Shown piece by piece: positions 1 to 64,000 of a stretch of DNA of 64,000 nt. The first letter of the stretch is position 1; the number at the start of each line of letters is the position of its first letter. The position numbers and the translations under genes were made by a program. Under the pieces are notes generated by a model that was not told where the DNA came from, did not search any database, and was given only the letters and a program-made list of their open reading frames with translations. The DNA lies in contig JACQZQ010000088.1 in assembly GCA_016213785.1 (NCBI GenBank), positions 1 through 64,000 of the forward strand. The letters are read 5' to 3'. The stretch is from Acidobacteriota bacterium. Lineage in GTDB: Bacteria > Acidobacteriota > Blastocatellia > Chloracidobacteriales > JADJPF01.

Positions 1-196
1 TACGAAAGATTTCTTGGATTAATTGATCACTGCTTTCTCCTTGTTCTATCTTTAGTAAACTTACATTTAGTACTTGTAAATACTCATCTAGTTCACTCTT
101 AAACGCTGCTAGTAGTTCTCCTTGTAAGTCACTATCTCCTAGCATTGAGGTCTGACCATCATAAGGGAAATCACTATTCTTATCACCATTTGACAT
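1..196 (-). CDS. cheA: CheA-type chemotaxis histidine kinase, N-terminal fragment
   Basis: Reading leftward from an ATG at 194-196, the frame stays open to the window edge and gives about 65 residues, beginning MSNGDKNSDFPYDG. The stretch LLAAFKSELDEYLQVLNVSL followed by IQEIFR matches the first helices of a histidine phosphotransfer (Hpt) domain, where CheA proteins carry a F..E..E.L..L...L signature before the phosphorylated His. The His itself lies outside the window. It is the last visible gene of the minus-strand chemosensory operon, 68 bases after the second cheW. In the family CheA phosphorylates response regulators in response to receptor arrays. Whether this copy has a fused receiver cannot be seen. 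Confidence 0.75.
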   Translation of the reverse strand, partial: MSNGDKNSDFPYDGQTSMLGDSDLQGELLAAFKSELDEYLQVLNVSLLKIEQGESSDQLIQEIFR

Positions 197-264
197 ACTT
201 AAACTCTTTTCTCTATATAAGTTTATGTAAGCTCAAGAGAAAGCTTAGAAGTTTATTTGTTAAG

Positions 265-876
265 CTATTGAATATCAAAATTTAATTTTTCGCACGAGAG
301 TATTTCTTTAACATCCAAAAGAGCTACGCCGTGATCAGTAACGCCTTTTAAGTGTTGTGCTTGTTCGCCAGACCATTGAGTTTGTACAGGCTGAATAGAG
401 TTTTGAGGAATTTGAGTCATTTCTTTAAGTTTATGAACAGCTATACCAATTTGTGTGCCTTGATGCTCAACAAATATTAAATGATGGCACGTTTGTTTTT
501 CGTTAAGCCCAAGAAATCGACCAAAATCAATAACTGAAAGTATTTCACCTCTTCTACTTACAACACCTAAAATAAAATCAGGTGCTCCAGGAACACGGGT
601 CAAAAACCTTAGTGGGATTACTTCAGAAATATAAACTGCATCTACGGCATATTGTTCTTCGCCAAACTCAAAGATTAAAACATCTATGCTATCATTTTCA
701 CTTTCTTGTTCAGTATCAACAAGATTAGCAAGGTGTTCTGCACGTTCATTTAATATCTCAAAGAGTTTGTTTTCATCCAGTTTATGGCTTAAAGCTACTG
801 ATAGTTGGGACATTTTTTTATGTAGGTCATCCCAACTAAAGGATTTTGATGATTCTTTTTTCTTTTTTACTCTCAT
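265..876 (-). CDS. cheW: CheW-like chemotaxis adaptor (second copy)
   Basis: A 203-residue protein with a charged N-terminal extension of about 60 residues, then a CheW domain: VLIFEFGEEQYAVDAVYISE, then LTRVPGAPDFILGVVSRRGE and SVIDFGRFLGL. These are the hallmark CheW strands that bind CheA and receptors. CheW is a cytoplasmic scaffold without catalytic activity. Its ATG overlaps the stop of cheR (ATGA at 873-876), so the two are probably translationally coupled. The N-terminal extension is longer than in a classical CheW of about 160 residues and has no recognised domain. Two different cheW genes in one operon is typical of alternative (Wsp/Frz-like) chemosensory systems. Confidence 0.9.
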   Translation of the reverse strand: MRVKKKKESSKSFSWDDLHKKMSQLSVALSHKLDENKLFEILNERAEHLANLVDTEQESENDSIDVLIFEFGEEQYAVDAVYISEVIPLRFLTRVPGAPDFILGVVSRRGEILSVIDFGRFLGLNEKQTCHHLIFVEHQGTQIGIAVHKLKEMTQIPQNSIQPVQTQWSGEQAQHLKGVTDHGVALLDVKEILSCEKLNFDIQ

Positions 877-2426
877 CTAAGTCTACCTAACATCTCCTCA
901 ACTATTTGTAATATTCTAGTTGTTTTTTGGCCTTCAGAAAAAGGTATTAATGTTTCTTTTGGGTAATTGTCTAAAATTCTTTTTAATTGCAATAAGTGGC
1001 GCTTTGAGATCTGTTTATCATCAGTTTTCTGATAAATTAAAGCTAGGTTCCAATGCCCCATTATAAAATTATTATCTAAAAGAATTGTATAGCGTAGTTC
1101 TTCGGCTGCTTTATTAAATTTATTCTCTGCTTGATAAATAAGACCCATTAAATAATGCCCTTCTAAACTATTTGGCTCTTTATCAAGATAATTTTTGCAA
1201 AACTGCTCACTTTCACTATTATTGCCTCGATTAGCAAATATTTTTGCCATTAATAAAAGGGCTTGAGACTCTTTATCTAAAATCTTTTTAAGTAAATTTT
1301 CAGCCTGAGAAAATTCGTGTTTCTCAAAATGTTTTAAGGCTGTTTTATAAATTTCTTTGCTAGAAGTGTCTTCTTGTTTTGCTATTTTACTACTACTTAT
1401 AGTATTAAGAGAAGCAAAACTATTACTAGAAGAACTCCCTATAAGAGAACCATTTTGGGAATTATTTTGAGAATTTTGAGAAGCATTTTGAAAACTGCTT
1501 TGAAAGCTAGGATAACTCCCTGTAGTAGGTTTATCAAGTTTATTTTGATTAATTAGCTCGTTATTAAATGAAAAAGATGGTTTTGAAGATTCTAATAAGC
1601 TAGGATCTGTTTTACGATAAAAAATTGCATCTTTAACATATTGGTCTTCAAAGAGTCTAAAATTTTGGCGATTAAGTTCACTTGTTCCTACAATTAACCA
1701 CCCACCATCACGTAAAGAGTTAAAACAACGCCCTGCAAGCCTTTCAATAAAATCATTATTAAAATAAATTAATACATTTCTTAGTAGTATTAAATCTAGC
1801 TCAACAAAAGGAAGAGGCTCTGCTAAGTTTAAGTATTGGAATTGCACCATATTTTTTATCTTCTCAGATAAATGATACTGATTATCTTTATGAGAAAAAT
1901 ACTTACTTATTATTGTAGAAGAAACTCCACGAAAAGACCATTTGCTATAAGAAGCTTTTCTTGCTTTATTTAAGGCGACTGCATTTATATCGCCTCCAAT
2001 TAACCTTATTTGGTTTGGTTGAACTGTAGGCAGTAGTTCTTGTAAGAGTATGGCAATTGAATAGATTTCTTCTCCTGTTGAAGAAGCAGCACTTAAGATA
2101 GAGATAGGTCTATTTGTAATCTTACTTTGTTCAATTAGCTGAGGTAAAACGACTTCTTGTAGGGCTTGAAATTGCATTTGGTCGCGGAAAAAGAAAGTTT
2201 CGCCTATAGTAATTTTTTCTGCTAAGACCTGAAATCTACTATCATTAATTGAAATAGTTGAAAGTAGGTCATAGCCATTTTGAAAAGAATTTATTCCAAG
2301 TATTTGAAAAAAATCTTCAATAATCGTTTGTATTTGAGCAAAACGATCTTCTTTAACAACAATACCTGTACGAGTTTCTAGTAATTTAGAAAAAGATATA
2401 ATTTCTTCGTAAGAAAACTTAGGCAT
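873..2426 (-). CDS. cheR: CheR-type receptor methyltransferase with C-terminal TPRs
   Basis: 517 residues. The N-terminal 270 residues are a CheR methyltransferase: ETFFFRD, the SAM-binding loop SAASSTGEEIYSIA (CheR consensus SAGCSTGEEPYSLA), GGDINAVALNKAR and LRNVLIYFN. Family role: S-adenosylmethionine-dependent methylation of glutamates on chemoreceptors. After a low-complexity Ser/Asn/Gln linker (about residues 300-345) come TPR helices (about 355-510, e.g. GHYLMGLIYQAENKFNKAAEELRY), the layout of WspC/FrzF-type CheR proteins, where TPRs control access to the receptor. It lies 18 bases after the upstream cheW and overlaps the next cheW by four bases. The linker repeats (QNASQNSQNNSQN) resemble those in the kinase at 4867-8985. 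Confidence 0.93.
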   Translation of the reverse strand: MPKFSYEEIISFSKLLETRTGIVVKEDRFAQIQTIIEDFFQILGINSFQNGYDLLSTISINDSRFQVLAEKITIGETFFFRDQMQFQALQEVVLPQLIEQSKITNRPISILSAASSTGEEIYSIAILLQELLPTVQPNQIRLIGGDINAVALNKARKASYSKWSFRGVSSTIISKYFSHKDNQYHLSEKIKNMVQFQYLNLAEPLPFVELDLILLRNVLIYFNNDFIERLAGRCFNSLRDGGWLIVGTSELNRQNFRLFEDQYVKDAIFYRKTDPSLLESSKPSFSFNNELINQNKLDKPTTGSYPSFQSSFQNASQNSQNNSQNGSLIGSSSSNSFASLNTISSSKIAKQEDTSSKEIYKTALKHFEKHEFSQAENLLKKILDKESQALLLMAKIFANRGNNSESEQFCKNYLDKEPNSLEGHYLMGLIYQAENKFNKAAEELRYTILLDNNFIMGHWNLALIYQKTDDKQISKRHLLQLKRILDNYPKETLIPFSEGQKTTRILQIVEEMLGRLR

Positions 2427-2444
2427 ATAATCACATGGGAAATT

Positions 2445-3026
2445 TTAGAGTTTTGCTAACATATCTAAAGACTGTTCCTGAGCAAAATTTAATAAGTTCA
2501 TATGATTAAGTATCATAATTAGCCCGCTTTGGCTACGAGCAATAGCAAAAATAAATTCACTGTAAGGAACAAATCTATTAGGAGGCTCTACAGCAGAACT
2601 AGGTACTTTAATAACTTCTGTAATAGTATCTACAATTAGCCCTCTTTTTCTATTCTCATGTTCTACTAGGACAATTATAGTATTTTCATCATAAGGTTTT
2701 TGAGGCATCCCTAAAAGGGTTCTTAGGTCAAGAACGGGAATTATTTGTCTACGTAGATTAAGTAAACCAACAACAGCCTGAGATACACCCGGTAAGGGGG
2801 TAAGTCTAACCATACGAATAGCTTCTACAACTATAGGGAGATAAAAAGCTAATTGTTGATCTCCAAGTTGAGTGCAGACTAGATCTATTTCCTCCCCAGG
2901 CAATTGCAATATTTGTTGGGGTAGCTGTTCTTTAGCAGGAACTAGACTAGTATTAACTAGGCCAGCTTGTTTGGCTAGCTCAAGCAATTTCTGTTGAAAC
3001 TCTGGGTTTTCAAATAGTTCTTTCAT
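2445..3026 (-). CDS. cheW: CheW-like chemotaxis adaptor (first copy)
   Basis: 193 residues. A CheW domain starts near residue 48: LVCTQLGDQQLAFYLPIVVE, VRLTPLPGVSQAVVGLLNLR, IPVLDLRTLLG and RGLIVDTITEVIKV. These match the CheW/CheA-regulatory SH3-like fold. It is expected to link receptors to CheA in the cytoplasm. It lies 18 bases from both the upstream kinase gene and the downstream cheR, so it is mid-operon. The IPVLDLR strand is better conserved here than in the second CheW, making this the likelier core coupling protein. Confidence 0.92.
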   Translation of the reverse strand: MKELFENPEFQQKLLELAKQAGLVNTSLVPAKEQLPQQILQLPGEEIDLVCTQLGDQQLAFYLPIVVEAIRMVRLTPLPGVSQAVVGLLNLRRQIIPVLDLRTLLGMPQKPYDENTIIVLVEHENRKRGLIVDTITEVIKVPSSAVEPPNRFVPYSEFIFAIARSQSGLIMILNHMNLLNFAQEQSLDMLAKL

Positions 3027-3044
3027 AAAATTTAACCAACTAAA

Positions 3045-4586
3045 CTAACGGTTTAAGTAAGGAGAGAGTGCATCTATAAGCCTTTGACCATTCCAAGTCT
3101 TATGAATATAACCATTTGCCCTACATTCCTTTACTTTTTGATTAAGTTCTTCTTCGGCCATTCCAGAATAAAGAAGTACAGAAGTTTGAGCAACTTGAGA
3201 CATTTCTGCTTTAGTTCTCATCATCATACAAAGTTCTGGCCCACTAAGCTGAGAGAGTTCTACACCTAAAATAATTAGATCGGGTTTTTCCGTAGGTATA
3301 GTAGCAACAGCTTCCATACTACTCATTTGGACTAAAACATCAAAACCAGCCTGTTGGACTTGGATTTTAAGAAGAGCAATAATACCTTTACCTTCCAAAA
3401 CAATCATAGCTTTAGGGCGTTTACCACTAGTATTTATTACTGGAGCCGAAGCAATCATAGTATGTATTGCTTGGCGCACACTTGGTGCTTGAATTGGCGA
3501 AACTATGGTTTGATTCCCTTGATTTGCCCCTACTGATGGAGCTTGAATTGGTGAAGCTATAGTTTGATTATTAGCAGCTTGTGATACTGCTGGCATGCTA
3601 GCAGGGGTTAATAAACTTGTTTGAGTCCCTTGTGTTAAATCACAATATGCTCCAGCAGCAGTAGTAAGCTCTGTAGTAAATTCTCCTGCACTACTATAAC
3701 GGGCAGTAGGTTGCTTAGATAAAGCTTTTAGGATTACTTTTTCTACAGCCTCAGGAATATCTGGATTTAATGAGCGTGGTTTTGGTGGAGGTTCAATAAT
3801 ATGCTTTACAATTACTTGCATTCCATTTGCATCACCATAAGGACATTGGCCTGTTAAAGCCTCATAAACCATAACCCCTAAACTATATATATCTGAACGG
3901 TGATCTATAGGTGAAGCTTGACATTGTTCAGGTGACATATATTTTGCAGTTCCAATAATTGTACCTACACTTGTTAAAGCCTCTTTAGTGTTATCTGATG
4001 CGCTTTTAACTTTAGCAATACCAAAATCTACTACTTTAACAACTCTTTCGCCTTTTAAGCCAGTCTTAAACATAATGTTATCAGGTTTAAGATCTCTATG
4101 GACAATCTGAAAATTATGTGCAACATCTAAAGCAGCCGCAACTTGATTCATAATATGAACGGTTTCATTTAAGTCTAGGCGTGGTTTTCTTTCCAAATAA
4201 TCTTTCATTGACTCACCAGCAATAAATTCCATTACTAGGTAGAGCATATCCCCGATTTTACCAAAGTCACTTACTCTAATAGCATTAACATGGTCTATAG
4301 TAGCAGCGGCTCTAGCTTCTCTTAAAAAGCGTTCTGTAACGCTTTTATCCATAGCCATTTCAGGATGAATTACTTTTATTGCCACTTCATTACCAATAAA
4401 GGCATGGCGTGCTTTAAAGACTGCGCCCATACCACCAACACCAAGAAGTTTTTCTATGGTATATTTCCCGTCAAGTTCTTTGCCTACTAAGCTTTTAATG
4501 TCCATTTCTTCAAGGGCTGCACTATCTCTAGGACAATTTTTTATCTCGCCAGCAAAAAAACTCCTACATTGACCACAATACTTCAT
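3045..4586 (-). CDS. Ser/Thr protein kinase with zinc-ribbon-like N-terminus and degenerate receiver domain
   Basis: 513 residues. The N-terminus has a C4-x2-C7...C18-P-x-D zinc-ribbon-like motif. The kinase domain spans about 43-300: glycine loop LGVGGMGAVF, catalytic Lys71, HRDLKPDN at 163-170 and DFG at 187-189, so an active kinase is expected. A linker at about 330-385 carries two near-identical NQTI[AV]SPIQAPSV copies. The last 120 residues look like a response-regulator receiver, but the phosphoacceptor Asp is Gly (DLIILGVEL, G at about 441) and the N-terminal acidic pair is missing, while the Lys (IHK, about 496) remains. It is the first gene of the chemosensory operon, 18 bases before cheW, so it probably acts in that pathway. 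No membrane segment is seen. Confidence 0.9.
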   Translation of the reverse strand: MKYCGQCRSFFAGEIKNCPRDSAALEEMDIKSLVGKELDGKYTIEKLLGVGGMGAVFKARHAFIGNEVAIKVIHPEMAMDKSVTERFLREARAAATIDHVNAIRVSDFGKIGDMLYLVMEFIAGESMKDYLERKPRLDLNETVHIMNQVAAALDVAHNFQIVHRDLKPDNIMFKTGLKGERVVKVVDFGIAKVKSASDNTKEALTSVGTIIGTAKYMSPEQCQASPIDHRSDIYSLGVMVYEALTGQCPYGDANGMQVIVKHIIEPPPKPRSLNPDIPEAVEKVILKALSKQPTARYSSAGEFTTELTTAAGAYCDLTQGTQTSLLTPASMPAVSQAANNQTIASPIQAPSVGANQGNQTIVSPIQAPSVRQAIHTMIASAPVINTSGKRPKAMIVLEGKGIIALLKIQVQQAGFDVLVQMSSMEAVATIPTEKPDLIILGVELSQLSGPELCMMMRTKAEMSQVAQTSVLLYSGMAEEELNQKVKECRANGYIHKTWNGQRLIDALSPYLNR

Positions 4587-4781
4587 CCTATACTCCTCAT
4601 CAACTCAATTATTTTGTTATGTTATGTATATTAAGTTAAGATTATTGCTAATTCTCCGAAAAACGAAGATGTTAAGAATAATACCTTTTTATACTAACTT
4701 CAAGGCAACATTCAACTATTAAGTTAGAATTTATTATTTTTTTATTAAAATTTTATTAAAATTTTCAGGGTAAACTAGATT

Positions 4782-4808
4782 ATTAAAACTTTTCTATAAA
4801 GTTTTAAT
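4782..4808 (-). terminator. Hairpin downstream of the large kinase gene
   Basis: An 11-base-pair perfect stem (ATTAAAACTTT / AAAGTTTTAAT, loop TCTAT) lies 59 bases past the stop of the kinase gene at 4867. A second weaker hairpin, TTTCCC/GGGAAA, sits closer at 4836-4857. The stem is very AT-rich and no clean T run follows on the minus strand, so termination is plausible but not certain. The rest of 4587-4866 shows no gene; it must also hold the promoter of the chemosensory operon. Confidence 0.4.
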
Positions 4809-4866
4809 AAAGATAAAATCGTAGGAATAAAATTTTTTCCCTCAACATCTCGGGAAATTAACAAAT

Positions 4867-7800
4867 TTATATGGCAGGAACTAACATTTCTGTTATAGAA
4901 ATAGGGTTTTTAATTTGGTGACTATACATCCAATTATCAGATTCTGTAATTAAAAGATTAGTTTCTACACTTCGACCTTTTAATTTTTCTAATATTTCTG
5001 CGCGACGACGACGAGTAGCAGCTAAATAAAGAGACATATTTGCTTTTTCAAACTTTTTTTCTGCTAAAGTCAAGTAATTAATAGAGTTTTGACTATCACC
5101 TTCTCTTGAAGCAACACCAGCAAGAATCAGTTCTGCCCAAGCATCTCCATAAAGAGTTTTTTGCTGTAAAATACGTTTAGCATTTTTCTTTGCAATTTTT
5201 AGAAATGTTTTTGGGTTAGAAACTTCTTTTGAAGCTATTAATGCAACTCTTGATTGTAGGTGTAATGCCTCTATCAATATATTAGAGTTATTTAATAACA
5301 TAGATTGTTTTAATGTCGCCCATTTTTCTTGTATTTTTTCCCAGGTATCTAGCCCTTTTCCTAAATAAAGCCCTATTTCTCCTTGAGCTATAATCCTCCA
5401 GTACTGTTGTGTATAAAAACCTTTTTTAGCCCATAAGTCATTTGTTTCATCTAGCTCTTGATAGGCTCTTTCAGGCTCATCCATTACTAAATATTGCATA
5501 TAAGAAATAAAAGATTTTAAGTTTGTTAATACAAATAAATTATTTCTATCTTCAGCATTTTTAAGTAAAGCTGGTAGCCTAGACATTATTTCATTAATAC
5601 CGCCTAAATATAGTAATGCCCTTAGTGAAAAAACTATACTATTATCAATACCACGTAGGGCAAATGCATAGTTTTCTCCTCGACACTCTTTAAGTGTTAT
5701 TTTTTCAGCAATATTAAATAGTCTCCAAGCTTCTTTCCAATCACCGTGTAAATAAGCATTAGAACCTTTAATAAAAGTAACCATAGCTAAAAGTTCAGGT
5801 TTATTAACTTCCTTAGCTAATTCTAGTGCTTTACTACTCATTTTTGCAGCATAGGCTTTAGTCCATTTTCCAAGAATAGAAAAGAAAAGACTCTGAAAAG
5901 TCAAAGCTCTAACCAATCTATAAGGCTCACCTGCCTCTAGAGCTAGTAACATATGCTTAGTCTGAAATTCTAGTGCTTTAAGTGCATTAATTGAGCTAAG
6001 AGAATCTACAACAGTCCAACAAATATCTAAAGGTATTAAAGTTTCTGGTGAAATATTGGCTTCATCACGTTTTTGATAATTTGTCCCTCTTAGCCAAACT
6101 TTTATACAACCCACTATTATTGATAAAATAGTTTGAAATTGATTTGTATGAAGTTGCATTCCTATTTTTTTAAGCACTTGGTTAAGTAAATCTAGCCCTT
6201 CATCAACATAACCAGAGTTTAAGAATTGTTCAGCAGCCTTGTGTTGTAACTTAAGAATCCCTTGTTTAGTTGAGTTACCAGTAGCCTCAAGATAGGCTCT
6301 TGCTGCTTCAGCGCCTTGTCCTGAGTTAGAAAGAGCATTGCCCAACTTAATTTTAATACTTGATGTAGTCATATCTTGAGTTGTTTTTAATTCTAAAGAC
6401 TGGCGGTACAATTTAGCAGCACGTTCAAAGGCTAGGGTTTGATCTGCTTGTTCTGCGGCAGTAATTGTATATTCAGAGGCTTTATCACGTTCTCCGGCTA
6501 ATTGAAAATGTTTTGCTAAACGTTCTGGATCAACATTTTCAAATGTCTCTAATGAAAGAGCTAAAGCATAATGATAGTTTTTTAATGAGTCTAAAGATAA
6601 ATTTGCAAGAATTGATTCACGTATTCTATCGTGATAAGTATCAAGCTCTTCATAAGTGGTTGTTCCTGTTAGTCTTAGTAAGTGATTTGTTCGTAAAATT
6701 GGTAAGATTTGCTCATCAGAGGCTATTTTAGCAGCCCTTTTAGCAACACTTCGTGCTAGAGGTTGGCCTGATACAGCTATTATTTCTAATAAGTTACGTG
6801 CTTCTTCTGATAGCAGTGCAACACGAGCACTAATGACTTTATCTATAGTCATTTCACTAAAATTAGTCTCTTCTAGGTCTTTTTTAGTAAGAGCATATTG
6901 GGCTAATTCACCTATAAAAAACGGGCTTCCTCCAGATTCTTTAATAATCATCTCACTTTGCTTTACTGTAGCCTGTTTGCCAAGCAAAGTTGCAACTAGT
7001 TTTCCAGAATCTTCTTTAGATAATTCTTCAACACTAATTTCCTGTACTTTTGCCCTTTTAATAATGCTTTTTTGAGAAGAAAAAAATGCTTTTAAGAATA
7101 TACTTGAGCTAGATTCTTCACTACGATAAGACCCTATTAAAAGCAGTCTTGGAGCTTCAGGAGTACGAATAATCTCTAGTATTAATCCTACACTATCAAT
7201 ATCACCCCATTGTAGGTCATCTATTATAATTGCTACATCTTTTTTATTAGTTAACCTTATTAGCAGTTCTCTTAGTGCGTTAAAAGCTTTACGACGAAGG
7301 TCTTGAGCATCTAAACTATCAAGACTGCGCCTTAGGTTTGCTATTGTATCTACTTGTTTTAGGACAGGAAAAAGGCGAGCTAGAGCTAGTATATCTAAAG
7401 GCAAAAGAGCTTCTACTTCCAGAGTAGGCAAGTTTTTTAGATATCTACTTAATAAATCAATAATACTATCAATAGCTTTATAAGGAACAGATTCTTGTTC
7501 ATAACATCGGCCTGAAAATATTAATAAATCAGGCTCAGAACGTTCTAATGTTTCTAAAAAATACTTAAGAACTGTACTTTTGCCCATCCCTGAATGGCCT
7601 TTAATATAAATTGTTGTTCCTATACCTTGTTTAGTTAACAGCCAGGCTTGATTAAGTTTTTCTAATTCTTTTTCCCTTCCTATAAAAGGGGTTGATGATT
7701 TTTTATTTACAAAACTCTCTGAAAGGCTTTCTACATGGCCTAAAAGCTCTAAAACTTGGCTTGCGGTTGGACGTAGTCTAGGATTTCGCTTAAGTAGCTT

Positions 7801-8985
7801 TTGACAAAGTATATTTAAGTCTTCTGGAACGTCTGAAACAAGTTCTGAAGGTGGTAGCGGTTCAATTTGTTGTTTACTTAATAAAATTTCTGTTGGGCTA
7901 CCTTGAAAAGGCAATACTCCAGTTAGTGATAAATAAAGCATAATACCAACGCTATACCAGTCTGAAGCAGATGTAATTGCTTGTCCTGCAATATGTTCAG
8001 GCGACATATAAGTAGGCGTACCCATTATATTATCACTAGTAATTTGATTAAACCCTTGAGCAGTTAGCTCACTTACAAGACCAAAATCCAAAATTACCAC
8101 TCGCCCTTCCTTAGTTACTAATACATTAGAAGGTTTCAGATCTCTATGTAATTTATTAGCGCTATGTAAAGCATTAAGCCCTTCAGCTAGTTGTTTTAGT
8201 GCAAAACGAAGTTTTGATAAATCTGCCTTACAGTTAGGCATATTAGATTTTGGTGGCTTAGGTAAATTAATAGGCATATTCTTAGCCTTTTCTGTAAGTG
8301 CATCAACTTTAGCTGAACCAGTAATAGGAAATTTTCTTAGGGAAGATGTGATGGCATTTGAAGAAGATTCTTTAACTGTTGCAACTACTGGTTTTACATA
8401 CTCAAGAAAATTTACACCATAAATCATTTCCATAGTAAAAAACCATTGATCTTCTTCTAAAAAAAGTTCATACATTGTTGCAAGATTAGGATGGGTTATA
8501 TCTGCAATTGAGCGAAATTCTTTCTTAAATCTATAAATATCTTCTGCATCAGCATCATGCAAGGTTTTTAAGGCAACAATAGAATTTTGCTCACGGTCAT
8601 AAACTTGATAAACAACCCCAAAACCACCCTGACCTAAACGTTTTTGAATTAAAAACCGTGAAGTCCCTACAAATTTATCTTTTTTGGGATTAAGAGGCTT
8701 ATCATTAACAGGCTTTGAACTTATAGAAGGTCTATTTAAGTTATTTTTTTGGTTTTGAAAACCTTTTTGAGAGTTATTTTGAAAACTATTTTGAGAGCTA
8801 TTTTGAATATCTATTTCCATTAAAAAATTACTGGCTTCTTTATGAGACATAAACAAAGACTCCACTTCTTTTTTAATCTCTTCATCTTTACAATTTTCAT
8901 CAATATAGTTTTTTGCTTCTAAATACTCTAAGTCCATTATTTGCTGAAATAATAATTTAACTTGATTCCATTGTTCTGCTGTCAT
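4867..8985 (-). CDS. Giant Ser/Thr kinase - AAA ATPase - TPR regulator (PknK-like)
   Basis: 1372 residues. Residues 1-56 (WNQVKLLFQQIMDLEYLE..., CKDEEIKKEVESLF) form the N-terminal region common on acidobacterial kinases. A Gln/Asn-rich stretch follows (61-83). Kinase domain about 110-415: glycine loop LGQGGFGVVYQ, Lys140, HRDLKPSN from 280, DFG 300-302, TPTYMSPE, with an insertion of about 55 residues (200-255) before the helix preceding HRD. An AAA/STAND ATPase follows (FIGREKE, Walker A GHSGMGKST 463-471, Walker B VAIIIDD 584-590), then about 500 residues of TPR-like helices. The order matches PknK/MalT-like regulators, but no terminal DNA-binding or cyclase domain is visible, so output is presumably phosphorylation. 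It is transcribed alone. Substrates are unknown. Confidence 0.9.
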   Translation of the reverse strand: MTAEQWNQVKLLFQQIMDLEYLEAKNYIDENCKDEEIKKEVESLFMSHKEASNFLMEIDIQNSSQNSFQNNSQKGFQNQKNNLNRPSISSKPVNDKPLNPKKDKFVGTSRFLIQKRLGQGGFGVVYQVYDREQNSIVALKTLHDADAEDIYRFKKEFRSIADITHPNLATMYELFLEEDQWFFTMEMIYGVNFLEYVKPVVATVKESSSNAITSSLRKFPITGSAKVDALTEKAKNMPINLPKPPKSNMPNCKADLSKLRFALKQLAEGLNALHSANKLHRDLKPSNVLVTKEGRVVILDFGLVSELTAQGFNQITSDNIMGTPTYMSPEHIAGQAITSASDWYSVGIMLYLSLTGVLPFQGSPTEILLSKQQIEPLPPSELVSDVPEDLNILCQKLLKRNPRLRPTASQVLELLGHVESLSESFVNKKSSTPFIGREKELEKLNQAWLLTKQGIGTTIYIKGHSGMGKSTVLKYFLETLERSEPDLLIFSGRCYEQESVPYKAIDSIIDLLSRYLKNLPTLEVEALLPLDILALARLFPVLKQVDTIANLRRSLDSLDAQDLRRKAFNALRELLIRLTNKKDVAIIIDDLQWGDIDSVGLILEIIRTPEAPRLLLIGSYRSEESSSSIFLKAFFSSQKSIIKRAKVQEISVEELSKEDSGKLVATLLGKQATVKQSEMIIKESGGSPFFIGELAQYALTKKDLEETNFSEMTIDKVISARVALLSEEARNLLEIIAVSGQPLARSVAKRAAKIASDEQILPILRTNHLLRLTGTTTYEELDTYHDRIRESILANLSLDSLKNYHYALALSLETFENVDPERLAKHFQLAGERDKASEYTITAAEQADQTLAFERAAKLYRQSLELKTTQDMTTSSIKIKLGNALSNSGQGAEAARAYLEATGNSTKQGILKLQHKAAEQFLNSGYVDEGLDLLNQVLKKIGMQLHTNQFQTILSIIVGCIKVWLRGTNYQKRDEANISPETLIPLDICWTVVDSLSSINALKALEFQTKHMLLALEAGEPYRLVRALTFQSLFFSILGKWTKAYAAKMSSKALELAKEVNKPELLAMVTFIKGSNAYLHGDWKEAWRLFNIAEKITLKECRGENYAFALRGIDNSIVFSLRALLYLGGINEIMSRLPALLKNAEDRNNLFVLTNLKSFISYMQYLVMDEPERAYQELDETNDLWAKKGFYTQQYWRIIAQGEIGLYLGKGLDTWEKIQEKWATLKQSMLLNNSNILIEALHLQSRVALIASKEVSNPKTFLKIAKKNAKRILQQKTLYGDAWAELILAGVASREGDSQNSINYLTLAEKKFEKANMSLYLAATRRRRAEILEKLKGRSVETNLLITESDNWMYSHQIKNPISITEMLVPAI

Positions 8986-9009
8986 AAAAATTAATTAATG
9001 CCTTGGGCT

Positions 9010-9043
9010 AAAAGATTCTTATCATTAAAAGATTCTTATCATT
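9010..9043. repeat. Perfect 17-bp tandem duplication upstream of the kinase gene
   Basis: Two adjacent identical copies of AAAAGATTCTTATCATT (9010-9026 and 9027-9043) lie 25 bases upstream of the start codon at 8985, in its 5' leader or promoter. Nothing similar was noticed elsewhere in the window. It could be replication slippage or a doubled protein-binding site. Confidence 0.85.
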
Positions 9044-9264
9044 TACGTTTCTAGAAAATAGCTATTTAAGATAACCCAGACAACACAACTTGGGCTATGG
9101 AAATTAGTAAGAAAATAGATTTATTTATCTAAGTCTTATTTAGGTAAGGCGAAAGATATTTAAAAATCGGCCAATTTTCCTGACCAATTTTTTGCAGCTT
9201 TACGACTTTCTTGTAAGAGGCTGTTTTTAATAAAAATTAATAAGAGTTAAAGGATAAATATCGT

Positions 9265-10632
9265 ATGAGCAAAATTTTATTTCTTAACCACGCGCAAATA
9301 GGCCACTTAAACCCATTGCTTACAATAGCCCTACAAATGCAAGCCGATGGTCATAGTACAGAATTTTTAATACCTGGAATAGAAGGAGTTGAGCCTAAAA
9401 TAGATATCCTTAAAACAGCCTTTTTAATCCCTAAAATAGTCAAAAAAGCAGGTTTAGAAGTAGAAATTATCCCTCCTCCTCTACTGGCAGGTGTTTTAAC
9501 TGTTTTTTTACCTTTTTTCTATGGATATAAAGAGTTTATGTTTGTTGTTGAAATCTCATCTATAGGGCTTGAAAAATATACTAAATCAATAATTAAACAT
9601 ATTGAAAAAAATAAACCTGATATGATGGTAACAGATTTTGCTTTTTATCCAGCTTATATAGCCTCAGAAGTTAATAATATTCCTTGTGCTACTGTTTATC
9701 ATAGTGGTCTACCTTTTAAGGGAAAGCTAGTTCCTCCTTTTGCTAGCGGCTTACCCATAGGTGAAAACGCTTATGATTTAGGGAAAAAATTCTTCCCCTA
9801 TCAAAAATTTATATTAGATAGGCTAAATAGGCGTATTAACCGAGTTAGAAAAACATTTGGACTATCAGAAATTGCTGCTGAAATGTTTCTTAGCCCTTAT
9901 TCTAAATGGTTAAACCTAGTAACTAGCGCGGAAGCTATTGAAGCCCCGCGTTATAATCTTACAGAAAACACTTTTTTTATAGGCCCTTGTTTTGAAAATA
10001 GAAAGCAAGAGTCAAATGATTTTCCTTTTGATAAACTTTCTAAAGACAAATATAAAGTTTATGTCTCACTTGGAACTGTATTTAATAATAAACCTTGGGT
10101 ATTTGAAAAAATTATTAAAGCGCTTGGAAATAAAAATGACTACCAAGTTATTATCAGCGCAGGAGGAGCTTATTCTAAATTGTCTACTTGCACTATGCCA
10201 GAAAATGTTTTACTTTTTCCTAGAGTCCCACAAGTAGACTTACTAGCCAAAATAGACTTAGTTATTGGGCATGGAGGAAATAATACAACAAATGAAACCC
10301 TTGCAGCAGGTAAACCATTGATTATAATGCCTATAGGTGGTGAACAAGGAGATAATGGAAGTCGAGTTGAGTATTTAGGAGCAGGAATAAAAATAGATAT
10401 TCATAATTTCAATGAGAAGGATTTAGAGGCAAAAGTTAATTTTATCCGTACAACTAAAGAGTTTCAAAAACGAACAACTGAATTAAAACATCAATTAGAA
10501 AAAACTAGCGGAGCAAAAACAGCCTCAAAACTTATAGAGTGGGTAGCAGAAAAAAAACAACCTCTAATTCGCCCTAAACACCTACCTCTAACATTTACAT
10601 TAGAATATATAAAAGAACTTTATAAACTATAA
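9265..10632 (+). CDS. GT1-family (MGT-like) UDP-glycosyltransferase
   Basis: 455 residues with the GT-B fold of glycosyltransferase family 1. The N-terminal half begins ILFLNHAQIGHLNPLLTIA (the acceptor-side G-H-x-N/x-P motif) and contains MVTDFAFYPAYIASE. The C-terminal half has the donor motif VYVSLGTVF and the family signature GHGGNNTTNETLAAGKPLII with MPIGGEQGDNG. Such enzymes move a sugar from a nucleotide sugar to lipid or small-molecule acceptors. AGGA precedes the ATG at a usual distance. It ends 10 bases from hpnI on the opposite strand, so it is not in that operon. A link to hopanoid glycosylation is conceivable but unsupported. The acceptor is unknown. Confidence 0.9.
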   Translation: MSKILFLNHAQIGHLNPLLTIALQMQADGHSTEFLIPGIEGVEPKIDILKTAFLIPKIVKKAGLEVEIIPPPLLAGVLTVFLPFFYGYKEFMFVVEISSIGLEKYTKSIIKHIEKNKPDMMVTDFAFYPAYIASEVNNIPCATVYHSGLPFKGKLVPPFASGLPIGENAYDLGKKFFPYQKFILDRLNRRINRVRKTFGLSEIAAEMFLSPYSKWLNLVTSAEAIEAPRYNLTENTFFIGPCFENRKQESNDFPFDKLSKDKYKVYVSLGTVFNNKPWVFEKIIKALGNKNDYQVIISAGGAYSKLSTCTMPENVLLFPRVPQVDLLAKIDLVIGHGGNNTTNETLAAGKPLIIMPIGGEQGDNGSRVEYLGAGIKIDIHNFNEKDLEAKVNFIRTTKEFQKRTTELKHQLEKTSGAKTASKLIEWVAEKKQPLIRPKHLPLTFTLEYIKELYKL

Positions 10633-10642
10633 GAGTTTTAAC

Positions 10643-11803
10643 TTAATCGACTCTAACTAGTTTACCACCTACTTCTAGGCGAAATCTATCACCCCGCCAA
10701 TAAACTGTATTACCAAGAAAGCTAAATAACCAAACTAAAAAACTAAAAAGATCTCTTATTGGAAGCAAATAAAAATAGCGTTGTAAGCGTTTATCACCTA
10801 CCCAAACGCCTCCTATCAGCCATGCAGCTAAAAAGCGTATGGTTAGCGCAATTAAAGCGACTATCCAAGCTAAGAGGTTATGAGAAAAACAGATAATTAA
10901 AAGCAGTGATAAAGCAGTAGTAAAAGTAAATAATAAACCCATATAGCCTGAAGGACGCGAAAACTTTGTTCCTCTAGCCCAACGTATTTGATGTTTAATT
11001 AAATCTTCTAGGTGATAATTTGGTAATACAGTTTCTACAATACAATTAGAAATATAGACTTGATAGCCAGCATTTGCGGCTAAATTACCAATTAGAAAAT
11101 CATCTGAAAGATAATCAGCAATAGCAGCAAAACCACCTATTTCATTTAATACTTTTTTACGAGTTGCAATAGTTGAACCTAGGGCAAATTTTACACCCTC
11201 TAATTGTCTAGCAACTAAAACACCTAAGAGAAATTCTCCTGTAATTCCTAAGGTTTCTATTAAAGCAGCAAAATTAGTGCTACCAATTGCCCGATAAAGA
11301 CAAGTCACTACTCCAACTTTTTCATCAGCTAAAGGCTTTACAACAGATCTTAAGTAATTTTTAGGAACATAAATATCGCTATCGCTAATTACTAGAATCT
11401 CATTACTTGCAAAAGGTAGCATATTGTTCAAATTACTAACCTTAGCACTTACTCCTATAGTATTAGCGCTAATTACTAATTTTATTTGTCTTTCAGGAAA
11501 TTCCTTCTTAAGTTGTTCAACTAGTTTTATAGCTGGGTCATCAGGGTCTCTAACACCAAAAATAATTTCATAATTAGGATAGTCTTGTTTACAGCAACTT
11601 ACCCAACAATCATAAGCGCGATCATCTATACCACGAACAGGTTTTAAGATAGTAACAGCAGGGGTGTAATCTGTATTGGGAAGAAATGTTTTTTTATCAA
11701 GAAAAAAATTTGCTGCACTATAAATACACATTAAGTGATAAGCAGCCGAGGCTACAACTAACAAAACTAATGCCCAAAAAAAGACTAAGCTTAACCAATG
11801 CAT
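10643..11803 (-). CDS. hpnI: Hopanoid glycosyltransferase HpnI (GT2)
   Basis: 386 residues with an N-terminal membrane segment (about 5-28), a GT2 catalytic domain resembling ceramide glucosyltransferase (VTILKPVRGIDDRAYDCW, LVISDSDIYVP carrying the D-x-D, ADYLSDDFLIG, and the R-W pair in HQIRWARGT) and C-terminal membrane helices (about 290-360). In the established pathway HpnI adds N-acetylglucosamine from UDP-GlcNAc to bacteriohopanetetrol. hpnJ and hpnK in the same run of genes make the assignment firm. It is the last gene of the operon, three bases after the second DMT gene. Product chemistry is inferred from the family. Confidence 0.9.
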   Translation of the reverse strand: MHWLSLVFFWALVLLVVASAAYHLMCIYSAANFFLDKKTFLPNTDYTPAVTILKPVRGIDDRAYDCWVSCCKQDYPNYEIIFGVRDPDDPAIKLVEQLKKEFPERQIKLVISANTIGVSAKVSNLNNMLPFASNEILVISDSDIYVPKNYLRSVVKPLADEKVGVVTCLYRAIGSTNFAALIETLGITGEFLLGVLVARQLEGVKFALGSTIATRKKVLNEIGGFAAIADYLSDDFLIGNLAANAGYQVYISNCIVETVLPNYHLEDLIKHQIRWARGTKFSRPSGYMGLLFTFTTALSLLLIICFSHNLLAWIVALIALTIRFLAAWLIGGVWVGDKRLQRYFYLLPIRDLFSFLVWLFSFLGNTVYWRGDRFRLEVGGKLVRVD

Positions 11804-11806
11804 AAT

Positions 11807-12196
11807 TTATAGAACTAGAAAAACTACACCTAAGCAAACTAAGGCTGTTCCTATTAAACGGCCTTTATCTATTTTTTCATTTAAGTAATATTTTGCGCCA
11901 ATAGTATTAACAACATAACTAAATGCTGTTGCAGGGCTAACTAAACTAATTGGTGCCCAGGAAAGCACTGTTAATAAAGAAAAAAAGGCTATTGCCATAC
12001 AAGCAATCCCACTAATAACAGAAATATTAGTAATTACTTTTTTAGCAATTGATATTAAGGCTCTTAAATTTAATGTATCAACTTCACCAACTTGCTTCAT
12101 TCCACGACTAAGTAGAATATCGCCAAATGAGCCTCCAAATACAATAACAGCTATAAGAAGAAAAGTTTCTAAAGGTTTTACTAATTCAACTACCAT
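11807..12196 (-). CDS. Small DMT/EamA-like membrane protein B of a pair
   Basis: 129 residues with four predicted membrane helices and the half-EamA/SMR layout: GDILLSRGMKQVG after helix 1, VISGIACMAIAFFSLLTVLS, LVSPATAFSYVVNTIGAKYY and a final GRLIGTALVCLGVVFLVL. Members such as ArnE/ArnF work as heterodimers that flip lipid-linked sugars. Its ATG overlaps the stop of the preceding half-transporter (TAATG at 12194-12198), and hpnI begins three bases later, so it is embedded in the hopanoid operon. A role in moving a hopanoid or precursor across the membrane is an inference from context. Confidence 0.8.
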   Translation of the reverse strand: MVVELVKPLETFLLIAVIVFGGSFGDILLSRGMKQVGEVDTLNLRALISIAKKVITNISVISGIACMAIAFFSLLTVLSWAPISLVSPATAFSYVVNTIGAKYYLNEKIDKGRLIGTALVCLGVVFLVL

Positions 12197-12684
12197 TAGC
12201 TATTCCCTTCGCTTACTTTACTATCTAAAACATTTTTATCTGTTCTAGATTCCCCGCGAGCAACCATTAATACCCCAAAACAAATTAGTAATATTCCAAA
12301 CCATCGTCTAAGAGAGACTTCTTCCTTAAGCATTAGCATTGCAAGAATTGCAGTAAGAATATAGCTAAAGGAAGTTACAGGTAAAACATAACTAAGATCT
12401 GCACGAGAAAGAAGAGTAAGAAAGAGTATAAAGAAAGTAGTTTGTAAGCCTAGGCCAAGTAAAAAATTTAAGTTTGTAACAGTTAAAACAGGCCAAGCCC
12501 CATAAATAGCCCAATCTGGGTTAATACTTCCTATTAAACTTACTAAATAATAAGTTATCCCTGTAGCTTGACTAAGATTAAAATTATCCATAAGTAAAGC
12601 TACTTGCTTCATACCTTTAGTAAGAAAAGCATCGCCTAGTGATACAGTAAAAACGGCAATCACAATAAGCGGCAATAATTTCAT
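12196..12684 (-). CDS. Small DMT/EamA-like membrane protein A of a pair
   Basis: 162 residues with four hydrophobic helices and the same half-transporter pattern as its neighbour: SLGDAFLTKGMKQVA, FLLGLGLQTTFFILFLTLLS, VLPVTSFSYILTAILAMLML, then RRWFGILLICFGVLMVA and a charged cytoplasmic tail. The shared GMKQV motif shows the two genes are paralogous partners. It follows hpnK by 43 bases and is translationally coupled to partner B. The family exports small molecules or flips lipid-linked sugars; the substrate here is not deducible from sequence, and a hopanoid intermediate is only suggested by the operon. Confidence 0.8.
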   Translation of the reverse strand: MKLLPLIVIAVFTVSLGDAFLTKGMKQVALLMDNFNLSQATGITYYLVSLIGSINPDWAIYGAWPVLTVTNLNFLLGLGLQTTFFILFLTLLSRADLSYVLPVTSFSYILTAILAMLMLKEEVSLRRWFGILLICFGVLMVARGESRTDKNVLDSKVSEGNS

Positions 12685-12727
12685 AAATCAATAAAGTGGC
12701 TAAAAGAAATTTATCTTTAGCGTCCTT

Positions 12728-13609
12728 TCAGTTTTTTAATTTATTTATTTTATTTATTTTATCAAGGTCAAAATAGTTAATTAGTTCAAAAGAATGTTCA
12801 TTTAATTTATTACGAACTTTTTCACTAAGTAGTGCAGTTAATTCTTCATTTCCACGTAAATTTGTAGAGTTTAGCGCTAAAGCTGAAATCTCAGGATGTG
12901 AATAAATCTCGCTAAATTCTGTTTTTATTTGTGGCAAGATTCCTAGCCAAAAATCTTCTGTCATTGAACCGCTTTCTAGTAAACCATACACTCTATCTAC
13001 TGAATTAAACCCTCGATTTTCGAGTAGTTTTTTAGCATGTACTGAAAGTAAATGAAATACTAACCACCAAACTATTTTCATTGCTAAGTTAGCTCGACGC
13101 AGTTTCAAAGTATGTATAAGAGTTTCCCTAGGAAGTCTGACCCGTTTAACACCAAATTTTTCTGCTGCTTCGGCTAAAATGGCAAAAACTGTTGGATGCA
13201 TATGTAGGTGCAAGTGTCCATCAATATGGGAAAAGGCTAGCCCTGTACTAGCAAATTTCTCTACTTGTGCATAAATCTCTTTACGTAATTCTTTTTGAGC
13301 AGCAGAAGAAAAATAATATTTTACTCCAGTGGAAAATGGGTCTAGAGGAAAATTACCTTTACTATCAACTAAATTAGGGATTTCACTAGCAGGTAAAACA
13401 GCACGACCACAAATTAATACTAAATGTAGTCCAACAGCCAATTTAGGGCGAGATTTAGCTAATTCAACAGCTTCACTAAAAGCTTCTTCGCCTACCATTA
13501 AACTACAACTAGTAAGAATACCTTGATCAAAAGCTTTAATAATGGCTTGATTAACCGCAGTCGAATAACCAAAATCGTCAGCATTGACGATTAATTTCTT
13601 ACGCATCAA
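12728..13609 (-). CDS. hpnK: Hopanoid-associated carbohydrate deacetylase HpnK (YdjC family)
   Basis: 293 residues. The N-terminal LIVNADDFGYSTAVNQAI is the YdjC/HpnK signature, with the DD pair binding metal; the metal/catalytic histidines are in HIDGHLHLHMHP (about 140-150), and SHPE occurs near the end. In the characterised pathway HpnK removes the acetyl group from N-acetylglucosaminyl-bacteriohopanetetrol made by HpnI. It lies between the orphan gene at 13686 and the DMT pair. The C-terminus runs out in a Lys/Asn/Ile-rich tail (DKINKINKLKN) encoded by AT-rich near-repeats, which is unlikely to matter for catalysis. Confidence 0.92.
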   Translation of the reverse strand: MMRKKLIVNADDFGYSTAVNQAIIKAFDQGILTSCSLMVGEEAFSEAVELAKSRPKLAVGLHLVLICGRAVLPASEIPNLVDSKGNFPLDPFSTGVKYYFSSAAQKELRKEIYAQVEKFASTGLAFSHIDGHLHLHMHPTVFAILAEAAEKFGVKRVRLPRETLIHTLKLRRANLAMKIVWWLVFHLLSVHAKKLLENRGFNSVDRVYGLLESGSMTEDFWLGILPQIKTEFSEIYSHPEISALALNSTNLRGNEELTALLSEKVRNKLNEHSFELINYFDLDKINKINKLKN

Positions 13610-13624
13610 TTCCTATCTAACAGA

Positions 13625-13652
13625 ATTAAAGCAGGAAAAATCCTGCTTTAAT
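13625..13652 (-). other. Strong hairpin between the orphan gene and hpnK
   Basis: A perfect 12-base-pair inverted repeat ATTAAAGCAGGA / TCCTGCTTTAAT with an AAAA loop occupies most of the 76-base gap. On the minus strand no T run follows; on the plus strand it is followed by TAAAATTTTT, but no plus-strand gene ends here. It may be a partial terminator or RNA-processing element setting hpnK expression apart from hpnJ. Confidence 0.6.
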
Positions 13653-13685
13653 AAAATTTTTAATTTTGTAATTTTTCAAAACACA

Positions 13686-13940
13686 TTAAGCCAAATTATC
13701 CCAATCAAGTCTTACACGAACCTTTAAGAGCCTAGCAACTGAGCCTACCTTATCCTGACTCTGTGAAATAGAATCAAGAATTTGCAAAGCTTGGTCACGA
13801 TCAAACCAATTGCTAGTTATTGCTAACTTATTAGCAGCAATATTTATAGCTTCTTTAGCTACTGGCTCTTCAATATGTTTAAGAAACATCTCTGTAAGAC
13901 GTGCACGAGAATGCTTAAGGTTTAATGTAGTCAATGCCAC
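13686..13940 (-). CDS. Small conserved-looking protein of unknown function in the hpn operon
   Basis: 84 residues, soluble, mostly helical, with no recognised motif: begins MALTTLNLKHSRARLTEMFL, contains AKEAINIAANKLAI and SRARLTEMF, ends VRVRLDWDNLA. It starts 10 bases after the hpnJ stop and ends 76 bases before hpnK, so it is very probably co-transcribed with both. There is no signal peptide, membrane segment or cysteine. I do not recognise a family. Its position between a radical SAM enzyme and its pathway partner would suit an accessory or regulatory role, but no function can be read from the sequence. Confidence 0.7.
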   Translation of the reverse strand: MALTTLNLKHSRARLTEMFLKHIEEPVAKEAINIAANKLAITSNWFDRDQALQILDSISQSQDKVGSVARLLKVRVRLDWDNLA

Positions 13941-13950
13941 AATTTCTTAT

Positions 13951-15408
13951 CTACACTCCTTTGTGTAAATTACTAGCTTGTGCTTGTTGAGCTTTAACAA
14001 ACTCTTTACGTTTAGAGCGAAGTTGTAAGAATTGTTTTGCTTCTTTATAAAGTCTGCCTCGTTCATCGCTATCAAAAATTGCTTTGCTAACAATACGAGC
14101 AACGACTCTAGGACGAAAATAATATTCATCATAAAAGCGCTCAACTTGACGCATAATTTCACCACGAGAAATTCCTGGGAGTTCTGCGTGTGGGAGTTGA
14201 TGGCCTTCTTCATCAGTCATTTCATTTTCAATTAAAATGCCTTTAGCCTTCCATTCATCATACATTTCAGTTCCAGGATAAGCATGAGCAATGGAAACTT
14301 GGATTGTTTCGCAATCAATTTCTTTAGCAAATTTTATAGTTCGCTCTACAGTTTCCTTTGTTTCTCCAGGAAGCCCAAGAATAAAATCACCATGAACAGC
14401 AATTCCTAGTTTTTTGCAATTTTTCATAAAATTGCGGGCCATCTCAACTGTAGTGCCTTTTTTAATATTTTTTAAGATCTGATCATCACCTGACTCAAAC
14501 CCTACAATTAAAAGCCTACACCCAGATTCTTTCATAGCCTTAAGTGTTTCATAGTCAGTATGAACACGAGAAGTACAAGACCAGGTAAATTTTAGGGGTT
14601 TAAATTTCTCACAAATTTCTAAAACTCTAGATTTACGCCAAGCAAAGGTATCATCATCAAAAAAGATTTCCTTCATATGTGGAAAGAGTTTTAGGGCGCG
14701 TTTAACTTCTTCTACAACATTATCACTGCTACGAGTTCGCCAAGGGTGGCCGCTCATTGTTTGAGGCCATAAACAAAAAGTACATAATGCTGGACATCCT
14801 CTTTCTGTATAAAAAGCAATATAAGGATGTAGTAAAAATGGGACATTATACTTAGTAATATCTAGGTCACGAGCATAGATATCTGCGGCAAAGGGGAGTT
14901 CATCTAAATTATGTAGTGGAGCACGATCTGGGTTATGAATTATTTTATCATCTTCAATATAACTAACCCCGCCAATTTCTTTTAATGCTTTACCAGCAGC
15001 AAACTCTGTTACGCTAAAATCAAACTCTTTACGACAGATAAAATCAATTGCCGAAGATGCTCTTAGAGTTTCTTCTGGTCGAACAGTTACATGTGGGCCA
15101 ACAAATGCAATCTTTTGATCTGGTTTATTAGCCTTCATCATTTCCGCCATACGTATATCATTGTGGATTCCAGGAGTACTAGTAAAAACCACAATAAAAT
15201 CATATTCTTTTGCAATTTCTAAAGTCTCTTTCATACTAACGCCGTGTGGAGGGGCATCTAAGAGACGTGAATTAGGAATCATTCCAGCAGGATAAGCTAA
15301 CCAAACCGGATACCAAAAAGAAGCTATCTCTCTAGTAGCAGGCCAACGCGAGCTTGCCCCGCCATCAAAATTCTCAAACGAAGGCGGATTAAGTAATAAA
15401 GTCTTCAT
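13951..15408 (-). CDS. hpnJ: Hopanoid-associated radical SAM protein HpnJ
   Basis: 485 residues. The N-terminal B12-binding-like region contains the HpnJ-specific LNPPSFENFDGGASSRWPA and DAPPHGVSM. The radical SAM core has C205-x3-C209-x2-C212 (GCPALCTFCLWPQT) for the 4Fe-4S cluster, FFDDDTFAW, VGFESGDDQILKNIKKG and HGDFILGLPGET. In the established pathway HpnJ contracts the glucosamine ring of bacteriohopanetetrol-glucosamine to the cyclitol ether. It is the first gene of the operon that continues with the orphan gene, hpnK, the DMT pair and hpnI. A GGAG-type ribosome site is just upstream. Length and motifs fit the family well. Confidence 0.93.
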   Translation of the reverse strand: MKTLLLNPPSFENFDGGASSRWPATREIASFWYPVWLAYPAGMIPNSRLLDAPPHGVSMKETLEIAKEYDFIVVFTSTPGIHNDIRMAEMMKANKPDQKIAFVGPHVTVRPEETLRASSAIDFICRKEFDFSVTEFAAGKALKEIGGVSYIEDDKIIHNPDRAPLHNLDELPFAADIYARDLDITKYNVPFLLHPYIAFYTERGCPALCTFCLWPQTMSGHPWRTRSSDNVVEEVKRALKLFPHMKEIFFDDDTFAWRKSRVLEICEKFKPLKFTWSCTSRVHTDYETLKAMKESGCRLLIVGFESGDDQILKNIKKGTTVEMARNFMKNCKKLGIAVHGDFILGLPGETKETVERTIKFAKEIDCETIQVSIAHAYPGTEMYDEWKAKGILIENEMTDEEGHQLPHAELPGISRGEIMRQVERFYDEYYFRPRVVARIVSKAIFDSDERGRLYKEAKQFLQLRSKRKEFVKAQQAQASNLHKGV

Positions 15409-15474
15409 TAAATCTCCTTAAAAATTACATTTCACCTAGTTTTTTTGGAAAAACTTTCTATTTTCCTCTACAAC

Positions 15475-15503
15475 TTGACTTAACCATAATCAAATACTAT
15501 TAA
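15475..15503 (+). promoter_or_regulatory. Sigma-70-like promoter for the exported protein gene
   Basis: TTGACT at 15475-15480 and TATTAA at 15498-15503 are separated by 17 bases, close to consensus spacing, and lie 44 bases upstream of the ATG at 15547. The region is AT-rich, so chance matches are possible. Confidence 0.5.
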
Positions 15504-15546
15504 TAACCTTTGATTAATTTTCAGATTATAAAAGAGGCTAAAGAAA

Positions 15547-16206
15547 ATGTTTTTTGTAAAACAAGTTGTTATCTTTTTGTTGGCTTTCGCAGTTATTTTA
15601 GGCGCTAGCTTAGGAAAAGGACAAGCAAGTTCCGCGTCTTCTCCACAAGAACTCTTACAAACTATTAATCAACGTTTTTCTACATTAAAAGACTATCAGT
15701 GCCAAGTAGTTAGCACTACGTATAAAGATGGCAAAACCAAACAAGACGGACATAAATATTTCTTTAAAAAGCCTCATTTAATACGTCTAGAGGTTAATAT
15801 TGGTAAGGATAAAGGCGCTGTAGCTGTTTATAATAAAGCTGGTAAGGTTCGCGCTCATGCTGGTGGGCTACTTAGTATTTTTACAATCACTATGGAACCT
15901 AATGATAAGCGTTTACAAGATGGTGATGGTGGAACATTTGTTGAGAGCCATTTAGGTGGAACAATAAAAGATATTGAAAAGGCCATTGCCAATGGAAAAG
16001 CTACAATAAGCGCTCCTCAAGGGGATCAAAAGGTCTATCAGCTTCAAATTGAGCGCTTAAATCGAAAAGATATAATTTTTATAGATAGCCAATTATTTTT
16101 ACCTATTGTTTGGGACACTTATAAAGAAGGAAAATTAGTGTCTAAAACAGAATGGAAAAATTTACAAATAGATATAGGTGTAGAGGAAAAGCTCTTTTCC
16201 TTATAA
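15547..16206 (+). CDS. Exported LolA/DUF1571-like outer-membrane lipoprotein-sorting-fold protein
   Basis: 219 residues with a signal peptide (hydrophobic 5-25, cleavage near GQA-SS). The mature part starts SPQELLQTINQRFSTLKDYQ, then CQVVSTTYKDGK, FFKKPHLIRLEV and VYNKAGKVRAHAGG. This pattern of an initial helix, strands built around 'KKPHLIRLEV' and an 'LPIVWDTYKEGK' strand is that of LolA-like half-barrels and DUF1571 proteins that carry lipids or lipoproteins in the periplasm. It diverges from hpnJ across 138 bases. The ligand is unknown. Assignment rests on fold-level resemblance, not on strict motifs. Confidence 0.6.
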   Translation: MFFVKQVVIFLLAFAVILGASLGKGQASSASSPQELLQTINQRFSTLKDYQCQVVSTTYKDGKTKQDGHKYFFKKPHLIRLEVNIGKDKGAVAVYNKAGKVRAHAGGLLSIFTITMEPNDKRLQDGDGGTFVESHLGGTIKDIEKAIANGKATISAPQGDQKVYQLQIERLNRKDIIFIDSQLFLPIVWDTYKEGKLVSKTEWKNLQIDIGVEEKLFSL

Positions 16207-16272
16207 TAGTTTAGATTAGAAGAGTTTATCGCTATAAAATTAATTTAATAAATAAATATTCTGGAGGAAATA

Positions 16273-17322
16273 GTGAAACACATAGCAATTATTCCTGGTG
16301 ACGGGATTGGGGTTGATGTTACTCGTGAAGCAGTAAAGGTTTTAGAACGTGTTGAAAAAGTTTATGATATCAAACTAAAAATGACTCATTTTGATTGGAA
16401 TGCAGATAAATATTTATCTACAGGTATAACCTTACCTGAAGGTGCAATGGATATGTTTCGCAATGAATATGATGCCATTTTTGTTGGAGCATTTGGCGAT
16501 CCTCGTGTGCCAGATATGAAACATGCCGCAGATATATTATTAGGGCTAAGATTTGGCTTAGATCTCTATATTAATCTTCGCCCTGTTAAACCCCTTCATG
16601 AAAGCCTAATTCCTCTAAAAGGACGTACTGCTAAAGATATAAATTTTACTGTTTTTAGAGAAAATACTGAAGGTATGTATGTTAATATTGGTGGTAATTT
16701 CAAAAAAGGAACTCCTGATGAAATTGCTATTCAGGAAGATATGAATACTAGAAAGGGTGTAGAGAGAATTATTGTTGCTGCTTTTGAGTATGCTAAAGCT
16801 AATGGGCGCAAGCGTTTAACAATGACAGATAAATCTAATGTTTTACGCTATGGGCATGATCTATGGCAAAGAGTATTTTTTGAAGTCGCTAAAGGCTATC
16901 CAGATATTGAGTCTAATACTCAGTTTGTTGATGCAGTAACTATGTGGATGGTATTAAACCCTGACCAATATGATGTAATTGTTACAAATAATATGTTTGG
17001 AGATATTATTACTGACCTTGGCGCAGCCCTACAAGGTGGGTTGGGAATGGCTGGCTCAGGAAATATTCATCCTGGAAAAGTGTCTCTCTTTGAACCTGTT
17101 CATGGTAGCGCTCCTAAATATGCAGGTAAAAATATTGCTAACCCTTTAGGTGCAATACTTACAGTTGCAATGATGCTAGAATATGTTGAATATAAAGAAG
17201 CAGCTAATGGAATTGAACAAGCTGTAATTAAAGCACTTTCAGAGGGAGAAAAAACCCAAGATTTAGGTGGTAAATTATCAACTACTGAAATGGGCGATAC
17301 AATTTGTAAATATTTAGCCTAA
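16273..17322 (+). CDS. NAD(P)-dependent beta-decarboxylating dehydrogenase (isocitrate/isopropylmalate family)
   Basis: 349 residues from a GTG start with a good GGAGG site five bases upstream. Family landmarks: [41 protein letters not shown], the metal-binding [17 protein letters not shown] and coenzyme-site [19 protein letters not shown]. Isopropylmalate dehydrogenases usually read ELTGGIY where this has RENTEGMY, as isocitrate and tartrate dehydrogenases do, so the substrate cannot be fixed from sequence. No leu genes are adjacent, which weighs against a plain leuB call. It is followed by a clear terminator, so it probably forms a unit with the upstream exported protein gene or stands alone. 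Confidence 0.85.
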
Positions 17323-17342
17323 AACCAGCCTATTTTTTTACG

Positions 17343-17369
17343 TATACCCAGGCATCCATCCTGGGTATA
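17343..17369 (+). terminator. Rho-independent terminator after the dehydrogenase gene
   Basis: A perfect 10-base-pair stem TATACCCAGG / CCTGGGTATA with loop CATCCAT is followed by TTTTATT. It lies 20 bases past the dehydrogenase stop and only nine bases before the next predicted start codon. Confidence 0.88.
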
Positions 17370-17378
17370 TTTTATTAT

Positions 17379-17990
17379 ATGATTTATATAATATTTTTTG
17401 TTTTAGCAATAATAATATTTTTTGTATTTCGTAGCACTACAAGTAGTTATCACTCTTGGGATATAATCAAAGAGCGATGGTTTCAAGTAGGGCTAGATAA
17501 TGCAATGCTCTTTAGTAGTGGAACACCTCAAAGAGGTAAAGAACTAATTCGCCTTGATGGTCAACACAATACCTACACAGTAGCTCTTAGCTTAGTAAAA
17601 GATTCTCGTTCTCAAGTTTTAGTAGAAGTTTTTTATCCAGAAGAATTAAAAACCCATTTAATTAATTATCCTAGTGGCACTTTTACTAGCATCAATAAAA
17701 TACTTTCTGGAGAAATAAAATCTTTAGATGATAGTCTTGAACCAATTGCTCAAGAGATAAACAACCGTTCATTAAAAAAACGATTGCATCCACAAGTTAT
17801 AGAACAATTAATACTTTTACAAAAAGAGTATGGTAGATTAGGTAGAAAATTTGAGCTAACAAGTGAAAAACTAAAATATAACCAAGATGGTCTACTGCAC
17901 GACCCTACAATGCTTTTTCCTGTTTTAGATGAAATGGCTGTTACAGTTAGACTACTTAATGAACATGCAGAGCATTTATTAGTACAATAA
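17379..17990 (+). CDS. Membrane-anchored protein of unknown function
   Basis: 203 residues: an N-terminal membrane helix (MIYIIFFVLAIIIFFVFRS) followed by a soluble domain with mixed strands and helices (KELIRLDGQHNTYTVALSLV, ISGEIKSLDD-like segments, KRLHPQVIEQLILLQKEYGR). No family recognised. The ATG lies nine bases past a strong terminator hairpin and has no visible ribosome site, so it may be leaderless, translated from a promoter overlapping the hairpin, or start elsewhere. No other early Met exists (the next is near residue 43, which would remove the anchor). It is followed 33 bases later by the next unknown gene, suggesting an operon. Confidence 0.65.
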   Translation: MIYIIFFVLAIIIFFVFRSTTSSYHSWDIIKERWFQVGLDNAMLFSSGTPQRGKELIRLDGQHNTYTVALSLVKDSRSQVLVEVFYPEELKTHLINYPSGTFTSINKILSGEIKSLDDSLEPIAQEINNRSLKKRLHPQVIEQLILLQKEYGRLGRKFELTSEKLKYNQDGLLHDPTMLFPVLDEMAVTVRLLNEHAEHLLVQ

Positions 17991-18023
17991 AATCGCTAAA
18001 CCCCTTAACAGGAGACTTTTTTA

Positions 18024-18533
18024 ATGCCCTCGTATAGCGGTACAAGTCTAGCAGCGTTAGCAGAAAAACTTTTAATGAGCAAAATTTATTATCAAGAAGA
18101 TAGTTTTCAAGAAGCACTTTACGATTTAGGAAGTACTAGTGCCTTATCTCAGGCAATGGCACAAAATATGGATAAGAAAAGCAAAGCCTATAAAGCAGCT
18201 ATGCGTAAAGTAAATTTCTATAAAAGAGGACTAAGAAAACCATCTAAAAAGTCACAAGAACAAATACTAGCAGTACTTCAACAGAACCCTAAAACAAAAA
18301 GCCGCTATATTCAACAAGTAGGGCAACTTAGAATAACAATTGAAGGGACTTGGCGAAAAAGTCGTGATGTTCGTAGACGTAGAATAGTACATACTCTTAG
18401 CATAGAAAGCGCTAAGAAGTTTTTAACCGAAATAATGAAAAGTGAATCAGCAGGAATGGATTATTTTCTAATGGATTATGGGGTTGATGATGCCATTTTT
18501 GAAAATTACAGTGTAACCATAGATGAAATTTAA
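18024..18533 (+). CDS. Basic soluble protein of unknown function
   Basis: 169 residues starting MPSYSGTSLAALAEKLLMSK, preceded by AGGAG at good spacing. The centre is strongly basic (KKSKAYKAAMRKVNFYKRGLRKP, trimmed: several Lys/Arg runs, then WRKSRDVRRRRIVHTLSI), while the C-terminus is acidic (MDYGVDDAIFENYSVTIDEI). This charge split suggests nucleic-acid or partner binding, but no known domain is recognised. It is the second gene after the membrane-anchored unknown, 33 bases downstream, so the two may work together. Confidence 0.65.
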   Translation: MPSYSGTSLAALAEKLLMSKIYYQEDSFQEALYDLGSTSALSQAMAQNMDKKSKAYKAAMRKVNFYKRGLRKPSKKSQEQILAVLQQNPKTKSRYIQQVGQLRITIEGTWRKSRDVRRRRIVHTLSIESAKKFLTEIMKSESAGMDYFLMDYGVDDAIFENYSVTIDEI

Positions 18534-18647
18534 TTCTCCTGATGCCCTAGAAGTACAAAGCTTTCCCCCAAATATAGGACAGTAGACAATAAAAATACAC
18601 TACAACAAAAGCTTAAAAACCCTAAATTATTCCCTCTTTAAGGTATT

Positions 18648-19733
18648 TTATGATAAACGATATCTTATTTTACCTTTAGGTTTATCTTCTGAAGGAAGAT
18701 CTAAATTTTGCAGCTTTAAGCTTGATGTAGCAGTAAGCTCTAAACCAACTCGCTCACCCCTAAGTAGTTTTGGATAGCCAGCAGCAGCTATCATAGCTCC
18801 GTTATCAGTCGTAAGTATCGGACTAGGATAATAAAGAGGGATTTTCATTTTTTCAGATAGGCTTTTTGCTTCCATACGTAGAGCGCTATTACAAGCCACT
18901 CCGCCAGAAAGAATAATTGTTTTAGGTTGAAAATCTGTAATAGCTTTTCTTAGAGGAACTATAAGGGAATGGACTGCTGAATGTTGAAAACTAGCTGCAA
19001 GATTACAGATTTCCTCTGTAGGTTCAGCACCTTTTGCTAAAGCTTCAATACCTTGTTCTTTTACATAGCGAAGTACAGCGGTTTTTAACCCACTAAAGCT
19101 AAAGTCATAGCGGTTATCTTCCATTCTTGGAAGGCTAAAAACTAGTGGAGCTAAGTCTTTATTACCCTTATGGGCTAAGCGATCAATAATTGGGCCTCCT
19201 GGGTAGCCTAAGCCTAGTAGCTTAGCTACTTTATCGTAAGCTTCACCTGAAGCATCATCACGAGTATGTCCAATTAATTTATATTTTTCTGCTTCAGGCA
19301 TAAAGTAAATACTGGTATGCCCTCCAGAAACAACCATTGCTAAAGCAGGATATTCAATAGGTGGATTTTCAAAAACTACTGAATAAATATGGCCTTCAAG
19401 GTGATTAACACCTACTAAAGGTTTTTTTAGCACATAGGAAAGAGACTTAGCATAACAAACACCTACTAGAAGTGAGCCAACTAAACCTGGCCCATAAGTT
19501 ACAGCAATACCATCTAAGTCAGAAAGCTTAACTTCTGCTTTTTCACAAGCTTGGTTTACAACTTCAACAATTTTAATTAAATGTTCACGAGAAGCAATTT
19601 CTGGAACAACACCCCCAAAAGGCCGGTGAGTCTCAATTTGTGAAGCAATTATATTAGATAGCAGACGGCAACCACCTTGGATAATTGCCGCTGCGGTTTC
19701 ATCGCATGAACTTTCAATTCCTAGAACTAGCAT
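18648..19733 (-). CDS. tsaD: tRNA N6-adenosine threonylcarbamoyltransferase TsaD
   Basis: 361 residues with the full ASKHA signature: [25 protein letters not shown], the metal-binding HLEGH (His111, His115), [35 protein letters not shown] and [12 protein letters not shown] with the distal Asp. TsaD transfers the threonylcarbamoyl group to A37 of ANN-decoding tRNAs, with TsaB and TsaE (not in this window). Length is normal (about 340). It is the last gene of a three-gene minus-strand set with the cyclophilin and the HAD phosphatase, eight bases after the former. Confidence 0.97.
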
Positions 19734-19741
19734 AAAATTTA

Positions 19742-20179
19742 TTAAACAATCTTAACACTAAGCATTTTATCGCCAATGGCAATTTTCTTTACTACGTCTA
19801 AACCCTCTGTTACACGACCAAAAACGGCATATTTCATATCTAAAAATGAAGTAGCGGCTAAGGTAATATAAAATTGACAAGACGCACTGTTAGGATCATT
19901 TGCTCTAGCCATTGCTACTACACCTGCTGCGTCATGCTTTAGATTAGGCTTAACTTCTAAAGGAATAGTTTTGCCACTATTACCAGTACCGTTACCTAAA
20001 GGATCGCCTCCTTGAATAACAAAATTAGGTTCAACACGATGAAAAGTAAGGCCATTATAAAAACCCTTTTCAGTTAGTCCTACAAAATTGCTAGTAGTAA
20101 TAGGAGCATCTGTTTCATAAAGACGAAATTTAATGGTTCCTTTATTTGTTTCAATTACTACACTTCTATCTTCAGCCAT
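19742..20179 (-). CDS. Cyclophilin-type peptidyl-prolyl cis-trans isomerase
   Basis: 145 residues: [20 protein letters not shown], the catalytic-Arg motif [14 protein letters not shown], and [20 protein letters not shown] with the QFYI strand of the active site. It is cytoplasmic (no signal peptide) and of the short PpiB-like class. The frame extends four codons upstream to a TTG at 20191, but GGAGG at 20184-20188 sits inside that extension, five bases before the ATG at 20179, so the ATG is the real start. It follows the HAD gene by 16 bases and precedes tsaD by eight. Confidence 0.94.
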
Positions 20180-20195
20180 AAAATCCTCCAAAAAA

Positions 20196-21038
20196 TTAAT
20201 GTGTTTTTAAGATATATTTTTCAATTGCTACTGCTGCGCCGTCCTCATTATTACTGAGTGTTTGAGTAAAGCCTTTATCAAGTAGTAGATTTTCAGAATT
20301 TTCCATTATTATAGGAAACCCAGCATATTCAAGCATTTCAAGATCATTTTGATTATCGCCTATAGCCATAATTTCACTTTGTTCAATATTTAAGGACTCA
20401 GCTAAGGTTTTTAGTGCTGCGCCTTTAGAAGAGTTTGGATTAATCACATCTAGAATAGCCATATTTGCAGAGCGATAAGCAGTTAATACTACTTTTGCTT
20501 GACCATGTAGTTCTTTACTTAGCTTCTCATTAATTTCATCCATTAACTGACAATTACCTACATAAAAAATCTGAATTGGTGGATGAGTAATATAATGATA
20601 AAGATCTCTAACATGGTGAGCATATTGATGAAACATTGCAATATAGGCTTTTAAGCGAACATTGCTATCGGAAATATGTTCATAAACTATTAACCCTTCT
20701 GTTTGAGGATTATCACAACATAGAGTATCTGCTCTATAATCACGACCTAAGAGAACTAGTTCCCGAGCTAGGTCTTTATCTAAAGGGTTATAATCAAATA
20801 CGGCAAGAGTCCTAGGATCTTTACTTAAAGCACCGTTATGTGTAACTAAAGGGACATCTAAACAACCTAGTTCTTGAGCAATAGGTAGGGCGGCATGAAA
20901 ACGTCTACCTGTTACAAGAACAACTTTTACACCTGATTTTATAGTGTCTTGAATGGTTTTTATTGTTTTTTGAGTAAGCTTATTTTGGGAGTTTAGTATT
21001 GTCCCATCTATATCTAAAGCTAGTAGTTTTATATGCAT
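20196..21038 (-). CDS. Cof-type HAD-superfamily phosphatase
   Basis: 280 residues: N-terminal nucleophile motif [25 protein letters not shown] (motif II region), a central cap domain, [13 protein letters not shown] with the conserved Lys, and [10 protein letters not shown], the C-terminal acidic metal site. This is the IIB (Cof) subgroup that dephosphorylates sugar phosphates, flavin or PLP-type substrates; the substrate cannot be read from sequence. It starts the operon HAD - cyclophilin - tsaD. Confidence 0.92.
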
Positions 21039-21429
21039 AGCGGTTTAATCTAACATTGCTTATCCTAAAGGGTAAAGACAAGCTTGCTAATATCAAAGAA
21101 ACTGGTATTTTTATTAGAGCTTTCTTAAATACTTCTTAGATCTTTTTTAGATCTCTATATTTAGCTTTATTAGGAGTTTTTAAGAGGTCGCTAAAGTAAA
21201 TTTACAAAGCTAGATTGATTTGTATAATTGAAAATAATTTCTTAAAGCAAGCAAATTTTATAGTTACTCTTTCATCTTTATTTTATTCTAATTTATTTTA
21301 TTCTAATTTTTAAGCTTTCTATAAAAATTTAAATTTTCCTTATTGCCTTTTTCCTATCACACTGTTAAGGTCTATTTAAGAGTCTTTTTCTTCAAAACTA
21401 TTTGATGAAAGGAGGTAAAAGCCTAAAAA
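21039..21429. other. 391-base intergenic region between divergent genes
   Basis: AT-rich and without a convincing reading frame. It must hold the promoters of the HAD operon (leftward) and of the gene at 21430 (rightward). A perfect 15-base tandem duplication lies at 21277-21306 and a strong ribosome site GAAAGGAGGT at about 21408-21417. No RNA gene or riboswitch is recognised. Confidence 0.6.
21277..21306. repeat. Perfect 15-bp tandem duplication
   Basis: TTTATTTTATTCTAA occurs twice head to tail (21277-21291 and 21292-21306) about 125 bases upstream of the gene at 21430. It could be slippage in AT-rich DNA or a doubled binding site. Confidence 0.85.
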
Positions 21430-22683
21430 ATGAAGAAGTTAATAAATTTTTCCTTCTCATTAATATTTGTTAGCCTTCTTATATCTATCTTACCTACGAA
21501 TACTTATGGACAAAAAGGACTAGATGGTGAAGAAACCTCTCAACCTAAAAAAACTCCTCCTAAAAAGCCTGTTGGAAAAGGCTTTGATGATAGTGCTACT
21601 ACTAATAGTAAAACTAAAACTGCTGGAAAAAGCTTAGATGACGAAGCAACAATAGTAAGTAAACCTGAGCGTGTTGAAATTAAACCTAAAATTGAAACTG
21701 TAATTCGCGTTAACCCAACTCCAGAAAAGGCTCCTCCATCAGCACGCAAAGAAAAAGATCGCCGTGTAGAAAAACCAGCTGAGCCTGCCAAACCTCAACA
21801 AGAAACAGATGTTGGTTCTGATTATCCTGAAATGGTTATTATACCTTCAGGAACATTTATGATGGGATCCAAAGAAGGACAAGAAAACGAAAACCCAGTT
21901 CATGAAGTGTTTTTATCATCTTTTGAAATTAGTAAGCATGAAATTACTAATCATCAATTCCGTAATTTTATTAAAGCAACTAAATATAAAACTACTGCTG
22001 AAGAAGATAGCTCGGCACAAATTTGGACAAGCTATGCTATTTTTGGTCGCGCTCGCTACCCAGTAGTTTATATTACTTATGCAGATGCTCTAGCTTATTG
22101 TAAATGGCTTTCTTCTACTACTAAACAAACCTACCGTTTACCTTCTGAAGCAGAATGGGAATATGCTGCTCGTGGCGGGACAAAAGATCAACCCTATCCT
22201 TGGGGAAAAAATATTGAAATAAGCTATGCAAACTATGCTCCTGATGATAGCCGCAAAGCTTATGGAGAGCCTATTTTAGATTACTTAAAACCTGTTGGAA
22301 GTTATGAACCTAATGGATTTGGAATATATGATGTAATAGGTAATGTTGCTGAATGGTGTTTTGATGGATTTAAGTCTGATTATTATAAAGAAAGCCCTAA
22401 AGAAAACCCTATTTGCCCTGATCAAGGAAACGCAAGGGTAGTTCGTGGTGGCGGATGGATGAATACAACATCATTTTTTAGTCTTAGCTTCCGTAAAAAT
22501 CATCCTGGCGCTTATAAATCCTCTTCTCTAGGTTTTAGAGTGGTTAGAGTTATTAAAGTGACTGAAAATAGCCCTGTTGCTAGTTCTAAAGAAAACCAAA
22601 CTAAAGAAACTTCTAGTAATAACCAGACTAAAGAAACTAAAGAAACTAAAGACGCTAAAGAAACTAAAGTTAGTAATCAATAG
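21430..22683 (+). CDS. Exported SUMF1/formylglycine-enzyme-fold protein, probably non-FGE
   Basis: 417 residues from an ATG behind a strong AGGAGGT site. A signal peptide (about 1-27, ending NTYGQ) is followed by a Lys/Thr/Pro-rich region and the FGE-sulfatase (SUMF1) domain from about 133: MVIIPSGTFMMGS, FEISKHEITNHQFRNF, YRLPSEAEWEYAARGG, YPWG, GFGIYDVIGNVAEWC and VVRGGGWMN. True FGE enzymes carry catalytic cysteines at the end (...GFRCA); here it reads GFRVVRV, so sulfatase activation is unlikely and another periplasmic role is expected. The spacer holds three look-alike motifs (KGLDGEET, KGFDDSAT, KSLDDEAT), and the tail is a TKE repeat. Confidence 0.88.
   Translation: MKKLINFSFSLIFVSLLISILPTNTYGQKGLDGEETSQPKKTPPKKPVGKGFDDSATTNSKTKTAGKSLDDEATIVSKPERVEIKPKIETVIRVNPTPEKAPPSARKEKDRRVEKPAEPAKPQQETDVGSDYPEMVIIPSGTFMMGSKEGQENENPVHEVFLSSFEISKHEITNHQFRNFIKATKYKTTAEEDSSAQIWTSYAIFGRARYPVVYITYADALAYCKWLSSTTKQTYRLPSEAEWEYAARGGTKDQPYPWGKNIEISYANYAPDDSRKAYGEPILDYLKPVGSYEPNGFGIYDVIGNVAEWCFDGFKSDYYKESPKENPICPDQGNARVVRGGGWMNTTSFFSLSFRKNHPGAYKSSSLGFRVVRVIKVTENSPVASSKENQTKETSSNNQTKETKETKDAKETKVSNQ
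22627..22671 (+). repeat. 9-bp tandem repeat encoding a Thr-Lys-Glu tail
   Basis: Five units of about nine bases (consensus ACTAAAGAA, the third and fourth slightly changed) encode the C-terminal TKETKETKDAKETK of the SUMF1-fold protein. Such in-frame repeats can change length without a frameshift. Confidence 0.85.
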
Positions 22684-22704
22684 CAGGTTTATTTAATATA
22701 TAAT

Positions 22705-22736
22705 AAAAAACCCTAAGATCTATCTTAGGGTTTTTT
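22705..22736. terminator. Bidirectional terminator between convergent genes
   Basis: A perfect 14-base-pair inverted repeat AAAAAACCCTAAGA / TCTTAGGGTTTTTT with a four-base loop. It has T runs in both directions and lies between the stops at 22683 (plus) and 22767 (minus). Confidence 0.95.
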
Positions 22737-22766
22737 ACTTGTTAATAATAGAAATCAACTAGCCCT

Positions 22767-23225
22767 TTATAAGCCCTTTTTGAGTAAAGCAATTTGACCT
22801 GTATGGTAAACATTATGGTTAATAATCCCTCTAAGCATTAACCGAAAATTATAATCTTTTCCAGTAGCTAACTCATTTAATTGCTCATCTTTAAGATTTG
22901 AAATAGCACCTAGTAGTTTTTCATAATGCTGGTCAAGTTCTGCTAGAGTTTTTTTCCAAGCATCTTCACTATTATCATTAATTACAGGAAAATCCCCCCC
23001 TTCAGGCTCATTTACAATTTTTCCCTCCAACCCCAATAAAAAAACATTGTTCCAGCCTTTAGTATGTAAAACAAGTTCCCAAATACTATGACCTTCTTTA
23101 ACAGGTTTTGTGCTAGCTTGTGTTGCTGTTATTCCACTTAAAACTTCCTTTAATGCTGGCCCATGCCAAGCATTTGCATAATAAATACTTTTTAATTCAT
23201 TGAAAAATCTTTTTACTTCTGACAT
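22767..23225 (-). CDS. DinB-family (YfiT/DinB four-helix) protein
   Basis: 152 residues: RFFNELKSIYYANAWHGPAL, VKEGHSIWELVLHTKGWNNV with its His, and IINHNVYHTGQIALLKKG at the end. The spaced His residues (HSIWELVLH and HNVYHTGQI) form the three-His metal site of the DinB/YfiT fold, found in thiol-dependent S-transferases and damage-inducible proteins. It is transcribed away from the CGNR regulator gene, with its promoter inside an inverted-repeat operator. Its reaction is unknown. Confidence 0.88.
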   Translation of the reverse strand: MSEVKRFFNELKSIYYANAWHGPALKEVLSGITATQASTKPVKEGHSIWELVLHTKGWNNVFLLGLEGKIVNEPEGGDFPVINDNSEDAWKKTLAELDQHYEKLLGAISNLKDEQLNELATGKDYNFRLMLRGIINHNVYHTGQIALLKKGL

Positions 23226-23374
23226 ATTGGTTTCCTTTAAATAAACTTAATCTCTAAATTTATATCTAATAGTTGGTAGAAACTAAAATGTAATGGTAAG
23301 ATTTTGCCAAAACATTGATTCTGCATAACTTTTACATTTTCTTATATTACCTTTTTAGCCTATACTTAAAACTC

Positions 23375-23451
23375 GTAACCAACTATTTGTGTTTTAGTGG
23401 TTACAATATAAAATAATACTTGTAACCTGTCAAACTATTTTTGGAGGTTAC
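23375..23451. promoter_or_regulatory. Double inverted repeat GTAACC...GGTTAC between dinB-like and CGNR genes
   Basis: Two inverted repeats stand in tandem. The first pairs GTAACCAACTA (23375-23385) with TAGTGGTTAC (23395-23404), ten base pairs with one bulge. The second pairs GTAACCT (23422-23428) with AGGTTAC (23445-23451). The four GTAACC half-sites flank and overlap the predicted promoter of the minus-strand gene and end 15 bases before the plus-strand start at 23467. This is the layout expected of an operator for the adjacent CGNR regulator; the binding itself is inferred. Confidence 0.65.
23405..23433 (-). promoter_or_regulatory. Sigma-70-like promoter for the DinB-like gene
   Basis: On the minus strand TTGACA (23428-23433) and TATATT (23405-23410) are separated by exactly 17 bases. 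The spacer contains one GGTTAC half-site and another GTAACC half-site begins just after the -10 box, so repression by occlusion is plausible. The start codon is 180 bases downstream. Confidence 0.65.
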
Positions 23452-23466
23452 GAAACTAATTTATTT

Positions 23467-24132
23467 ATGAACCTTAATAACAGAGAAATAGCTTCACTAA
23501 GTCGTATTGGAGGACGGATTTGTTTAGATTTTGTAAACACTGTAGGAGGACGCGAGCTTTCTGTATCAGAAAATAAACCTAGTAGTTATATAGTGGTTGG
23601 TGAAAAAATAGTTCATTATTATGACCTTTTAGCCTGGGGGCAAACGACTAATCTTTTATCACAGTCTCAAATCCAAGAATTATTAGAAGAAAGTCAAAAA
23701 GCTGGCGAAGATAGGCTTCAAGCTATAGTGACTCAAGCTATAGGATTACGTGAGGCTATCTATAAAATTTGTAAAGCTATTATTAATAAAAATGCTCCTA
23801 CTGAGTTAGATTTATTACTATTAAACCAAACATTATCTATAGCTTATAAACATGCTAAATTAATATTTGATGGTAAAGAATTTTCTTGGGATTATAGTAA
23901 GCTGTCTTTAGATAAAATACTTTGGTTAGTAGCAGATTCAGCAGCAGAGCTATTTACAACAGCAGATCTAACTAGACTTAGGGAATGTGGTGGAAATGGT
24001 TGTTGTTGGTTATTTGAAGATACTAGTAAAAACAAAATGAGACAATGGTGTGATATGCAAACTTGCGGCAACCTAGCTAAAGTAAGGCGTTTTCGCTCAA
24101 AAGTAACTAAAATACCAAAGCTAGAAACTTAA
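23467..24132 (+). CDS. CGNR zinc-finger transcription regulator (ABATE domain)
   Basis: 221 residues. The N-terminal ABATE region begins IGGRICLDFVNTVGGRE (family: 'LCLDFVNT') and includes AIGLREAIYKICKA. The C-terminal CGNR zinc finger follows: RLRECGGNGCCWLFEDTSKN, then MRQWCDMQTCGNLAKVRRFR, with the zinc cysteines in C-x4-C and C-x4-C pairs. The usual CGNR reads CGNL here. Family members are ligand-responsive DNA-binding regulators. It diverges from the DinB-like gene over an operator of four GTAACC half-sites, fitting control of both genes. The GGAGG at 23443-23447 is far (19 bases) from this ATG, so the start is not certain. Confidence 0.9.
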   Translation: MNLNNREIASLSRIGGRICLDFVNTVGGRELSVSENKPSSYIVVGEKIVHYYDLLAWGQTTNLLSQSQIQELLEESQKAGEDRLQAIVTQAIGLREAIYKICKAIINKNAPTELDLLLLNQTLSIAYKHAKLIFDGKEFSWDYSKLSLDKILWLVADSAAELFTTADLTRLRECGGNGCCWLFEDTSKNKMRQWCDMQTCGNLAKVRRFRSKVTKIPKLET

Positions 24133-24175
24133 ATAATTAATTTTTTATTATTTTTTTTAGGCTATCATCTTTCTA

Positions 24176-24206
24176 ATTGCCCGCATCTTAGGGGTTGGAG
24201 GGCAAT
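24176..24206 (+). promoter_or_regulatory. Hairpin overlapping the ribosome site of the small gene
   Basis: ATTGCCC (24176-24182) can pair with GGGCAAT (24200-24206). The ribosome site GGAGG (24197-24201) lies at the edge of the stem, so pairing would partly hide it just before the ATG at 24211. Possible translational control; chance cannot be excluded. Confidence 0.35.
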
Positions 24207-24210
24207 ATTT

Positions 24211-24450
24211 ATGATGGAAATTACCATTAAACCTTATCAAAATATAACTGAAGATTTTTATATTTTTGAAAAAGAAGTAAATAAAATTGGATTGCAAATT
24301 ATTAATAAAGCTAAACTTAACTTAACTGTATGTTCAAATAAAGTTGAGTTAATAATCAATGTAATTACAGGAATTCAAGCAAAAACAGTACATAAACTTG
24401 CTTACAAATATTTTGGAAAAGCTTATGTTTTTTTATCCTTAGCCGCCTGA
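24211..24450 (+). CDS. Small protein of unknown function
   Basis: 79 residues starting MMEITIKPYQNITEDFYIFE (ATG at 24211 or 24214, behind GGAGG). Pattern: a strand, a helix-like segment FEKEVNKIGLQIINKAKL, one Cys, then VELIINVITGIQAKTVHKLA. No family recognised and no membrane segment or signal peptide. It follows the CGNR gene by 78 bases on the same strand and may be co-transcribed. Codon use matches the neighbours. Confidence 0.55.
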   Translation: MMEITIKPYQNITEDFYIFEKEVNKIGLQIINKAKLNLTVCSNKVELIINVITGIQAKTVHKLAYKYFGKAYVFLSLAA

Positions 24451-24466
24451 TCTCCTCTTGGTTTAC

Positions 24467-25270
24467 TTACCTTTTCGCTACCTGCGAGATAATTTCTTTT
24501 AACTGTTTTATCCCTTCTGTTAGCGATGCTGGGCCTGGTTGTAGAATATAAGTAGATTTTATTTCATAGATTTGGTTATTACGAACAGCATTTATTTCAT
24601 TCCAACCAACCCGACTACGAATAAAGTTTTTATCCACTTTCTTGCCACACCAAGAGGCGATAATTACATCAGGGTTTCTTTTTATAACTTCTTCAGGTGA
24701 AACAATTCTTTCACTACCAGATTGCCCTGTGCGAAGTTCTGCAAAGATATCTTCACCACCAGCAATCTCTATTAATTCGCTTACCCAGCGAATCCCAGAA
24801 ATAAGAGGATCTTTCCATTCTTCAAAAAAGACTCGTGGTCGTTTTGGTAGTGCTTGACCTTCTTTAGCAATTATTTCAAGCTGATTTTGTAAATCTCTTA
24901 CAAGTTTAGTTGCTTTTTTTTGACAACCTACTAGAGAACCTACTGATAAAATCATACTTAAGATTTCATTAACGCTACGTTGATTAAAAGTAGCAACAGT
25001 TAAACCTTGTTTTACTAATTCTTTTACAATATCGGCTTGTAAGTCAGAAAAAGCCAAGACCAGATCAGGTTTTAAGGCGTAGATCTTTTCAAACTTAGCT
25101 GTTATATAAGCACACACCTTAGGTTTTTGCCTAGCTTCAATTGGCCGTACAGTATAACCAGATATTCCAACAACTCTTTCCCCTTCTCCAAGTAGATAAA
25201 GGGTTTCTGTAGTCTCTTCGGTTAAACATACTATACGTTTAGGAAAATCTACCCTACTAAAAAGCTCCAT
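24467..25270 (-). CDS. BtuF-like corrinoid/iron-type substrate-binding protein without signal peptide
   Basis: 267 residues of the periplasmic-binding-protein helical-backbone class: RIVCLTEETTETLYLLGEGE, VVGISGYTV, LKPDLVLAFSDLQADIVKEL, RVFFEEWKDPLISG and NPDVIIASWCG. This is the BtuF/'cobalamin-binding protein' pattern. It lacks any signal peptide or lipobox and starts directly with MELFSRVDF, so it may be cytoplasmic or a stand-alone sensor or scavenging protein. Its ATG overlaps the rfbD stop (TAATG at 25268-25272), so the two are translationally coupled. No ABC transporter subunits are nearby. The ligand is unproven. Confidence 0.8.
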   Translation of the reverse strand: MELFSRVDFPKRIVCLTEETTETLYLLGEGERVVGISGYTVRPIEARQKPKVCAYITAKFEKIYALKPDLVLAFSDLQADIVKELVKQGLTVATFNQRSVNEILSMILSVGSLVGCQKKATKLVRDLQNQLEIIAKEGQALPKRPRVFFEEWKDPLISGIRWVSELIEIAGGEDIFAELRTGQSGSERIVSPEEVIKRNPDVIIASWCGKKVDKNFIRSRVGWNEINAVRNNQIYEIKSTYILQPGPASLTEGIKQLKEIISQVAKR

Positions 25271-26139
25271 TACTTATTAGAATCACTCCAGTGTTTGTAA
25301 ATTTCTTTTACGCCCTCTTGCCAATTAGGTAAAGGTAATAAACCTAGTTCTTCAGATAATAAACATTCTAAAGCGCTATAACGGGGGCGAAGCGCAGGAA
25401 GTCCTAAATCTGGATAGTCAACAATGGTAAGCAAATCTTTTTCTAGCCCTACCATTTCAATTGCTAAACAAGCAAACTCATACCATGAAACTATGTCACC
25501 GCTACTAGTTACTTGATAAATTCCTGAATGCTTTTTATCAATAATTTCACTTAATCTAATTACAAGATCTGGTAAATAAGTGGCTTGACTAACAGGATAA
25601 TTACATACTTTAAGTCTATTGCCTGTTTTTTTAGCATTATCTAAATAGTCAAAAATTTTACTCCCAAAATTATTTCCACCTATACCAAAAAGCCTTGCAA
25701 CACGAACAATAAAATAATTATCTGTTGCTAAGATAACAGCATTTTCACCTAAGTATTTAGAACGACCATAAGCTGAAATAGGGCTAGCTGGATCTTTAAT
25801 AGTGTAAGGACTTGTTTTTTTCCCATCAAAAACATAGTCTGTACTAATATGCATAAGATATGCACCAACAGATTTAGCTTGGCTAGCAAGATTTTCTGGG
25901 CCAATAATGTTAGCTTTTTCTGCGCTAGACCAGTCAGTCTCGCAAGCATCTACCCTAGCCATTGCAGCACAATTAATTATTACAGTAGGAAAAAAACCTT
26001 TAACCGCTTTTTCTACACTAGTTTTATCACTTATATCTAATTCTTGACGAGTAAAGGCTTTAACCTCTGCTTTTTCTTGAAAATATTTTGCTACAGCTTT
26101 TCCTAATAATCCACCTGCTCCTGTAACTAAAACTCTCAT
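25270..26139 (-). CDS. rfbD: dTDP-4-dehydrorhamnose reductase (RmlD/RfbD)
   Basis: 289 residues, extended SDR family: N-terminal NAD(P) motif VTGAGGLLGKAVAKYF, INCAAMARVDACETDW, HISTDYVFDGKKTSPY and the catalytic Y-x3-K in YGRSKYLGE. These are the RmlD landmarks. The enzyme makes dTDP-L-rhamnose for surface polysaccharides. No rmlA/B/C lies in the window. The downstream BtuF-like gene overlaps its stop. A GT2 and a methyltransferase lie just upstream on the same strand, in keeping with a surface-sugar locus. Confidence 0.9.
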   Translation of the reverse strand: MRVLVTGAGGLLGKAVAKYFQEKAEVKAFTRQELDISDKTSVEKAVKGFFPTVIINCAAMARVDACETDWSSAEKANIIGPENLASQAKSVGAYLMHISTDYVFDGKKTSPYTIKDPASPISAYGRSKYLGENAVILATDNYFIVRVARLFGIGGNNFGSKIFDYLDNAKKTGNRLKVCNYPVSQATYLPDLVIRLSEIIDKKHSGIYQVTSSGDIVSWYEFACLAIEMVGLEKDLLTIVDYPDLGLPALRPRYSALECLLSEELGLLPLPNWQEGVKEIYKHWSDSNK

Positions 26140-26180
26140 TTTACTCCCCTCAAAGAAAGTATAAACACATAGGTTTAGAC

Positions 26181-27266
26181 CTACCGTTGTATGGGCAAAC
26201 CCGTAGGTTTGCCTTTATCCTTACTTAATTTAACATAACGATAATAATCACTAGGATCATTTATTACCATAACCCAATTTTCTTTTGCCTGTTTAGAAAA
26301 AATCTCTGTTATCTCCTTATCTGAAACGACTTGAGCCAGTTTTTCTTTTTTTCTTAACACTAAAGCTTGTGGTAATAATCTTAGGGCATTATAAACAGTT
26401 TGCCAGTAAGCAATATCTAAACGTATAACTGCCTGTAAAAGCTTAAGTATAATCCAAAGAATATGGCTAATTAACCAAGTAGGATTATGTAAGTTTATCC
26501 AATGCATTAATAGGCGGTTACGTTCAGCAATAATTTGCACTTGACGAGAAGGGACTTTTTTACCTATTGTAGCGCTACTTCTATGATAAACAACACTTTT
26601 AGGCTCATAATAGATTTTCCAACCTCGTTTCCAAGCTCTATAACATAACTCTGCATCCTCCCAATAAAAAGGGCTTAATAGCTCACAAAACCCACCTATC
26701 TCTAATAATTTTACTCTATCAAAAGCGCTATAACCTCCACTAGCAATAAATGAATATAGCTTAGTATCTGGATTAGGTAATTTTAAACTAAAAACATCAT
26801 AATTTATAAATATATGCCAATGCCCTTTATGAAAATTACCTAATTTTCCTGCTCCATCAAAAAGATCACTTTCTAAACGATAAGCTTTAGAGCAAACTGC
26901 AAATACACTTAAGTCATCATTAAAGTGTTTTACTAAAGGGGCAATAGCATCTATTTCTACGCGAATATCATTATTTAACAAAAAGATTATGGGATATTTA
27001 GCGGCCAAAAAACCTTGATTAGTAGCTTTAGCAAATCCTTGGTTTTTTCCTAGAACTATTAATTTTATTTGTGCTTTATAGTTTGTTTCTAAATAATTTA
27101 CGCTATTATCTTGGCTACCGTCATCTACTATAATAATCTCTACTAGAGCATTATATTTCTCTTGATAATAGTTAGCTGCTTGTAAAACTGAGGGAAGGAA
27201 TTCTATTAAAAGTTTCTCTCCATTCCAATTAGGTATCACAATGCTAACATTTTGAAAACAAGTCAT
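26181..27266 (-). CDS. GT2-family glycosyltransferase (rhamnosyltransferase-like)
   Basis: 361 residues: NVSIVIPNWNGEKLLIEFLP, EIIIVDDGSQDNSVNYLET, VLGKNQGFAKATNQGF and FLLNNDIRVE (the D-x-D equivalent NND), then FDRVKLLEIGGFCELLSPFYWEDAEL. This is the GT-A fold of family 2, in the subgroup of rhamnosyltransferase-like enzymes. A C-terminal hydrophobic stretch (about 265-300) may associate with the membrane. Its ATG overlaps the stop of the methyltransferase (ATGA at 27263-27266). The acceptor is unknown; rfbD next door suggests a rhamnose context. Confidence 0.9.
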   Translation of the reverse strand: MTCFQNVSIVIPNWNGEKLLIEFLPSVLQAANYYQEKYNALVEIIIVDDGSQDNSVNYLETNYKAQIKLIVLGKNQGFAKATNQGFLAAKYPIIFLLNNDIRVEIDAIAPLVKHFNDDLSVFAVCSKAYRLESDLFDGAGKLGNFHKGHWHIFINYDVFSLKLPNPDTKLYSFIASGGYSAFDRVKLLEIGGFCELLSPFYWEDAELCYRAWKRGWKIYYEPKSVVYHRSSATIGKKVPSRQVQIIAERNRLLMHWINLHNPTWLISHILWIILKLLQAVIRLDIAYWQTVYNALRLLPQALVLRKKEKLAQVVSDKEITEIFSKQAKENWVMVINDPSDYYRYVKLSKDKGKPTGLPIQR

Positions 27267-27814
27267 TTAACTGTCTCCAAAATAGCTTGGATTTCTCGCC
27301 CTCTCATAATAAAAGCTAAGTATTCTTCCCAGAATTTGCGAAAAACTCTACAACGAGGATGAATATTAACTGCATTGATTAAGAACTCTACACCTAGTAG
27401 TTTCCATAGATTTAACATGGTTACTTTAACAGAAACTATATTAAATTTAGTAGAACTGGCATAATAATCTGCTGCATGTCCTACGGTAAAATACTCAAAA
27501 CTATAAGCACTAAAGTGCCATCTATGGGTAGGATCTCGCCAAGAATTAGAGTAGGAATAATGAGGAGTGTTGATATAAACTTTTGCCCCAGGTTTAGAGA
27601 TTCTATGAAGTTCATCCATAAAGCGACTAACTGATTCTACATGCTCAATAACATGACGAGCATAGATTTCATCAAAACTATTATTTTCAAAAGGATATGG
27701 GAACTCTTCTAGATTGTGGATAACATCAACTCCTTCAACAGGAAAACGATCTAGCCCAATCGCTCCTTTAACTTTATTACGTCCACAACCAAGATCAAGT
27801 ACTTTTTTTTCCAT
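27263..27814 (-). CDS. Class I SAM-dependent methyltransferase
   Basis: 183 residues: VLDLGCGRNKVKGAIGLDRF (motif I), VDVIHNLEEFPYPFENNSFD and EIYARHVIEHVESVSRFMDE (the 'post-I/II' region of methyltransferase type 11), then KPGAKVYINTPHYS. It is typical of sugar or lipid methyltransferases in polysaccharide loci. It is coupled to the GT2 gene by a four-base overlap and follows kptA by nine bases. The substrate is not deducible. Confidence 0.88.
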   Translation of the reverse strand: MEKKVLDLGCGRNKVKGAIGLDRFPVEGVDVIHNLEEFPYPFENNSFDEIYARHVIEHVESVSRFMDELHRISKPGAKVYINTPHYSYSNSWRDPTHRWHFSAYSFEYFTVGHAADYYASSTKFNIVSVKVTMLNLWKLLGVEFLINAVNIHPRCRVFRKFWEEYLAFIMRGREIQAILETVK

Positions 27815-27823
27815 GTTTACTAG

Positions 27824-28369
27824 CTAGATTTTCTTTAAGTATTGTGGAGGAACATTATCAGTTAACCAAACTCCATTATCTGAACAATAAAAGGTATGTC
27901 CTGCCTTTTGCATAGCGCTTGTATCTACAGCAAAAACTAAAGGTTTACCATGTCTAGTACCAACATTATTTGCAGTAGAAATATCTTTTGATAAATGTAC
28001 ATGGTGGCGTGACATTTTTTGTAGACCAATAGACTTAATAGACTCTAAATTTTTCTCTGCTGTCCCATGATAGAGGGTTGGAGGTGGAATTTTTGGCTCT
28101 AATTGAAGGTCTATTTCTACGCTATGGCCTTGGTTAGCACGTATTTGTGTACCTGTTGGATCAAAGGAAAACCGTTTTTTACTATTTTTTTCTACTACCT
28201 CTTCAAGCTGTTCTCTAGTGATAGGAAAACTTTTCTTTTTACAAGCAGCAAGTAGGTCATCTACCATAACCCAGCCACCAAGAGCCAGACTTAAGCCTAG
28301 ACTCTCAGGTTCATGACGGAGGTATTTGCTTAGGAATTTACTTATTCTAACTAATTGCTTTTCTTCCAT
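27824..28369 (-). CDS. kptA: RNA 2'-phosphotransferase (Tpt1/KptA family)
   Basis: 181 residues: ISKFLSKYLRHEPESLGLSL, KKRFSFD, IRANQGHS, PPTLYHGT and HHVHLSKD. The Arg18-His19-Arg66-Arg121 positions match the catalytic R-H-R-R quartet of Tpt1 enzymes. The family removes an internal RNA 2'-phosphate using NAD+, via ADP-ribosylation. Bacterial members have no known tRNA-splicing duty, and some ADP-ribosylate RNA or DNA ends. It lies nine bases before the methyltransferase gene on the same strand, though a functional link to sugar genes is not evident. Confidence 0.95.
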   Translation of the reverse strand: MEEKQLVRISKFLSKYLRHEPESLGLSLALGGWVMVDDLLAACKKKSFPITREQLEEVVEKNSKKRFSFDPTGTQIRANQGHSVEIDLQLEPKIPPPTLYHGTAEKNLESIKSIGLQKMSRHHVHLSKDISTANNVGTRHGKPLVFAVDTSAMQKAGHTFYCSDNGVWLTDNVPPQYLKKI

Positions 28370-28512
28370 AAACTTATGTAAATTTACTTTTATTGATTAA
28401 ATAATTTTAATTATCTAAACCGGTTAGTTTACAAAGTATTAAGTCTGGTGTAAAGCAAAGATTTTAGTGTTATATAGAGTTTTTAATTTATTAAAAATGG
28501 TTTTAAAAATAA

Positions 28513-28561
28513 TTAACCCACAGCCAGTTTTAGCAAATCTAAAAAAATAGCTGTGGGTTAA
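28513..28561 (-). terminator. Long-stem hairpin after the M50-like gene
   Basis: A perfect 12-base-pair inverted repeat TTAACCCACAGC / GCTGTGGGTTAA encloses a 25-base loop. On the minus strand it is followed by TTATTTTTAAAA. It lies 16 bases past the stop of the gene at 28577. The rest of 28370-28576 holds no gene. Confidence 0.65.
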
Positions 28562-28576
28562 AGTTGTTGAAATTAA

Positions 28577-29431
28577 TTACTTAGCAAGTATTTTCCCTTT
28601 AGTTGCTGCACGATGATGCATAAATAAAGCACCTGTTAAAATTACTAATGAAATAAAGCCCCAAAAGCTAGCCCAGAAAATAGCAGGTATTCCTGTTGCC
28701 ATAAACATTCCTTGAGCATCAGAGTGAGTAGAAGAGGCGGCAGAAATAAACCATAAGGTCTTTATATCAACTAAAGCATTTAAGCAGCTTTGTATTGCAA
28801 GAAAACTTAAAAAGAAATGAGCGCCACGTGCAGGTAAAAACTTAGCCGCTAGGAAAAGTACTGCGGTAAGTGTAAGACCTGCAATCCAGCCAAATAAGTT
28901 ATTTGTAATAGCTAAAAAAGCTATAAGAGTAAAAAAAGTAGCTACTCCGCCTGTGCTTAATGCTACTTTAAGACTTTGAGACATATCTGGTTTAGCAAAA
29001 AGCAGTAAACCAATAGAGGTTAAAACAATTGTTAGAAAGAATGCAGTATAGCCAACACCTATAAAAAATACTGTTACGCCTAAAACAGCAACAGCTAGAA
29101 AAGCTAAAATCCTTTTAGCGCTCTCTTCTTTATGACAAAGAATTAAAAGCAATGCTCCAAAAATCGTGCTCCCTAAATATCCTGCGCTATAGGTAACTAT
29201 AGCGCTACCACCTAAAACGTAAGTAACACCACTTGTATCAGGATTAATTGTCATGCCTGAAACGCTACCTAAGGTTAACCAGCCAGCTAAAGCATGACAA
29301 GTTTCATGTACATAAGTAACAAATAAATTAAATGGATAGAGTAATAATTTGCCTTGTGGAATAATATTAATAAAAACTGTTGCAAGGGAAGCAAGCAGCA
29401 AAAGCTTGAAGCTACCTTTTGATTCTTTCAT
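28577..29431 (-). CDS. M50B-like membrane metalloprotease
   Basis: 284 residues, nearly all hydrophobic, with about seven membrane helices. The zinc motif H42-E-T-C-H46 (YVHETCHALAGWLTLGSV) lies at the end of the second helix, followed by a G-S-V-x-G-M-T-I strand, as in M50B peptidases. A distal Asp for the zinc is not obvious: TSGVTYVLGG precedes helix three, and LVDIK (about 228) is the only candidate seen. Family members act in the membrane on anchored regulators or as unknown proteases. It is transcribed alone and divergently from the DUF2723 gene. Confidence 0.75.
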   Translation of the reverse strand: MKESKGSFKLLLLASLATVFINIIPQGKLLLYPFNLFVTYVHETCHALAGWLTLGSVSGMTINPDTSGVTYVLGGSAIVTYSAGYLGSTIFGALLLILCHKEESAKRILAFLAVAVLGVTVFFIGVGYTAFFLTIVLTSIGLLLFAKPDMSQSLKVALSTGGVATFFTLIAFLAITNNLFGWIAGLTLTAVLFLAAKFLPARGAHFFLSFLAIQSCLNALVDIKTLWFISAASSTHSDAQGMFMATGIPAIFWASFWGFISLVILTGALFMHHRAATKGKILAK

Positions 29432-29496
29432 AATAAACTTCCTTTCATTTCAATAAATTTATGTTAGCTAAATTCAAATATTTTTAATAGCAAAAG

Positions 29497-31626
29497 ATGA
29501 GTCATTCTAAAAAAAAATCCAGCAAAGATAAAAACCTTATTCAAGAAGAGCAAATATCTTCTGATATTAAAACTCCTGAACCCAATAACGAATCTATTAG
29601 CCAAAAGAATTCAAAATTTTTCCTAGCTTTATTAACATTTTTTATAGCTTTAGGCGGCTATTTACTAACTTTTGCCCGTACAGTGACTTTAGTTGATAGC
29701 GGAGAACTTATTCTTGCTAGCGCTAAACTAGGCGTTGCTCATCCACCAGGTTTTCCACTTTATACAATTTTAGGCTACATATTCTCTAAAATACCTTTAG
29801 GCTCTTTTGCTTCAAGAGCAAGTTTTATGTCTAGTGTTTTTGCTGCTTTAACAAGCGCTGTTTTAACTCTAATTGCTATAAATGTTCTTGAAGTTTTTAC
29901 GAGCCAACATAAAGATAATAAGAAAAATAGTCCTAATAATCCTAAAAAAGCTCCTATTAGTAGTTTGTCGTTATTTGCTATCTTTAAGCAATTAATGCCT
30001 TTAACTGTAGGTTTAACTTTTGCATTTTCCACTACATTTTGGTTTTATGCTTCTGTAGCTGAAGTTTATACATTAAATATTTTTATCTTAAGCATAGTTA
30101 TTTATTTAATGTTAGAGTGGTATAAATTAAAACGAAGAGGTGAGAATAAAGATATATTAATTCCAATAGCTGCATTAGTTTATGGCCTAGCTTTAGGAGT
30201 TCACCATGTCACAATCCTACTTACTTTGCCTGCTATTGCCTTTTTAGTAGTACATACTGCAAAATTTAATTATTTACTTTCCCGACCAGTAAAAATAGCT
30301 TTTATTACTGTATTAATAGGCTTTTCAATCTATATTTATCTGCCTGTAGCAGCTTCTCAAAATCCTATTATTAATTGGGGCGCGCCTATTTCTTTAGATA
30401 AGTTTTATTGGCATATTTCAGCTAAACAATATCGAAGCAATCTCTCTCTTAATCCTGATACAATGATCCGGGAGTTCAAATATTTTATCGAGCTTTTATT
30501 TTGGCAGTTTACCCCACTAGGATTAATAATTGCTCTTTTTGGATTAGAACGGCTTTGGAAATCACACCAAAGCCTTTTTTATTTAGTCTCTTTAATTGTC
30601 TTCTTTGACGTTGCTTATTCAATAAGCTATGAAATAGCCGAAGATAAAGATGCTTATTATTTAACAACTAATTTTGCTCTAGCAATTGCTATAAGTGCCG
30701 GATTAATAGGGCTTTTTGAAAAACTTGCCCAAAAAGCAAAGCCATTTGCTTTCTTAGCACTTGCAGTTTTACTTTCCTTGTTTGTTTTAAATTTTGCTAC
30801 CCACTATTTTAAGAACAATAAACGTAACTATTTAATAGCCAAGGACTTTGTAGAAAATACTATGGCAAGTGTAGAGCCTAATGGCCTACTGCTAACCCTA
30901 GAGTGGCAATTCTATTCTCCATATCTTTATATGAGACATTTAGAGAATTTCCGACGCGACGCAATTGTAGTAGATGTAAATTTGCTTAGACGCTCTTGGT
31001 ATATTAATAACTATCTTAAGCAAGAGTACCCTGAAATGATGCAAGCTTGTGCTAAAGAAACTAATGATTTTATGAAAAATCTACAGCTGTTTGAAGAAGA
31101 TAAACCTTATGATGTTGTAGGCATTAATCAAACATTTTCTCAATTAATAAATGCTTTTATTAAGTATAATATTTCTCGTCATGCGGTTTATATTACTCTA
31201 CCAATAGATCCACCTGATATTGGGAAAGAATATAATTGGGTTCCACAAGGGTTAACAATGCGCTTTTTTACTGATCAAAACTTTCATCCTGAACCTGTGC
31301 CAAACTTACAACTAAGAGGTTTACTAGATGGCTCTACTTACTTAGATGAAGTTGCACAAGAAAAAATTTTACCAGCTTACGCACTAATGCTTACTAATAG
31401 AGCAAAGTATCTAAGCTTAGGTCAAAAATATGATGAAGCGATAGAATTATTACAACTCTCCTTAAAACTTAAACCTGATTTTGATCGAGCTTATCAATAT
31501 CTTGGGGATGTTTACTTAGGAAAAGGAAATAGAGCAGAAGCAGAGCTTTACTATCAGCTAGCTCTACAAATTAATCCTGAAAACCAAGCAGTAAAAATGG
31601 CTTTAGATAAGTTAAGAGCAAATTAA
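29497..31626 (+). CDS. DUF2723 multi-spanning protein with C-terminal TPRs (protein O-mannosyltransferase-like)
   Basis: 709 residues. A charged cytoplasmic N-terminus (1-40) precedes about eleven membrane helices with the DUF2723 signature TLVDSGELILASAKLGVAHP, then PGFPLYTILG, where the acidic pair sits as in GT-C mannosyltransferases. The central part includes LGVHHVTILLTLPA, and a soluble portion follows (about 430-600). Two TPRs end the protein (YDEAIELLQLSLKLKPDFDR and YLGKGNRAEAELYYQLALQI). The domain is widespread in Bacteroidota and Acidobacteriota, and glycan transfer is inferred, not shown. The gene is convergent with the crotonase-like gene, whose end is 11 bases away. Confidence 0.88.
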   Translation: MSHSKKKSSKDKNLIQEEQISSDIKTPEPNNESISQKNSKFFLALLTFFIALGGYLLTFARTVTLVDSGELILASAKLGVAHPPGFPLYTILGYIFSKIPLGSFASRASFMSSVFAALTSAVLTLIAINVLEVFTSQHKDNKKNSPNNPKKAPISSLSLFAIFKQLMPLTVGLTFAFSTTFWFYASVAEVYTLNIFILSIVIYLMLEWYKLKRRGENKDILIPIAALVYGLALGVHHVTILLTLPAIAFLVVHTAKFNYLLSRPVKIAFITVLIGFSIYIYLPVAASQNPIINWGAPISLDKFYWHISAKQYRSNLSLNPDTMIREFKYFIELLFWQFTPLGLIIALFGLERLWKSHQSLFYLVSLIVFFDVAYSISYEIAEDKDAYYLTTNFALAIAISAGLIGLFEKLAQKAKPFAFLALAVLLSLFVLNFATHYFKNNKRNYLIAKDFVENTMASVEPNGLLLTLEWQFYSPYLYMRHLENFRRDAIVVDVNLLRRSWYINNYLKQEYPEMMQACAKETNDFMKNLQLFEEDKPYDVVGINQTFSQLINAFIKYNISRHAVYITLPIDPPDIGKEYNWVPQGLTMRFFTDQNFHPEPVPNLQLRGLLDGSTYLDEVAQEKILPAYALMLTNRAKYLSLGQKYDEAIELLQLSLKLKPDFDRAYQYLGDVYLGKGNRAEAELYYQLALQINPENQAVKMALDKLRAN

Positions 31627-31636
31627 TTTTATTTTA

Positions 31637-32215
31637 TTAAGTCAATTTGTTAGGAAAATTTGGTGGGCGTTTTTCTAAAAAAGCTTGCATTCCTTCTTTT
31701 TGATCAGGATGAGTAAACCTTAGAGCAAAAACATATCTTTCTAAAATTTCTGCTTGAGCATTAGCTAAATGTGGCATACGCTCGGTTAAGTCTAAGGCTA
31801 GCTCTATAGCGCTTAAACTCAAATTTGATAAGCGTTCTACTTGTTTTTGAAAAGTCTCCTCAGTGTATATTTCATTTACTAATCTTAAACAACATAGTTC
31901 TTCTGCCCTATATTCATTACTACCTAGTAATAATTCTAGCGCATTAGCATAGCCTACTCGTTTTACAAGCAAGGCAAAATTTTTTGGCAGTTCCTTTTCA
32001 AATAAGTTTTTTATCTCTCTAAAATCAAAAATACTTTTAGCGCTAGCATAAATTAAAGGAAAAGCAAGTAAATCTAAAATCTCAGAAAAAGTAAAACTCC
32101 CTTCTAAATAAGCCATTAAAGGAATTTGTGTAAAATAATCTACTTCTTTTAGGTTTTGATAGGAAACAAGTTGATTATCTGTAACAAGAATTAGTTTTTT
32201 CATAGATAATGACAT
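31637..32215 (-). CDS. Degenerate, shortened crotonase (enoyl-CoA hydratase-like) protein
   Basis: 192 residues against about 260 for normal family members. The C-terminus is clearly crotonase: FTHPDQKEGMQAFLEKRPPNF, and LVNEIYTEETFQKQVERLSN matches the end of the core. The N-terminal core is shrunken: the IAAVNGxAxGGG oxyanion-hole loop is replaced by IPLMAYLEGSFTFS, and the second oxyanion Gly and catalytic Glu pair are not seen. Catalysis is therefore doubtful, and it may be a relic or a structural protein. No frameshift is visible. The ATG has no clear ribosome site; MKK four codons in is an alternative start. Confidence 0.7.
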   Translation of the reverse strand: MSLSMKKLILVTDNQLVSYQNLKEVDYFTQIPLMAYLEGSFTFSEILDLLAFPLIYASAKSIFDFREIKNLFEKELPKNFALLVKRVGYANALELLLGSNEYRAEELCCLRLVNEIYTEETFQKQVERLSNLSLSAIELALDLTERMPHLANAQAEILERYVFALRFTHPDQKEGMQAFLEKRPPNFPNKLT

Positions 32216-32245
32216 TTTATAATAAAATTTTTCTAGAAATAGTGC

Positions 32246-32725
32246 TTAAGAAAAATATAATTTTAAGCGCTGATAAGTATTTTCTAACATTTCTGGCAAG
32301 ATTCTAGTTTCGCCTATTGTAGTAGTAAAATTAATATCTCCAAACCAACGTGGCAAAATATGCATATGAAGGTGTGCAGCAACCCCAGCACCAGCCGCTT
32401 GGCCTAAATTCATACCTAAATTAAAGCCTTGGGGTTTATATTCTTTTTCTAGAATAGACTGACAATGTTTTGTTAAATCCATTAATTCATCACTAGTTTC
32501 TTTAGGGAGTTCTGAAAGCAAGGAAAGGTGAGCAAAAGGAATAATTAAAAGATGTCCACTCATATAAGGATAAATATTAAGTACAACATAAGAGGTCTTA
32601 GCCCGGTGAAGAATAAAATTTTCCTGGTCAGAACTTTCACTAGCTAAACGACAAAAAACGCAGGTGACTTCTTTTTTAGCCCCAGTAACATATTGGTAGC
32701 GCCAAGGACTCCATTCACGATCCAT
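32246..32725 (-). CDS. HIT-family nucleotide hydrolase/phosphorylase
   Basis: 159 residues: MDREWSPWRYQYV at the N-terminus, a C-x-x-C (CVFC) zinc pair, LNIYPYMSGHLLIIPFAHLS, NLGQAAGAGVAAHLHMHILP with the histidine triad H-L-H-M-H, and a short C-terminal tail. This matches the branch of HIT proteins similar to AP4A phosphorylase/FHIT, cytoplasmic enzymes that act on dinucleoside polyphosphates or AMP-linked substrates. It lies 45 bases after the HU gene on the same strand. Confidence 0.92.
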   Translation of the reverse strand: MDREWSPWRYQYVTGAKKEVTCVFCRLASESSDQENFILHRAKTSYVVLNIYPYMSGHLLIIPFAHLSLLSELPKETSDELMDLTKHCQSILEKEYKPQGFNLGMNLGQAAGAGVAAHLHMHILPRWFGDINFTTTIGETRILPEMLENTYQRLKLYFS

Positions 32726-32770
32726 AATTTTTAATTGTTTTAATTTAGTAGAGTTTTAAGATTATTATAT

Positions 32771-33058
32771 TTAATTTTTGACTGAAGATTTTATTTTTTG
32801 TTTTAATTTAGAACTTGCACGAAAACTAACAGCTTTACGAGGAGGAATGTCTATAACTTCTCCTGTAGCAATATTTCTAGCCTTACGTGCTGCTCGGCTA
32901 GTAACAGAAAATATTCCAAACTTTCTCAGGTCTACTTTTTCACCAGAGCTAAGAGAGTTTGTTATAGTCTCTAGTATTTCAGTTACAACCCTAGTACTTT
33001 CTTGCTCTGTTAATTCTGTATCTTGTTTTACTAGTTCAATTAATTTTTTTTTATTCAT
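32771..33058 (-). CDS. HU/IHF-family DNA-binding protein
   Basis: 95 residues: KKKLIELVKQDTELTEQEST, KVDLRKFGIFSVTSRAARKA (the arm hairpin) and RNIATGEVIDIPPRKAVSFR with the usual Pro that bends DNA. The family's GRNPxTG reads ARNIATG, a mild divergence from HU. It is a nucleoid-bending dimer. A perfect 18-base palindrome lies 10 bases before the ATG and no Shine-Dalgarno sequence is visible, so expression may be controlled at that element. It follows the SOD gene on the same strand. Confidence 0.94.
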   Translation of the reverse strand: MNKKKLIELVKQDTELTEQESTRVVTEILETITNSLSSGEKVDLRKFGIFSVTSRAARKARNIATGEVIDIPPRKAVSFRASSKLKQKIKSSVKN

Positions 33059-33068
33059 AAAACCATAA

Positions 33069-33086
33069 AGGGCGCAATTGCGCCCT
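33069..33086 (-). promoter_or_regulatory. Perfect 18-bp palindrome before the HU start codon
   Basis: AGGGCGCAATTGCGCCCT reads identically on both strands. It is GC-rich in an AT-rich setting, lies 21 bases past the SOD stop and 10 bases before the HU ATG. As RNA it forms a nine-base-pair stem with almost no loop. It could terminate the SOD transcript or serve as a protein-binding operator for HU. Confidence 0.75.
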
Positions 33087-33107
33087 CTAATTAAAGACTT
33101 TAAGTAC

Positions 33108-33833
33108 TTAGCCTAGTTTAATACTAGCTACTTGTTCTAGTCGTTTGTTAACAACATCCCAGTTAACATTTTCCATAAAAGCTTTAATATAGTCTGCTAC
33201 AACTGGGCCAAATTGTCTTTGATAAGCATGTTCATACATATCCATTGCAAGAAGTGGGCGACCTAAAGCATAGTTTACTGAGTGATCATCTTGAGCAATG
33301 TTATGAAGTGAGCCATCTACTAAAGAATAAGTTAAAACTACCCAACCAGATCCACCAGCTAAAGAAGCCCCTGTGCCGCGAAATTCTGTTTCCCAATTTT
33401 CAACACTACCCCAAGCAGCCTTGATTGCATCAGAAACTTTACCAGCAGGTTTTCCATCACCACCAAGGTTATCAAAATAGTGCTCATGTAAAATAACAGA
33501 GTTCATCATAATAATTTGACGGCGTTTAAGTCCTGCACGTACAAAGGGAGGAGTATCTTTATTAAGAGTGGCAAGAGTTTGTTCTAGTTTATTTACAGCA
33601 CCAACAGTTCCAGTATAGTTTTTAGCATGATGATTAGTCATCATTACTTCGTCTAATCCTTTTAACTTTGAAGGGGCATAAGGAAGATCTTTTACTTTAC
33701 GAGTTCCAGCATAGGCCGGTGGTAAAGGATCTTGAATTGTAGTCCATCCGCTTACTTCGGGAACACTTTCTGCAATAGCAGCACCTACTGTTCCAAGAGT
33801 AATAGCTTTCATTATATCTCTTCTAGTTACCAT
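33108..33833 (-). CDS. Tat-exported Fe/Mn-type superoxide dismutase, divergent
   Basis: 241 residues. A twin-arginine signal (MVTRRDIMKAITLGTVGAA) predicts export in folded form. By eye alignment the four metal ligands are kept: His68 (TNHHAK), His118 (LHEHYF), Asp198 and His202 (AMDMYEHAY); the Gln in IAQDD is present too. Unlike ordinary SODs, the second-shell His30/Tyr34 positions (KHHQTYV) read KNYTGTV, and WEHAY reads YEHAY. Superoxide dismutation in the periplasm is likely but altered kinetics or another oxidative role are possible. The upstream region holds a clear terminator after rpsA. Confidence 0.85.
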   Translation of the reverse strand: MVTRRDIMKAITLGTVGAAIAESVPEVSGWTTIQDPLPPAYAGTRKVKDLPYAPSKLKGLDEVMMTNHHAKNYTGTVGAVNKLEQTLATLNKDTPPFVRAGLKRRQIIMMNSVILHEHYFDNLGGDGKPAGKVSDAIKAAWGSVENWETEFRGTGASLAGGSGWVVLTYSLVDGSLHNIAQDDHSVNYALGRPLLAMDMYEHAYQRQFGPVVADYIKAFMENVNWDVVNKRLEQVASIKLG

Positions 33834-33977
33834 GAAATTTCCTCCAAATAAATTTTAAGTTGTTGTAAGTTGTTCTATGATCTTATTTTAGATAATAAGT
33901 TTAGAGTCTTCGTAATTTACCTATTTACCAACAAACGCTGTTATTTGAAATGGCTAAAATATTTTAGCTAAAAGAAA

Positions 33978-34003
33978 AGAGCCTAGAAATCATTCCAAGC
34001 TCT
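33978..34003 (-). terminator. Rho-independent terminator after rpsA
   Basis: On the minus strand AGAGCTTGGAA pairs with TTCTAGGCTCT over 11 positions (two G-U pairs) around the loop TGAT, followed by TTTCTTTT. It lies 33 bases past the rpsA stop. Confidence 0.9.
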
Positions 34004-34036
34004 TAAGTAAAATTTCGAGATCAAATAAGTTCTAAG

Positions 34037-35833
34037 TTAGTCTTTTTGACCAGTTTCAGAACCTTTTGCAGATGCCTCTGAGCTAGCACTTAGAGAAGAA
34101 AATTGTGCCAGTTCACCTAAAGAAGCTCCTACACCTTGATTTTGGTAAGTATTTACATCTTCAGGGTCTTGATCCTTAACAGCAGCACGAGCAGAAAGAC
34201 CTATTTTCTTTTGTGATTCATCTAGCTTAAGTATCTTAAAGGCTAATTCTTGTCCAACTTGTAGAGCTAGTTCTGGTTTTTCAATTCGCTGATCAGAAAG
34301 TTCAGATACATGGCAGAGTCCCTCTATACCACCTTCTAATTCAACAAATGCACCAAAATTAGCAAATCTTGCTACTTTACCTCGTACTAGATCGCCTATC
34401 TTATGGGTTTGGAAAAACTTATCCCAAGCATTAGGTTCAAGATCCTTTATTGATAAGCTAATACGAGTCTTGCCTGGTTCTAAAGCAGTTATAATGGCTT
34501 CTACTTGTTGACCTTTTTTCAAGACTTCTGAAGGGTGTTTAACTCGTTTTGTCCAAGAAATATCTGAAACATGGACTAAGCCATCAATTCCATCTTCAAT
34601 CTCAACAAATGCACCAAAATCTGTTAAATTCCTTACTCTACCAATAACTCTAGAACCTACAGAATAGCGCTCTGCAATACTATCCCAAGGATTTAATAAA
34701 ACTTGCTTTAAGCCTAGGCTAATGCGCTTTTCTTTAGTGTCAATACTAAGTACTACAGCTTCAAGAGGTTGACCAACTGAAACTAGTTTAGCTGGGTGTT
34801 TAGTACGTTTAGACCAAGTCATTTCAGAAATATGAACTAGTCCTTCTACACCTTCTTCCAACTCAACAAATACACCATAGTCAATAATAGAGACTACTTT
34901 ACCTGTTACTTTCATCCCTACAGGATAACGTTCTTCTACTGTATCCCAAGGATTAGGATATAATTGCTTATAGCCTAAACTTACTCTTTCGTGGTCTTTA
35001 TCAAACTTAAGGATTTTTACCTGAACAGGGTCATCAACCTTAAATACATCATTGGGGTTTTGTACACGGCCCCAAGAAATATCTGTAACGTGTAAAAGAC
35101 CATCAATACCACCTAAGTCAATAAATACACCATAGTCGGTAATATTTTTAACTTTTCCATCTAGAATTACACCTTCTTCTAGTTGTTCTAGAGTGGTATT
35201 TTTCTTTTTGTTAACTTCTTCCTCAATGACTACTTTATGAGATAAAACTATATTAGAGCGACGGCGGTTAACTTTAAGTACCCTAACAGGGATCTCCCTA
35301 CCTTTCCAGGTATCTAGATTACGAACAGGTTTAACATCTACTTGGCTGCCTGGTAAAAAGCCGCTAATACCACCTAAATCTATCTTTAAGCCGCCTTTGA
35401 TACGCTCTAGCACACGTCCTTGTAAGTTTTCTTTAGTATTAAAAGCTTTTTCGATTAAATCCCAGCATTTTAGGTGAACTGCTTCTGCGCGTGAGAGTTC
35501 AACATAACCTTCTGTATTTTCGAGTTGTTTTATCATTACTTCAACTCGGTCATTAGGTTGAATTGTAACTTTACCATCAGCGGGATCAAAGAATTCTTCT
35601 ATTGGAACAATCCCTTCAGACTTAAATCCAATATCAATAATCACTCCTCTATCTGAAACATTAAGTACACGACCATTAACAATTTCCCCTGGTGTTAAGG
35701 TTGATTGTGCTTCAAAGTTTTCTAATAATGTGCCAAAGTCTTCGGCAGAGTTTTGTGTTTTGCCAGTACCATCATTTTGGGCTAAATCTTTTTCTGCCAT
35801 TTCAGTACCAGCTTGGTTTAGGTTGTTAGTCAT
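34037..35833 (-). CDS. rpsA: 30S ribosomal protein S1
   Basis: 598 residues with six S1 (OB-fold) repeats: for example LTPGEIVNGRVLNVSDRGVI (repeat 1), LEEGVILDGKVKNITDYGVF (3), YPVGMKVTGKVVSIIDYGVF (4) and HKIGDLVRGKVARFANFGAF (6), each ending in G-L-x-H-x-S-E/D. It binds mRNA and unfolds leaders on the 30S subunit. AGGAGG lies 12 bases before the ATG. Acidic N- and C-terminal tails flank the repeats. It is monocistronic, with a terminator downstream and a probable promoter at 35899-35928. Confidence 0.97.
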   Translation of the reverse strand: MTNNLNQAGTEMAEKDLAQNDGTGKTQNSAEDFGTLLENFEAQSTLTPGEIVNGRVLNVSDRGVIIDIGFKSEGIVPIEEFFDPADGKVTIQPNDRVEVMIKQLENTEGYVELSRAEAVHLKCWDLIEKAFNTKENLQGRVLERIKGGLKIDLGGISGFLPGSQVDVKPVRNLDTWKGREIPVRVLKVNRRRSNIVLSHKVVIEEEVNKKKNTTLEQLEEGVILDGKVKNITDYGVFIDLGGIDGLLHVTDISWGRVQNPNDVFKVDDPVQVKILKFDKDHERVSLGYKQLYPNPWDTVEERYPVGMKVTGKVVSIIDYGVFVELEEGVEGLVHISEMTWSKRTKHPAKLVSVGQPLEAVVLSIDTKEKRISLGLKQVLLNPWDSIAERYSVGSRVIGRVRNLTDFGAFVEIEDGIDGLVHVSDISWTKRVKHPSEVLKKGQQVEAIITALEPGKTRISLSIKDLEPNAWDKFFQTHKIGDLVRGKVARFANFGAFVELEGGIEGLCHVSELSDQRIEKPELALQVGQELAFKILKLDESQKKIGLSARAAVKDQDPEDVNTYQNQGVGASLGELAQFSSLSASSEASAKGSETGQKD

Positions 35834-35898
35834 TTAAGGTTAAGGCCTCCTAGCAAGTTAAAGCTATATTCTTGCTCAATACAACGAATTATATATGT

Positions 35899-35928
35899 TA
35901 TATAGCTAATGTAATAAGTACTAATCAA
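35899..35928 (-). promoter_or_regulatory. Candidate rpsA promoter
   Basis: On the minus strand TTGATT (35923-35928) and TATATA (35899-35904) are separated by 18 bases, 66 bases upstream of the rpsA ATG. The AT-rich context makes this moderate evidence. Confidence 0.5.
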
Positions 35929-36353
35929 AAACTAATATTTGGAAGGTTTTTGTTATATTGGCGTTAAATAAAGCATTTTAGTGAGATTATTAAAATATAA
36001 AAATTTTCTACATTCTACCAATTAACAAACTGCCTACCAAACTAAGATCGCTTAAAAGCCGCAAAATAAGAGTTTACCACCCTAATTTTGGAGGTTAATC
36101 TAAAGCCACTAAATCTAGACTTGTTATTTTGGTATGGACAAGTTAATGGTTTCTAGTAGCTTTCTAGCAGCTATTGGCAAGTTATCTTAACCACATAATT
36201 AGATAAGCTTACGTCATTAAAAATTTTCTTTTGGATTTTAGTCAGGAAATTTACACTTTCAGGGTTATACTTGTCAAGGTTTTATTAATTTCTTAAGCTA
36301 GCTTAGTTTGTTATAGGCACTTTAGTAATAATTAATTTCTAGGACTAAGAGGC

Positions 36354-36383
36354 TTGACAGTTTTCTTAGGACTCCAGTAAACT
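36354..36383 (+). promoter_or_regulatory. tRNA gene promoter
   Basis: A consensus TTGACA (36354-36359) and TAAACT (36378-36383) with an 18-base spacer end 23 bases before the mature tRNA 5' end. Confidence 0.7.
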
Positions 36384-36406
36384 AGCTTTTTCTAAAAAAT
36401 AACATT

Positions 36407-36480
36407 GGCTGGGTAGCTCAGATGGTTAGAGCGGCGGATTCATAACCCGCAGGTCGGCAGTTCGATCCTGCCCCCCGCCA
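36407..36480 (+). tRNA. tRNA-Met(CAU), elongator-type
   Basis: A 74-base cloverleaf: acceptor GGCTGGG/CCCCGCC, D arm GCTC...GAGC, anticodon loop TTCATAA with CAU at 36441-36443, T arm GGCAG-TTCGATC-CTGCC and discriminator A. Two mismatches are visible: U4-C69 in the acceptor stem and A31-C39 closing the anticodon stem. The 1-72 pair is G-C and 11-24 is C-G, so it is elongator rather than initiator; lysidine-modified Ile2 cannot be excluded. CCA is not encoded. Confidence 0.93.
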
Positions 36481-36489
36481 TACTCTTTC

Positions 36490-36508
36490 GGGCGCTTATT
36501 TCGCGCCC
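36490..36508 (+). terminator. Terminator after the tRNA
   Basis: A perfect six-base-pair GC stem GGGCGC / GCGCCC with a seven-base loop, followed by TTAACTATTTTT, starting 10 bases after the tRNA. Confidence 0.7.
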
Positions 36509-36546
36509 TTAACTATTTTTAAACTCTACTTTATATTTTATAAGTT

Positions 36547-37494
36547 ATGCATTTAAGTGATATTACTAGAGCAAAAGAAAAAATTTCCCCTTTTATTCAT
36601 CGTACTCAATTATTTTCTAGCCAAACACTTTCTAATTTAACTGGCTCAACTCTTAAACTAAAAGCTGAAAACCTTCAACGCGCAGGTGCATTTAAGATTC
36701 GTGGTGCGCTTAATAAATTACTTTCTCTCTCTGAAATAGAGCGTAAACAAGGAGTAGTAGCTTTTTCTTCAGGTAATCATGCCCAAGGAGTTGCATTAGC
36801 TGCTAAAATCTTAGGCATTAAAGCTACTATTGTAATGCCAGAAGATGCTATGCCTCTAAAAGTTCTAGCAACTAAAGGTTATGGAGCCGAAGTAGTCCAA
36901 TCAGGAGTTAATGCGGTTACTCGCAATAAAGTAGCTCAAGAAATTGTAGAAAAAACAGGTGCTATTCTAGTACCTCCTTTTGATGATCCATTTATTGTTG
37001 CTGGACAAGGCACTATTGCACTGGAAATTCTAGAAGATTGGTCTGAAGTAGAAACTATTGTTGTTCCACTTGGTGGAGGTGGTTTAAGTTCGGGAATTAC
37101 ATTGGCAGCTACTAGTATTAATCCTAGGATTCGAGTCTATGCTGTTGAACCATTAGAAGGTAATGATGGTCAACTTTCTTTACGTAAGGGAGAAATTGTA
37201 AGTATTATGCCACCTTTAACTATTGCTGATGGAGCACGAACAACAGCAATAGGTGAAATACCTTTTTCTATTTTACGTGAAAGGGTTGCTGATATAGTTA
37301 CTGTAACAGATGAAGATTTACTTCAAGCAGTAAAATTCCTTGCCCTTTATTCTAAATTAATAGTTGAACCAACAGGAGCACTTGCTGTCGCTGCACTTTT
37401 ACAAAAGAAAATCCCTAATAGTGGAAAAACTGTTGCTGTACTAAGTGGAGGAAATATAGCCCCAGAAATTCTAGCTAAAGCTATTAATTCTTAG
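36547..37494 (+). CDS. PLP-dependent threonine/serine dehydratase or serine racemase
   Basis: 315 residues: fold-type II PLP enzyme with Schiff-base Lys50 (RAGAFKIRGALNKLL), FSSGNHAQGVALAAKILG, the Gly-rich phosphate loop VPLGGGGLSSGI, and the end motif LSGGNIAP. This is the length of biodegradative threonine dehydratase/serine racemase; there is no C-terminal regulatory ACT domain, so feedback by isoleucine is unlikely. It deaminates Thr or Ser, or racemises Ser. It is a single gene directly after the tRNA; the plain sequence does not decide between TdcB-like and racemase roles. Confidence 0.92.
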   Translation: MHLSDITRAKEKISPFIHRTQLFSSQTLSNLTGSTLKLKAENLQRAGAFKIRGALNKLLSLSEIERKQGVVAFSSGNHAQGVALAAKILGIKATIVMPEDAMPLKVLATKGYGAEVVQSGVNAVTRNKVAQEIVEKTGAILVPPFDDPFIVAGQGTIALEILEDWSEVETIVVPLGGGGLSSGITLAATSINPRIRVYAVEPLEGNDGQLSLRKGEIVSIMPPLTIADGARTTAIGEIPFSILRERVADIVTVTDEDLLQAVKFLALYSKLIVEPTGALAVAALLQKKIPNSGKTVAVLSGGNIAPEILAKAINS

Positions 37495-37532
37495 CTATAA
37501 AATTAGTCTAATTTTTAGTAGGCGATATTGGT

Positions 37533-38306
37533 TTATTCTTTGTATTCATCAATATCTACACCAAGCTCTATTAGTTCTTGCTTAGCAAAAACTACTGCAT
37601 TAGCAACTTTAGCAAGTTTAACTACCGCCTTAAAATCTTCTATTGCTTTTTCTTTATCGCCTTTGCCTTTATAAATTAATCCTCGGTTAAGAATGGCTTC
37701 AGAAAATTCTGGGTTTATTTTAATTGCTTCAGTAAAATCTCCTAAGGCTTGATCTAGATTTCCTTTTTTACGATATGCATAAGCGCGGTTATTATAAGCA
37801 TCAAAGTAATTTGGTTGAATACGAATTACTTGACTAAAGGCTTCTATAGCATCATCAAAATTATCAAGACGATAATAGGCTACACCTAAGTTAAAATATG
37901 CCTCTACATTATTAGGTTTTAACTTAATGGCTTCACGAAAATCAGCAAAACCTTTCATTCGGTCATCTTTATTAAAAAAAGTAGCAGCCTTAGCCATATA
38001 AACATTACCGCGTTCTAAAAAAGCTTCTGCATAATCAGGTTTCTTTCTAATTGCCTCATCATAATCTAAAATAGCTATATCAAAATCACCTTTACTAAAA
38101 GATTCTGTTGCGCGTGCAAAATATTCCTCAGGAGTCTTTAATTTAGATAATTTCTTGGCTTTTGGTACTCTAAGAGGTTTTAAGAAAGTATCTGAGCCAG
38201 TTGGATCAACTGTACCATTAGGATTTGCAACTTGAGCATTAGTAATTGAAGTAAAAGCTACTAAACAAACTACTGTAAGCAAAGAAAAAATAAACTGTTT
38301 GATCAT
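37533..38306 (-). CDS. Exported TPR protein
   Basis: 257 residues. A signal peptide (MIKQFIFSLLTVVCLVAF, cleavage near TNA-Q) precedes five TPR units of 34 residues from about 60: PEEYFARATESFSKGDFDIA, AEAFLERGNVYMAKA, VEAYFNLGVAYYRLDNFDDA, FDAYNNRAYAYRKKGNLDQA and SEAILNRGLIYKGKGDKEKA. It is probably a periplasmic scaffold for protein-protein contacts. It diverges from the small exported gene at 38458. No partner can be named from sequence. Confidence 0.88.
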   Translation of the reverse strand: MIKQFIFSLLTVVCLVAFTSITNAQVANPNGTVDPTGSDTFLKPLRVPKAKKLSKLKTPEEYFARATESFSKGDFDIAILDYDEAIRKKPDYAEAFLERGNVYMAKAATFFNKDDRMKGFADFREAIKLKPNNVEAYFNLGVAYYRLDNFDDAIEAFSQVIRIQPNYFDAYNNRAYAYRKKGNLDQALGDFTEAIKINPEFSEAILNRGLIYKGKGDKEKAIEDFKAVVKLAKVANAVVFAKQELIELGVDIDEYKE

Positions 38307-38457
38307 GGCTTAAAACCTCTTAACAAAAAATTAAAAATAAAAATTAAAGTATTAAAACTGTATTTTTAGTTAAAGATTTTATATATTAGCTCAAAATTGT
38401 TAGACCCAGCAATTTATTAGAATCATATTAATCACATTAAAGGCAAATTTAAGAGAA

Positions 38458-39015
38458 ATGACAAAAAGATTAGTATTTATTATTTTTTTTAGTATTTTTA
38501 ATACTTTTAATATTTTCAACTTAAGCTGTACCCAAAATTCTACCCCTCAACCCAAACTTACCATTTTATCAGCCCCAGCAAGTTCTCCAAGCCCAGAAAA
38601 TGAGCCTACACCATTGCTAGAAGAAAAACTGACAACCCAAGTAAATGATAATTTTACACCTAAAGATACAGTACAAGCCTTCTGTCAAGCAGACTTTAAT
38701 GGTGTTCGTACAAGTATTGATACTTATGAGCAAGTTATTCCTTATGTAATTTGGGCGGTAGAAATAGAAAAAGATGCTCATATAGTATCTGACTTTAAGA
38801 TTGTTAACTCTAGAGAAGCCGAAGATGAGGCTAATATTGCTGTTATTTATACAAAAGTAGGAAAGCTATTTGAGGGCAAAATAGAAAACTTTGATGCAAC
38901 TTCTGATATAGTGACTTATAAATTAATTAAAGAGTCAGGTAGATGGAAAATTCAATATCCTATTCCACCTGCTTATATTTCCCTAGAGGTGGCTAAAAAT
39001 TTAGTAAAAAAATAG
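38458..39015 (+). CDS. Small exported (possibly lipo-) protein of unknown function
   Basis: 185 residues: MTKRLVFIIFFSIFNTFNIF, then NLSC-TQNS, a weak lipobox with Cys24 as possible lipid site (position -3 is Asn rather than Leu), then a Pro/Ser-rich linker. The folded part (TVQAFCQADFNGVRTSIDTY to LIKESGRWKIQYPIPP) resembles the NTF2-like lumazine-type arrangement of 'exported helix then strands ending in GRWKI', but I cannot assign a family. The neighbouring cytochrome gene follows on the same strand 111 bases later. Confidence 0.65.
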   Translation: MTKRLVFIIFFSIFNTFNIFNLSCTQNSTPQPKLTILSAPASSPSPENEPTPLLEEKLTTQVNDNFTPKDTVQAFCQADFNGVRTSIDTYEQVIPYVIWAVEIEKDAHIVSDFKIVNSREAEDEANIAVIYTKVGKLFEGKIENFDATSDIVTYKLIKESGRWKIQYPIPPAYISLEVAKNLVKK

Positions 39016-39126
39016 TTTTCTAGAAAAGCAAAATTTCCTGCAAGTTTCCCTTTTCGCTTCGTTCGCTAAAAAATCCAGAAAATCTAACTCCAATCTAAAC
39101 ATTACCTAATGTGAGGTGATAAGGGT

Positions 39127-41433
39127 ATGCTTTTGCCTAAAAATCAGTCCAATATTAAGCTTATTAGCCCATCTAGCCCATTAATCCTATTATTTATAGC
39201 TATTTGTTTAGGTGTAAGTTTTTTAGCAATTACATCAACTCAAGCTAATAATACTAACGATGTAAGTAGTAGTAAAGAACCTAACATAAGCTCTTATGAA
39301 ATAGCATTACAAACCAAGGCTATACTTAAGGAAAATTGCTTTTCTTGTCATGGGAGCAATGGTGTAGCGGTAAAAAATATCTTTGTACTAGATTACGCTC
39401 GTTTAATTAGTAATAAAACAGTAATCCCTAGTGATAGCAATTCATTACTACTTAAAGTAGTAGAAAGTAACTCTATGCCACTAGGAAAAGCCCCACTTTC
39501 TGATAAAGATAAATTAATACTTCGTAATTGGGTTTTATTAGGTGCTACTAATTGGGATCAAAAACCAATAAATCAACTAACTACAGAAGTTAAAGAAACT
39601 ATAGCTCAACAAATAAAAGCTAAAAAATTTACTCCTGAATCTACAATTCTTGCAGCAATAGAGCAGGATTTAGAAAAATCTTCTGATCGTGCTCGGCCAT
39701 ATTTACGCTATTTTAGTATTGCTCATCTTAATAATGCTAATGTTTCTGATAGCGAACTAGAAGAATATCGCACAGGGCTTGCTAAACTTATCAATAGTTT
39801 ATCTTGGCATAGAGAAATCTCTATACCTAAGCCAATTAATCCAGAAAAAACTATTATGCGAATTGACCTAAGAGATTTTAATTGGACTCAGGAGACTTGG
39901 AGAATGGTTCTTTCCTTTTATCCTTATGCTGTAAAAGTTCCAGCTAACGAAGTTATTAAAACTCTCTCAGGTGCAGAAATTCCTTATATTCGTGCAGATT
40001 GGTTTGTAGCAAATGCTTCCATACCACCGCTTTACCATAATGTTTTACAGTTACCCAATACTATTACAGAGCTAGAAAGACTACTAGGGGTTGATGTTGG
40101 GCGTAATTTAAGAGAAGAAAGAAATATGGTTCGTGCAGGAATGCGTAATAGCGGCGTTTCACAGAATAATCGCATTGTAGAGCGCCATTCATCAGCACAT
40201 GGTGCTTATTGGCGAAGTTATGATTTTAAGAATAGTCTAGATAATCAAAATATTTTTAGCTCTCCTCTAACGCTTACTGCATCTGGAGGTGAAGCTATTT
40301 TTAATCTCCCCAATGGAATGCAAGCTTATTTTCTAGCTGATAATCATGGAAAGCGAATTGACAATGCTCCTATAGAAATTGTTGCTGATCGTACTTCACC
40401 AGAAGATCCTGTTATCCGAAATGGTCGTTCTTGTATGAGTTGTCATTTTGCAGGAATGAAATATTTTCGTGATGATATGCGTCCAACCCTTCAAGCAGAA
40501 CTAAATTCTGCAAGCCGTAATACTAACCGTTATTTTCTACTAGAAAAAGCTTTAGCTATTTACCCTACACAAGAGCAAATAGATAAGTTCCTAGAAGAAG
40601 ACCAAGAAAGATTTCGTCTAGCAATAGAAAAAACTGGAGCAAAACTAAGTGGTAATGTCCAAACTGAGCCTGTTAATGCTTTAGCTAAAAGATTTGAAGG
40701 CGAGTTGTCATTACCTTTAGCTGCTGCTGAAGCAACTCTAGAATTAGATGAATTTCAAGCTAGACTCCGTACTAGTTCAAAACTCTCTAACCTTGGTTAT
40801 AGCCAATTATTAATTGCTAATGGAGGGTTTAAGCGGGATGGCTGGGAAAAATATTTTGGTGACTTAGTTCAAGAACTACATTTAGGGCAATATATTCCTT
40901 GTCAAACACTTAATAGTAATATAAGGCTCTCTAACGCAAATCAAAGCTCTATTTCTACAACTAATCTATCTAATGGAGTTAATAATCCTAATGTAATTAA
41001 TGTTCTAGAGTTAAATCAAGCGCCTAGAATAAATGCTCAAGGGCCTATAGTAGCTGTCCCTGGCTATAATTCATCATTAAATGCCAACAGTCCAGCAGCA
41101 TTACTAAGTATATCTCAGACTATGGCAATTTATTCTAAAACCAGGTTTTTTAACTTAGATTTTTTTAATAGCGATTTGCTTGGTAGTAAAGAATTTCAAG
41201 CACAAAACCTAGCAATTACCGATAATTGGTCTGTTGCAGACTTACAGCTTGTAATTGACCGACCTGTTTTTACTTTTGATTATACTTTTACTCTAAAACA
41301 TGTCAAAAGAGGAATAGTAGTAGCTAGTGGTAAAATTAATGCTGGTGATGGGCGTTCAGCATCTCCTAAAATAGTTAAAGAGCTAGTTAAAAAGCTTCAA
41401 GAGTTAAGAAAAGAAATAATTAATCATCAATAG
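39127..41433 (+). CDS. Large exported protein with two c-type heme sites
   Basis: 768 residues with a membrane/signal segment at about 18-38. A first C-x-x-C-H (CFSCHG, C71-H75) is in a cytochrome-c-like domain of the planctomycete type (ILKENCFSCHG... VVESNSMPLGKAPLSDKDKL). A second, C436-M-S-C-H440 (SCMSCHFAGMKYF), lies in the unrecognised central region with RHSSAHGAYWRSYDF. The C-terminal 200 residues hold low-complexity Asn/Ser stretches. A periplasmic redox role is likely. The partner and substrate are unknown. The start is behind GAGGTGAT. Its 3' end overlaps the convergent MscS gene by 14 bases. Confidence 0.8.
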   Translation: MLLPKNQSNIKLISPSSPLILLFIAICLGVSFLAITSTQANNTNDVSSSKEPNISSYEIALQTKAILKENCFSCHGSNGVAVKNIFVLDYARLISNKTVIPSDSNSLLLKVVESNSMPLGKAPLSDKDKLILRNWVLLGATNWDQKPINQLTTEVKETIAQQIKAKKFTPESTILAAIEQDLEKSSDRARPYLRYFSIAHLNNANVSDSELEEYRTGLAKLINSLSWHREISIPKPINPEKTIMRIDLRDFNWTQETWRMVLSFYPYAVKVPANEVIKTLSGAEIPYIRADWFVANASIPPLYHNVLQLPNTITELERLLGVDVGRNLREERNMVRAGMRNSGVSQNNRIVERHSSAHGAYWRSYDFKNSLDNQNIFSSPLTLTASGGEAIFNLPNGMQAYFLADNHGKRIDNAPIEIVADRTSPEDPVIRNGRSCMSCHFAGMKYFRDDMRPTLQAELNSASRNTNRYFLLEKALAIYPTQEQIDKFLEEDQERFRLAIEKTGAKLSGNVQTEPVNALAKRFEGELSLPLAAAEATLELDEFQARLRTSSKLSNLGYSQLLIANGGFKRDGWEKYFGDLVQELHLGQYIPCQTLNSNIRLSNANQSSISTTNLSNGVNNPNVINVLELNQAPRINAQGPIVAVPGYNSSLNANSPAALLSISQTMAIYSKTRFFNLDFFNSDLLGSKEFQAQNLAITDNWSVADLQLVIDRPVFTFDYTFTLKHVKRGIVVASGKINAGDGRSASPKIVKELVKKLQELRKEIINHQ

Positions 41434-43249
41434 ATTTATTTGGAGAAGTTATTACAGCTTTTACCTTAAAGTTATTAGGCTGATAGTCTTTTTCTCTGTA
41501 TTTTTCAGGAATGGCAATAGTGTTACCATCTCTTAAAGAAGTGTAATGCGGTGACATAATTTCCATTCCTGCATCATTAAATCTATCTTGAATATTTTGA
41601 TGTAAGCTAGAGTAGATAAACTCCATTTCATTTGCTTTTTCTGTATAAGCATTTATTTCATAGCAAACATAAAAATCATTTAATGCTGTTTGTAAAACAA
41701 ATGGAGCAGGAATCTCTAAAATTCCTGGTGTCATTTTTGCTGCTGTAATAAGAAGGTCATGAATTTTTCGCCAAGGAGCATCATAACCTATTGTTACAGA
41801 AGTGCTTAAAACCACGCCCTCTTTGTTTGCAGCAGTAGAATAATTAATAATATAACTATTAAGTACTACAGAGTTAGGAATAGATATTTCTACTTTTTTA
41901 ATTGTACGAAGTCTGGTAACAAGTAAAGTTTTTTCTACAACATCTCCCATTGTATCAGCAATTTTTACTCTATCACCTAAGCGGAAAGCTTTAGTATAAG
42001 TAAGAATTGCGCCTGCAATAATGTTTGAAATTGCAGAACTTGAGGCTAAAGAAAAAAGTACTCCTAGAAAAATAGAAATACCTTGAAAAGCTGGACTCCC
42101 TGCACCAGGAAAGTAAGGAAAAGCAATGGCTAAACCACAACAAAACATTAAAAAAGAAACTATTCTATAAGTAGGTTTTGCCCATTCACGCTCAAACCCA
42201 TTAACTTTAAGTGTCCCTTTTGCTAGCTCCTTAAAAATAAATCTAGCTAAACGAATTGAGTAAAAGGTAATAATAATTACTAGGCTTAAGATAAATAAAC
42301 TAGGTAGATACTCAGCTATAGTTTGCCAAAGTTTAGAAAAAAGTATCAGAATATAATTAAAAAAAGTGGTTGATAAACTTCTAGTCCAAGGAAAAAAAGA
42401 AAAAATTATTGGAAGGTAAAAAATCAAAGCTAGAATAACTAAGGCTGTTCTAGCAACTTGCAGTAAAATCAGAAGAATAGCTCTAACCTGTTCTAAAGTT
42501 AATAGTTCAAGCTTTTGAACCTTAATGGGCCTAAGTAATTTACTTTCTGTTAACTCAAGCTTATCTTCTAATTTACTAAAAAATACATTTTCTAATTTTA
42601 GAAATAATACTAGTAAAAACGTAGCAGCTATAGTAAGTAATATTCCGATTAAAATAGTTTTATTATTATAATCAGCCTTTAATTCTAATAAAGTTTGTTG
42701 AATTATACTTGCGTAATCTTTTGCTAGGTCTTGGCGCGGTTTACCTTCTGCTAAAGCATCAGAATTACTTATAGTTAAAAGTAATGTTTCTTTTACTTTA
42801 ATATCAGTATATTCTTCAAAATCCTCAATAGTAACTTTTACTTCGCTAACAAATGGGTTAAAAGCAATTGTCTGAATACGGCTAATAACAAGTTCTGCTC
42901 TTTCATTTGGTGTAAGATCGCCAGCCTTTTCCCTAATGCGAAAAAGGGTTTTATTATTGATAATTACAGGGGTTCCTGAACTAATAGTTAAGCTAGGAGT
43001 TAATGCTGGGGTTGGCGATTGGGTTGGGGTTGGAGTAGTTACTGGGCTTGGTTGACTAGAGATTTCAGCACTAGGATTAGGGCTAGAAATAGGAGTAGGT
43101 GATTTTTCTTGGGCTAGAACAGATACAACTGATAAAAACACTAAAAAAACAGCTAAAAAGTTTTTTAGAAAGTTGCTTAAAACAACCAACCCAGCGTTAA
43201 AAAAACACTGGGCTAGAAATTTATTCGTTTGCGTCTTTATATTCTTCAT
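41420..43249 (-). CDS. MscS-family mechanosensitive channel with exported N-terminal domain
   Basis: 609 residues. An N-terminal hydrophobic signal (AVFLVFLSVVSVLA-QE) precedes a Pro/Thr/Ser linker and a periplasmic part (80-190). Several membrane helices follow (195-400), then the MscS pore and beta domain: SSSAISNIIAGAILTYTKAF, RLGDRVKIADTMGDVVEKTL, ISIPNSVVLNSYIINYS. It opens under membrane tension. The annotated ATG overlaps iscX by 29 bases and a terminator-like hairpin (43190-43212) lies just inside the N-terminus; a TTG at the codon of residue 21 would give a tidier signal peptide. The true start is unsure. Confidence 0.88.
   Translation of the reverse strand: MKNIKTQTNKFLAQCFFNAGLVVLSNFLKNFLAVFLVFLSVVSVLAQEKSPTPISSPNPSAEISSQPSPVTTPTPTQSPTPALTPSLTISSGTPVIINNKTLFRIREKAGDLTPNERAELVISRIQTIAFNPFVSEVKVTIEDFEEYTDIKVKETLLLTISNSDALAEGKPRQDLAKDYASIIQQTLLELKADYNNKTILIGILLTIAATFLLVLFLKLENVFFSKLEDKLELTESKLLRPIKVQKLELLTLEQVRAILLILLQVARTALVILALIFYLPIIFSFFPWTRSLSTTFFNYILILFSKLWQTIAEYLPSLFILSLVIIITFYSIRLARFIFKELAKGTLKVNGFEREWAKPTYRIVSFLMFCCGLAIAFPYFPGAGSPAFQGISIFLGVLFSLASSSAISNIIAGAILTYTKAFRLGDRVKIADTMGDVVEKTLLVTRLRTIKKVEISIPNSVVLNSYIINYSTAANKEGVVLSTSVTIGYDAPWRKIHDLLITAAKMTPGILEIPAPFVLQTALNDFYVCYEINAYTEKANEMEFIYSSLHQNIQDRFNDAGMEIMSPHYTSLRDGNTIAIPEKYREKDYQPNNFKVKAVITSPNKSIDD
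43190..43212 (-). terminator. Hairpin after iscX, inside the predicted MscS N-terminus
   Basis: CCCAGTGT...ACGCTGGG on the minus strand pairs seven of eight positions (one mismatch) across a short T-rich loop and is followed by TTGGTTGTTTT. It starts nine bases past the iscX stop, as expected for the end of the hscBA-fdx-iscX unit. Confidence 0.5.
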
Positions 43250-43427
43250 ACCAAGCCATTTGAATAGCTTCTAGTTTTTTTTCATTAGAATTTTTTGCAT
43301 CATCATCAAATCCTGGTAAAGCCATCACCCACTTATGTAAGTCTGTAAATCTAACAGTTAAAGGATCTACATCTTGGTGATTTTCTAATAGAGCAATACC
43401 AATATCTTCTATGTCTGTCCATTTCAT
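43221..43427 (-). CDS. iscX: Fe-S assembly protein IscX
   Basis: 68 residues: MKWTDIEDIGIALLENHQDV, DPLTVRFTDLHKWVMALPGF and MAWYEEYKDANE, the IscX signature (WTD..DIA..L.E..PD.DP..VRFTDL..WV..L..F.D.P). It is an acidic adaptor that binds IscS and iron. It lies two bases after fdx and is the last gene of the isc set. The downstream MscS gene overlaps its end in another frame. Confidence 0.94.
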   Translation of the reverse strand: MKWTDIEDIGIALLENHQDVDPLTVRFTDLHKWVMALPGFDDDAKNSNEKKLEAIQMAWYEEYKDANE

Positions 43428-43429
43428 GA

Positions 43430-43807
43430 CTAGTGTTCCTCTCTAGCAAAATTACGGTTCCATTCTGGGATTTCTACTATAATTTCACCTTCTTTAACTA
43501 TAGTAGCTTGGCAACTTAACCGAGACGTAAGTGTTAAACCTGCGGCTTCATCCAATTGATCAGCTTCGTTATCTTCCATTTCAGTGAGTAAGTCTATCCC
43601 TTTTTTAACAATCACATGACAAGTAGAACAAGCACAAAACCCACCACAAGCATGGTCTAGAGAAACACCATTATCTAGAGCTATATTTAGAATTGACTGG
43701 CCTACTTTAGCACAAAAACTCACGTTATCAGGTAAAAAAGTTACTTTAACATTTTGTGATTCTGCTGATGGTTGGTTAATTTTTTCTTCTAGGGTAGCTT
43801 TTGACAT
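43430..43807 (-). CDS. fdx: 2Fe-2S ferredoxin (isc-type)
   Basis: 125 residues with the cluster motif C54-x5-C60-x2-C63 (DHACGGFCACSTCHV) and the fourth ligand C99 (SRLSCQATI), the adrenodoxin-type spacing. An N-terminal extension of 20 residues is not typical. Family role: electron supply during Fe-S cluster assembly on IscU. It is between hscA and iscX, with two- and nine-base gaps, so it is in the same transcript. Confidence 0.95.
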   Translation of the reverse strand: MSKATLEEKINQPSAESQNVKVTFLPDNVSFCAKVGQSILNIALDNGVSLDHACGGFCACSTCHVIVKKGIDLLTEMEDNEADQLDEAAGLTLTSRLSCQATIVKEGEIIVEIPEWNRNFAREEH

Positions 43808-43816
43808 TTTATACCT

Positions 43817-45643
43817 CTATATCTCTGATACTTTTTTATGTTTTAATGCTAACTCTACAGCATTATCCATCATAAGTTCAGCTAAATGATGAGAAACCTC
43901 ATTAAAAGCTTTTAATGAGGCGCGAATCACTCGATGATCTTTGCCTTCTGTAGCTTTTTTAAGCTCAGAAATAGCTTGATCAATTTTTTCTCTTTCTTCA
44001 GAGCTTAAATTCTTTGCTGCTTGAGTTTCTAAAGCTTTTGCCGAAGCTCTTAAGACAGAATCAACTTCATTACGGGCTTCTACAAGTAGACGCTCTATAA
44101 CATCAGTTTCAGCAAATTCTATAGAGTCCATAAGCATTTGCTCTACCTGTTCCTCGCTAAGACCATAGGAAGGTTTAACATCTATTGAGTTTTCCTTTCC
44201 TGTTCTAACATCTTTAGCTGTAACATTTAGAATACCATTAGCATCAATTAAGAATTTAACTTCAACTCTTGCCATTCCTGCGGGCATTGGGGGAACTTTT
44301 AGAGTAAATCGCCCTAATGAACGGCAATCAGCAACAAATTCCCTTTCACCCTGTAAAACATGTATATCTACACCTGTTTGACCATCAACATAGGTAGTAA
44401 ACATTTCATGAGCACTAGCTGGAATAGTAGAGTTACGATGAATTATTTTTGTCATCACATTCCCAATAGTCTCAATACCAAGTGAAAGTGGGGTAACATC
44501 TAATAAAAGCATATCTTTGCGATGACCTGTCATAATATCAGCTTGAATTGATGCTCCTAATGCAACTACTTCATCAGGATTAAGATCTATATGAGGTTCG
44601 CGCTTAAAGAGTTCTTTAACTCTTTGACGAACTAAGGGAATACGAGTTGAACCACCTACCATAACAACTTCATCAATATTTGAAGCTTTTAATCCAGCAT
44701 CTTTTAGAGCTTGTTTACAAGGCGCAATAGTTCGCTCAACTAAGTCTCTAATTAACTCCTCAAATTCAGCACGGGTAAACTCACGTTGGTAAGAACCATA
44801 GTCACCAAGGTCTATTTCAATAGCAGCACGTTCTTCTTGAGAGAGACGGTGTTTAAGTTCAATAGCAAAACGGCGAATGGTTTGGAGTACTTCGGCATTT
44901 CCTTGTAGGCTAAGACCAAAACGCTCTTTAATCTCACTTATTAAAAGGTTTATTAGCTTTTGATCAAAATCATCGCCACCTAAATGAGTATCTCCATTAG
45001 TAGCTAAAACTTCAAAAATTCCTGCCTTTAAATTAAGAATAGAAATATCAAAAGTGCCTCCACCAAGGTCATAAACAGCTATTATGCCAGCATCTTTTTT
45101 ATCTAAACCATAGGCTAGGCTTGCAGCAGTAGGCTCATTAACAATACGTAGTACTTCAAGACCAGCAAGTTTTCCTGCATCTTTAGTAGCTTGGCGCTGA
45201 GCATCATTAAAATAAGCTGGTACAGTAATAACAGCTTGTTTTACATCTGTGGCAAGAAAATCTTCAGCCTGTTTTTTTAATTCTTTTAATACTAAAGCCG
45301 ATATTTCTGGAGGTGTAAGTTCTTTGTCAGCTAGGTTAAAACGAATTACTTGCTCGCTACCTTTAGCAACACTAAAGTATAGTAGAGAAAGGTCTTCTTC
45401 CACATCAGCAATACCTCTACCCATAAATCTTTTAACCGAATAGATAGTATTTTCTGGGTTAGGAATAAGTAAAGCTTTAGCTGATTCTCCTACTAGCAAA
45501 CCTTTTTCCTTACTATAATGAACAACAGAAGGCAAAAGTCTACGACCTTCTTTATCTGCAATTATTTGTGGTTTACCACTATCATCAACATATGCAACTA
45601 AACTATTAGTTGTACCTAAATCAATACCAACAACTTTTGGCAT
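43817..45643 (-). CDS. hscA: Fe-S chaperone HscA (Hsp70)
   Basis: 608 residues of an Hsp70: VGIDLGTTNSLVAYVDDSGK, AVITVPAYFNDAQRQATKDA, IVNEPTAASLAYGLDKKD, AVYDLGGGTFDISIL and MVGGSTRIPLVRQ for the ATPase domain; LSLGIETIGNVMTKII and the substrate domain follow. HscA-specific context is hscB upstream and fdx downstream. It uses ATP to drive cluster transfer from IscU, recognising the LPPxK motif (IscU here has LPPIK). The length matches HscA better than DnaK (about 640). Confidence 0.94.
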   Translation of the reverse strand: MPKVVGIDLGTTNSLVAYVDDSGKPQIIADKEGRRLLPSVVHYSKEKGLLVGESAKALLIPNPENTIYSVKRFMGRGIADVEEDLSLLYFSVAKGSEQVIRFNLADKELTPPEISALVLKELKKQAEDFLATDVKQAVITVPAYFNDAQRQATKDAGKLAGLEVLRIVNEPTAASLAYGLDKKDAGIIAVYDLGGGTFDISILNLKAGIFEVLATNGDTHLGGDDFDQKLINLLISEIKERFGLSLQGNAEVLQTIRRFAIELKHRLSQEERAAIEIDLGDYGSYQREFTRAEFEELIRDLVERTIAPCKQALKDAGLKASNIDEVVMVGGSTRIPLVRQRVKELFKREPHIDLNPDEVVALGASIQADIMTGHRKDMLLLDVTPLSLGIETIGNVMTKIIHRNSTIPASAHEMFTTYVDGQTGVDIHVLQGEREFVADCRSLGRFTLKVPPMPAGMARVEVKFLIDANGILNVTAKDVRTGKENSIDVKPSYGLSEEQVEQMLMDSIEFAETDVIERLLVEARNEVDSVLRASAKALETQAAKNLSSEEREKIDQAISELKKATEGKDHRVIRASLKAFNEVSHHLAELMMDNAVELALKHKKVSEI

Positions 45644-45665
45644 AAAAAATTAATATACCTCATCT

Positions 45666-46346
45666 TTATTCATCAAATTCTTCTTCAATATTTTCAAGTA
45701 GATTATTTATATATTTTATTTTAGATAAAATATCACTAATGTTATTTAGTAACTTTTTCTTTTCTTCTAAACTGCTGTTATTTGGCAAATTATCCCACAA
45801 AGAAAAAATACTATTTAAATTATAAATTAACTCATTAGCACGTTCTTTTAACATTTTTTCAGTATCTAGTACTTGAGTTTTTAATGTATTAAATAAAGTA
45901 TTATCTTTACTTTTTTTGGCATAACGTAGTTCTTCTAATTGTTCATTTAATTCAAATATCTCTGCAAGTAAATCAGGAGGAGTTTTTGTTTCTTGTCCAA
46001 TAGCCTTAAAGCCTTGAAGTCTTAAAAGATAATTAGCACGTTTTAGCGGTTCTTTTAAGGTGCGATAAGCATCATTAAGCATAGAAGTTCGCTCAGTGCT
46101 ATAACGGCGTTCTTGTTCACTAGCTTGAGAAAAAAAGTCTGGATGAAATTTACGGCTTAACTCATAGAACTTATTTTCAAGCTCTTTTAAGTTTAAGTGA
46201 AATTTTATAGGTAACTTAAAGAAAGAAAAATAGTTAGTTGATAGATCTAAGAGTTGGATACGCTCGCATGAGGTACAAAAATGTTCATCAGTTAAAGTAG
46301 TACAATTCCAACATTGTTTTTCTAGTAATCTTGCTTCTTGACTCAC
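45666..46346 (-). CDS. hscB: Fe-S co-chaperone HscB with N-terminal zinc finger
   Basis: 226 residues. The N-terminal C12-x2-C15...C24-x2-C27 (CWNCTT, CTSC) is a zinc finger as in eukaryote-type and some bacterial HscB. The J-domain has HPD at 68-70 (YELSRKFHPDFFSQASEQER) and AYRTLKEPLKRANYLLRL. The C-terminal helices bind IscU. It stimulates HscA ATPase. It starts a second transcription block of the locus, 226 bases after iscA and downstream of a terminator. Confidence 0.92.
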   Translation of the reverse strand: MSQEARLLEKQCWNCTTLTDEHFCTSCERIQLLDLSTNYFSFFKLPIKFHLNLKELENKFYELSRKFHPDFFSQASEQERRYSTERTSMLNDAYRTLKEPLKRANYLLRLQGFKAIGQETKTPPDLLAEIFELNEQLEELRYAKKSKDNTLFNTLKTQVLDTEKMLKERANELIYNLNSIFSLWDNLPNNSSLEEKKKLLNNISDILSKIKYINNLLENIEEEFDE

Positions 46347-46391
46347 AAAACCCTCATTTAATTATTCTGCAAACTGAAGTAAACCTATTTT

Positions 46392-46419
46392 TTTATATCT
46401 AAATTTCTTTGACTAACAA
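46392..46419 (-). promoter_or_regulatory. Candidate promoter of the hscB-hscA-fdx-iscX unit
   Basis: On the minus strand TTGTTA (46414-46419) and TATAAA (46392-46397) are separated by 16 bases, 46 bases before the hscB ATG and after the terminator that closes the iscA transcript. Confidence 0.5.
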
Positions 46420-46489
46420 TACCAAAAGATAATTTTAGAAAAAACTAATAGTTATTGTCCTAGATAATAATGTTACTCCAAAGATAAAA

Positions 46490-46509
46490 CCCAGCACTAA
46501 AGTACTGGG
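46490..46509 (-). terminator. Terminator between iscA and hscB
   Basis: On the minus strand CCCAGTACT pairs with AGTGCTGGG (one mismatch in nine) around a two-base spacer, followed by TTTTATCTTT. It is 64 bases past the iscA stop and splits the Fe-S locus in two. Confidence 0.7.
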
Positions 46510-46572
46510 CTAGGTAAATGACATTTAATGATTTGGTATGTTAACAAAGTTAATTTAGCTATTCTTAAGCGG

Positions 46573-46905
46573 TTAAACAGCAAAAGATTCTCCACAACCA
46601 CACTCACCCATAGAATTTGGATTAACAAACTTAAATCCACGTCCCATTAAACCACCCTCATCTTTGTAATCTACAATCATTCCATTTAAGAAAAGGTAGC
46701 TTTTTAGGTCAACAAAAATCTTTGCTCCATCCCGCTCAAAGACTTTATCACCAGGTCTTTGTTGACTATCTAGGTCTAAAATATAGCTTAAACCTGAACA
46801 ACCACCGCTTTTAACACCAACTCTTAAGCCGCCATCAGTAACGTTTTGTTCTTCTAGAATTTCTTTAATTCGGTGTGCAGCACATGCCGTAATTTCTAAA
46901 GACAT
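46573..46905 (-). CDS. iscA: A-type Fe-S carrier IscA
   Basis: 110 residues with the three cluster-binding cysteines of the family: GLRVGVKSGGCSGLSYILDL and MGECGCGESFAV. It carries clusters from IscU to targets. It lies 83 bases after iscU. A second A-type carrier lies on the other side of the locus (51575-51904), about 40% similar by eye, with GSCGCGSSFSV. Confidence 0.94.
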   Translation of the reverse strand: MSLEITACAAHRIKEILEEQNVTDGGLRVGVKSGGCSGLSYILDLDSQQRPGDKVFERDGAKIFVDLKSYLFLNGMIVDYKDEGGLMGRGFKFVNPNSMGECGCGESFAV

Positions 46906-46988
46906 AAATAAAACCTCTAAAAAGAATTAGTTAATAGCAAAATTATCATTGGAACTTTCCTGCCTAAGTTCCAATGTTTCCATATTAC

Positions 46989-47405
46989 CTAGCTAATTGT
47001 TTGCAAAACTTCTTCTTTAACTAAAGACTCTTGTTTTTTACGATAATCTGCAACTGCTGATTTAATAGCATCTTCGGCTAAAACTGAGCAGTGAATCTTT
47101 ATAGGAGGTAGGTTAAGCTCACGAACAATATCTGTATTTTTTATCTGTAAAGCTTCATCAACAGTTTTACCTTTTACCCATTCAGTTGCTAAAGATGAGC
47201 TAGCAATTGCTGAACCACAGCCAAAGGTTTTGAATTTGGCATCTTCAATAACACCTTCTTTATTAATCTTTAGCTGTAGCTTCATTACATCACCACATTC
47301 AGGCGCACCTACAAGTCCTGTACCTATATCAGTAGCACTTTTATCAAAACTACCAACATTTCTAGGATTATTGTAGTGATCAATAACTTTATCTGAATAT
47401 GCCAT
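46989..47405 (-). CDS. iscU: Fe-S scaffold IscU
   Basis: 138 residues: YSDKVIDHYNNPRNVGSFDK, cluster ligands C37 (GAPECGDVMKL, with D39), C63 (TFGCGSAIASSS) and C106 (LPPIKIHCSVLAEDAI). The LPPIK sequence is the recognition site for HscA in the family (LPPVK). It is the scaffold on which clusters are made from IscS sulfur. It is 46 bases downstream of iscS. Confidence 0.97.
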   Translation of the reverse strand: MAYSDKVIDHYNNPRNVGSFDKSATDIGTGLVGAPECGDVMKLQLKINKEGVIEDAKFKTFGCGSAIASSSLATEWVKGKTVDEALQIKNTDIVRELNLPPIKIHCSVLAEDAIKSAVADYRKKQESLVKEEVLQTIS

Positions 47406-47451
47406 TTTAACTCTTTCTCCTTAAGTGTAAGTTCTATAATTTGAATAAAAA

Positions 47452-48666
47452 CTAATGGGCAGCCCAAGTAACAGTTTTAAGGTCTATACCTTCTTGGAAC
47501 ATCTCCCATAATGGTGAAAGCTCTCTTAATTTATTAACAGCTTGAACAACTTTTTTAATAGTAAAATCTACTTCTTCTTCTGTATTAAAACGGCCTAAGC
47601 CAAAACGTAGAGAGCTATGAGCAAGTTCTTCGCCAACGCCTAAGGCTTTTAATACATAAGATGGTTCTAGGCTTGCAGAAGTACAAGCAGATCCGGAAGA
47701 TACAGCAACATCAGATAAGCCCATAAGTAAGGATTCTCCCTCAACATAAGCAAAACTGATATTTAAGTTTCCTGGCAGACGATTTGTTGGATGACCATTA
47801 ATAAAAACTTCTGGTATTTGAGCAAAGATACTTTTTTGTAGCTTATCACGCAAGTGTGTAATACGCTTTGTTTCCTCAGGCATTTCTAAATAAGCAAGCT
47901 CAGCGGCTTTACCTAAGCCAACAATACCTGTAACATTAAGAGTCCCTGATCTCATCCCTCTTTCATGTCCACCACCATCGATAATTGGAGATAGCATTAC
48001 TCTAGGATTTTTTCTACGAACATAAAGAGCACCTACACCTTTAGGCCCATACATTTTATGGGCGCTAATAGAAAGCAGGTCAACATTAAGATCATCAACA
48101 TTAACAGGTATTTTTCCAGCAGCCTGTACTGCATCTGTATGCATTAAAACCTTATGTTCACGAGCAATTTGACCGATTTCTTTAATAGGCTGAATTACAC
48201 CTATTTCATTATTTGCCATCATTACAGATATTAAAATAGTTTTATCTGTAATAACTTTACGTAAGTCATCAAGATTAACTAACCCGTATCTATCAACAGG
48301 TAAATAAGTTACACGACAACCTTGTTTTTCTAAATGTTTACAAGAGTCTAGTACAGCTTTATGTTCTGTTACTACGGTAATAATATGATTACCTTTTTCT
48401 TGATACATTTCGGCAACACCTTTAATTGCCAAATTATTAGACTCTGTAGCACCACTAGTAAAGACTATTTCTTTTGCAGTAGCACCAATGAGTTTAGCTA
48501 CATGTTTACGAGCCGTTTCTACGGCTTCTTCTGCTTGCCAACCAAAAGAATGGTTACGGCTAGCAGCATTACCAAAAATTTCTGTAAAATAAGGCTTCAT
48601 AGCCTCAAACACCCGAGGATCTACTGGTGTAGTAGCATGGTTATCCATATAAATCGGGAGCTTCAT
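47452..48666 (-). CDS. iscS: Cysteine desulfurase IscS
   Basis: 404 residues: [46 protein letters not shown], the PLP lysine K204 ([18 protein letters not shown]) and catalytic C328 ([16 protein letters not shown]). It moves sulfur from cysteine to IscU and other acceptors. Length and motifs are those of housekeeping IscS rather than NifS or SufS. It follows cysK by 15 bases, so cysteine supply and desulfuration are co-transcribed. Confidence 0.97.
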
Positions 48667-48681
48667 AATTTTATCTAACTC

Positions 48682-49641
48682 CTATAAATTTTCTGTTTCT
48701 TCGTCAGCAAAATTAAATAGTTCAGTAGAAAGATAGCGTTCTCCAAAGCTAGGGATTATGGAGACTACTCTTTTGCCTTCACCAAGTTCTTTAGCTATTT
48801 CTATAGCAGCCCAAGTAATAGCACCTGAAGAGATACCAGCAAAAATACCTTCTTCACGTGCTAGACGGCGAGCGGTTTGTTTTGCATTTTCATAAGAAAC
48901 CGTAATTACTCTATCAACAAGATTTCTATTAAGTACTTGAGGAACAAAGCCAGCACCTATTCCTTGAATTTTATGAGGGCCAGGGTTGCCACCAGATAAA
49001 ACAGGTGAATCTGCTGGCTCTACAGCACAAATAAGGACTTGTTTTAATCTAGACTTAAATATTTCTGCACAACCTGTAATTGTGCCCCCTGTTCCAACTC
49101 CAGAAACAAAAGCATCAAATTCAGAGTCAGTATCTCTTAAAATCTCTAATGCCGTAGTTTTGCGATGAATAGCTGGATTAGCAAGATTATTAAACTGTTG
49201 TGGCATAAAGGAATTAGCTGTAGCACGCACAAGCTCTTCTGCTTTTTGGATTGCACCTTTCATTCCTTGAGTACCTGGAGTTAATACAACTTTTGCTCCT
49301 AAAGCACGTAGTGTGCGTACACGCTCTATAGTCATTGTTTCAGGCATTGTTAGAATACACTTATAGCCTTTTGCTGCAGCAACTAAAGCTAGGGCAATTC
49401 CTGTGTTACCGCTTGTAGGTTCAATAATTGTAGTCTCGCCAGCTTTTATTAAACCCTCTTGTTCAGCAGCTTCTATCATTGCTGCCCCAATACGATCTTT
49501 TACTGAAGCCATTGGGTTAAGAGATTCTAATTTAACAACTACTTCGGCAAAAGATTTTTCAACTATTCTATTTAATCTAACTAAAGGGGTGTTACCAATT
49601 AAATCAATAATACTGTTTGCAATTTTTGAATTTGAAGTCAT
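48682..49641 (-). CDS. cysK: O-acetylserine sulfhydrylase (cysteine synthase)
   Basis: 319 residues: [23 protein letters not shown]-Lys48 in [49 protein letters not shown] and [20 protein letters not shown]. It makes cysteine from O-acetylserine and sulfide. It is the first gene of the isc operon in this genome, fitting delivery of substrate to IscS. Confidence 0.95.
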
Positions 49642-49767
49642 AAATTAAAATTTTCAGCGGTTAGGTATTTACAAAAAGAATAAAATGCTTTATTAAAACC
49701 AATTCACTTTTATTGCTTTTCGTTTGTTGATTAAGATATCAAAATAAAGTTTGATTAATTAATTAAC

Positions 49768-49797
49768 AGCATAAGTTACCATAATTTATTTTGTCAA
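49768..49797 (-). promoter_or_regulatory. Promoter of the cysK-isc operon
   Basis: On the minus strand TTGACA (49792-49797) and TATGCT (49768-49773) are 18 bases apart, 127 bases upstream of the cysK ATG. The 14 bases from the -35 box are identical to those of the divergent mrp promoter. Confidence 0.65.
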
Positions 49798-49936
49798 GTA
49801 TTTTATTTCTAAAATCCCCTAATAAGTTCAAATACAAAATTTTACTAAAATTATTAATTCTCTGATTATAAAGTAGTTAACGCCACTTGATTTATAATTT
49901 TATATAGTAGGTGTTATTATTTTTTCAATTTTTTTA

Positions 49937-49965
49937 TTGACAAAATAAATATTTCACAATATTCT
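49937..49965 (+). promoter_or_regulatory. Promoter of the mrp operon
   Basis: TTGACA (49937-49942) and TATTCT (49960-49965) with a 17-base spacer, 108 bases upstream of the mrp ATG. The 14 bases from the -35 box are identical, in the opposite direction, to those of the cysK-isc promoter. Confidence 0.7.
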
Positions 49966-50073
49966 CTAAACACATAAATTTGGTAAAGCCTTTATCTATT
50001 CCAAAACTCTAAAATAGATCAAGTTTATTTTTACTAAAAAATTAAGTTTATTAAGTAAGAAAGTGGCTAAAGG

Positions 50074-51159
50074 ATGTCAGAAAAAATTACTGAACAACAA
50101 GTTTTAGAAGCCTTAAAGTCAGTAAAAGATCCAAATCTAAGTAAAGATATTGTTAGTTTAAATTTTGTTAGAGATATAAGAATCTGTGGTGGAATTATTG
50201 GATTTCGTTTAAGTCTAGCTACACCATCACAAACAATTCAGCAAAAATTAGAAGAACAAGCACGTCAAAGCATCTTAAAGATTGCTGGCGCACAACGTGT
50301 AGAAATTAGAATGGAGCTTGATATACCAAAAGGAAAAGCTATTGGTGATAAAGAATCCATTGCTGGAGTAAAAAACGTCATTGCTGTTAGCTCAGGTAAA
50401 GGCGGTGTAGGTAAATCAACTGTAGCAGTAAACTTGTCTGTAGCACTAGCCGCTATGGGGGCGAAAGTCGGCTTACTAGATACAGATATTTATGGGCCAA
50501 ATGTGCCCATTATGATGGGAAGTATTGAAGAACCTAAAGTAAGAGGTAAAAAGATTCTTCCCCGTGAAGCTTATAATGTTAAATTTATGTCTGTAGGTCT
50601 ACTTAATAGAGGCGATCAAGCTGTAGTTTGGCGCGGCCCTATGTTACACAGGCTTATAGAACAATTCTTACGTGATGTTGACTGGAGTGAGCTTGACTAC
50701 TTATTAGTAGATATGCCTCCAGGAACAGGTGATGTTCAGCTAAGTTTAGCCCAGCTTGTTCCAGTTTCTGGTGCGGTTTTAGTTACTACACCTCAAGAAG
50801 TAGCACTAGCAGATGTACGTAAGGCACATAATATGTTTCAACAAGTTGGTGTAACTGTAGTTGGTATTGTAGAAAACATGAGCTATTTTACCTGTCCAAA
50901 TTGTTTAGAAAAACATGAAATATTTGGTTCAGGTGGTGGCGAAGACTTAGCAGAAAAATTTGCGGTTAAACTTTTAGGTAAAATCCCTATTAGTCTAGGT
51001 ATTCGTGAAGGGGGCGACCTTGGAGTTCCTATAGTTGCAGGCGCGCCAGATAGTCCTCAGGCACTGGCTTTTTCTCAGGCAGCCGAAGCTTTAGCAGCAC
51101 AATTAAGTATTTTAGCCTTAAAACCAACAAGGCTGCCAATCTTAAATTTTGAACAATGA
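50074..51159 (+). CDS. mrp: Mrp/ApbC Fe-S cluster carrier ATPase
   Basis: 361 residues. N-terminal DUF59-like domain (QVLEALKSVKDPNLSKDIVS); then a deviant Walker A NBP35-type loop VSSGKGGVGKSTVAVNLSVA, LLDTDIYGPNVPIMMG and CPNCLEKHEIFG with the C-x-x-C that binds the bridging cluster. It carries or assembles 4Fe-4S clusters in the cytoplasm. The stop overlaps a possible start of the next small gene (ATGA). With the downstream A-type carrier it forms a second Fe-S transcription unit. Confidence 0.95.
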   Translation: MSEKITEQQVLEALKSVKDPNLSKDIVSLNFVRDIRICGGIIGFRLSLATPSQTIQQKLEEQARQSILKIAGAQRVEIRMELDIPKGKAIGDKESIAGVKNVIAVSSGKGGVGKSTVAVNLSVALAAMGAKVGLLDTDIYGPNVPIMMGSIEEPKVRGKKILPREAYNVKFMSVGLLNRGDQAVVWRGPMLHRLIEQFLRDVDWSELDYLLVDMPPGTGDVQLSLAQLVPVSGAVLVTTPQEVALADVRKAHNMFQQVGVTVVGIVENMSYFTCPNCLEKHEIFGSGGGEDLAEKFAVKLLGKIPISLGIREGGDLGVPIVAGAPDSPQALAFSQAAEALAAQLSILALKPTRLPILNFEQ

Positions 51160-51182
51160 TTGGAGGGTGGAGAATAAATATT

Positions 51183-51416
51183 ATGGGACATAAAGTAAAA
51201 GTTACTGAAACAAATCGTTTTTCAACTTTTGTAAAAAGTAAAAAATCTGATGCTTATAGAGATTTAGAAACTTGGCAACAATGGTTTGGTAGACGAGGAA
51301 TTCCAGCAATTATTGCTTCTACTTCTAGTGGTTATGCTCTTTACAGAGAAGGTCTAATTGAAGTTGATATTCATGATGATAGTTCTACTAGTTCTGCTGA
51401 TTCAAGAGCAGCTTAA
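51183..51416 (+). CDS. Small protein of unknown function between mrp and an A-type carrier
   Basis: 77 residues from the ATG at 51183 (GGAG ten bases upstream); an ATG at 51156 overlapping the mrp stop would add nine residues. Sequence begins MGHKVKVTETNRFSTFVKSK and continues DLETWQQWFGRRGIPAIIA with an acidic Ser-rich tail. No family recognised; no cysteine, so it does not bind a cluster itself. Its place between two Fe-S carriers suggests an assembly helper, which is inference. Confidence 0.7.
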   Translation: MGHKVKVTETNRFSTFVKSKKSDAYRDLETWQQWFGRRGIPAIIASTSSGYALYREGLIEVDIHDDSSTSSADSRAA

Positions 51417-51574
51417 GTATCTTTTATAAAAAGAAACTTTGTCTATACCTAAAAAGTTTTCTTTGTTATATTAGCAAAATAAATACTTTAGCATTGTTGT
51501 TAAACAATAAGTTTATTTTCCTAGTTAATCTAGCTAGATTAAAGATTTGTAAGTTGTTTAGGAGACTGGTTTTT

Positions 51575-51904
51575 ATGATCAATGTAACAGAAAATGCAAT
51601 TATTGAAGTAAAGAAGTTTATGGCCTCTGAAGGTATGGAAATAACATCTGCTGGCTTACGTGTTCGTGTACTTCCTGGAGGATGCTCTGGTTATCAATAT
51701 GCTCTTGATGTAGAAGATGCTCCAACACAAACTGATAAAATTCTTGAAGCCAACGGGCTTAAGCTTTTTATTGACTCTTTTAGTTTACAGCTTCTTGAAG
51801 GCGTAGAAATTGATTATGTTAGCACAGTGATGGGATCAGGTTTTACATTTAAGAATCCTAATGCTACTGGTAGCTGTGGCTGTGGTAGCTCTTTTAGCGT
51901 CTAA
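51575..51904 (+). CDS. A-type Fe-S carrier (IscA/ErpA family), second copy
   Basis: 109 residues from the ATG at 51575, which follows AGGAG by ten bases; an earlier in-frame ATG at 51494 would add a non-conserved 27-residue leader and is rejected. Cysteines of the family are present: LPGGCSGYQYALDV and TGSCGCGSSFSV. IscA and ErpA cannot be told apart by eye. It closes the mrp unit and is followed by a terminator. Confidence 0.93.
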   Translation: MINVTENAIIEVKKFMASEGMEITSAGLRVRVLPGGCSGYQYALDVEDAPTQTDKILEANGLKLFIDSFSLQLLEGVEIDYVSTVMGSGFTFKNPNATGSCGCGSSFSV

Positions 51905-51924
51905 ATTTTCCTCTAAAAGTAAAT

Positions 51925-51957
51925 AAAAACCACTGATATTTCTTATTAGTGGTTTTT
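51925..51957. terminator. Terminator between the A-type carrier and comEC
   Basis: A perfect 10-base-pair stem AAAAACCACT / AGTGGTTTTT with a 13-base loop, with T/A runs on both sides, between convergent genes ending at 51904 and 51989. Confidence 0.88.
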
Positions 51958-51988
51958 TACTTTATTACTTAAAATTTTTAATTTGCTA

Positions 51989-54754
51989 CTATTTAGACCT
52001 AGCAAATTCTCTTACATGTAGTTCATTATCCTTTATATAAACAGTGATTGCACCACTTAAGCCTGTTTGATAAATTGTTGTTCCTAAATTCTTATATCTT
52101 TCAATAACTTCTAAATGAGGATGATTAAATCTAGATTTCATTGGGGCTGAAATAATAGAAACAGCGGGATTTACTCTTTCTAAAAAATTTTTACTGCTAG
52201 AAGTTCTACTTCCATGATGTGGGGATTTTATAACTTCAGCTAATAAATCTTCATTACTATTAACTAAAATATCTTCCACTTCCTTTTCAATATCTCCTGT
52301 AAGTAATATACTATATCCTTGATAGCTTAAGCGTAAAACTAAAGATTCATTATTAACTCTTTTATTTGTCATATTTATTGCATTTGATTCTACAGTATTT
52401 CCTGACCATAAGATATCTAGTTTTACTCCATCAATAAAATAAGATTGCCCTCTTGACCAAACATTTATAGGAATATTATTAGAAGTTAATAGACTTAAAA
52501 AATCCTTCCATTCATTACTTTCTTTTAGGGTCATAAACCCTTGAGGTATTATTGCTTTTCCAATAGAAAAGTTTTCTACCACTCTAGTAAAACCTTCCAT
52601 ATGATCGTTATGAGGATGAGTTAGGACAATATAATCTAAGTGCTCAATTCCTCTTGACCATAAATACATAGAGTCCACTTGTTCTCCAATAGAAAATTTA
52701 CTTTTTACTTTATCTTCCTTATTAAAATAATTATATCCTCCACTATCAATCATCATTTTTGTGCCTTTAGGAAATTCAATAAATATTGCATCACCCTGCC
52801 CAACATCTAAAAAAACAACTTCTAATTTGTTGGTTTTATCGTAAAAAACACTTTGATAAAAACGTTGTGGCAGTACAATAATTACTAAACATATGCTTAT
52901 AAATATAGCCGAATATTTATTAAATATATATTGTTTTTGTCTTGATTTATCAGCTATATCTAATTTTGTTGGTTTAAGAAAAAACTCCCATTTATTTATT
53001 TTTATTATTACTACTAAAATCAATACAAAATATAAAACATAAAATAGTATTTGCCAATTAGACACACTTGCAACACGATAGCTAAATAATGAAACTTTTT
53101 TATTTATAAGCTCAAATATAGTAGGCCAAGCAGTATTAATAAATAATACTAGTAAATAATCTATTATATATGTCATATAATAGCCTAAAAAAGATGAACA
53201 AAAATCTATTATAAAAAATATAAATATATTTATTAATAATAAATTCATTAATATTTCAGATACTATGTTTAATATAATACTAATAAATATGACTCTATGA
53301 AAATAAATTACTGAAAGAGGTAGCATTCCAAGCTGTACAATAAAACTAGTAATAAACATTGCACTAAAAACACGCAAAAGAGCTTGTAATTTATATTTTT
53401 CTAAAACTATTGCCCATGTATTTTTCTCTAGCTTATATTTTATATGAGACTCTTTTTGCCTCTTTATAAACTGTTTTTCACTCCAAAATAAAAGCTCTGC
53501 TAACCATTTAATAAAGGGTAAACATTCTGGAGGGTAAGGCGATTGACTTGTAGGATACCATTTTCCTATTTTTGCTAGCTTTTCTACTAAAGGAATAACA
53601 AGTAATAATATTAAAAATATAGCTAGGAAAGTTAGCTGAAAACTTGTTTCAAATAAAGCTCTAGGGTGATAGGCAAGTAAAATTAACCCTGAAACACCAA
53701 TATTATTACTAGGTCTTATTTCTTTATACCATAATGCCCCAATTAAAATTACTGTAGCCATTAAAATAGCTCGCATTATAGGCGGCTCTCCTCCAGTAAC
53801 TAAAGCATATGTCCATATAAATAAACTTATTATAAGAAATTTTATCCAATTATTTCTAGTAATTACACTTACTAGCTTATATAGCACCCAAGTTAGAAAC
53901 GCAATATGCGATCCGCTTATTACTAAAATATGGTAAAGCCCACTAATACGAAATTTTTCTGCTAAATTTAAGTCAAGATAACTATCATCTCCTAAGATAA
54001 TTGCTTTTAGTACTGCGGCTTTATCAAAAGTAAAATTTTGTTCAATACGATTTATAAAATACCTATTAATTCTATAAATCATAGTAGATAAATTAGATGG
54101 CTCTCTTTTATAAAGGATTTCTAAGTAAGATAAATCTTGTAGGCTAATAGCAAAGTCATAACCTTGCTGAATAAGTATTTGTCTATTATCGATTAAACCA
54201 GGGTTTTTAAATTTTTGTTGAGAAAGAAGTTCAGCCAATACATAAATATTTGTATTAGGCACTAAATCATTAACCTTTTTAAACTCAGCATCTTTATTTA
54301 GCCAAATGTTTAACTTTACTTGAGCATTTAATTTAATAACACGACCTGTTTTATTAATAAAATTTGTTTTTATATCAACGTTAATACCACTTGGTGTTAT
54401 TTTAGGATAACTTAGAACTTCCCCATAAATTTCAATTTTTTGATTACTATTAAAATCTACATATACTTCTCTATCAATAAGTTCCATAGAATTGGAAATT
54501 TTTTCCCTTTCTATTTGGCCTAGCAAAACACCTACGAGTAAAAACCCTAGCATTAATAAGAAACTCAATGGCTTATTAAAATATTTAACAAAGTAGCAAA
54601 TAAGGGCTAAGGTTAAATTGATCATTAAGCTAATAGTTAGTAAGCTAATAGAGAAATTTAAGAAGTTTTCTATAAAAATTCCTAGTGTAAATAATAGAAA
54701 AAAATAGAAAACCGGCTGAAAACACACTTCTAATAATCGATTTTCTTTATACAT
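51989..54754 (-). CDS. comEC: ComEC/Rec2 DNA-uptake channel
   Basis: 921 residues: N-terminal membrane helices and DUF4131-like domain, the Competence domain (DKAAVLKAIILGDDSYLDLN, GLYHILVISGSHIAFLTWVL, GGEPPIMRAILMATVILIG), further helices, then a metallo-beta-lactamase-like domain (VVFLDVGQGDAIFIEFPKG, LTHPHNDHMEGF, SPHHGSRTSSS). It forms the inner-membrane pore for incoming single-stranded DNA. The GQGDA and H-x-H-x-D-H motifs are intact. A complete ComEC suggests natural transformation, but no other com genes are in the window. Confidence 0.96.
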   Translation of the reverse strand: MYKENRLLEVCFQPVFYFFLLFTLGIFIENFLNFSISLLTISLMINLTLALICYFVKYFNKPLSFLLMLGFLLVGVLLGQIEREKISNSMELIDREVYVDFNSNQKIEIYGEVLSYPKITPSGINVDIKTNFINKTGRVIKLNAQVKLNIWLNKDAEFKKVNDLVPNTNIYVLAELLSQQKFKNPGLIDNRQILIQQGYDFAISLQDLSYLEILYKREPSNLSTMIYRINRYFINRIEQNFTFDKAAVLKAIILGDDSYLDLNLAEKFRISGLYHILVISGSHIAFLTWVLYKLVSVITRNNWIKFLIISLFIWTYALVTGGEPPIMRAILMATVILIGALWYKEIRPSNNIGVSGLILLAYHPRALFETSFQLTFLAIFLILLLVIPLVEKLAKIGKWYPTSQSPYPPECLPFIKWLAELLFWSEKQFIKRQKESHIKYKLEKNTWAIVLEKYKLQALLRVFSAMFITSFIVQLGMLPLSVIYFHRVIFISIILNIVSEILMNLLLINIFIFFIIDFCSSFLGYYMTYIIDYLLVLFINTAWPTIFELINKKVSLFSYRVASVSNWQILFYVLYFVLILVVIIKINKWEFFLKPTKLDIADKSRQKQYIFNKYSAIFISICLVIIVLPQRFYQSVFYDKTNKLEVVFLDVGQGDAIFIEFPKGTKMMIDSGGYNYFNKEDKVKSKFSIGEQVDSMYLWSRGIEHLDYIVLTHPHNDHMEGFTRVVENFSIGKAIIPQGFMTLKESNEWKDFLSLLTSNNIPINVWSRGQSYFIDGVKLDILWSGNTVESNAINMTNKRVNNESLVLRLSYQGYSILLTGDIEKEVEDILVNSNEDLLAEVIKSPHHGSRTSSSKNFLERVNPAVSIISAPMKSRFNHPHLEVIERYKNLGTTIYQTGLSGAITVYIKDNELHVREFARSK

Positions 54755-54797
54755 AATTTTGCCTATAAGGTTTTATTTTTGATTTAGAAAGGAATTT

Positions 54798-55145
54798 ATG
54801 TCATCAATAGATTTTTATTGGAAATCCACTTGTACAACTTGCCGCAGGGCAAGAAGTTTTCTTATTAATTCAGGTCTTACTATTAATGAACGGGATTTAG
54901 CTAAAAAACCCTTCAACAAAGAGGAAGTTATAGAGCTTTTAAGGGGCCGTGATATAAATAGTTTTGTTAACCCTAAAAGCACTCCTTACAAAGAATTAGG
55001 TCTAAAAGATAAAAACCTAACAGAAGAAGAAATAGTTGATTTACTTTCTAAAGAAGTTAATTTATTTAAACGCCCATTTATTATTAAACAAGATTTGGTA
55101 TTACTGGGGTTTGCTGAATCAGAATATAAGAAACTGCTAGAATAA
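54798..55145 (+). CDS. ArsC/Spx-family thioredoxin-fold protein
   Basis: 115 residues: IDFYWKSTCTTCRRARSFLI with C12-x2-C15, DLAKKPFNKEEVIELL, FVNPKSTPYKELGLKDK and KRPFIIKQDLVLLGF. The NP.S..YK and RP.II motifs belong to the ArsC/Spx/YffB group. The C-x-x-C is Spx-like rather than the single Cys of ArsC. It could be a redox regulator or reductase. It is transcribed divergently from comEC, 43 bases apart. Confidence 0.9.
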   Translation: MSSIDFYWKSTCTTCRRARSFLINSGLTINERDLAKKPFNKEEVIELLRGRDINSFVNPKSTPYKELGLKDKNLTEEEIVDLLSKEVNLFKRPFIIKQDLVLLGFAESEYKKLLE

Positions 55146-55186
55146 TTAATGGTATTGCTACTAACGTTTAGTCATATACACCAAGT

Positions 55187-55218
55187 TTTTAGAGAACTTT
55201 TAGAGAATTTTTAGAGAA
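55187..55218. repeat. Three direct repeats of TTTTAGAGAA at 11-bp spacing
   Basis: Perfect copies at 55187-55196, 55198-55207 and 55209-55218, each one helical turn apart, 117 bases upstream of the ankyrin gene. It is a good candidate for a regulator-binding array on one face of the DNA. Confidence 0.8.
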
Positions 55219-55334
55219 AACGTTGAACTCATACATTAAAACTTACGTATGGGCAGACACCTAACCTTGATTGTCTATCATTTCAACTTTGTTTTAAGAC
55301 AATCAAACTACGATTTTATCCTGAGGAAAAAAAT

Positions 55335-56714
55335 ATGAACAGATTACAACAAATTGCTTGTGTAGCTATTATTGCAATAGCTCTAGTGGCTGGTTTTGCT
55401 CGTAGCAAAGCAGAAAAAATGGCACTTATTAATGCTGCTGCCGATGGCCGTATAGAGAAAGTTAAAGAACTTCTAGAAAAAGGAATGAACATTAATGATC
55501 GTGATAAATATAATCGTTCAGCCTTACTAGTAGCCGCAGATGCTGGTCATACAGATGTAGTTAAATTCTTAATAGAAAAAGGTGCTGATATTAATATTAA
55601 GGATTCTTCCGGTAATAACACTTTAATTGTTGCCACATTAAGCAATCAAATTGATACTGTTAAACTTCTTCTAGATAAAGGTGTTGATATAAATAGCAAA
55701 AATAATAATAGCGAAACAGCACTTTTACACGCCATTAATCGGGATAATATCGATATTGTAAGTCTTTTAATTGAAAAAGGCGCTGATCTTAACTCTAGAG
55801 ATAAAGACGGAGATATAGCCTTAAGCATAGCCATTAGAGTAAACAATACAGATATAGCAACTATGCTTCTTGAAAAGGGGGTTGATCCTAATAGTAAAGA
55901 CAGAAATGGTTCTCCTGTAATTGTATCTGCTATCGAACAAGGAGATATTACCCTGGTTGAAACCCTTTTGGAAAAAGGTGTTGATGTTAACGCTAAAGAT
56001 AAAGAGGGTACTCCAATCTTACTTTTAGCTATAAGGATGGATGACACTGATATTACTAACCTTTTACTTGATAAAGGCGCTAATCCAAACTTAAAAGCCA
56101 AAGATGGCGATGTAGCCCTTTCTTTAGCTGTATCTGCTGATAATTTAGAACTAACTCAACTCCTCTTAGATAAAGGCGCTGATCCTAATGTTAAAAATAA
56201 TGATGGTAACACTGCTTTAATAACAGCTTTAGCTAACGAAAATATTGATATAGTAAAACTTCTACTTGATAAAGGCGCTGATTCTAATATAAAAAATAAT
56301 GATGGCGAAACTACTTTAATCCAAGCAGTTTCAAATGAAAATTATGAAATAGTAAAACTTCTACTCGATAAAGGTGCTGATCCTAACATAAAGAATAATG
56401 ATAGCGACCTTCCATTGATGATAGCTGTAAATCAAGCTAACGCTGAAATGGTAAAACTACTTCTTGATAAAGGCGCTGACCCTAATGTTAAAGATAGCGA
56501 TGGATACAGTCCTTTAATGCAAGCGGTTTCAAATGGTGAGGAAGAAATTGTAAAAATGCTTATAAGTAAAGGAGCTGATGTTAATGCTAAAAGTAGTGAT
56601 AATGAATCCGTTCTTACAATAGCCAAAAATTACTATGGATTAGATGAAGATAGTGAAGATAACCTTGATGAGACCCCTATGATTAAAATGTTAAAGAAAG
56701 CTGGTGCTAAATAA
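55335..56714 (+). CDS. Exported ankyrin-repeat protein
   Basis: 459 residues. A signal peptide (MNRLQQIACVAIIAIALVAG, near FARSKA) precedes about 12 complete 33-residue ankyrin repeats plus a capping half-repeat, recognisable from the recurring LL[DE]KGAD[PIV]N. The last repeats are near-identical to each other at DNA level (CTACTTGATAAAGGCGCTGA recurs), which suggests recent expansion. Such solenoids bind other proteins; in the periplasm the partner is unknown. The stop is followed by a perfect terminator. Confidence 0.92.
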   Translation: MNRLQQIACVAIIAIALVAGFARSKAEKMALINAAADGRIEKVKELLEKGMNINDRDKYNRSALLVAADAGHTDVVKFLIEKGADINIKDSSGNNTLIVATLSNQIDTVKLLLDKGVDINSKNNNSETALLHAINRDNIDIVSLLIEKGADLNSRDKDGDIALSIAIRVNNTDIATMLLEKGVDPNSKDRNGSPVIVSAIEQGDITLVETLLEKGVDVNAKDKEGTPILLLAIRMDDTDITNLLLDKGANPNLKAKDGDVALSLAVSADNLELTQLLLDKGADPNVKNNDGNTALITALANENIDIVKLLLDKGADSNIKNNDGETTLIQAVSNENYEIVKLLLDKGADPNIKNNDSDLPLMIAVNQANAEMVKLLLDKGADPNVKDSDGYSPLMQAVSNGEEEIVKMLISKGADVNAKSSDNESVLTIAKNYYGLDEDSEDNLDETPMIKMLKKAGAK

Positions 56715-56742
56715 GAATCTTTCCCAGGATAAGTATTAATTT

Positions 56743-56770
56743 TAAGCCAAGAGAAAATTCTCTTGGCTTA
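56743..56770. terminator. Bidirectional terminator between the ankyrin and permease genes
   Basis: A perfect 13-base-pair inverted repeat TAAGCCAAGAGAA / TTCTCTTGGCTTA with a two-base loop, followed by ATTTTTATT on the plus strand and preceded by A/T runs, between convergent genes. Confidence 0.92.
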
Positions 56771-56774
56771 ATTT

Positions 56775-58016
56775 TTATTCACGCCTTAGTGCTTCTATAG
56801 GATCAAGTATAGCGGCTCGCCAAGCAGGATAGAGTCCAGCAATTAACCCAACACTTAAAGAAACTATTAATCCTGCAAAAACTGCCCAAACTGGTACACT
56901 AGAAGGTAGGGGAGAGAGTTGATTTACAAGCTCACTAATCATTGCACCTATTAAAACACCTATTATCCCTCCTGCACCAGTTAAGGTAATAGCTTCTATT
57001 AAAAACTGTGACATTATATCTCGCCGCCTTGCACCTAATGCTTTACGTATCCCTATTTCTTTAGTGCGTTCTACTACAGCAACCAGCATAATATTCATTA
57101 CTCCAATACCACCAATAATTAAAGAAATACAAGAAACCGCAGTTAAAACAAGTGCTGTTGCTCCTGTAAGCTGGTTATATAAATCTAATAGACTGTCTTG
57201 CGTAGAAATCCCAAAATTATTTTTTGCACCTAATGGAACTTGACGACGGCGGCGTAGGATTTCTGTAATATCCTCTACAGCATCTGTCACTTCAGCACGA
57301 CTACTAGGCCGAACAACAATAAAAAAGAACATATCTGACTTCATTCTTTCTATTGGATAGTATTTTATAAAAGTTGATATAGGTATAAGTATTTGTATAT
57401 CACGGCTTTGACCAAAAAAATTTCCTAATCTTTCTAAAACCCCTATAACACGAAATTTCCGCCCATCAATTAGGATTTCATGCCCTATTGGATCGGTAAA
57501 AGGAAAAAGAGCTTCAACCACATCTGCACTTAAAACACATACTTCTTCTCTATGGTTTATCTCAAATTCAGTTAAAAACCTTCCTTCAGCAATATAGTTA
57601 CTACGTGTTACTTCATATCCTGTAGTAACTCCTGCTAGTTGCATTGTGTCGGTTTCACGGTCTTGATAACGAACTGTAATGGTTTGTTTACGGTATTCAG
57701 GGGAAATGGAAAGTATAGAAGGAGAATTTGTTAAAGCTAGGGCATCATCCAGATTAAGATCTTTACGCTGGCGTTCTTCATTAGTGCGAGTCCGTCTTAA
57801 TCCTGGATCAAATTTAGAAACAAAAATAGTATTTGAGCCTAAGGATTCTATTTGATTAGTAAAGGCTTTTCCTAGGCCTTCAATAATTGACACCATAGCT
57901 ATTACAGTTGCAACACCAACAATTACACCTAAAATAGTTAGGAAAGCCCTTAGCTTATTATTAATAAGTACTCCAAGAGCCATTATTAAACTTTCTCTAA
58001 AATGCTTAATTGCCAT
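56775..58016 (-). CDS. MacB/FtsX-type ABC transporter permease
   Basis: 413 residues. N-terminal LINNKLRAFLTILGVIVGVA (helix 1), a large periplasmic domain (about 50-270), then three helices near the C-terminus with the FtsX signature GGIGVMNIMLVAVVERTKEI, GIRKALGARRRDIMSQFLIE and LSVGLIAGLYPAWRAAILDP, with EALRRE at the end. This layout is MacB-like, for export of substrates or lipoprotein release. The ATPase partner is not in the window. It is a single gene between terminator and divergent HEAT gene. Confidence 0.93.
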   Translation of the reverse strand: MAIKHFRESLIMALGVLINNKLRAFLTILGVIVGVATVIAMVSIIEGLGKAFTNQIESLGSNTIFVSKFDPGLRRTRTNEERQRKDLNLDDALALTNSPSILSISPEYRKQTITVRYQDRETDTMQLAGVTTGYEVTRSNYIAEGRFLTEFEINHREEVCVLSADVVEALFPFTDPIGHEILIDGRKFRVIGVLERLGNFFGQSRDIQILIPISTFIKYYPIERMKSDMFFFIVVRPSSRAEVTDAVEDITEILRRRRQVPLGAKNNFGISTQDSLLDLYNQLTGATALVLTAVSCISLIIGGIGVMNIMLVAVVERTKEIGIRKALGARRRDIMSQFLIEAITLTGAGGIIGVLIGAMISELVNQLSPLPSSVPVWAVFAGLIVSLSVGLIAGLYPAWRAAILDPIEALRRE

Positions 58017-58169
58017 TAAATTAATTGTCCTATAATCGCATAGCTCTTAAAAAAAAAATATGGTAGCATAGCGTGTTTATCAACATTTAGACTATTAAAA
58101 TCAGAGTTAATTTTCAAAGCCCAAAAACAGTTATACTAAGTTAATAATCTTAAGCGGAGTACCAAAACC

Positions 58170-59297
58170 ATGATTTGGTTACTATATTTCCTGGCAATTT
58201 TGCTCTTTATATGGACAATATTGGTCTTAGGATTGGTACTCTATAGTTATTTAGTAGCTAAACAACGAAATAACCGTGCAATATTAAGAGCTAGTATACA
58301 ATTTGCTATTCAACAATCTATAACTAAAACAGGCTCACTTGAAGCATTATCTGGAAAAGATTTAGCTGATAATTTGCTTCCTTTAGGTAAAAAAGATCTT
58401 ATTTGTTTAAGAGATTGTTTAGTTGAGTATACCAATGGTCTTTATGAAGAAGAAATTAAAGTAATCCGTGAAGCTTATGATAGTTTAGGCTTTCTTTCAA
58501 AAGACATAGCTACACTTCAAAGAGGTAATTGGATAAAAAAATCTGAAGCTGCAATACGCTTAGGCCGTATACATTGTGCTAGTGCTATTGAAGTTATTAC
58601 AGGCTTACTTCGCGATGATGATAAAGAAGTAAGAATGGCTGCGGTTTGTGCTTTAGCTGATATAGGAGATTTACGTTCAGTCCCTTCTATTATCTATGCT
58701 TTAGCTGATGCCGATGGTTGGCAAGTCCTTCAAGTCGCAGATAAGCTCTTAAATATGCAAGCAGATATAACTCGCCCTCTTTTAGACCTATTGCAAGCCT
58801 CAGGAGCCGTAAAAGAACGCCGTGAGCTAGCTCAAAAAACAGTCTTGGAATTAATAGCAGACTTTGGGCAACGAGGTAGTGAACGCTTAGGTGCTCGCGC
58901 TGCACGACTAGCAGCTTGTAAATTTCTTGATAGTGAATCTATTGATATGCGTGCTCGTGCTATTCGTGCTATTGCTGCTGTAGGAATAGAGACGATGGAA
59001 GAACTAGAGTTAATTTTAGAAAAATTAAATGATAAAGAATGGCCTGTTAGAGCAGTAGCAGCTAAAGCTCTTGGACAATTACAACAAGAACAATCCATTC
59101 CTAAACTTACCCGTGCCTTAACAGATGAAGCTTGGTGGGTTAGACATAATGCAGCCCACTCTCTAGCAATGCTAGGAGCAAATGGTTTAGCAGAATTACG
59201 CACACAAACTCTAAATCCTGATCGCTTTGCACGCGATATTGCCAAACAAGTTCTTGAGGAGTTGCAGTTAGATGGAGCAATCAAATCTGAAATCTGA
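58170..59297 (+). CDS. Membrane-anchored HEAT-repeat protein
   Basis: 375 residues. One N-terminal membrane helix (WLLYFLAILLFIWTILVLGL) is followed by a cytoplasmic-type helical domain with HEAT repeats: SEAAIRLGRIHCASAIEVIT, DDDKEVRMAAVCALADIGDL, SIDMRARAIRAIAAVGIETM, NDKEWPVRAVAAKALGQLQQ and DEAWWVRHNAAHSLAMLGAN. It is a scaffold. Its last 26 bases overlap the following glycosyltransferase gene in another frame, so translational coupling is likely. Together they look like a membrane glycosyltransferase with its adaptor. Confidence 0.9.
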   Translation: MIWLLYFLAILLFIWTILVLGLVLYSYLVAKQRNNRAILRASIQFAIQQSITKTGSLEALSGKDLADNLLPLGKKDLICLRDCLVEYTNGLYEEEIKVIREAYDSLGFLSKDIATLQRGNWIKKSEAAIRLGRIHCASAIEVITGLLRDDDKEVRMAAVCALADIGDLRSVPSIIYALADADGWQVLQVADKLLNMQADITRPLLDLLQASGAVKERRELAQKTVLELIADFGQRGSERLGARAARLAACKFLDSESIDMRARAIRAIAAVGIETMEELELILEKLNDKEWPVRAVAAKALGQLQQEQSIPKLTRALTDEAWWVRHNAAHSLAMLGANGLAELRTQTLNPDRFARDIAKQVLEELQLDGAIKSEI

Positions 59298-60753
59298 AAG
59301 TAATTTAAGTAAAAATAAGAGTAATAACCTAACCACTACTCCTAAACTACTAGCCTTACTTTTACTTATTAGCCCATTAATAATATTTTTTATATTCTTT
59401 ATCTATAACTTTATTCTTATAGGTCTATTTGGTAAATCCCTTTTGTCTGCTCTAACTATCTCTATTATCTTTCTACTTGCCTACCAAATTATTATTAGTA
59501 CCATCCGTCTAGTACAAATGATTGTTTCATTAAAAAATACACGCCGTAATGTTATTAGTCGTCGTATTAATAGCCGTTTTGCTCTAGTTGACTCACCTAA
59601 AACTCAGCCTGTATCAATAATACTTTGGGCTAATAATCAGGGGTATAATCTAGCTGAAACTGTAAAGTCTCTATTATCATTAAATTATCCTGACTATGAA
59701 ATCATTATAATAAATGATGGCTCGACTGATAGCACCCTAGAAGTCTTAGAAACAGAATTTGGGCTACAACCATTAAATAGAATCTTTAGGCGAACTCTTA
59801 AAACAAGCTCTATTACTGCTAGCTATACATCTCCTAAATATCCTATTATTTCCGTTATAGAAAAGCCTTTTACAGGTAGAGCAGATTCTCTAAATATAGG
59901 TCTTAACTTAGCAAAAGCTCCTCTAGTATGTATAATTGAGCCTAACCATTTACTAACACGTGATGCATTATTATTACTGGCTAAACCCTTTATTGAACAG
60001 CCTTCTAACACAATAATGACTGCTGGGCTTGGTGAAGCAAGAGTTAATATAGAGGAATTTTCCTTAACAGAAAACCTAAATGTAGTAGAGAAAAAACACC
60101 TATTTCATAGTAGCCTTGTTTGCCGAGATGCCTTTTGTTTAATTACTGGCAATCCTAACGCAGTTAGATTAGTCAAAAAATCTGAGTTAATTGAAGTAGG
60201 GGGGTTTTCCTCTAATGAGTTTTCTGACCTAACTGTTAGCCTAAAGTTACAACAACTACTTTTATCAAAAGGCCGTGATTATCGCCTAAATTATATACCT
60301 GAAATTCTTTGCTGGGAACATAACCTAATAGAACCTCTTAGTGCATCTACTATACATGGCCGGTGGCAATCTGACACATTATTATCTACAATAAACAATA
60401 TTAAACTGCTTTTTCAATCGCCTATTAATAAAGAATTTTGGACTTATTTTTTACTAGTTCTTGAAAATATCTCTCCTACACTCTCATTACTTGGGCTTGT
60501 TTTAACACCCATTTCTTTTATACTTGGAGCTATTTCTTTAGAATTAATGTTAATTTATTTTATTGCATTTATTACTTTTTCCTTTTTAGAAAGCCTTATG
60601 GGAATTATTGCTGATGAATTTTCACTGCGTTATCAGCATACATTAGCTGAAGTAGTTAATTTAATTTTAGCTTCTTTAATAGAAAGTTTATTTTATAAAT
60701 CTGCAACTAATTTCTGGAGAATACTAGGAGCCTTTCGTAGCATATTTTCTTAA
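59272..60753 (+). CDS. Membrane GT2-family glycosyltransferase with altered motifs
   Basis: 493 residues. Two N-terminal helices (about 25-82), a GT-A domain (YPDYEIIIINDGSTDSTLEV, PFTGRADSLNIGLNLAKAPL), and C-terminal helices (400-455). The D-x-D site reads IEPNHLLTRDAL (E-P-N) and the Q-x-x-R-W motif of processive enzymes reads IHGRWQS, while the acidic base near EFSDLTVSL remains. It may use an unusual donor, or be weakly active. The start overlaps the HEAT gene by 26 bases; the ATG lies in a GGAG-containing context. Confidence 0.85.
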   Translation: MEQSNLKSESNLSKNKSNNLTTTPKLLALLLLISPLIIFFIFFIYNFILIGLFGKSLLSALTISIIFLLAYQIIISTIRLVQMIVSLKNTRRNVISRRINSRFALVDSPKTQPVSIILWANNQGYNLAETVKSLLSLNYPDYEIIIINDGSTDSTLEVLETEFGLQPLNRIFRRTLKTSSITASYTSPKYPIISVIEKPFTGRADSLNIGLNLAKAPLVCIIEPNHLLTRDALLLLAKPFIEQPSNTIMTAGLGEARVNIEEFSLTENLNVVEKKHLFHSSLVCRDAFCLITGNPNAVRLVKKSELIEVGGFSSNEFSDLTVSLKLQQLLLSKGRDYRLNYIPEILCWEHNLIEPLSASTIHGRWQSDTLLSTINNIKLLFQSPINKEFWTYFLLVLENISPTLSLLGLVLTPISFILGAISLELMLIYFIAFITFSFLESLMGIIADEFSLRYQHTLAEVVNLILASLIESLFYKSATNFWRILGAFRSIFS

Positions 60754-60802
60754 ATCCAATAGCTCTTGCCTAGCAAAACATAAAACACTACTATCTTTAA
60801 TT

Positions 60803-61435
60803 ATGCGAATTACAGAAATCTATCAAAGTATTCAAGGAGAATCATCTTACGCAGGATTGCCCTGTATCTTTATACGTACTACAGGTTGTGATCTTCGTTG
60901 TAAATGGTGTGATAGCGAATTTGCTTTTTATGGAGGTGAAACTCTTTCTATTGCTCAAATTATAGAGCAAGTTAAAAAGTTCCCTGCTAATTTAGTAGAA
61001 CTTACTGGAGGCGAGCCACTTCTACAAAAAGATATACCTAAACTAGCACTAGAGCTTTTAGAACTTGGCTACCAAGTATTAATTGAAACAGGCGGACACC
61101 GTGATATATCTGTTCTAGACAAACGAGTTATTAAAATAATGGATCTTAAATGTCCTGCTAGCGAAGAATGTGACAAAAATCTTTGGTCAAATCTAGAGTT
61201 TTTAACTTTTCAAGATGAAATTAAATTTGTTATTGCTGATCGCAAAGACTATGAATGGGCTAAAGAAGTAATTGAAAAATATAGCTTAAAAACCTTCAAG
61301 CTATTATTTTCTTGTGTTTATGGTAGTTTAGAGCCAAAACTCTTAGTAGAATGGATCTTATCAGATGCATTACCTGTGCGTTTTCAGCTTCAAATGCATA
61401 AATTTATTTGGCCGCCTCAAGAACGAGGAGTTTAA
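60803..61435 (+). CDS. queE: 7-carboxy-7-deazaguanine synthase QueE
   Basis: 210 residues, radical SAM: ITEIYQSIQGESSYAGLPCI, cluster motif C29-x3-C33-x2-C36 (TTGCDLRCKWCDSEFAF), then LVELTGGEPLLQ and ELGYQVLIETGGHRD. The family makes the 7-deazaguanine precursor of queuosine from 6-carboxy-tetrahydropterin. QueC, QueD and QueF are not in the window. It ends one base before the end of the roadblock gene on the other strand. Confidence 0.95.
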   Translation: MRITEIYQSIQGESSYAGLPCIFIRTTGCDLRCKWCDSEFAFYGGETLSIAQIIEQVKKFPANLVELTGGEPLLQKDIPKLALELLELGYQVLIETGGHRDISVLDKRVIKIMDLKCPASEECDKNLWSNLEFLTFQDEIKFVIADRKDYEWAKEVIEKYSLKTFKLLFSCVYGSLEPKLLVEWILSDALPVRFQLQMHKFIWPPQERGV

Positions 61436-61918
61436 TTAATTTCCTAAGTTGTTATCTTGTTTATCAAGTATTGCTATAAATTCGCTAAATTCTGTAGCAG
61501 CACGTCTAACGCGCATTCTTACTCGGTCAACATTAGTTTGATGGTCATAAATAACAATTAAAATTGCTCTTTGGCCGAGTGCTGAAAAATGTGCTCCCCA
61601 ACGTTTTCCTTCAACTGAAGCAGTAGAAAAATTTGAATTATTAACTAAATTTGCTAAAGCATCGCTAACTAGGGCTTTTCCTACAACTAATGCTGTTAAA
61701 TCGGTGTTACCAATATGCCCTAAGTCACCATAAGAAGCCGTTTGTTTACCTGTACGCTCAATAATAAACACATGTCTAGCCTCGGCTTCTTCCTGAAGTC
61801 TTTTCATTAGTGCAGTTAGACCAGCAGAATTACTCCACCCGCTGCTAACTATTGGCTTATGTGGTCTGTTACTAAGAGATGTAAATAGGTTATGGTAAAA
61901 CTCTGGATCTAACTTCAT
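61436..61918 (-). CDS. Roadblock/LC7-domain protein
   Basis: 160 residues: a short N-terminal segment, then a roadblock fold (ALMKRLQEEAEARHVFIIER, GKQTASYGDLGHIGNTDLTA, GKRWGAHFSALGQRAILIVI and a final long helix VRMRVRRAATEF). These proteins often act as MglB-like GAPs for small Ras-like GTPases, or as scaffolds; no GTPase gene is adjacent. It follows the TetR gene by 14 bases and may be in its operon. Confidence 0.8.
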   Translation of the reverse strand: MKLDPEFYHNLFTSLSNRPHKPIVSSGWSNSAGLTALMKRLQEEAEARHVFIIERTGKQTASYGDLGHIGNTDLTALVVGKALVSDALANLVNNSNFSTASVEGKRWGAHFSALGQRAILIVIYDHQTNVDRVRMRVRRAATEFSEFIAILDKQDNNLGN

Positions 61919-61932
61919 AAAAACTACCTATT

Positions 61933-62601
61933 TTATCTAGCGCCTAAAGGAGCTAGAGAATTAATCTCATTAATACTCTTAAAGGCAAGTTCTGAAGGCT
62001 CTAGTCCGTGATAACGCAAAATAGCTTCTCTAGCTAGTTTGCCATAATGTTTTAAGTCACCATCATTACCCATAAAAAGCCATTGAACACCTAAACCCTC
62101 AATAATAGCCCGCATTACAAGAGAAGCATCTGTTACATCTATATCACGAAATAGTGCTTTGCGCTGACCATTCTCAATAATTTTCCTATAGTGTTCATGA
62201 CAGGCCTGGTAGAAAGCCCGATTAATCCGTGCATATTCCTCTTTACGGCTTCCTTGCCCTAAACAATCTAAATAGATACGGAAAAAAGCTCTGTGTAATT
62301 TAACAGAATCAAAAGCTTGATCAACTACATTATCTAATTGAATTAAAGGGTCAGTGCTTGTTTCTACAGCAGCTTCAAAGCGTTGGGCGACTAATTGAGT
62401 AAGCCATTCAAATAGAGCAAGAAAAACATCTTCTTTAGTTTCAAAATAATAGAGTACTGCGCCTTTAGATAATTTTGCTTGTTTAGCTATATCTTCAATA
62501 CGTACTTTAGAGTAATCTTTCTTAATAAAAACACTATGAGCAGCAGAAACTATTTGTTGTCGCCTAATAGCTTCATTTTCGGGCGAGACAGTTCGGGCCA
62601 T
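61933..62601 (-). CDS. TetR-family transcription regulator
   Basis: 222 residues from the ATG at 62601; an upstream in-frame TTG at 62631 adds ten residues without support. N-terminal helix-turn-helix: RRQQIVSAAHSVFIKKDYSK, VRIEDIAKQAKLSKGAVLYY and FETKEDVFLALFE. The C-terminal domain (70-210) has the helical ligand-binding layout with DCLGQGSRKEEYARINRAFY. Ligand and targets are unknown; the neighbouring roadblock and VOC genes are possible targets. Confidence 0.92.
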   Translation of the reverse strand: MARTVSPENEAIRRQQIVSAAHSVFIKKDYSKVRIEDIAKQAKLSKGAVLYYFETKEDVFLALFEWLTQLVAQRFEAAVETSTDPLIQLDNVVDQAFDSVKLHRAFFRIYLDCLGQGSRKEEYARINRAFYQACHEHYRKIIENGQRKALFRDIDVTDASLVMRAIIEGLGVQWLFMGNDGDLKHYGKLAREAILRYHGLEPSELAFKSINEINSLAPLGAR

Positions 62602-62828
62602 ATTATTAAAATTCCAACTTAGAAAAATCAATTAATGTTATTGTAAAGACTTCAAGTAATATACACTCTGGCTAAGTTCTTGGCAATAAAATCTCTAGGT
62701 TAACTAGTAGCATCTAAGTTTAATAATTTAGGGTCTAACGCCAGCCCTAAAATAATTGATATAGGTAGAGAAAAGTTAAATTTATTAAAAGGCATAGTAT
62801 AATAATTATTAGGAAGGGCAAAACAATT

Positions 62829-63242
62829 ATGAAGATAGACCTTGATCATATTGTATTAAATGTAAAAGATATTAAAGCTAGTATAGAATTTTATACAAAA
62901 ATAATTGGACTAGAATCAGAAAGATATAAAGAGTATTTAGACGGCAAAGCTCCTTTTCCTTCTCTGAGAGTTAATCAAGCTACAGTGATAGATTTATTTC
63001 CTCCTGAAAGATGGTTAAAAAATAATAGTTTATCAGAAAGATTTACTAATCTTAATCATTATTGTTTATCTTTAGAACAAGAGCAGTGGCTTAAATTAAG
63101 TGAAAGACTGAAAGAAAATAATGTTTTAATTCATAGAGGGCCAACAGATAATTGGGGCGCAAAAGGGATAGGAATATCAATATTTATTTATGATATTGAT
63201 GGCAACGAAATAGAGTTTAGGTATTACCCAAATAGCGATTAA
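62829..63242 (+). CDS. VOC-superfamily (glyoxalase-fold) metalloprotein
   Basis: 137 residues: MKIDLDHIVLNVKDIKASIE, FYTKIIGLESERYKEYLDGK, LNHYCLSLEQEQWLKL and SIFIYDIDGNEIEFRYYP. The His near the start (DLDHIVLNV), His in NHYCL and Glu in NEIEF are the usual metal ligands of VOC proteins. The reaction is unknown, as for many members. It is a single gene upstream of the truncated gene at the right edge, transcribed divergently from tetR. Confidence 0.9.
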   Translation: MKIDLDHIVLNVKDIKASIEFYTKIIGLESERYKEYLDGKAPFPSLRVNQATVIDLFPPERWLKNNSLSERFTNLNHYCLSLEQEQWLKLSERLKENNVLIHRGPTDNWGAKGIGISIFIYDIDGNEIEFRYYPNSD

Positions 63243-63367
63243 CATGTTATCGACTGCTTTTAGCTGCTTTTTATAAGCTATTTTGCTTATTAGCGTTGCT
63301 ATAGCAAGATAAATTAAATAAACTCTTTGTTTAATTTAATTACCCTAACAAAATAGGAAATTGTTCA

Positions 63368-64000
63368 ATGAGTGACTCTGCTAATCTTACGACCCTGCCA
63401 CATATACGTAATTATTTAACTAATTACAAATTATTATCTAGTGTAAATGATATTTTTACATCTTTTGATGAATATCATAAAATCCGAGGTGATTTAAATT
63501 TCGATTTATCTCTTTTAGAAAGTGATGTTTACACCAGCTTAGCTAACCCTGATAAAGAAAAAGTGGAAGAAATAAAAGTACGCCTAACATTTTGGAGGCA
63601 GGTTTTAGAAAAATTTGATTCTGAGACTTCTGTAGGCAAATTACGACACTACTTTGAGGAAGTTGGTATTTCTTCGCTTCCTATGTTAGAACACCTATTA
63701 ATTTTTTATTTAACTAAACCTATTAAAAGCACTGAAGAACGAGATAAAGTCGATCTTGTAGTAACTAGACTAGGAAGAATGTCATTTTATGATCGTGAAA
63801 ATGAAATGCTGCTTTTGCCTGCTAAGGAGCTAAAAAATCATCTAGACAAAGTTTTTAATGAATTACGATTAGAAATACTTAGTTCAGATGATTTACAAGA
63901 AGATATAAAAATAATAGAAATTGAGCGAAAAAAACTTGTAACAATTCGTTCTCTACGTGAAATGCTAGAAAAACAAGTACTTATGAAATTACGTAAAATA
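63368..64000 (+). CDS. Unknown protein, truncated at the window edge
   Basis: An open frame from ATG at 63368 to the window end gives at least 211 residues, starting MSDSANLTTLPHIRNYLTNY. It is largely helical with many Leu/Glu/Lys (IEIERKKLVTIRSLREMLEK near the end suggests a coiled coil) and no signal peptide or membrane segment. No family recognised from the part seen. It follows the VOC gene by 125 bases on the same strand. Confidence 0.6.
   Translation, partial: MSDSANLTTLPHIRNYLTNYKLLSSVNDIFTSFDEYHKIRGDLNFDLSLLESDVYTSLANPDKEKVEEIKVRLTFWRQVLEKFDSETSVGKLRHYFEEVGISSLPMLEHLLIFYLTKPIKSTEERDKVDLVVTRLGRMSFYDRENEMLLLPAKELKNHLDKVFNELRLEILSSDDLQEDIKIIEIERKKLVTIRSLREMLEKQVLMKLRKI

Follow-up and report, generated by a model that had tools for sequence, protein, structure and literature searches.

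Polar hopanoids are among the major lipids of bacterial membranes and serve as geological biomarkers. The enzymes HpnI, HpnK and HpnJ act in turn to yield bacteriohopanetetrol (BHT)-N-acetylglucosamine, BHT-glucosamine and the cyclitol ether (PMC12583986), which agrees with the sequence of steps that the original prediction for the locus described here had assumed. Hopanoid transport to the outer membrane is attributed to HpnN in the same source (PMC12583986, citing Doughty 2011). The role of another protein, HpnL, is reported as not established (PMC12583986). Genes are thus assigned for polar hopanoid synthesis and for outer-membrane delivery, and we found none assigned for the crossing of the inner membrane: titles and abstracts on hopanoids and flippases name no such gene, searches for hopanoids together with EamA, the DMT family or a leaflet step returned nothing relevant, and the accessible portion of a 2017 mapping of hopanoid genes in Acidobacteria (PMC5462960) does not mention the half-DMT pair that is the subject of this work. 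For a different amino-sugar lipid, undecaprenyl-phosphate aminoarabinose, flipping is carried out by ArnE/ArnF (PMC9574504). Lipid SMRs often carry Asn at the site in the first transmembrane helix (TM1) and may work without proton coupling (PMC9574504).

The locus lies in a stretch of 64,000 nucleotides of an acidobacterial genome (assembly GCA_016213785.1, contig JACQZQ010000088.1), hereafter the window. Between the genes of the three head-group enzymes it encodes two half-size DMT proteins, a and b (Table 1). From sequence and gene context we infer transport, cargo and direction, and consider it likely that a and b form a heterodimeric flippase for aminoglycosyl and cyclitol hopanoids. The pair is the probable carrier because it travels with the head-group enzymes across phyla and because one of its halves has been fused to HpnI twice.

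Table 1. Genes of the hopanoid head-group locus, with positions in the window
Feature	Description	Position	Strand	Family model or remark
hpnJ	B12-binding radical SAM enzyme, last step to the cyclitol ether	13951..15408	minus	TIGR03471
small ORF	84 aa, GTG start, orphan	13686..13940	minus	probably outside the system
hpnK	YdjC-type deacetylase	12728..13609	minus	TIGR03473, PF04794
half-DMT a	162 aa, first subunit of the proposed flippase	12196..12684	minus	PF00892
half-DMT b	129 aa, second subunit of the proposed flippase	11807..12196	minus	PF00892
hpnI	membrane GT2 adding GlcNAc to bacteriohopanetetrol	10643..11803	minus	TIGR03472

The order hpnJ, small gene, hpnK, half-DMT pair, hpnI is confirmed, with all genes on one strand and neighbours at most 76 bases apart. 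The successive spacings are 10, 76, 43, -1 and 3 bases, and the stop of half-DMT a overlaps the start of half-DMT b in the string TAATG. The list of open reading frames starts hpnK with TTG at 13609; the ATG at 13606 is more likely. A scan for sigma-70 promoters gave matches at chance level. All three enzymes exceed their NCBIfam cut-offs: HpnJ scores 759.9 bits (cut-off 577.6), HpnK, which also matches PF04794, 299.9 bits (232.6), and HpnI 361.1 bits (310). The CxxxCxxC motif of HpnJ (Cys205, Cys209 and Cys212) is invariant across 10 homologues. Above cut-off elsewhere in the genome are squalene-hopene cyclase (881 bits) and HpnH (541 bits), so the organism probably has the means to make the substrate of HpnI. 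No homologue of the small ORF turned up in 57 related genomes, of which one belongs to the same genus, and it has no relative in other hpnJ loci. It is the one gene in doubt here: its candidacy as a pathway gene was rejected, and it is set aside as an orphan.

Both halves match Pfam EamA (PF00892, cut-off 28.2 bits), a with 40.9 and b with 33.1 bits. Neither has an SMR Pfam match at E values up to 0.1, both fall far below the cut-offs of the NCBIfam SMR models, and a sequence search of the PDB returned weak DMT/NIPA matches only. The structural model of half b (pLDDT 93) is a single helical repeat of four transmembrane helices, for which the best solved folds are EmrE (2.2 A over 102 residues) and Gdx-Clo (2.6 A over 101), each with a Z of 11.8, as against at most 8.8 for unrelated chains. 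The two halves also differ in charge. Their Arg/Lys bias is +1 for a and -7 for b in the window, and a exceeds b in 106/106 pairs by a mean difference of 8, with signs strictly opposite in just 57 of the 106. On this basis b is predicted to be strongly N-out/C-out and a to be roughly neutral, a difference that would fit the asymmetry of antiparallel heterodimers. A column in TM1 of half b, Asp26 in the window, holds Asp or Glu in 108/109 sequences, where half a has Asp or Asn and single halves have F or Q in 17/44. Judged by its distance to a Met-Lys pair, this acid would stand at the position of Glu14 in EmrE, but the stretches matched in the structural alignment point to an offset of one helical turn.

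That the two half-DMT genes are paralogues, as originally noted, is borne out: the window's halves are 33% identical, and a tree of 79 halves places all second halves in one clade (SH-aLRT 99), with the first halves grouping on the opposite side together with most single halves. The a-b gene order is constant. The tree indicates that a and b are the products of one old duplication. Evolutionary distances of a, b and HpnJ are correlated (r 0.63-0.73).

Co-occurrence of the pair with hpnIJK beyond this genome, the absence of which had been set beforehand as a refutation of the original prediction, was found in at least three phyla and is strong. HpnJ is above cut-off in 59/396 Acidobacteriota genomes, and at 38 of the 45 loci read from this phylum hpnJ has the pair within 6 kb, a count from neighbourhood HMMs that were partly trained on the same loci. 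Elsewhere in this phylum the pair sits about 8 kb from hpnJ on the same contig (L052) or, on a separate contig, accompanies hpnK or hpnK plus hpnI (L071, L063); two hpnJ loci are cut by contig ends (L064, L070), and at two more HpnL adjoins hpnJ in place of the pair (L067, L068). Sixty-six further loci from public contigs, mostly acidobacterial, include 58 with the pair. With phylum names provisional where they are taken from metagenome-bin titles, which can be wrong, a half-DMT is present in 24 of 27 loci of the Nitrospirota (the phylum of G399, by locus title), single in 22, and the 32 loci of the Desulfobacterota (the phylum of G397, titled Deltaproteobacteria) hold a pair in 4 and a single half in 10. 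No half-DMT stands beside hpnJ at the other 18 of these 32 loci, at both cyanobacterial loci (2/2) or in the Pseudomonadota genome G396, and HpnL beside hpnJ is likewise missing at nearly all of these loci. Many lineages have one half only; single halves may act as homodimers with another mechanism. Two kinds of full-length candidate were rejected. ORFs of 291, 322 and 292 aa beside hpnJ/K/I in Cyanobacteria, Omnitrophota and Nitrospirota bins, considered as full-length DMTs, have no Pfam match, and ORFs of 365-376 aa at two Nitrospirota loci (L136, L138), considered as EamA proteins of fused halves, turn out to be a single half-DMT extended in frame, with overlap onto the end of hpnI.

The association also holds at the level of whole genomes. 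A half-DMT profile has three matches in the 6.4-Mb genome of the window, and because two of these are the pair itself, its position beside the hpn genes is not a matter of chance. The same genome carries a paralogous half-DMT whose operon also encodes ArnC-like and PseC/ArnB-like enzymes. With a separate alignment of 21 sequences, the tandem pair was found in 14/14 hpnJ-positive Acidobacteriota genomes and in 0/10 hpnJ-negative genomes of the window's class, genomes which are related and thus do not amount to 24 independent trials. The contrast recurs within families, in f3 (G259 and G339 vs G009) and in f7 (G291 vs G235). The last of these genomes, G235, retains a single half behind an hpnI that is above cut-off (L251), and no HpnJ was found in it; the link of the pair is therefore to the head-group pathway and not to hpnJ alone. 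The pair does not follow hpnJ where that gene has been relocated: it remains beside hpnK in L249 and beside both hpnK and hpnI in L250.

In three loci half b is joined to HpnI. L112 and L124 encode half b followed by HpnI in one uninterrupted ORF, with half a just upstream (mean pLDDT 92 for the L124 model), and L250, from the acidobacterium G291, has a similar fusion with a longer linker; all three proteins pass the HpnI cut-off from residue 139-163 onward. As the b portion of L250 branches apart from those of L112 and L124, two separate fusion events are suggested. The predicted N-out/C-out topology of b would suit fusion to HpnI, for which UDP-sugar chemistry points to a single N-terminal helix ahead of a cytoplasmic catalytic domain. 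Such fusions, and the constant adjacency of the genes, would look alike if the pair transported nothing and instead acted in the membrane as a scaffold, or as a regulatory subunit, for HpnI (and for HpnK and HpnJ), gathering the enzymes and the hopanoid acceptor. We regard this as unlikely, given the conserved acid in TM1, the transporter fold closest to EmrE and Gdx, the Pseudomonadota that have hpnI/J/K without any pair at the locus, and the L249 pair, which sits with hpnK only.

The Pseudomonadota, whose hpnI/J/K loci lack the half-DMT pair, offer a possible stand-in. HpnJ is above cut-off in 18/398 of their genomes, and HpnL is so in 17 of these 18 as against 11 of the 380 without hpnJ; nine hpnJ-positive genomes have two or three HpnL copies above cut-off, and HpnL lies within 6 kb of hpnJ in 10/19 Pseudomonadota loci. 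HpnL and a half-DMT occur together near hpnJ in none of 193 deduplicated hpnJ loci, and the best HpnL match in the window's genome scores 41.1 bits, far from the TIGR03476 cut-off of 195.65. This complementary pattern, which is partly one of phylum against phylum, suggests that HpnL and the pair do the same job. HpnL matches LPG_synthase_TM (PF03706), and MprF, a member of that family, flips a lipid. We give an even chance to the wider proposal that sugar-headed hopanoids have a dedicated inner-membrane flippase of their own, which comes in two unrelated, mutually replacing forms, the half-DMT heterodimer in Acidobacteriota and part of the Nitrospirota and Desulfobacterota, and HpnL in Pseudomonadota. 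If true, this would also assign a function to HpnL.

The lipid-flipping relative of HpnL bears, too, on the suggestion that the pair, as an SMR-type exchanger, carries not a lipid but some small soluble or cationic compound associated with the pathway, such as an amine or a by-product, out of or into the cell. Its fold and TM1 acid do recall the cation-moving EmrE and Gdx, but the known pathway yields no soluble cation that needs export and half-DMTs beside lipid glycosyltransferases, as in this genome's Arn-like operon, point to a lipid cargo, so that we judge this explanation quite improbable. It is highly improbable that the cargo is some other lipid, such as a polyprenyl-linked sugar, and that the pair shares no more than co-regulation with the hopanoid genes: ArnE/ArnF, distant relatives of the halves, do flip undecaprenyl-linked aminoarabinose (PMC9574504), but the presence of the pair tracks hpnJ (14/14 vs 0/10), it stays with single hpn genes after the cluster has split, and its fusion partner is the hopanoid glycosyltransferase itself.

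We therefore return to a hopanoid flippase, and the original prediction that the pair may flip the glycosylated hopanoid is supported by co-occurrence, the tracking of hpnJ, the HpnI fusion, the fold and the charge asymmetry. The enzyme families suggest that hopanoid heads are built on the cytoplasmic side, given the UDP-sugar substrate of HpnI and the membership of HpnJ among the iron-sulfur radical SAM enzymes; if so, the polar head would first have to be brought to the periplasmic leaflet, and HpnN-type export to the outer membrane would follow. Half-DMT a and b would form an antiparallel heterodimer that takes BHT-N-acetylglucosamine, BHT-glucosamine and BHT cyclitol ether across the inner membrane, from its cytoplasmic leaflet to its periplasmic one. 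The groove of the dimer would let the polar head through and leave the hopane skeleton in the bilayer, in the manner suggested for ArnE/ArnF and undecaprenyl-phosphate aminoarabinose; the TM1 acid of half b might link flipping to protons or serve to bind the free amine of the head. Gene neighbourhood cannot name the cargo, and some hopanoids may flip unaided. The pair is nevertheless a conserved, compact and sometimes enzyme-fused candidate for the inner-membrane crossing step and, if this is true, half-DMT/SMR lipid flippases would reach beyond prenyl-phosphate sugars to triterpenoid lipids.

Among known systems, the hopanoid transporter HpnN, of the RND type, would resemble the pair in moving hopanoids, but it serves outer-membrane delivery (PMC12583986, citing Doughty 2011), after the inner-membrane leaflet step proposed here. 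HpnL (TIGR03476) is likewise a membrane protein encoded beside hpnI/J/K, in Pseudomonadota and in the Acidobacteriota lineages that have no pair, but it is a single chain of an unrelated family (PF03706). With EmrE and Gdx-Clo the pair shares the fold of half b and, with paired SMRs, the occurrence of two genes together and a charge asymmetry (PMC9574504), although the signs are strictly opposite in just 57 of its 106 instances; it differs from EmrE and Gdx-Clo in its low identity (16-17%), in having no SMR Pfam match and in standing in no drug or guanidinium context. The closest parallel is to ArnE/ArnF, where two half-size, four-helix subunits are also encoded with a lipid GT2 and a deacylase, so that ArnC-ArnD-ArnE/F would closely match HpnI-HpnK-a/b, and where the cargo, as would be that of the pair, is an amino-sugar-headed lipid made on the cytoplasmic leaflet. 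Unlike ArnE/ArnF, half b retains the TM1 acid where lipid SMRs often have Asn (PMC9574504), it is fused to a glycosyltransferase in some lineages, and its hopanoid cargo would have neither a phosphate nor a prenyl chain. The label ArnE/ArnF-like, given to the pair at the outset, thus holds as an analogy and fails as family membership: against NCBIfam equivalog cut-offs of 92 (ArnE) and 99 bits (ArnF), the halves reach at most 23.8 and 20.8. The best explanation would be that the pair works like ArnE/ArnF without belonging to the ArnE/ArnF family.

Nine Pseudomonadota genomes (G730, G728, G549, G573, G434, G557, G677, G751 and G530) encode two to three copies over the cut-off of HpnL, the membrane protein that takes the place of the half-DMT pair beside hpnI/J/K in this phylum, and in several of them one copy adjoins these genes. 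By comparison, the 11 Pseudomonadota genomes with HpnL and without HpnJ hold a single HpnL copy each. Two HpnJ exceed the cut-off in the Pseudomonadota genome G396 (loci L175 and L186), where neither HpnL nor the pair was found and the gene 3' of hpnK is weakly AurF-like. Cyanobacterial hpnJ/K/I loci possess a second HpnK, and the cluster ORFs of L090, L104 and L136, from bins of Cyanobacteria, Omnitrophota and Nitrospirota, measure 291-322 aa.

Relatives of the LolA-like gene, whose product is possibly a periplasmic lipid carrier, lie upstream of hpnJ in six loci from the same taxonomic order (L048, L049, L051, L056, L071 and L073). In the window, the two genes are divergently oriented. The T-rich tail of the operon-internal hairpin lies on the plus strand. 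At the other hpnJ loci compared, the UDPGT/macrolide-type glycosyltransferase has no close relative. The 1372-aa protein looks, from a by-eye reading, like a serine/threonine kinase fused with an ATPase-type region.

Features in the window, in other hpnJ loci and in Arn-like operons (G, genome, G000 being the window's own; C, contig; L, locus)
Feature	Location	Strand	Remarks
LolA-like protein gene	window 15547-16206	+	19.2 bits to LolA3_fam, below cut-off
Hairpin, 12 pairs	window 13625-13652		between orphan ORF and hpnK
Glycosyltransferase	window 9265-10632	+	convergent with hpnI
1372-aa protein	window 4867-8985	-	
ORF in hpnJ/K/I cluster	L090:12410-13285		zero matches in Pfam search
ORF in hpnJ/K/I cluster	L104:13182-14150		zero matches in Pfam search
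ORF in hpnJ/K/I cluster	L136:11594-12472		zero matches in Pfam search
Third half-DMT, paralogous	G000:C130:88573-88953 (L252:8086-8451)		
Third half-DMT, paralogous	G267:C8 (L254:8135-8497)		

In both G000 and G267, the third half-DMT shares its operon with genes for an ArnC-like glycosyltransferase and a PseC/ArnB-like aminotransferase. The window's own genome also holds an Arn-like aminosugar-lipid system with a third half-DMT.
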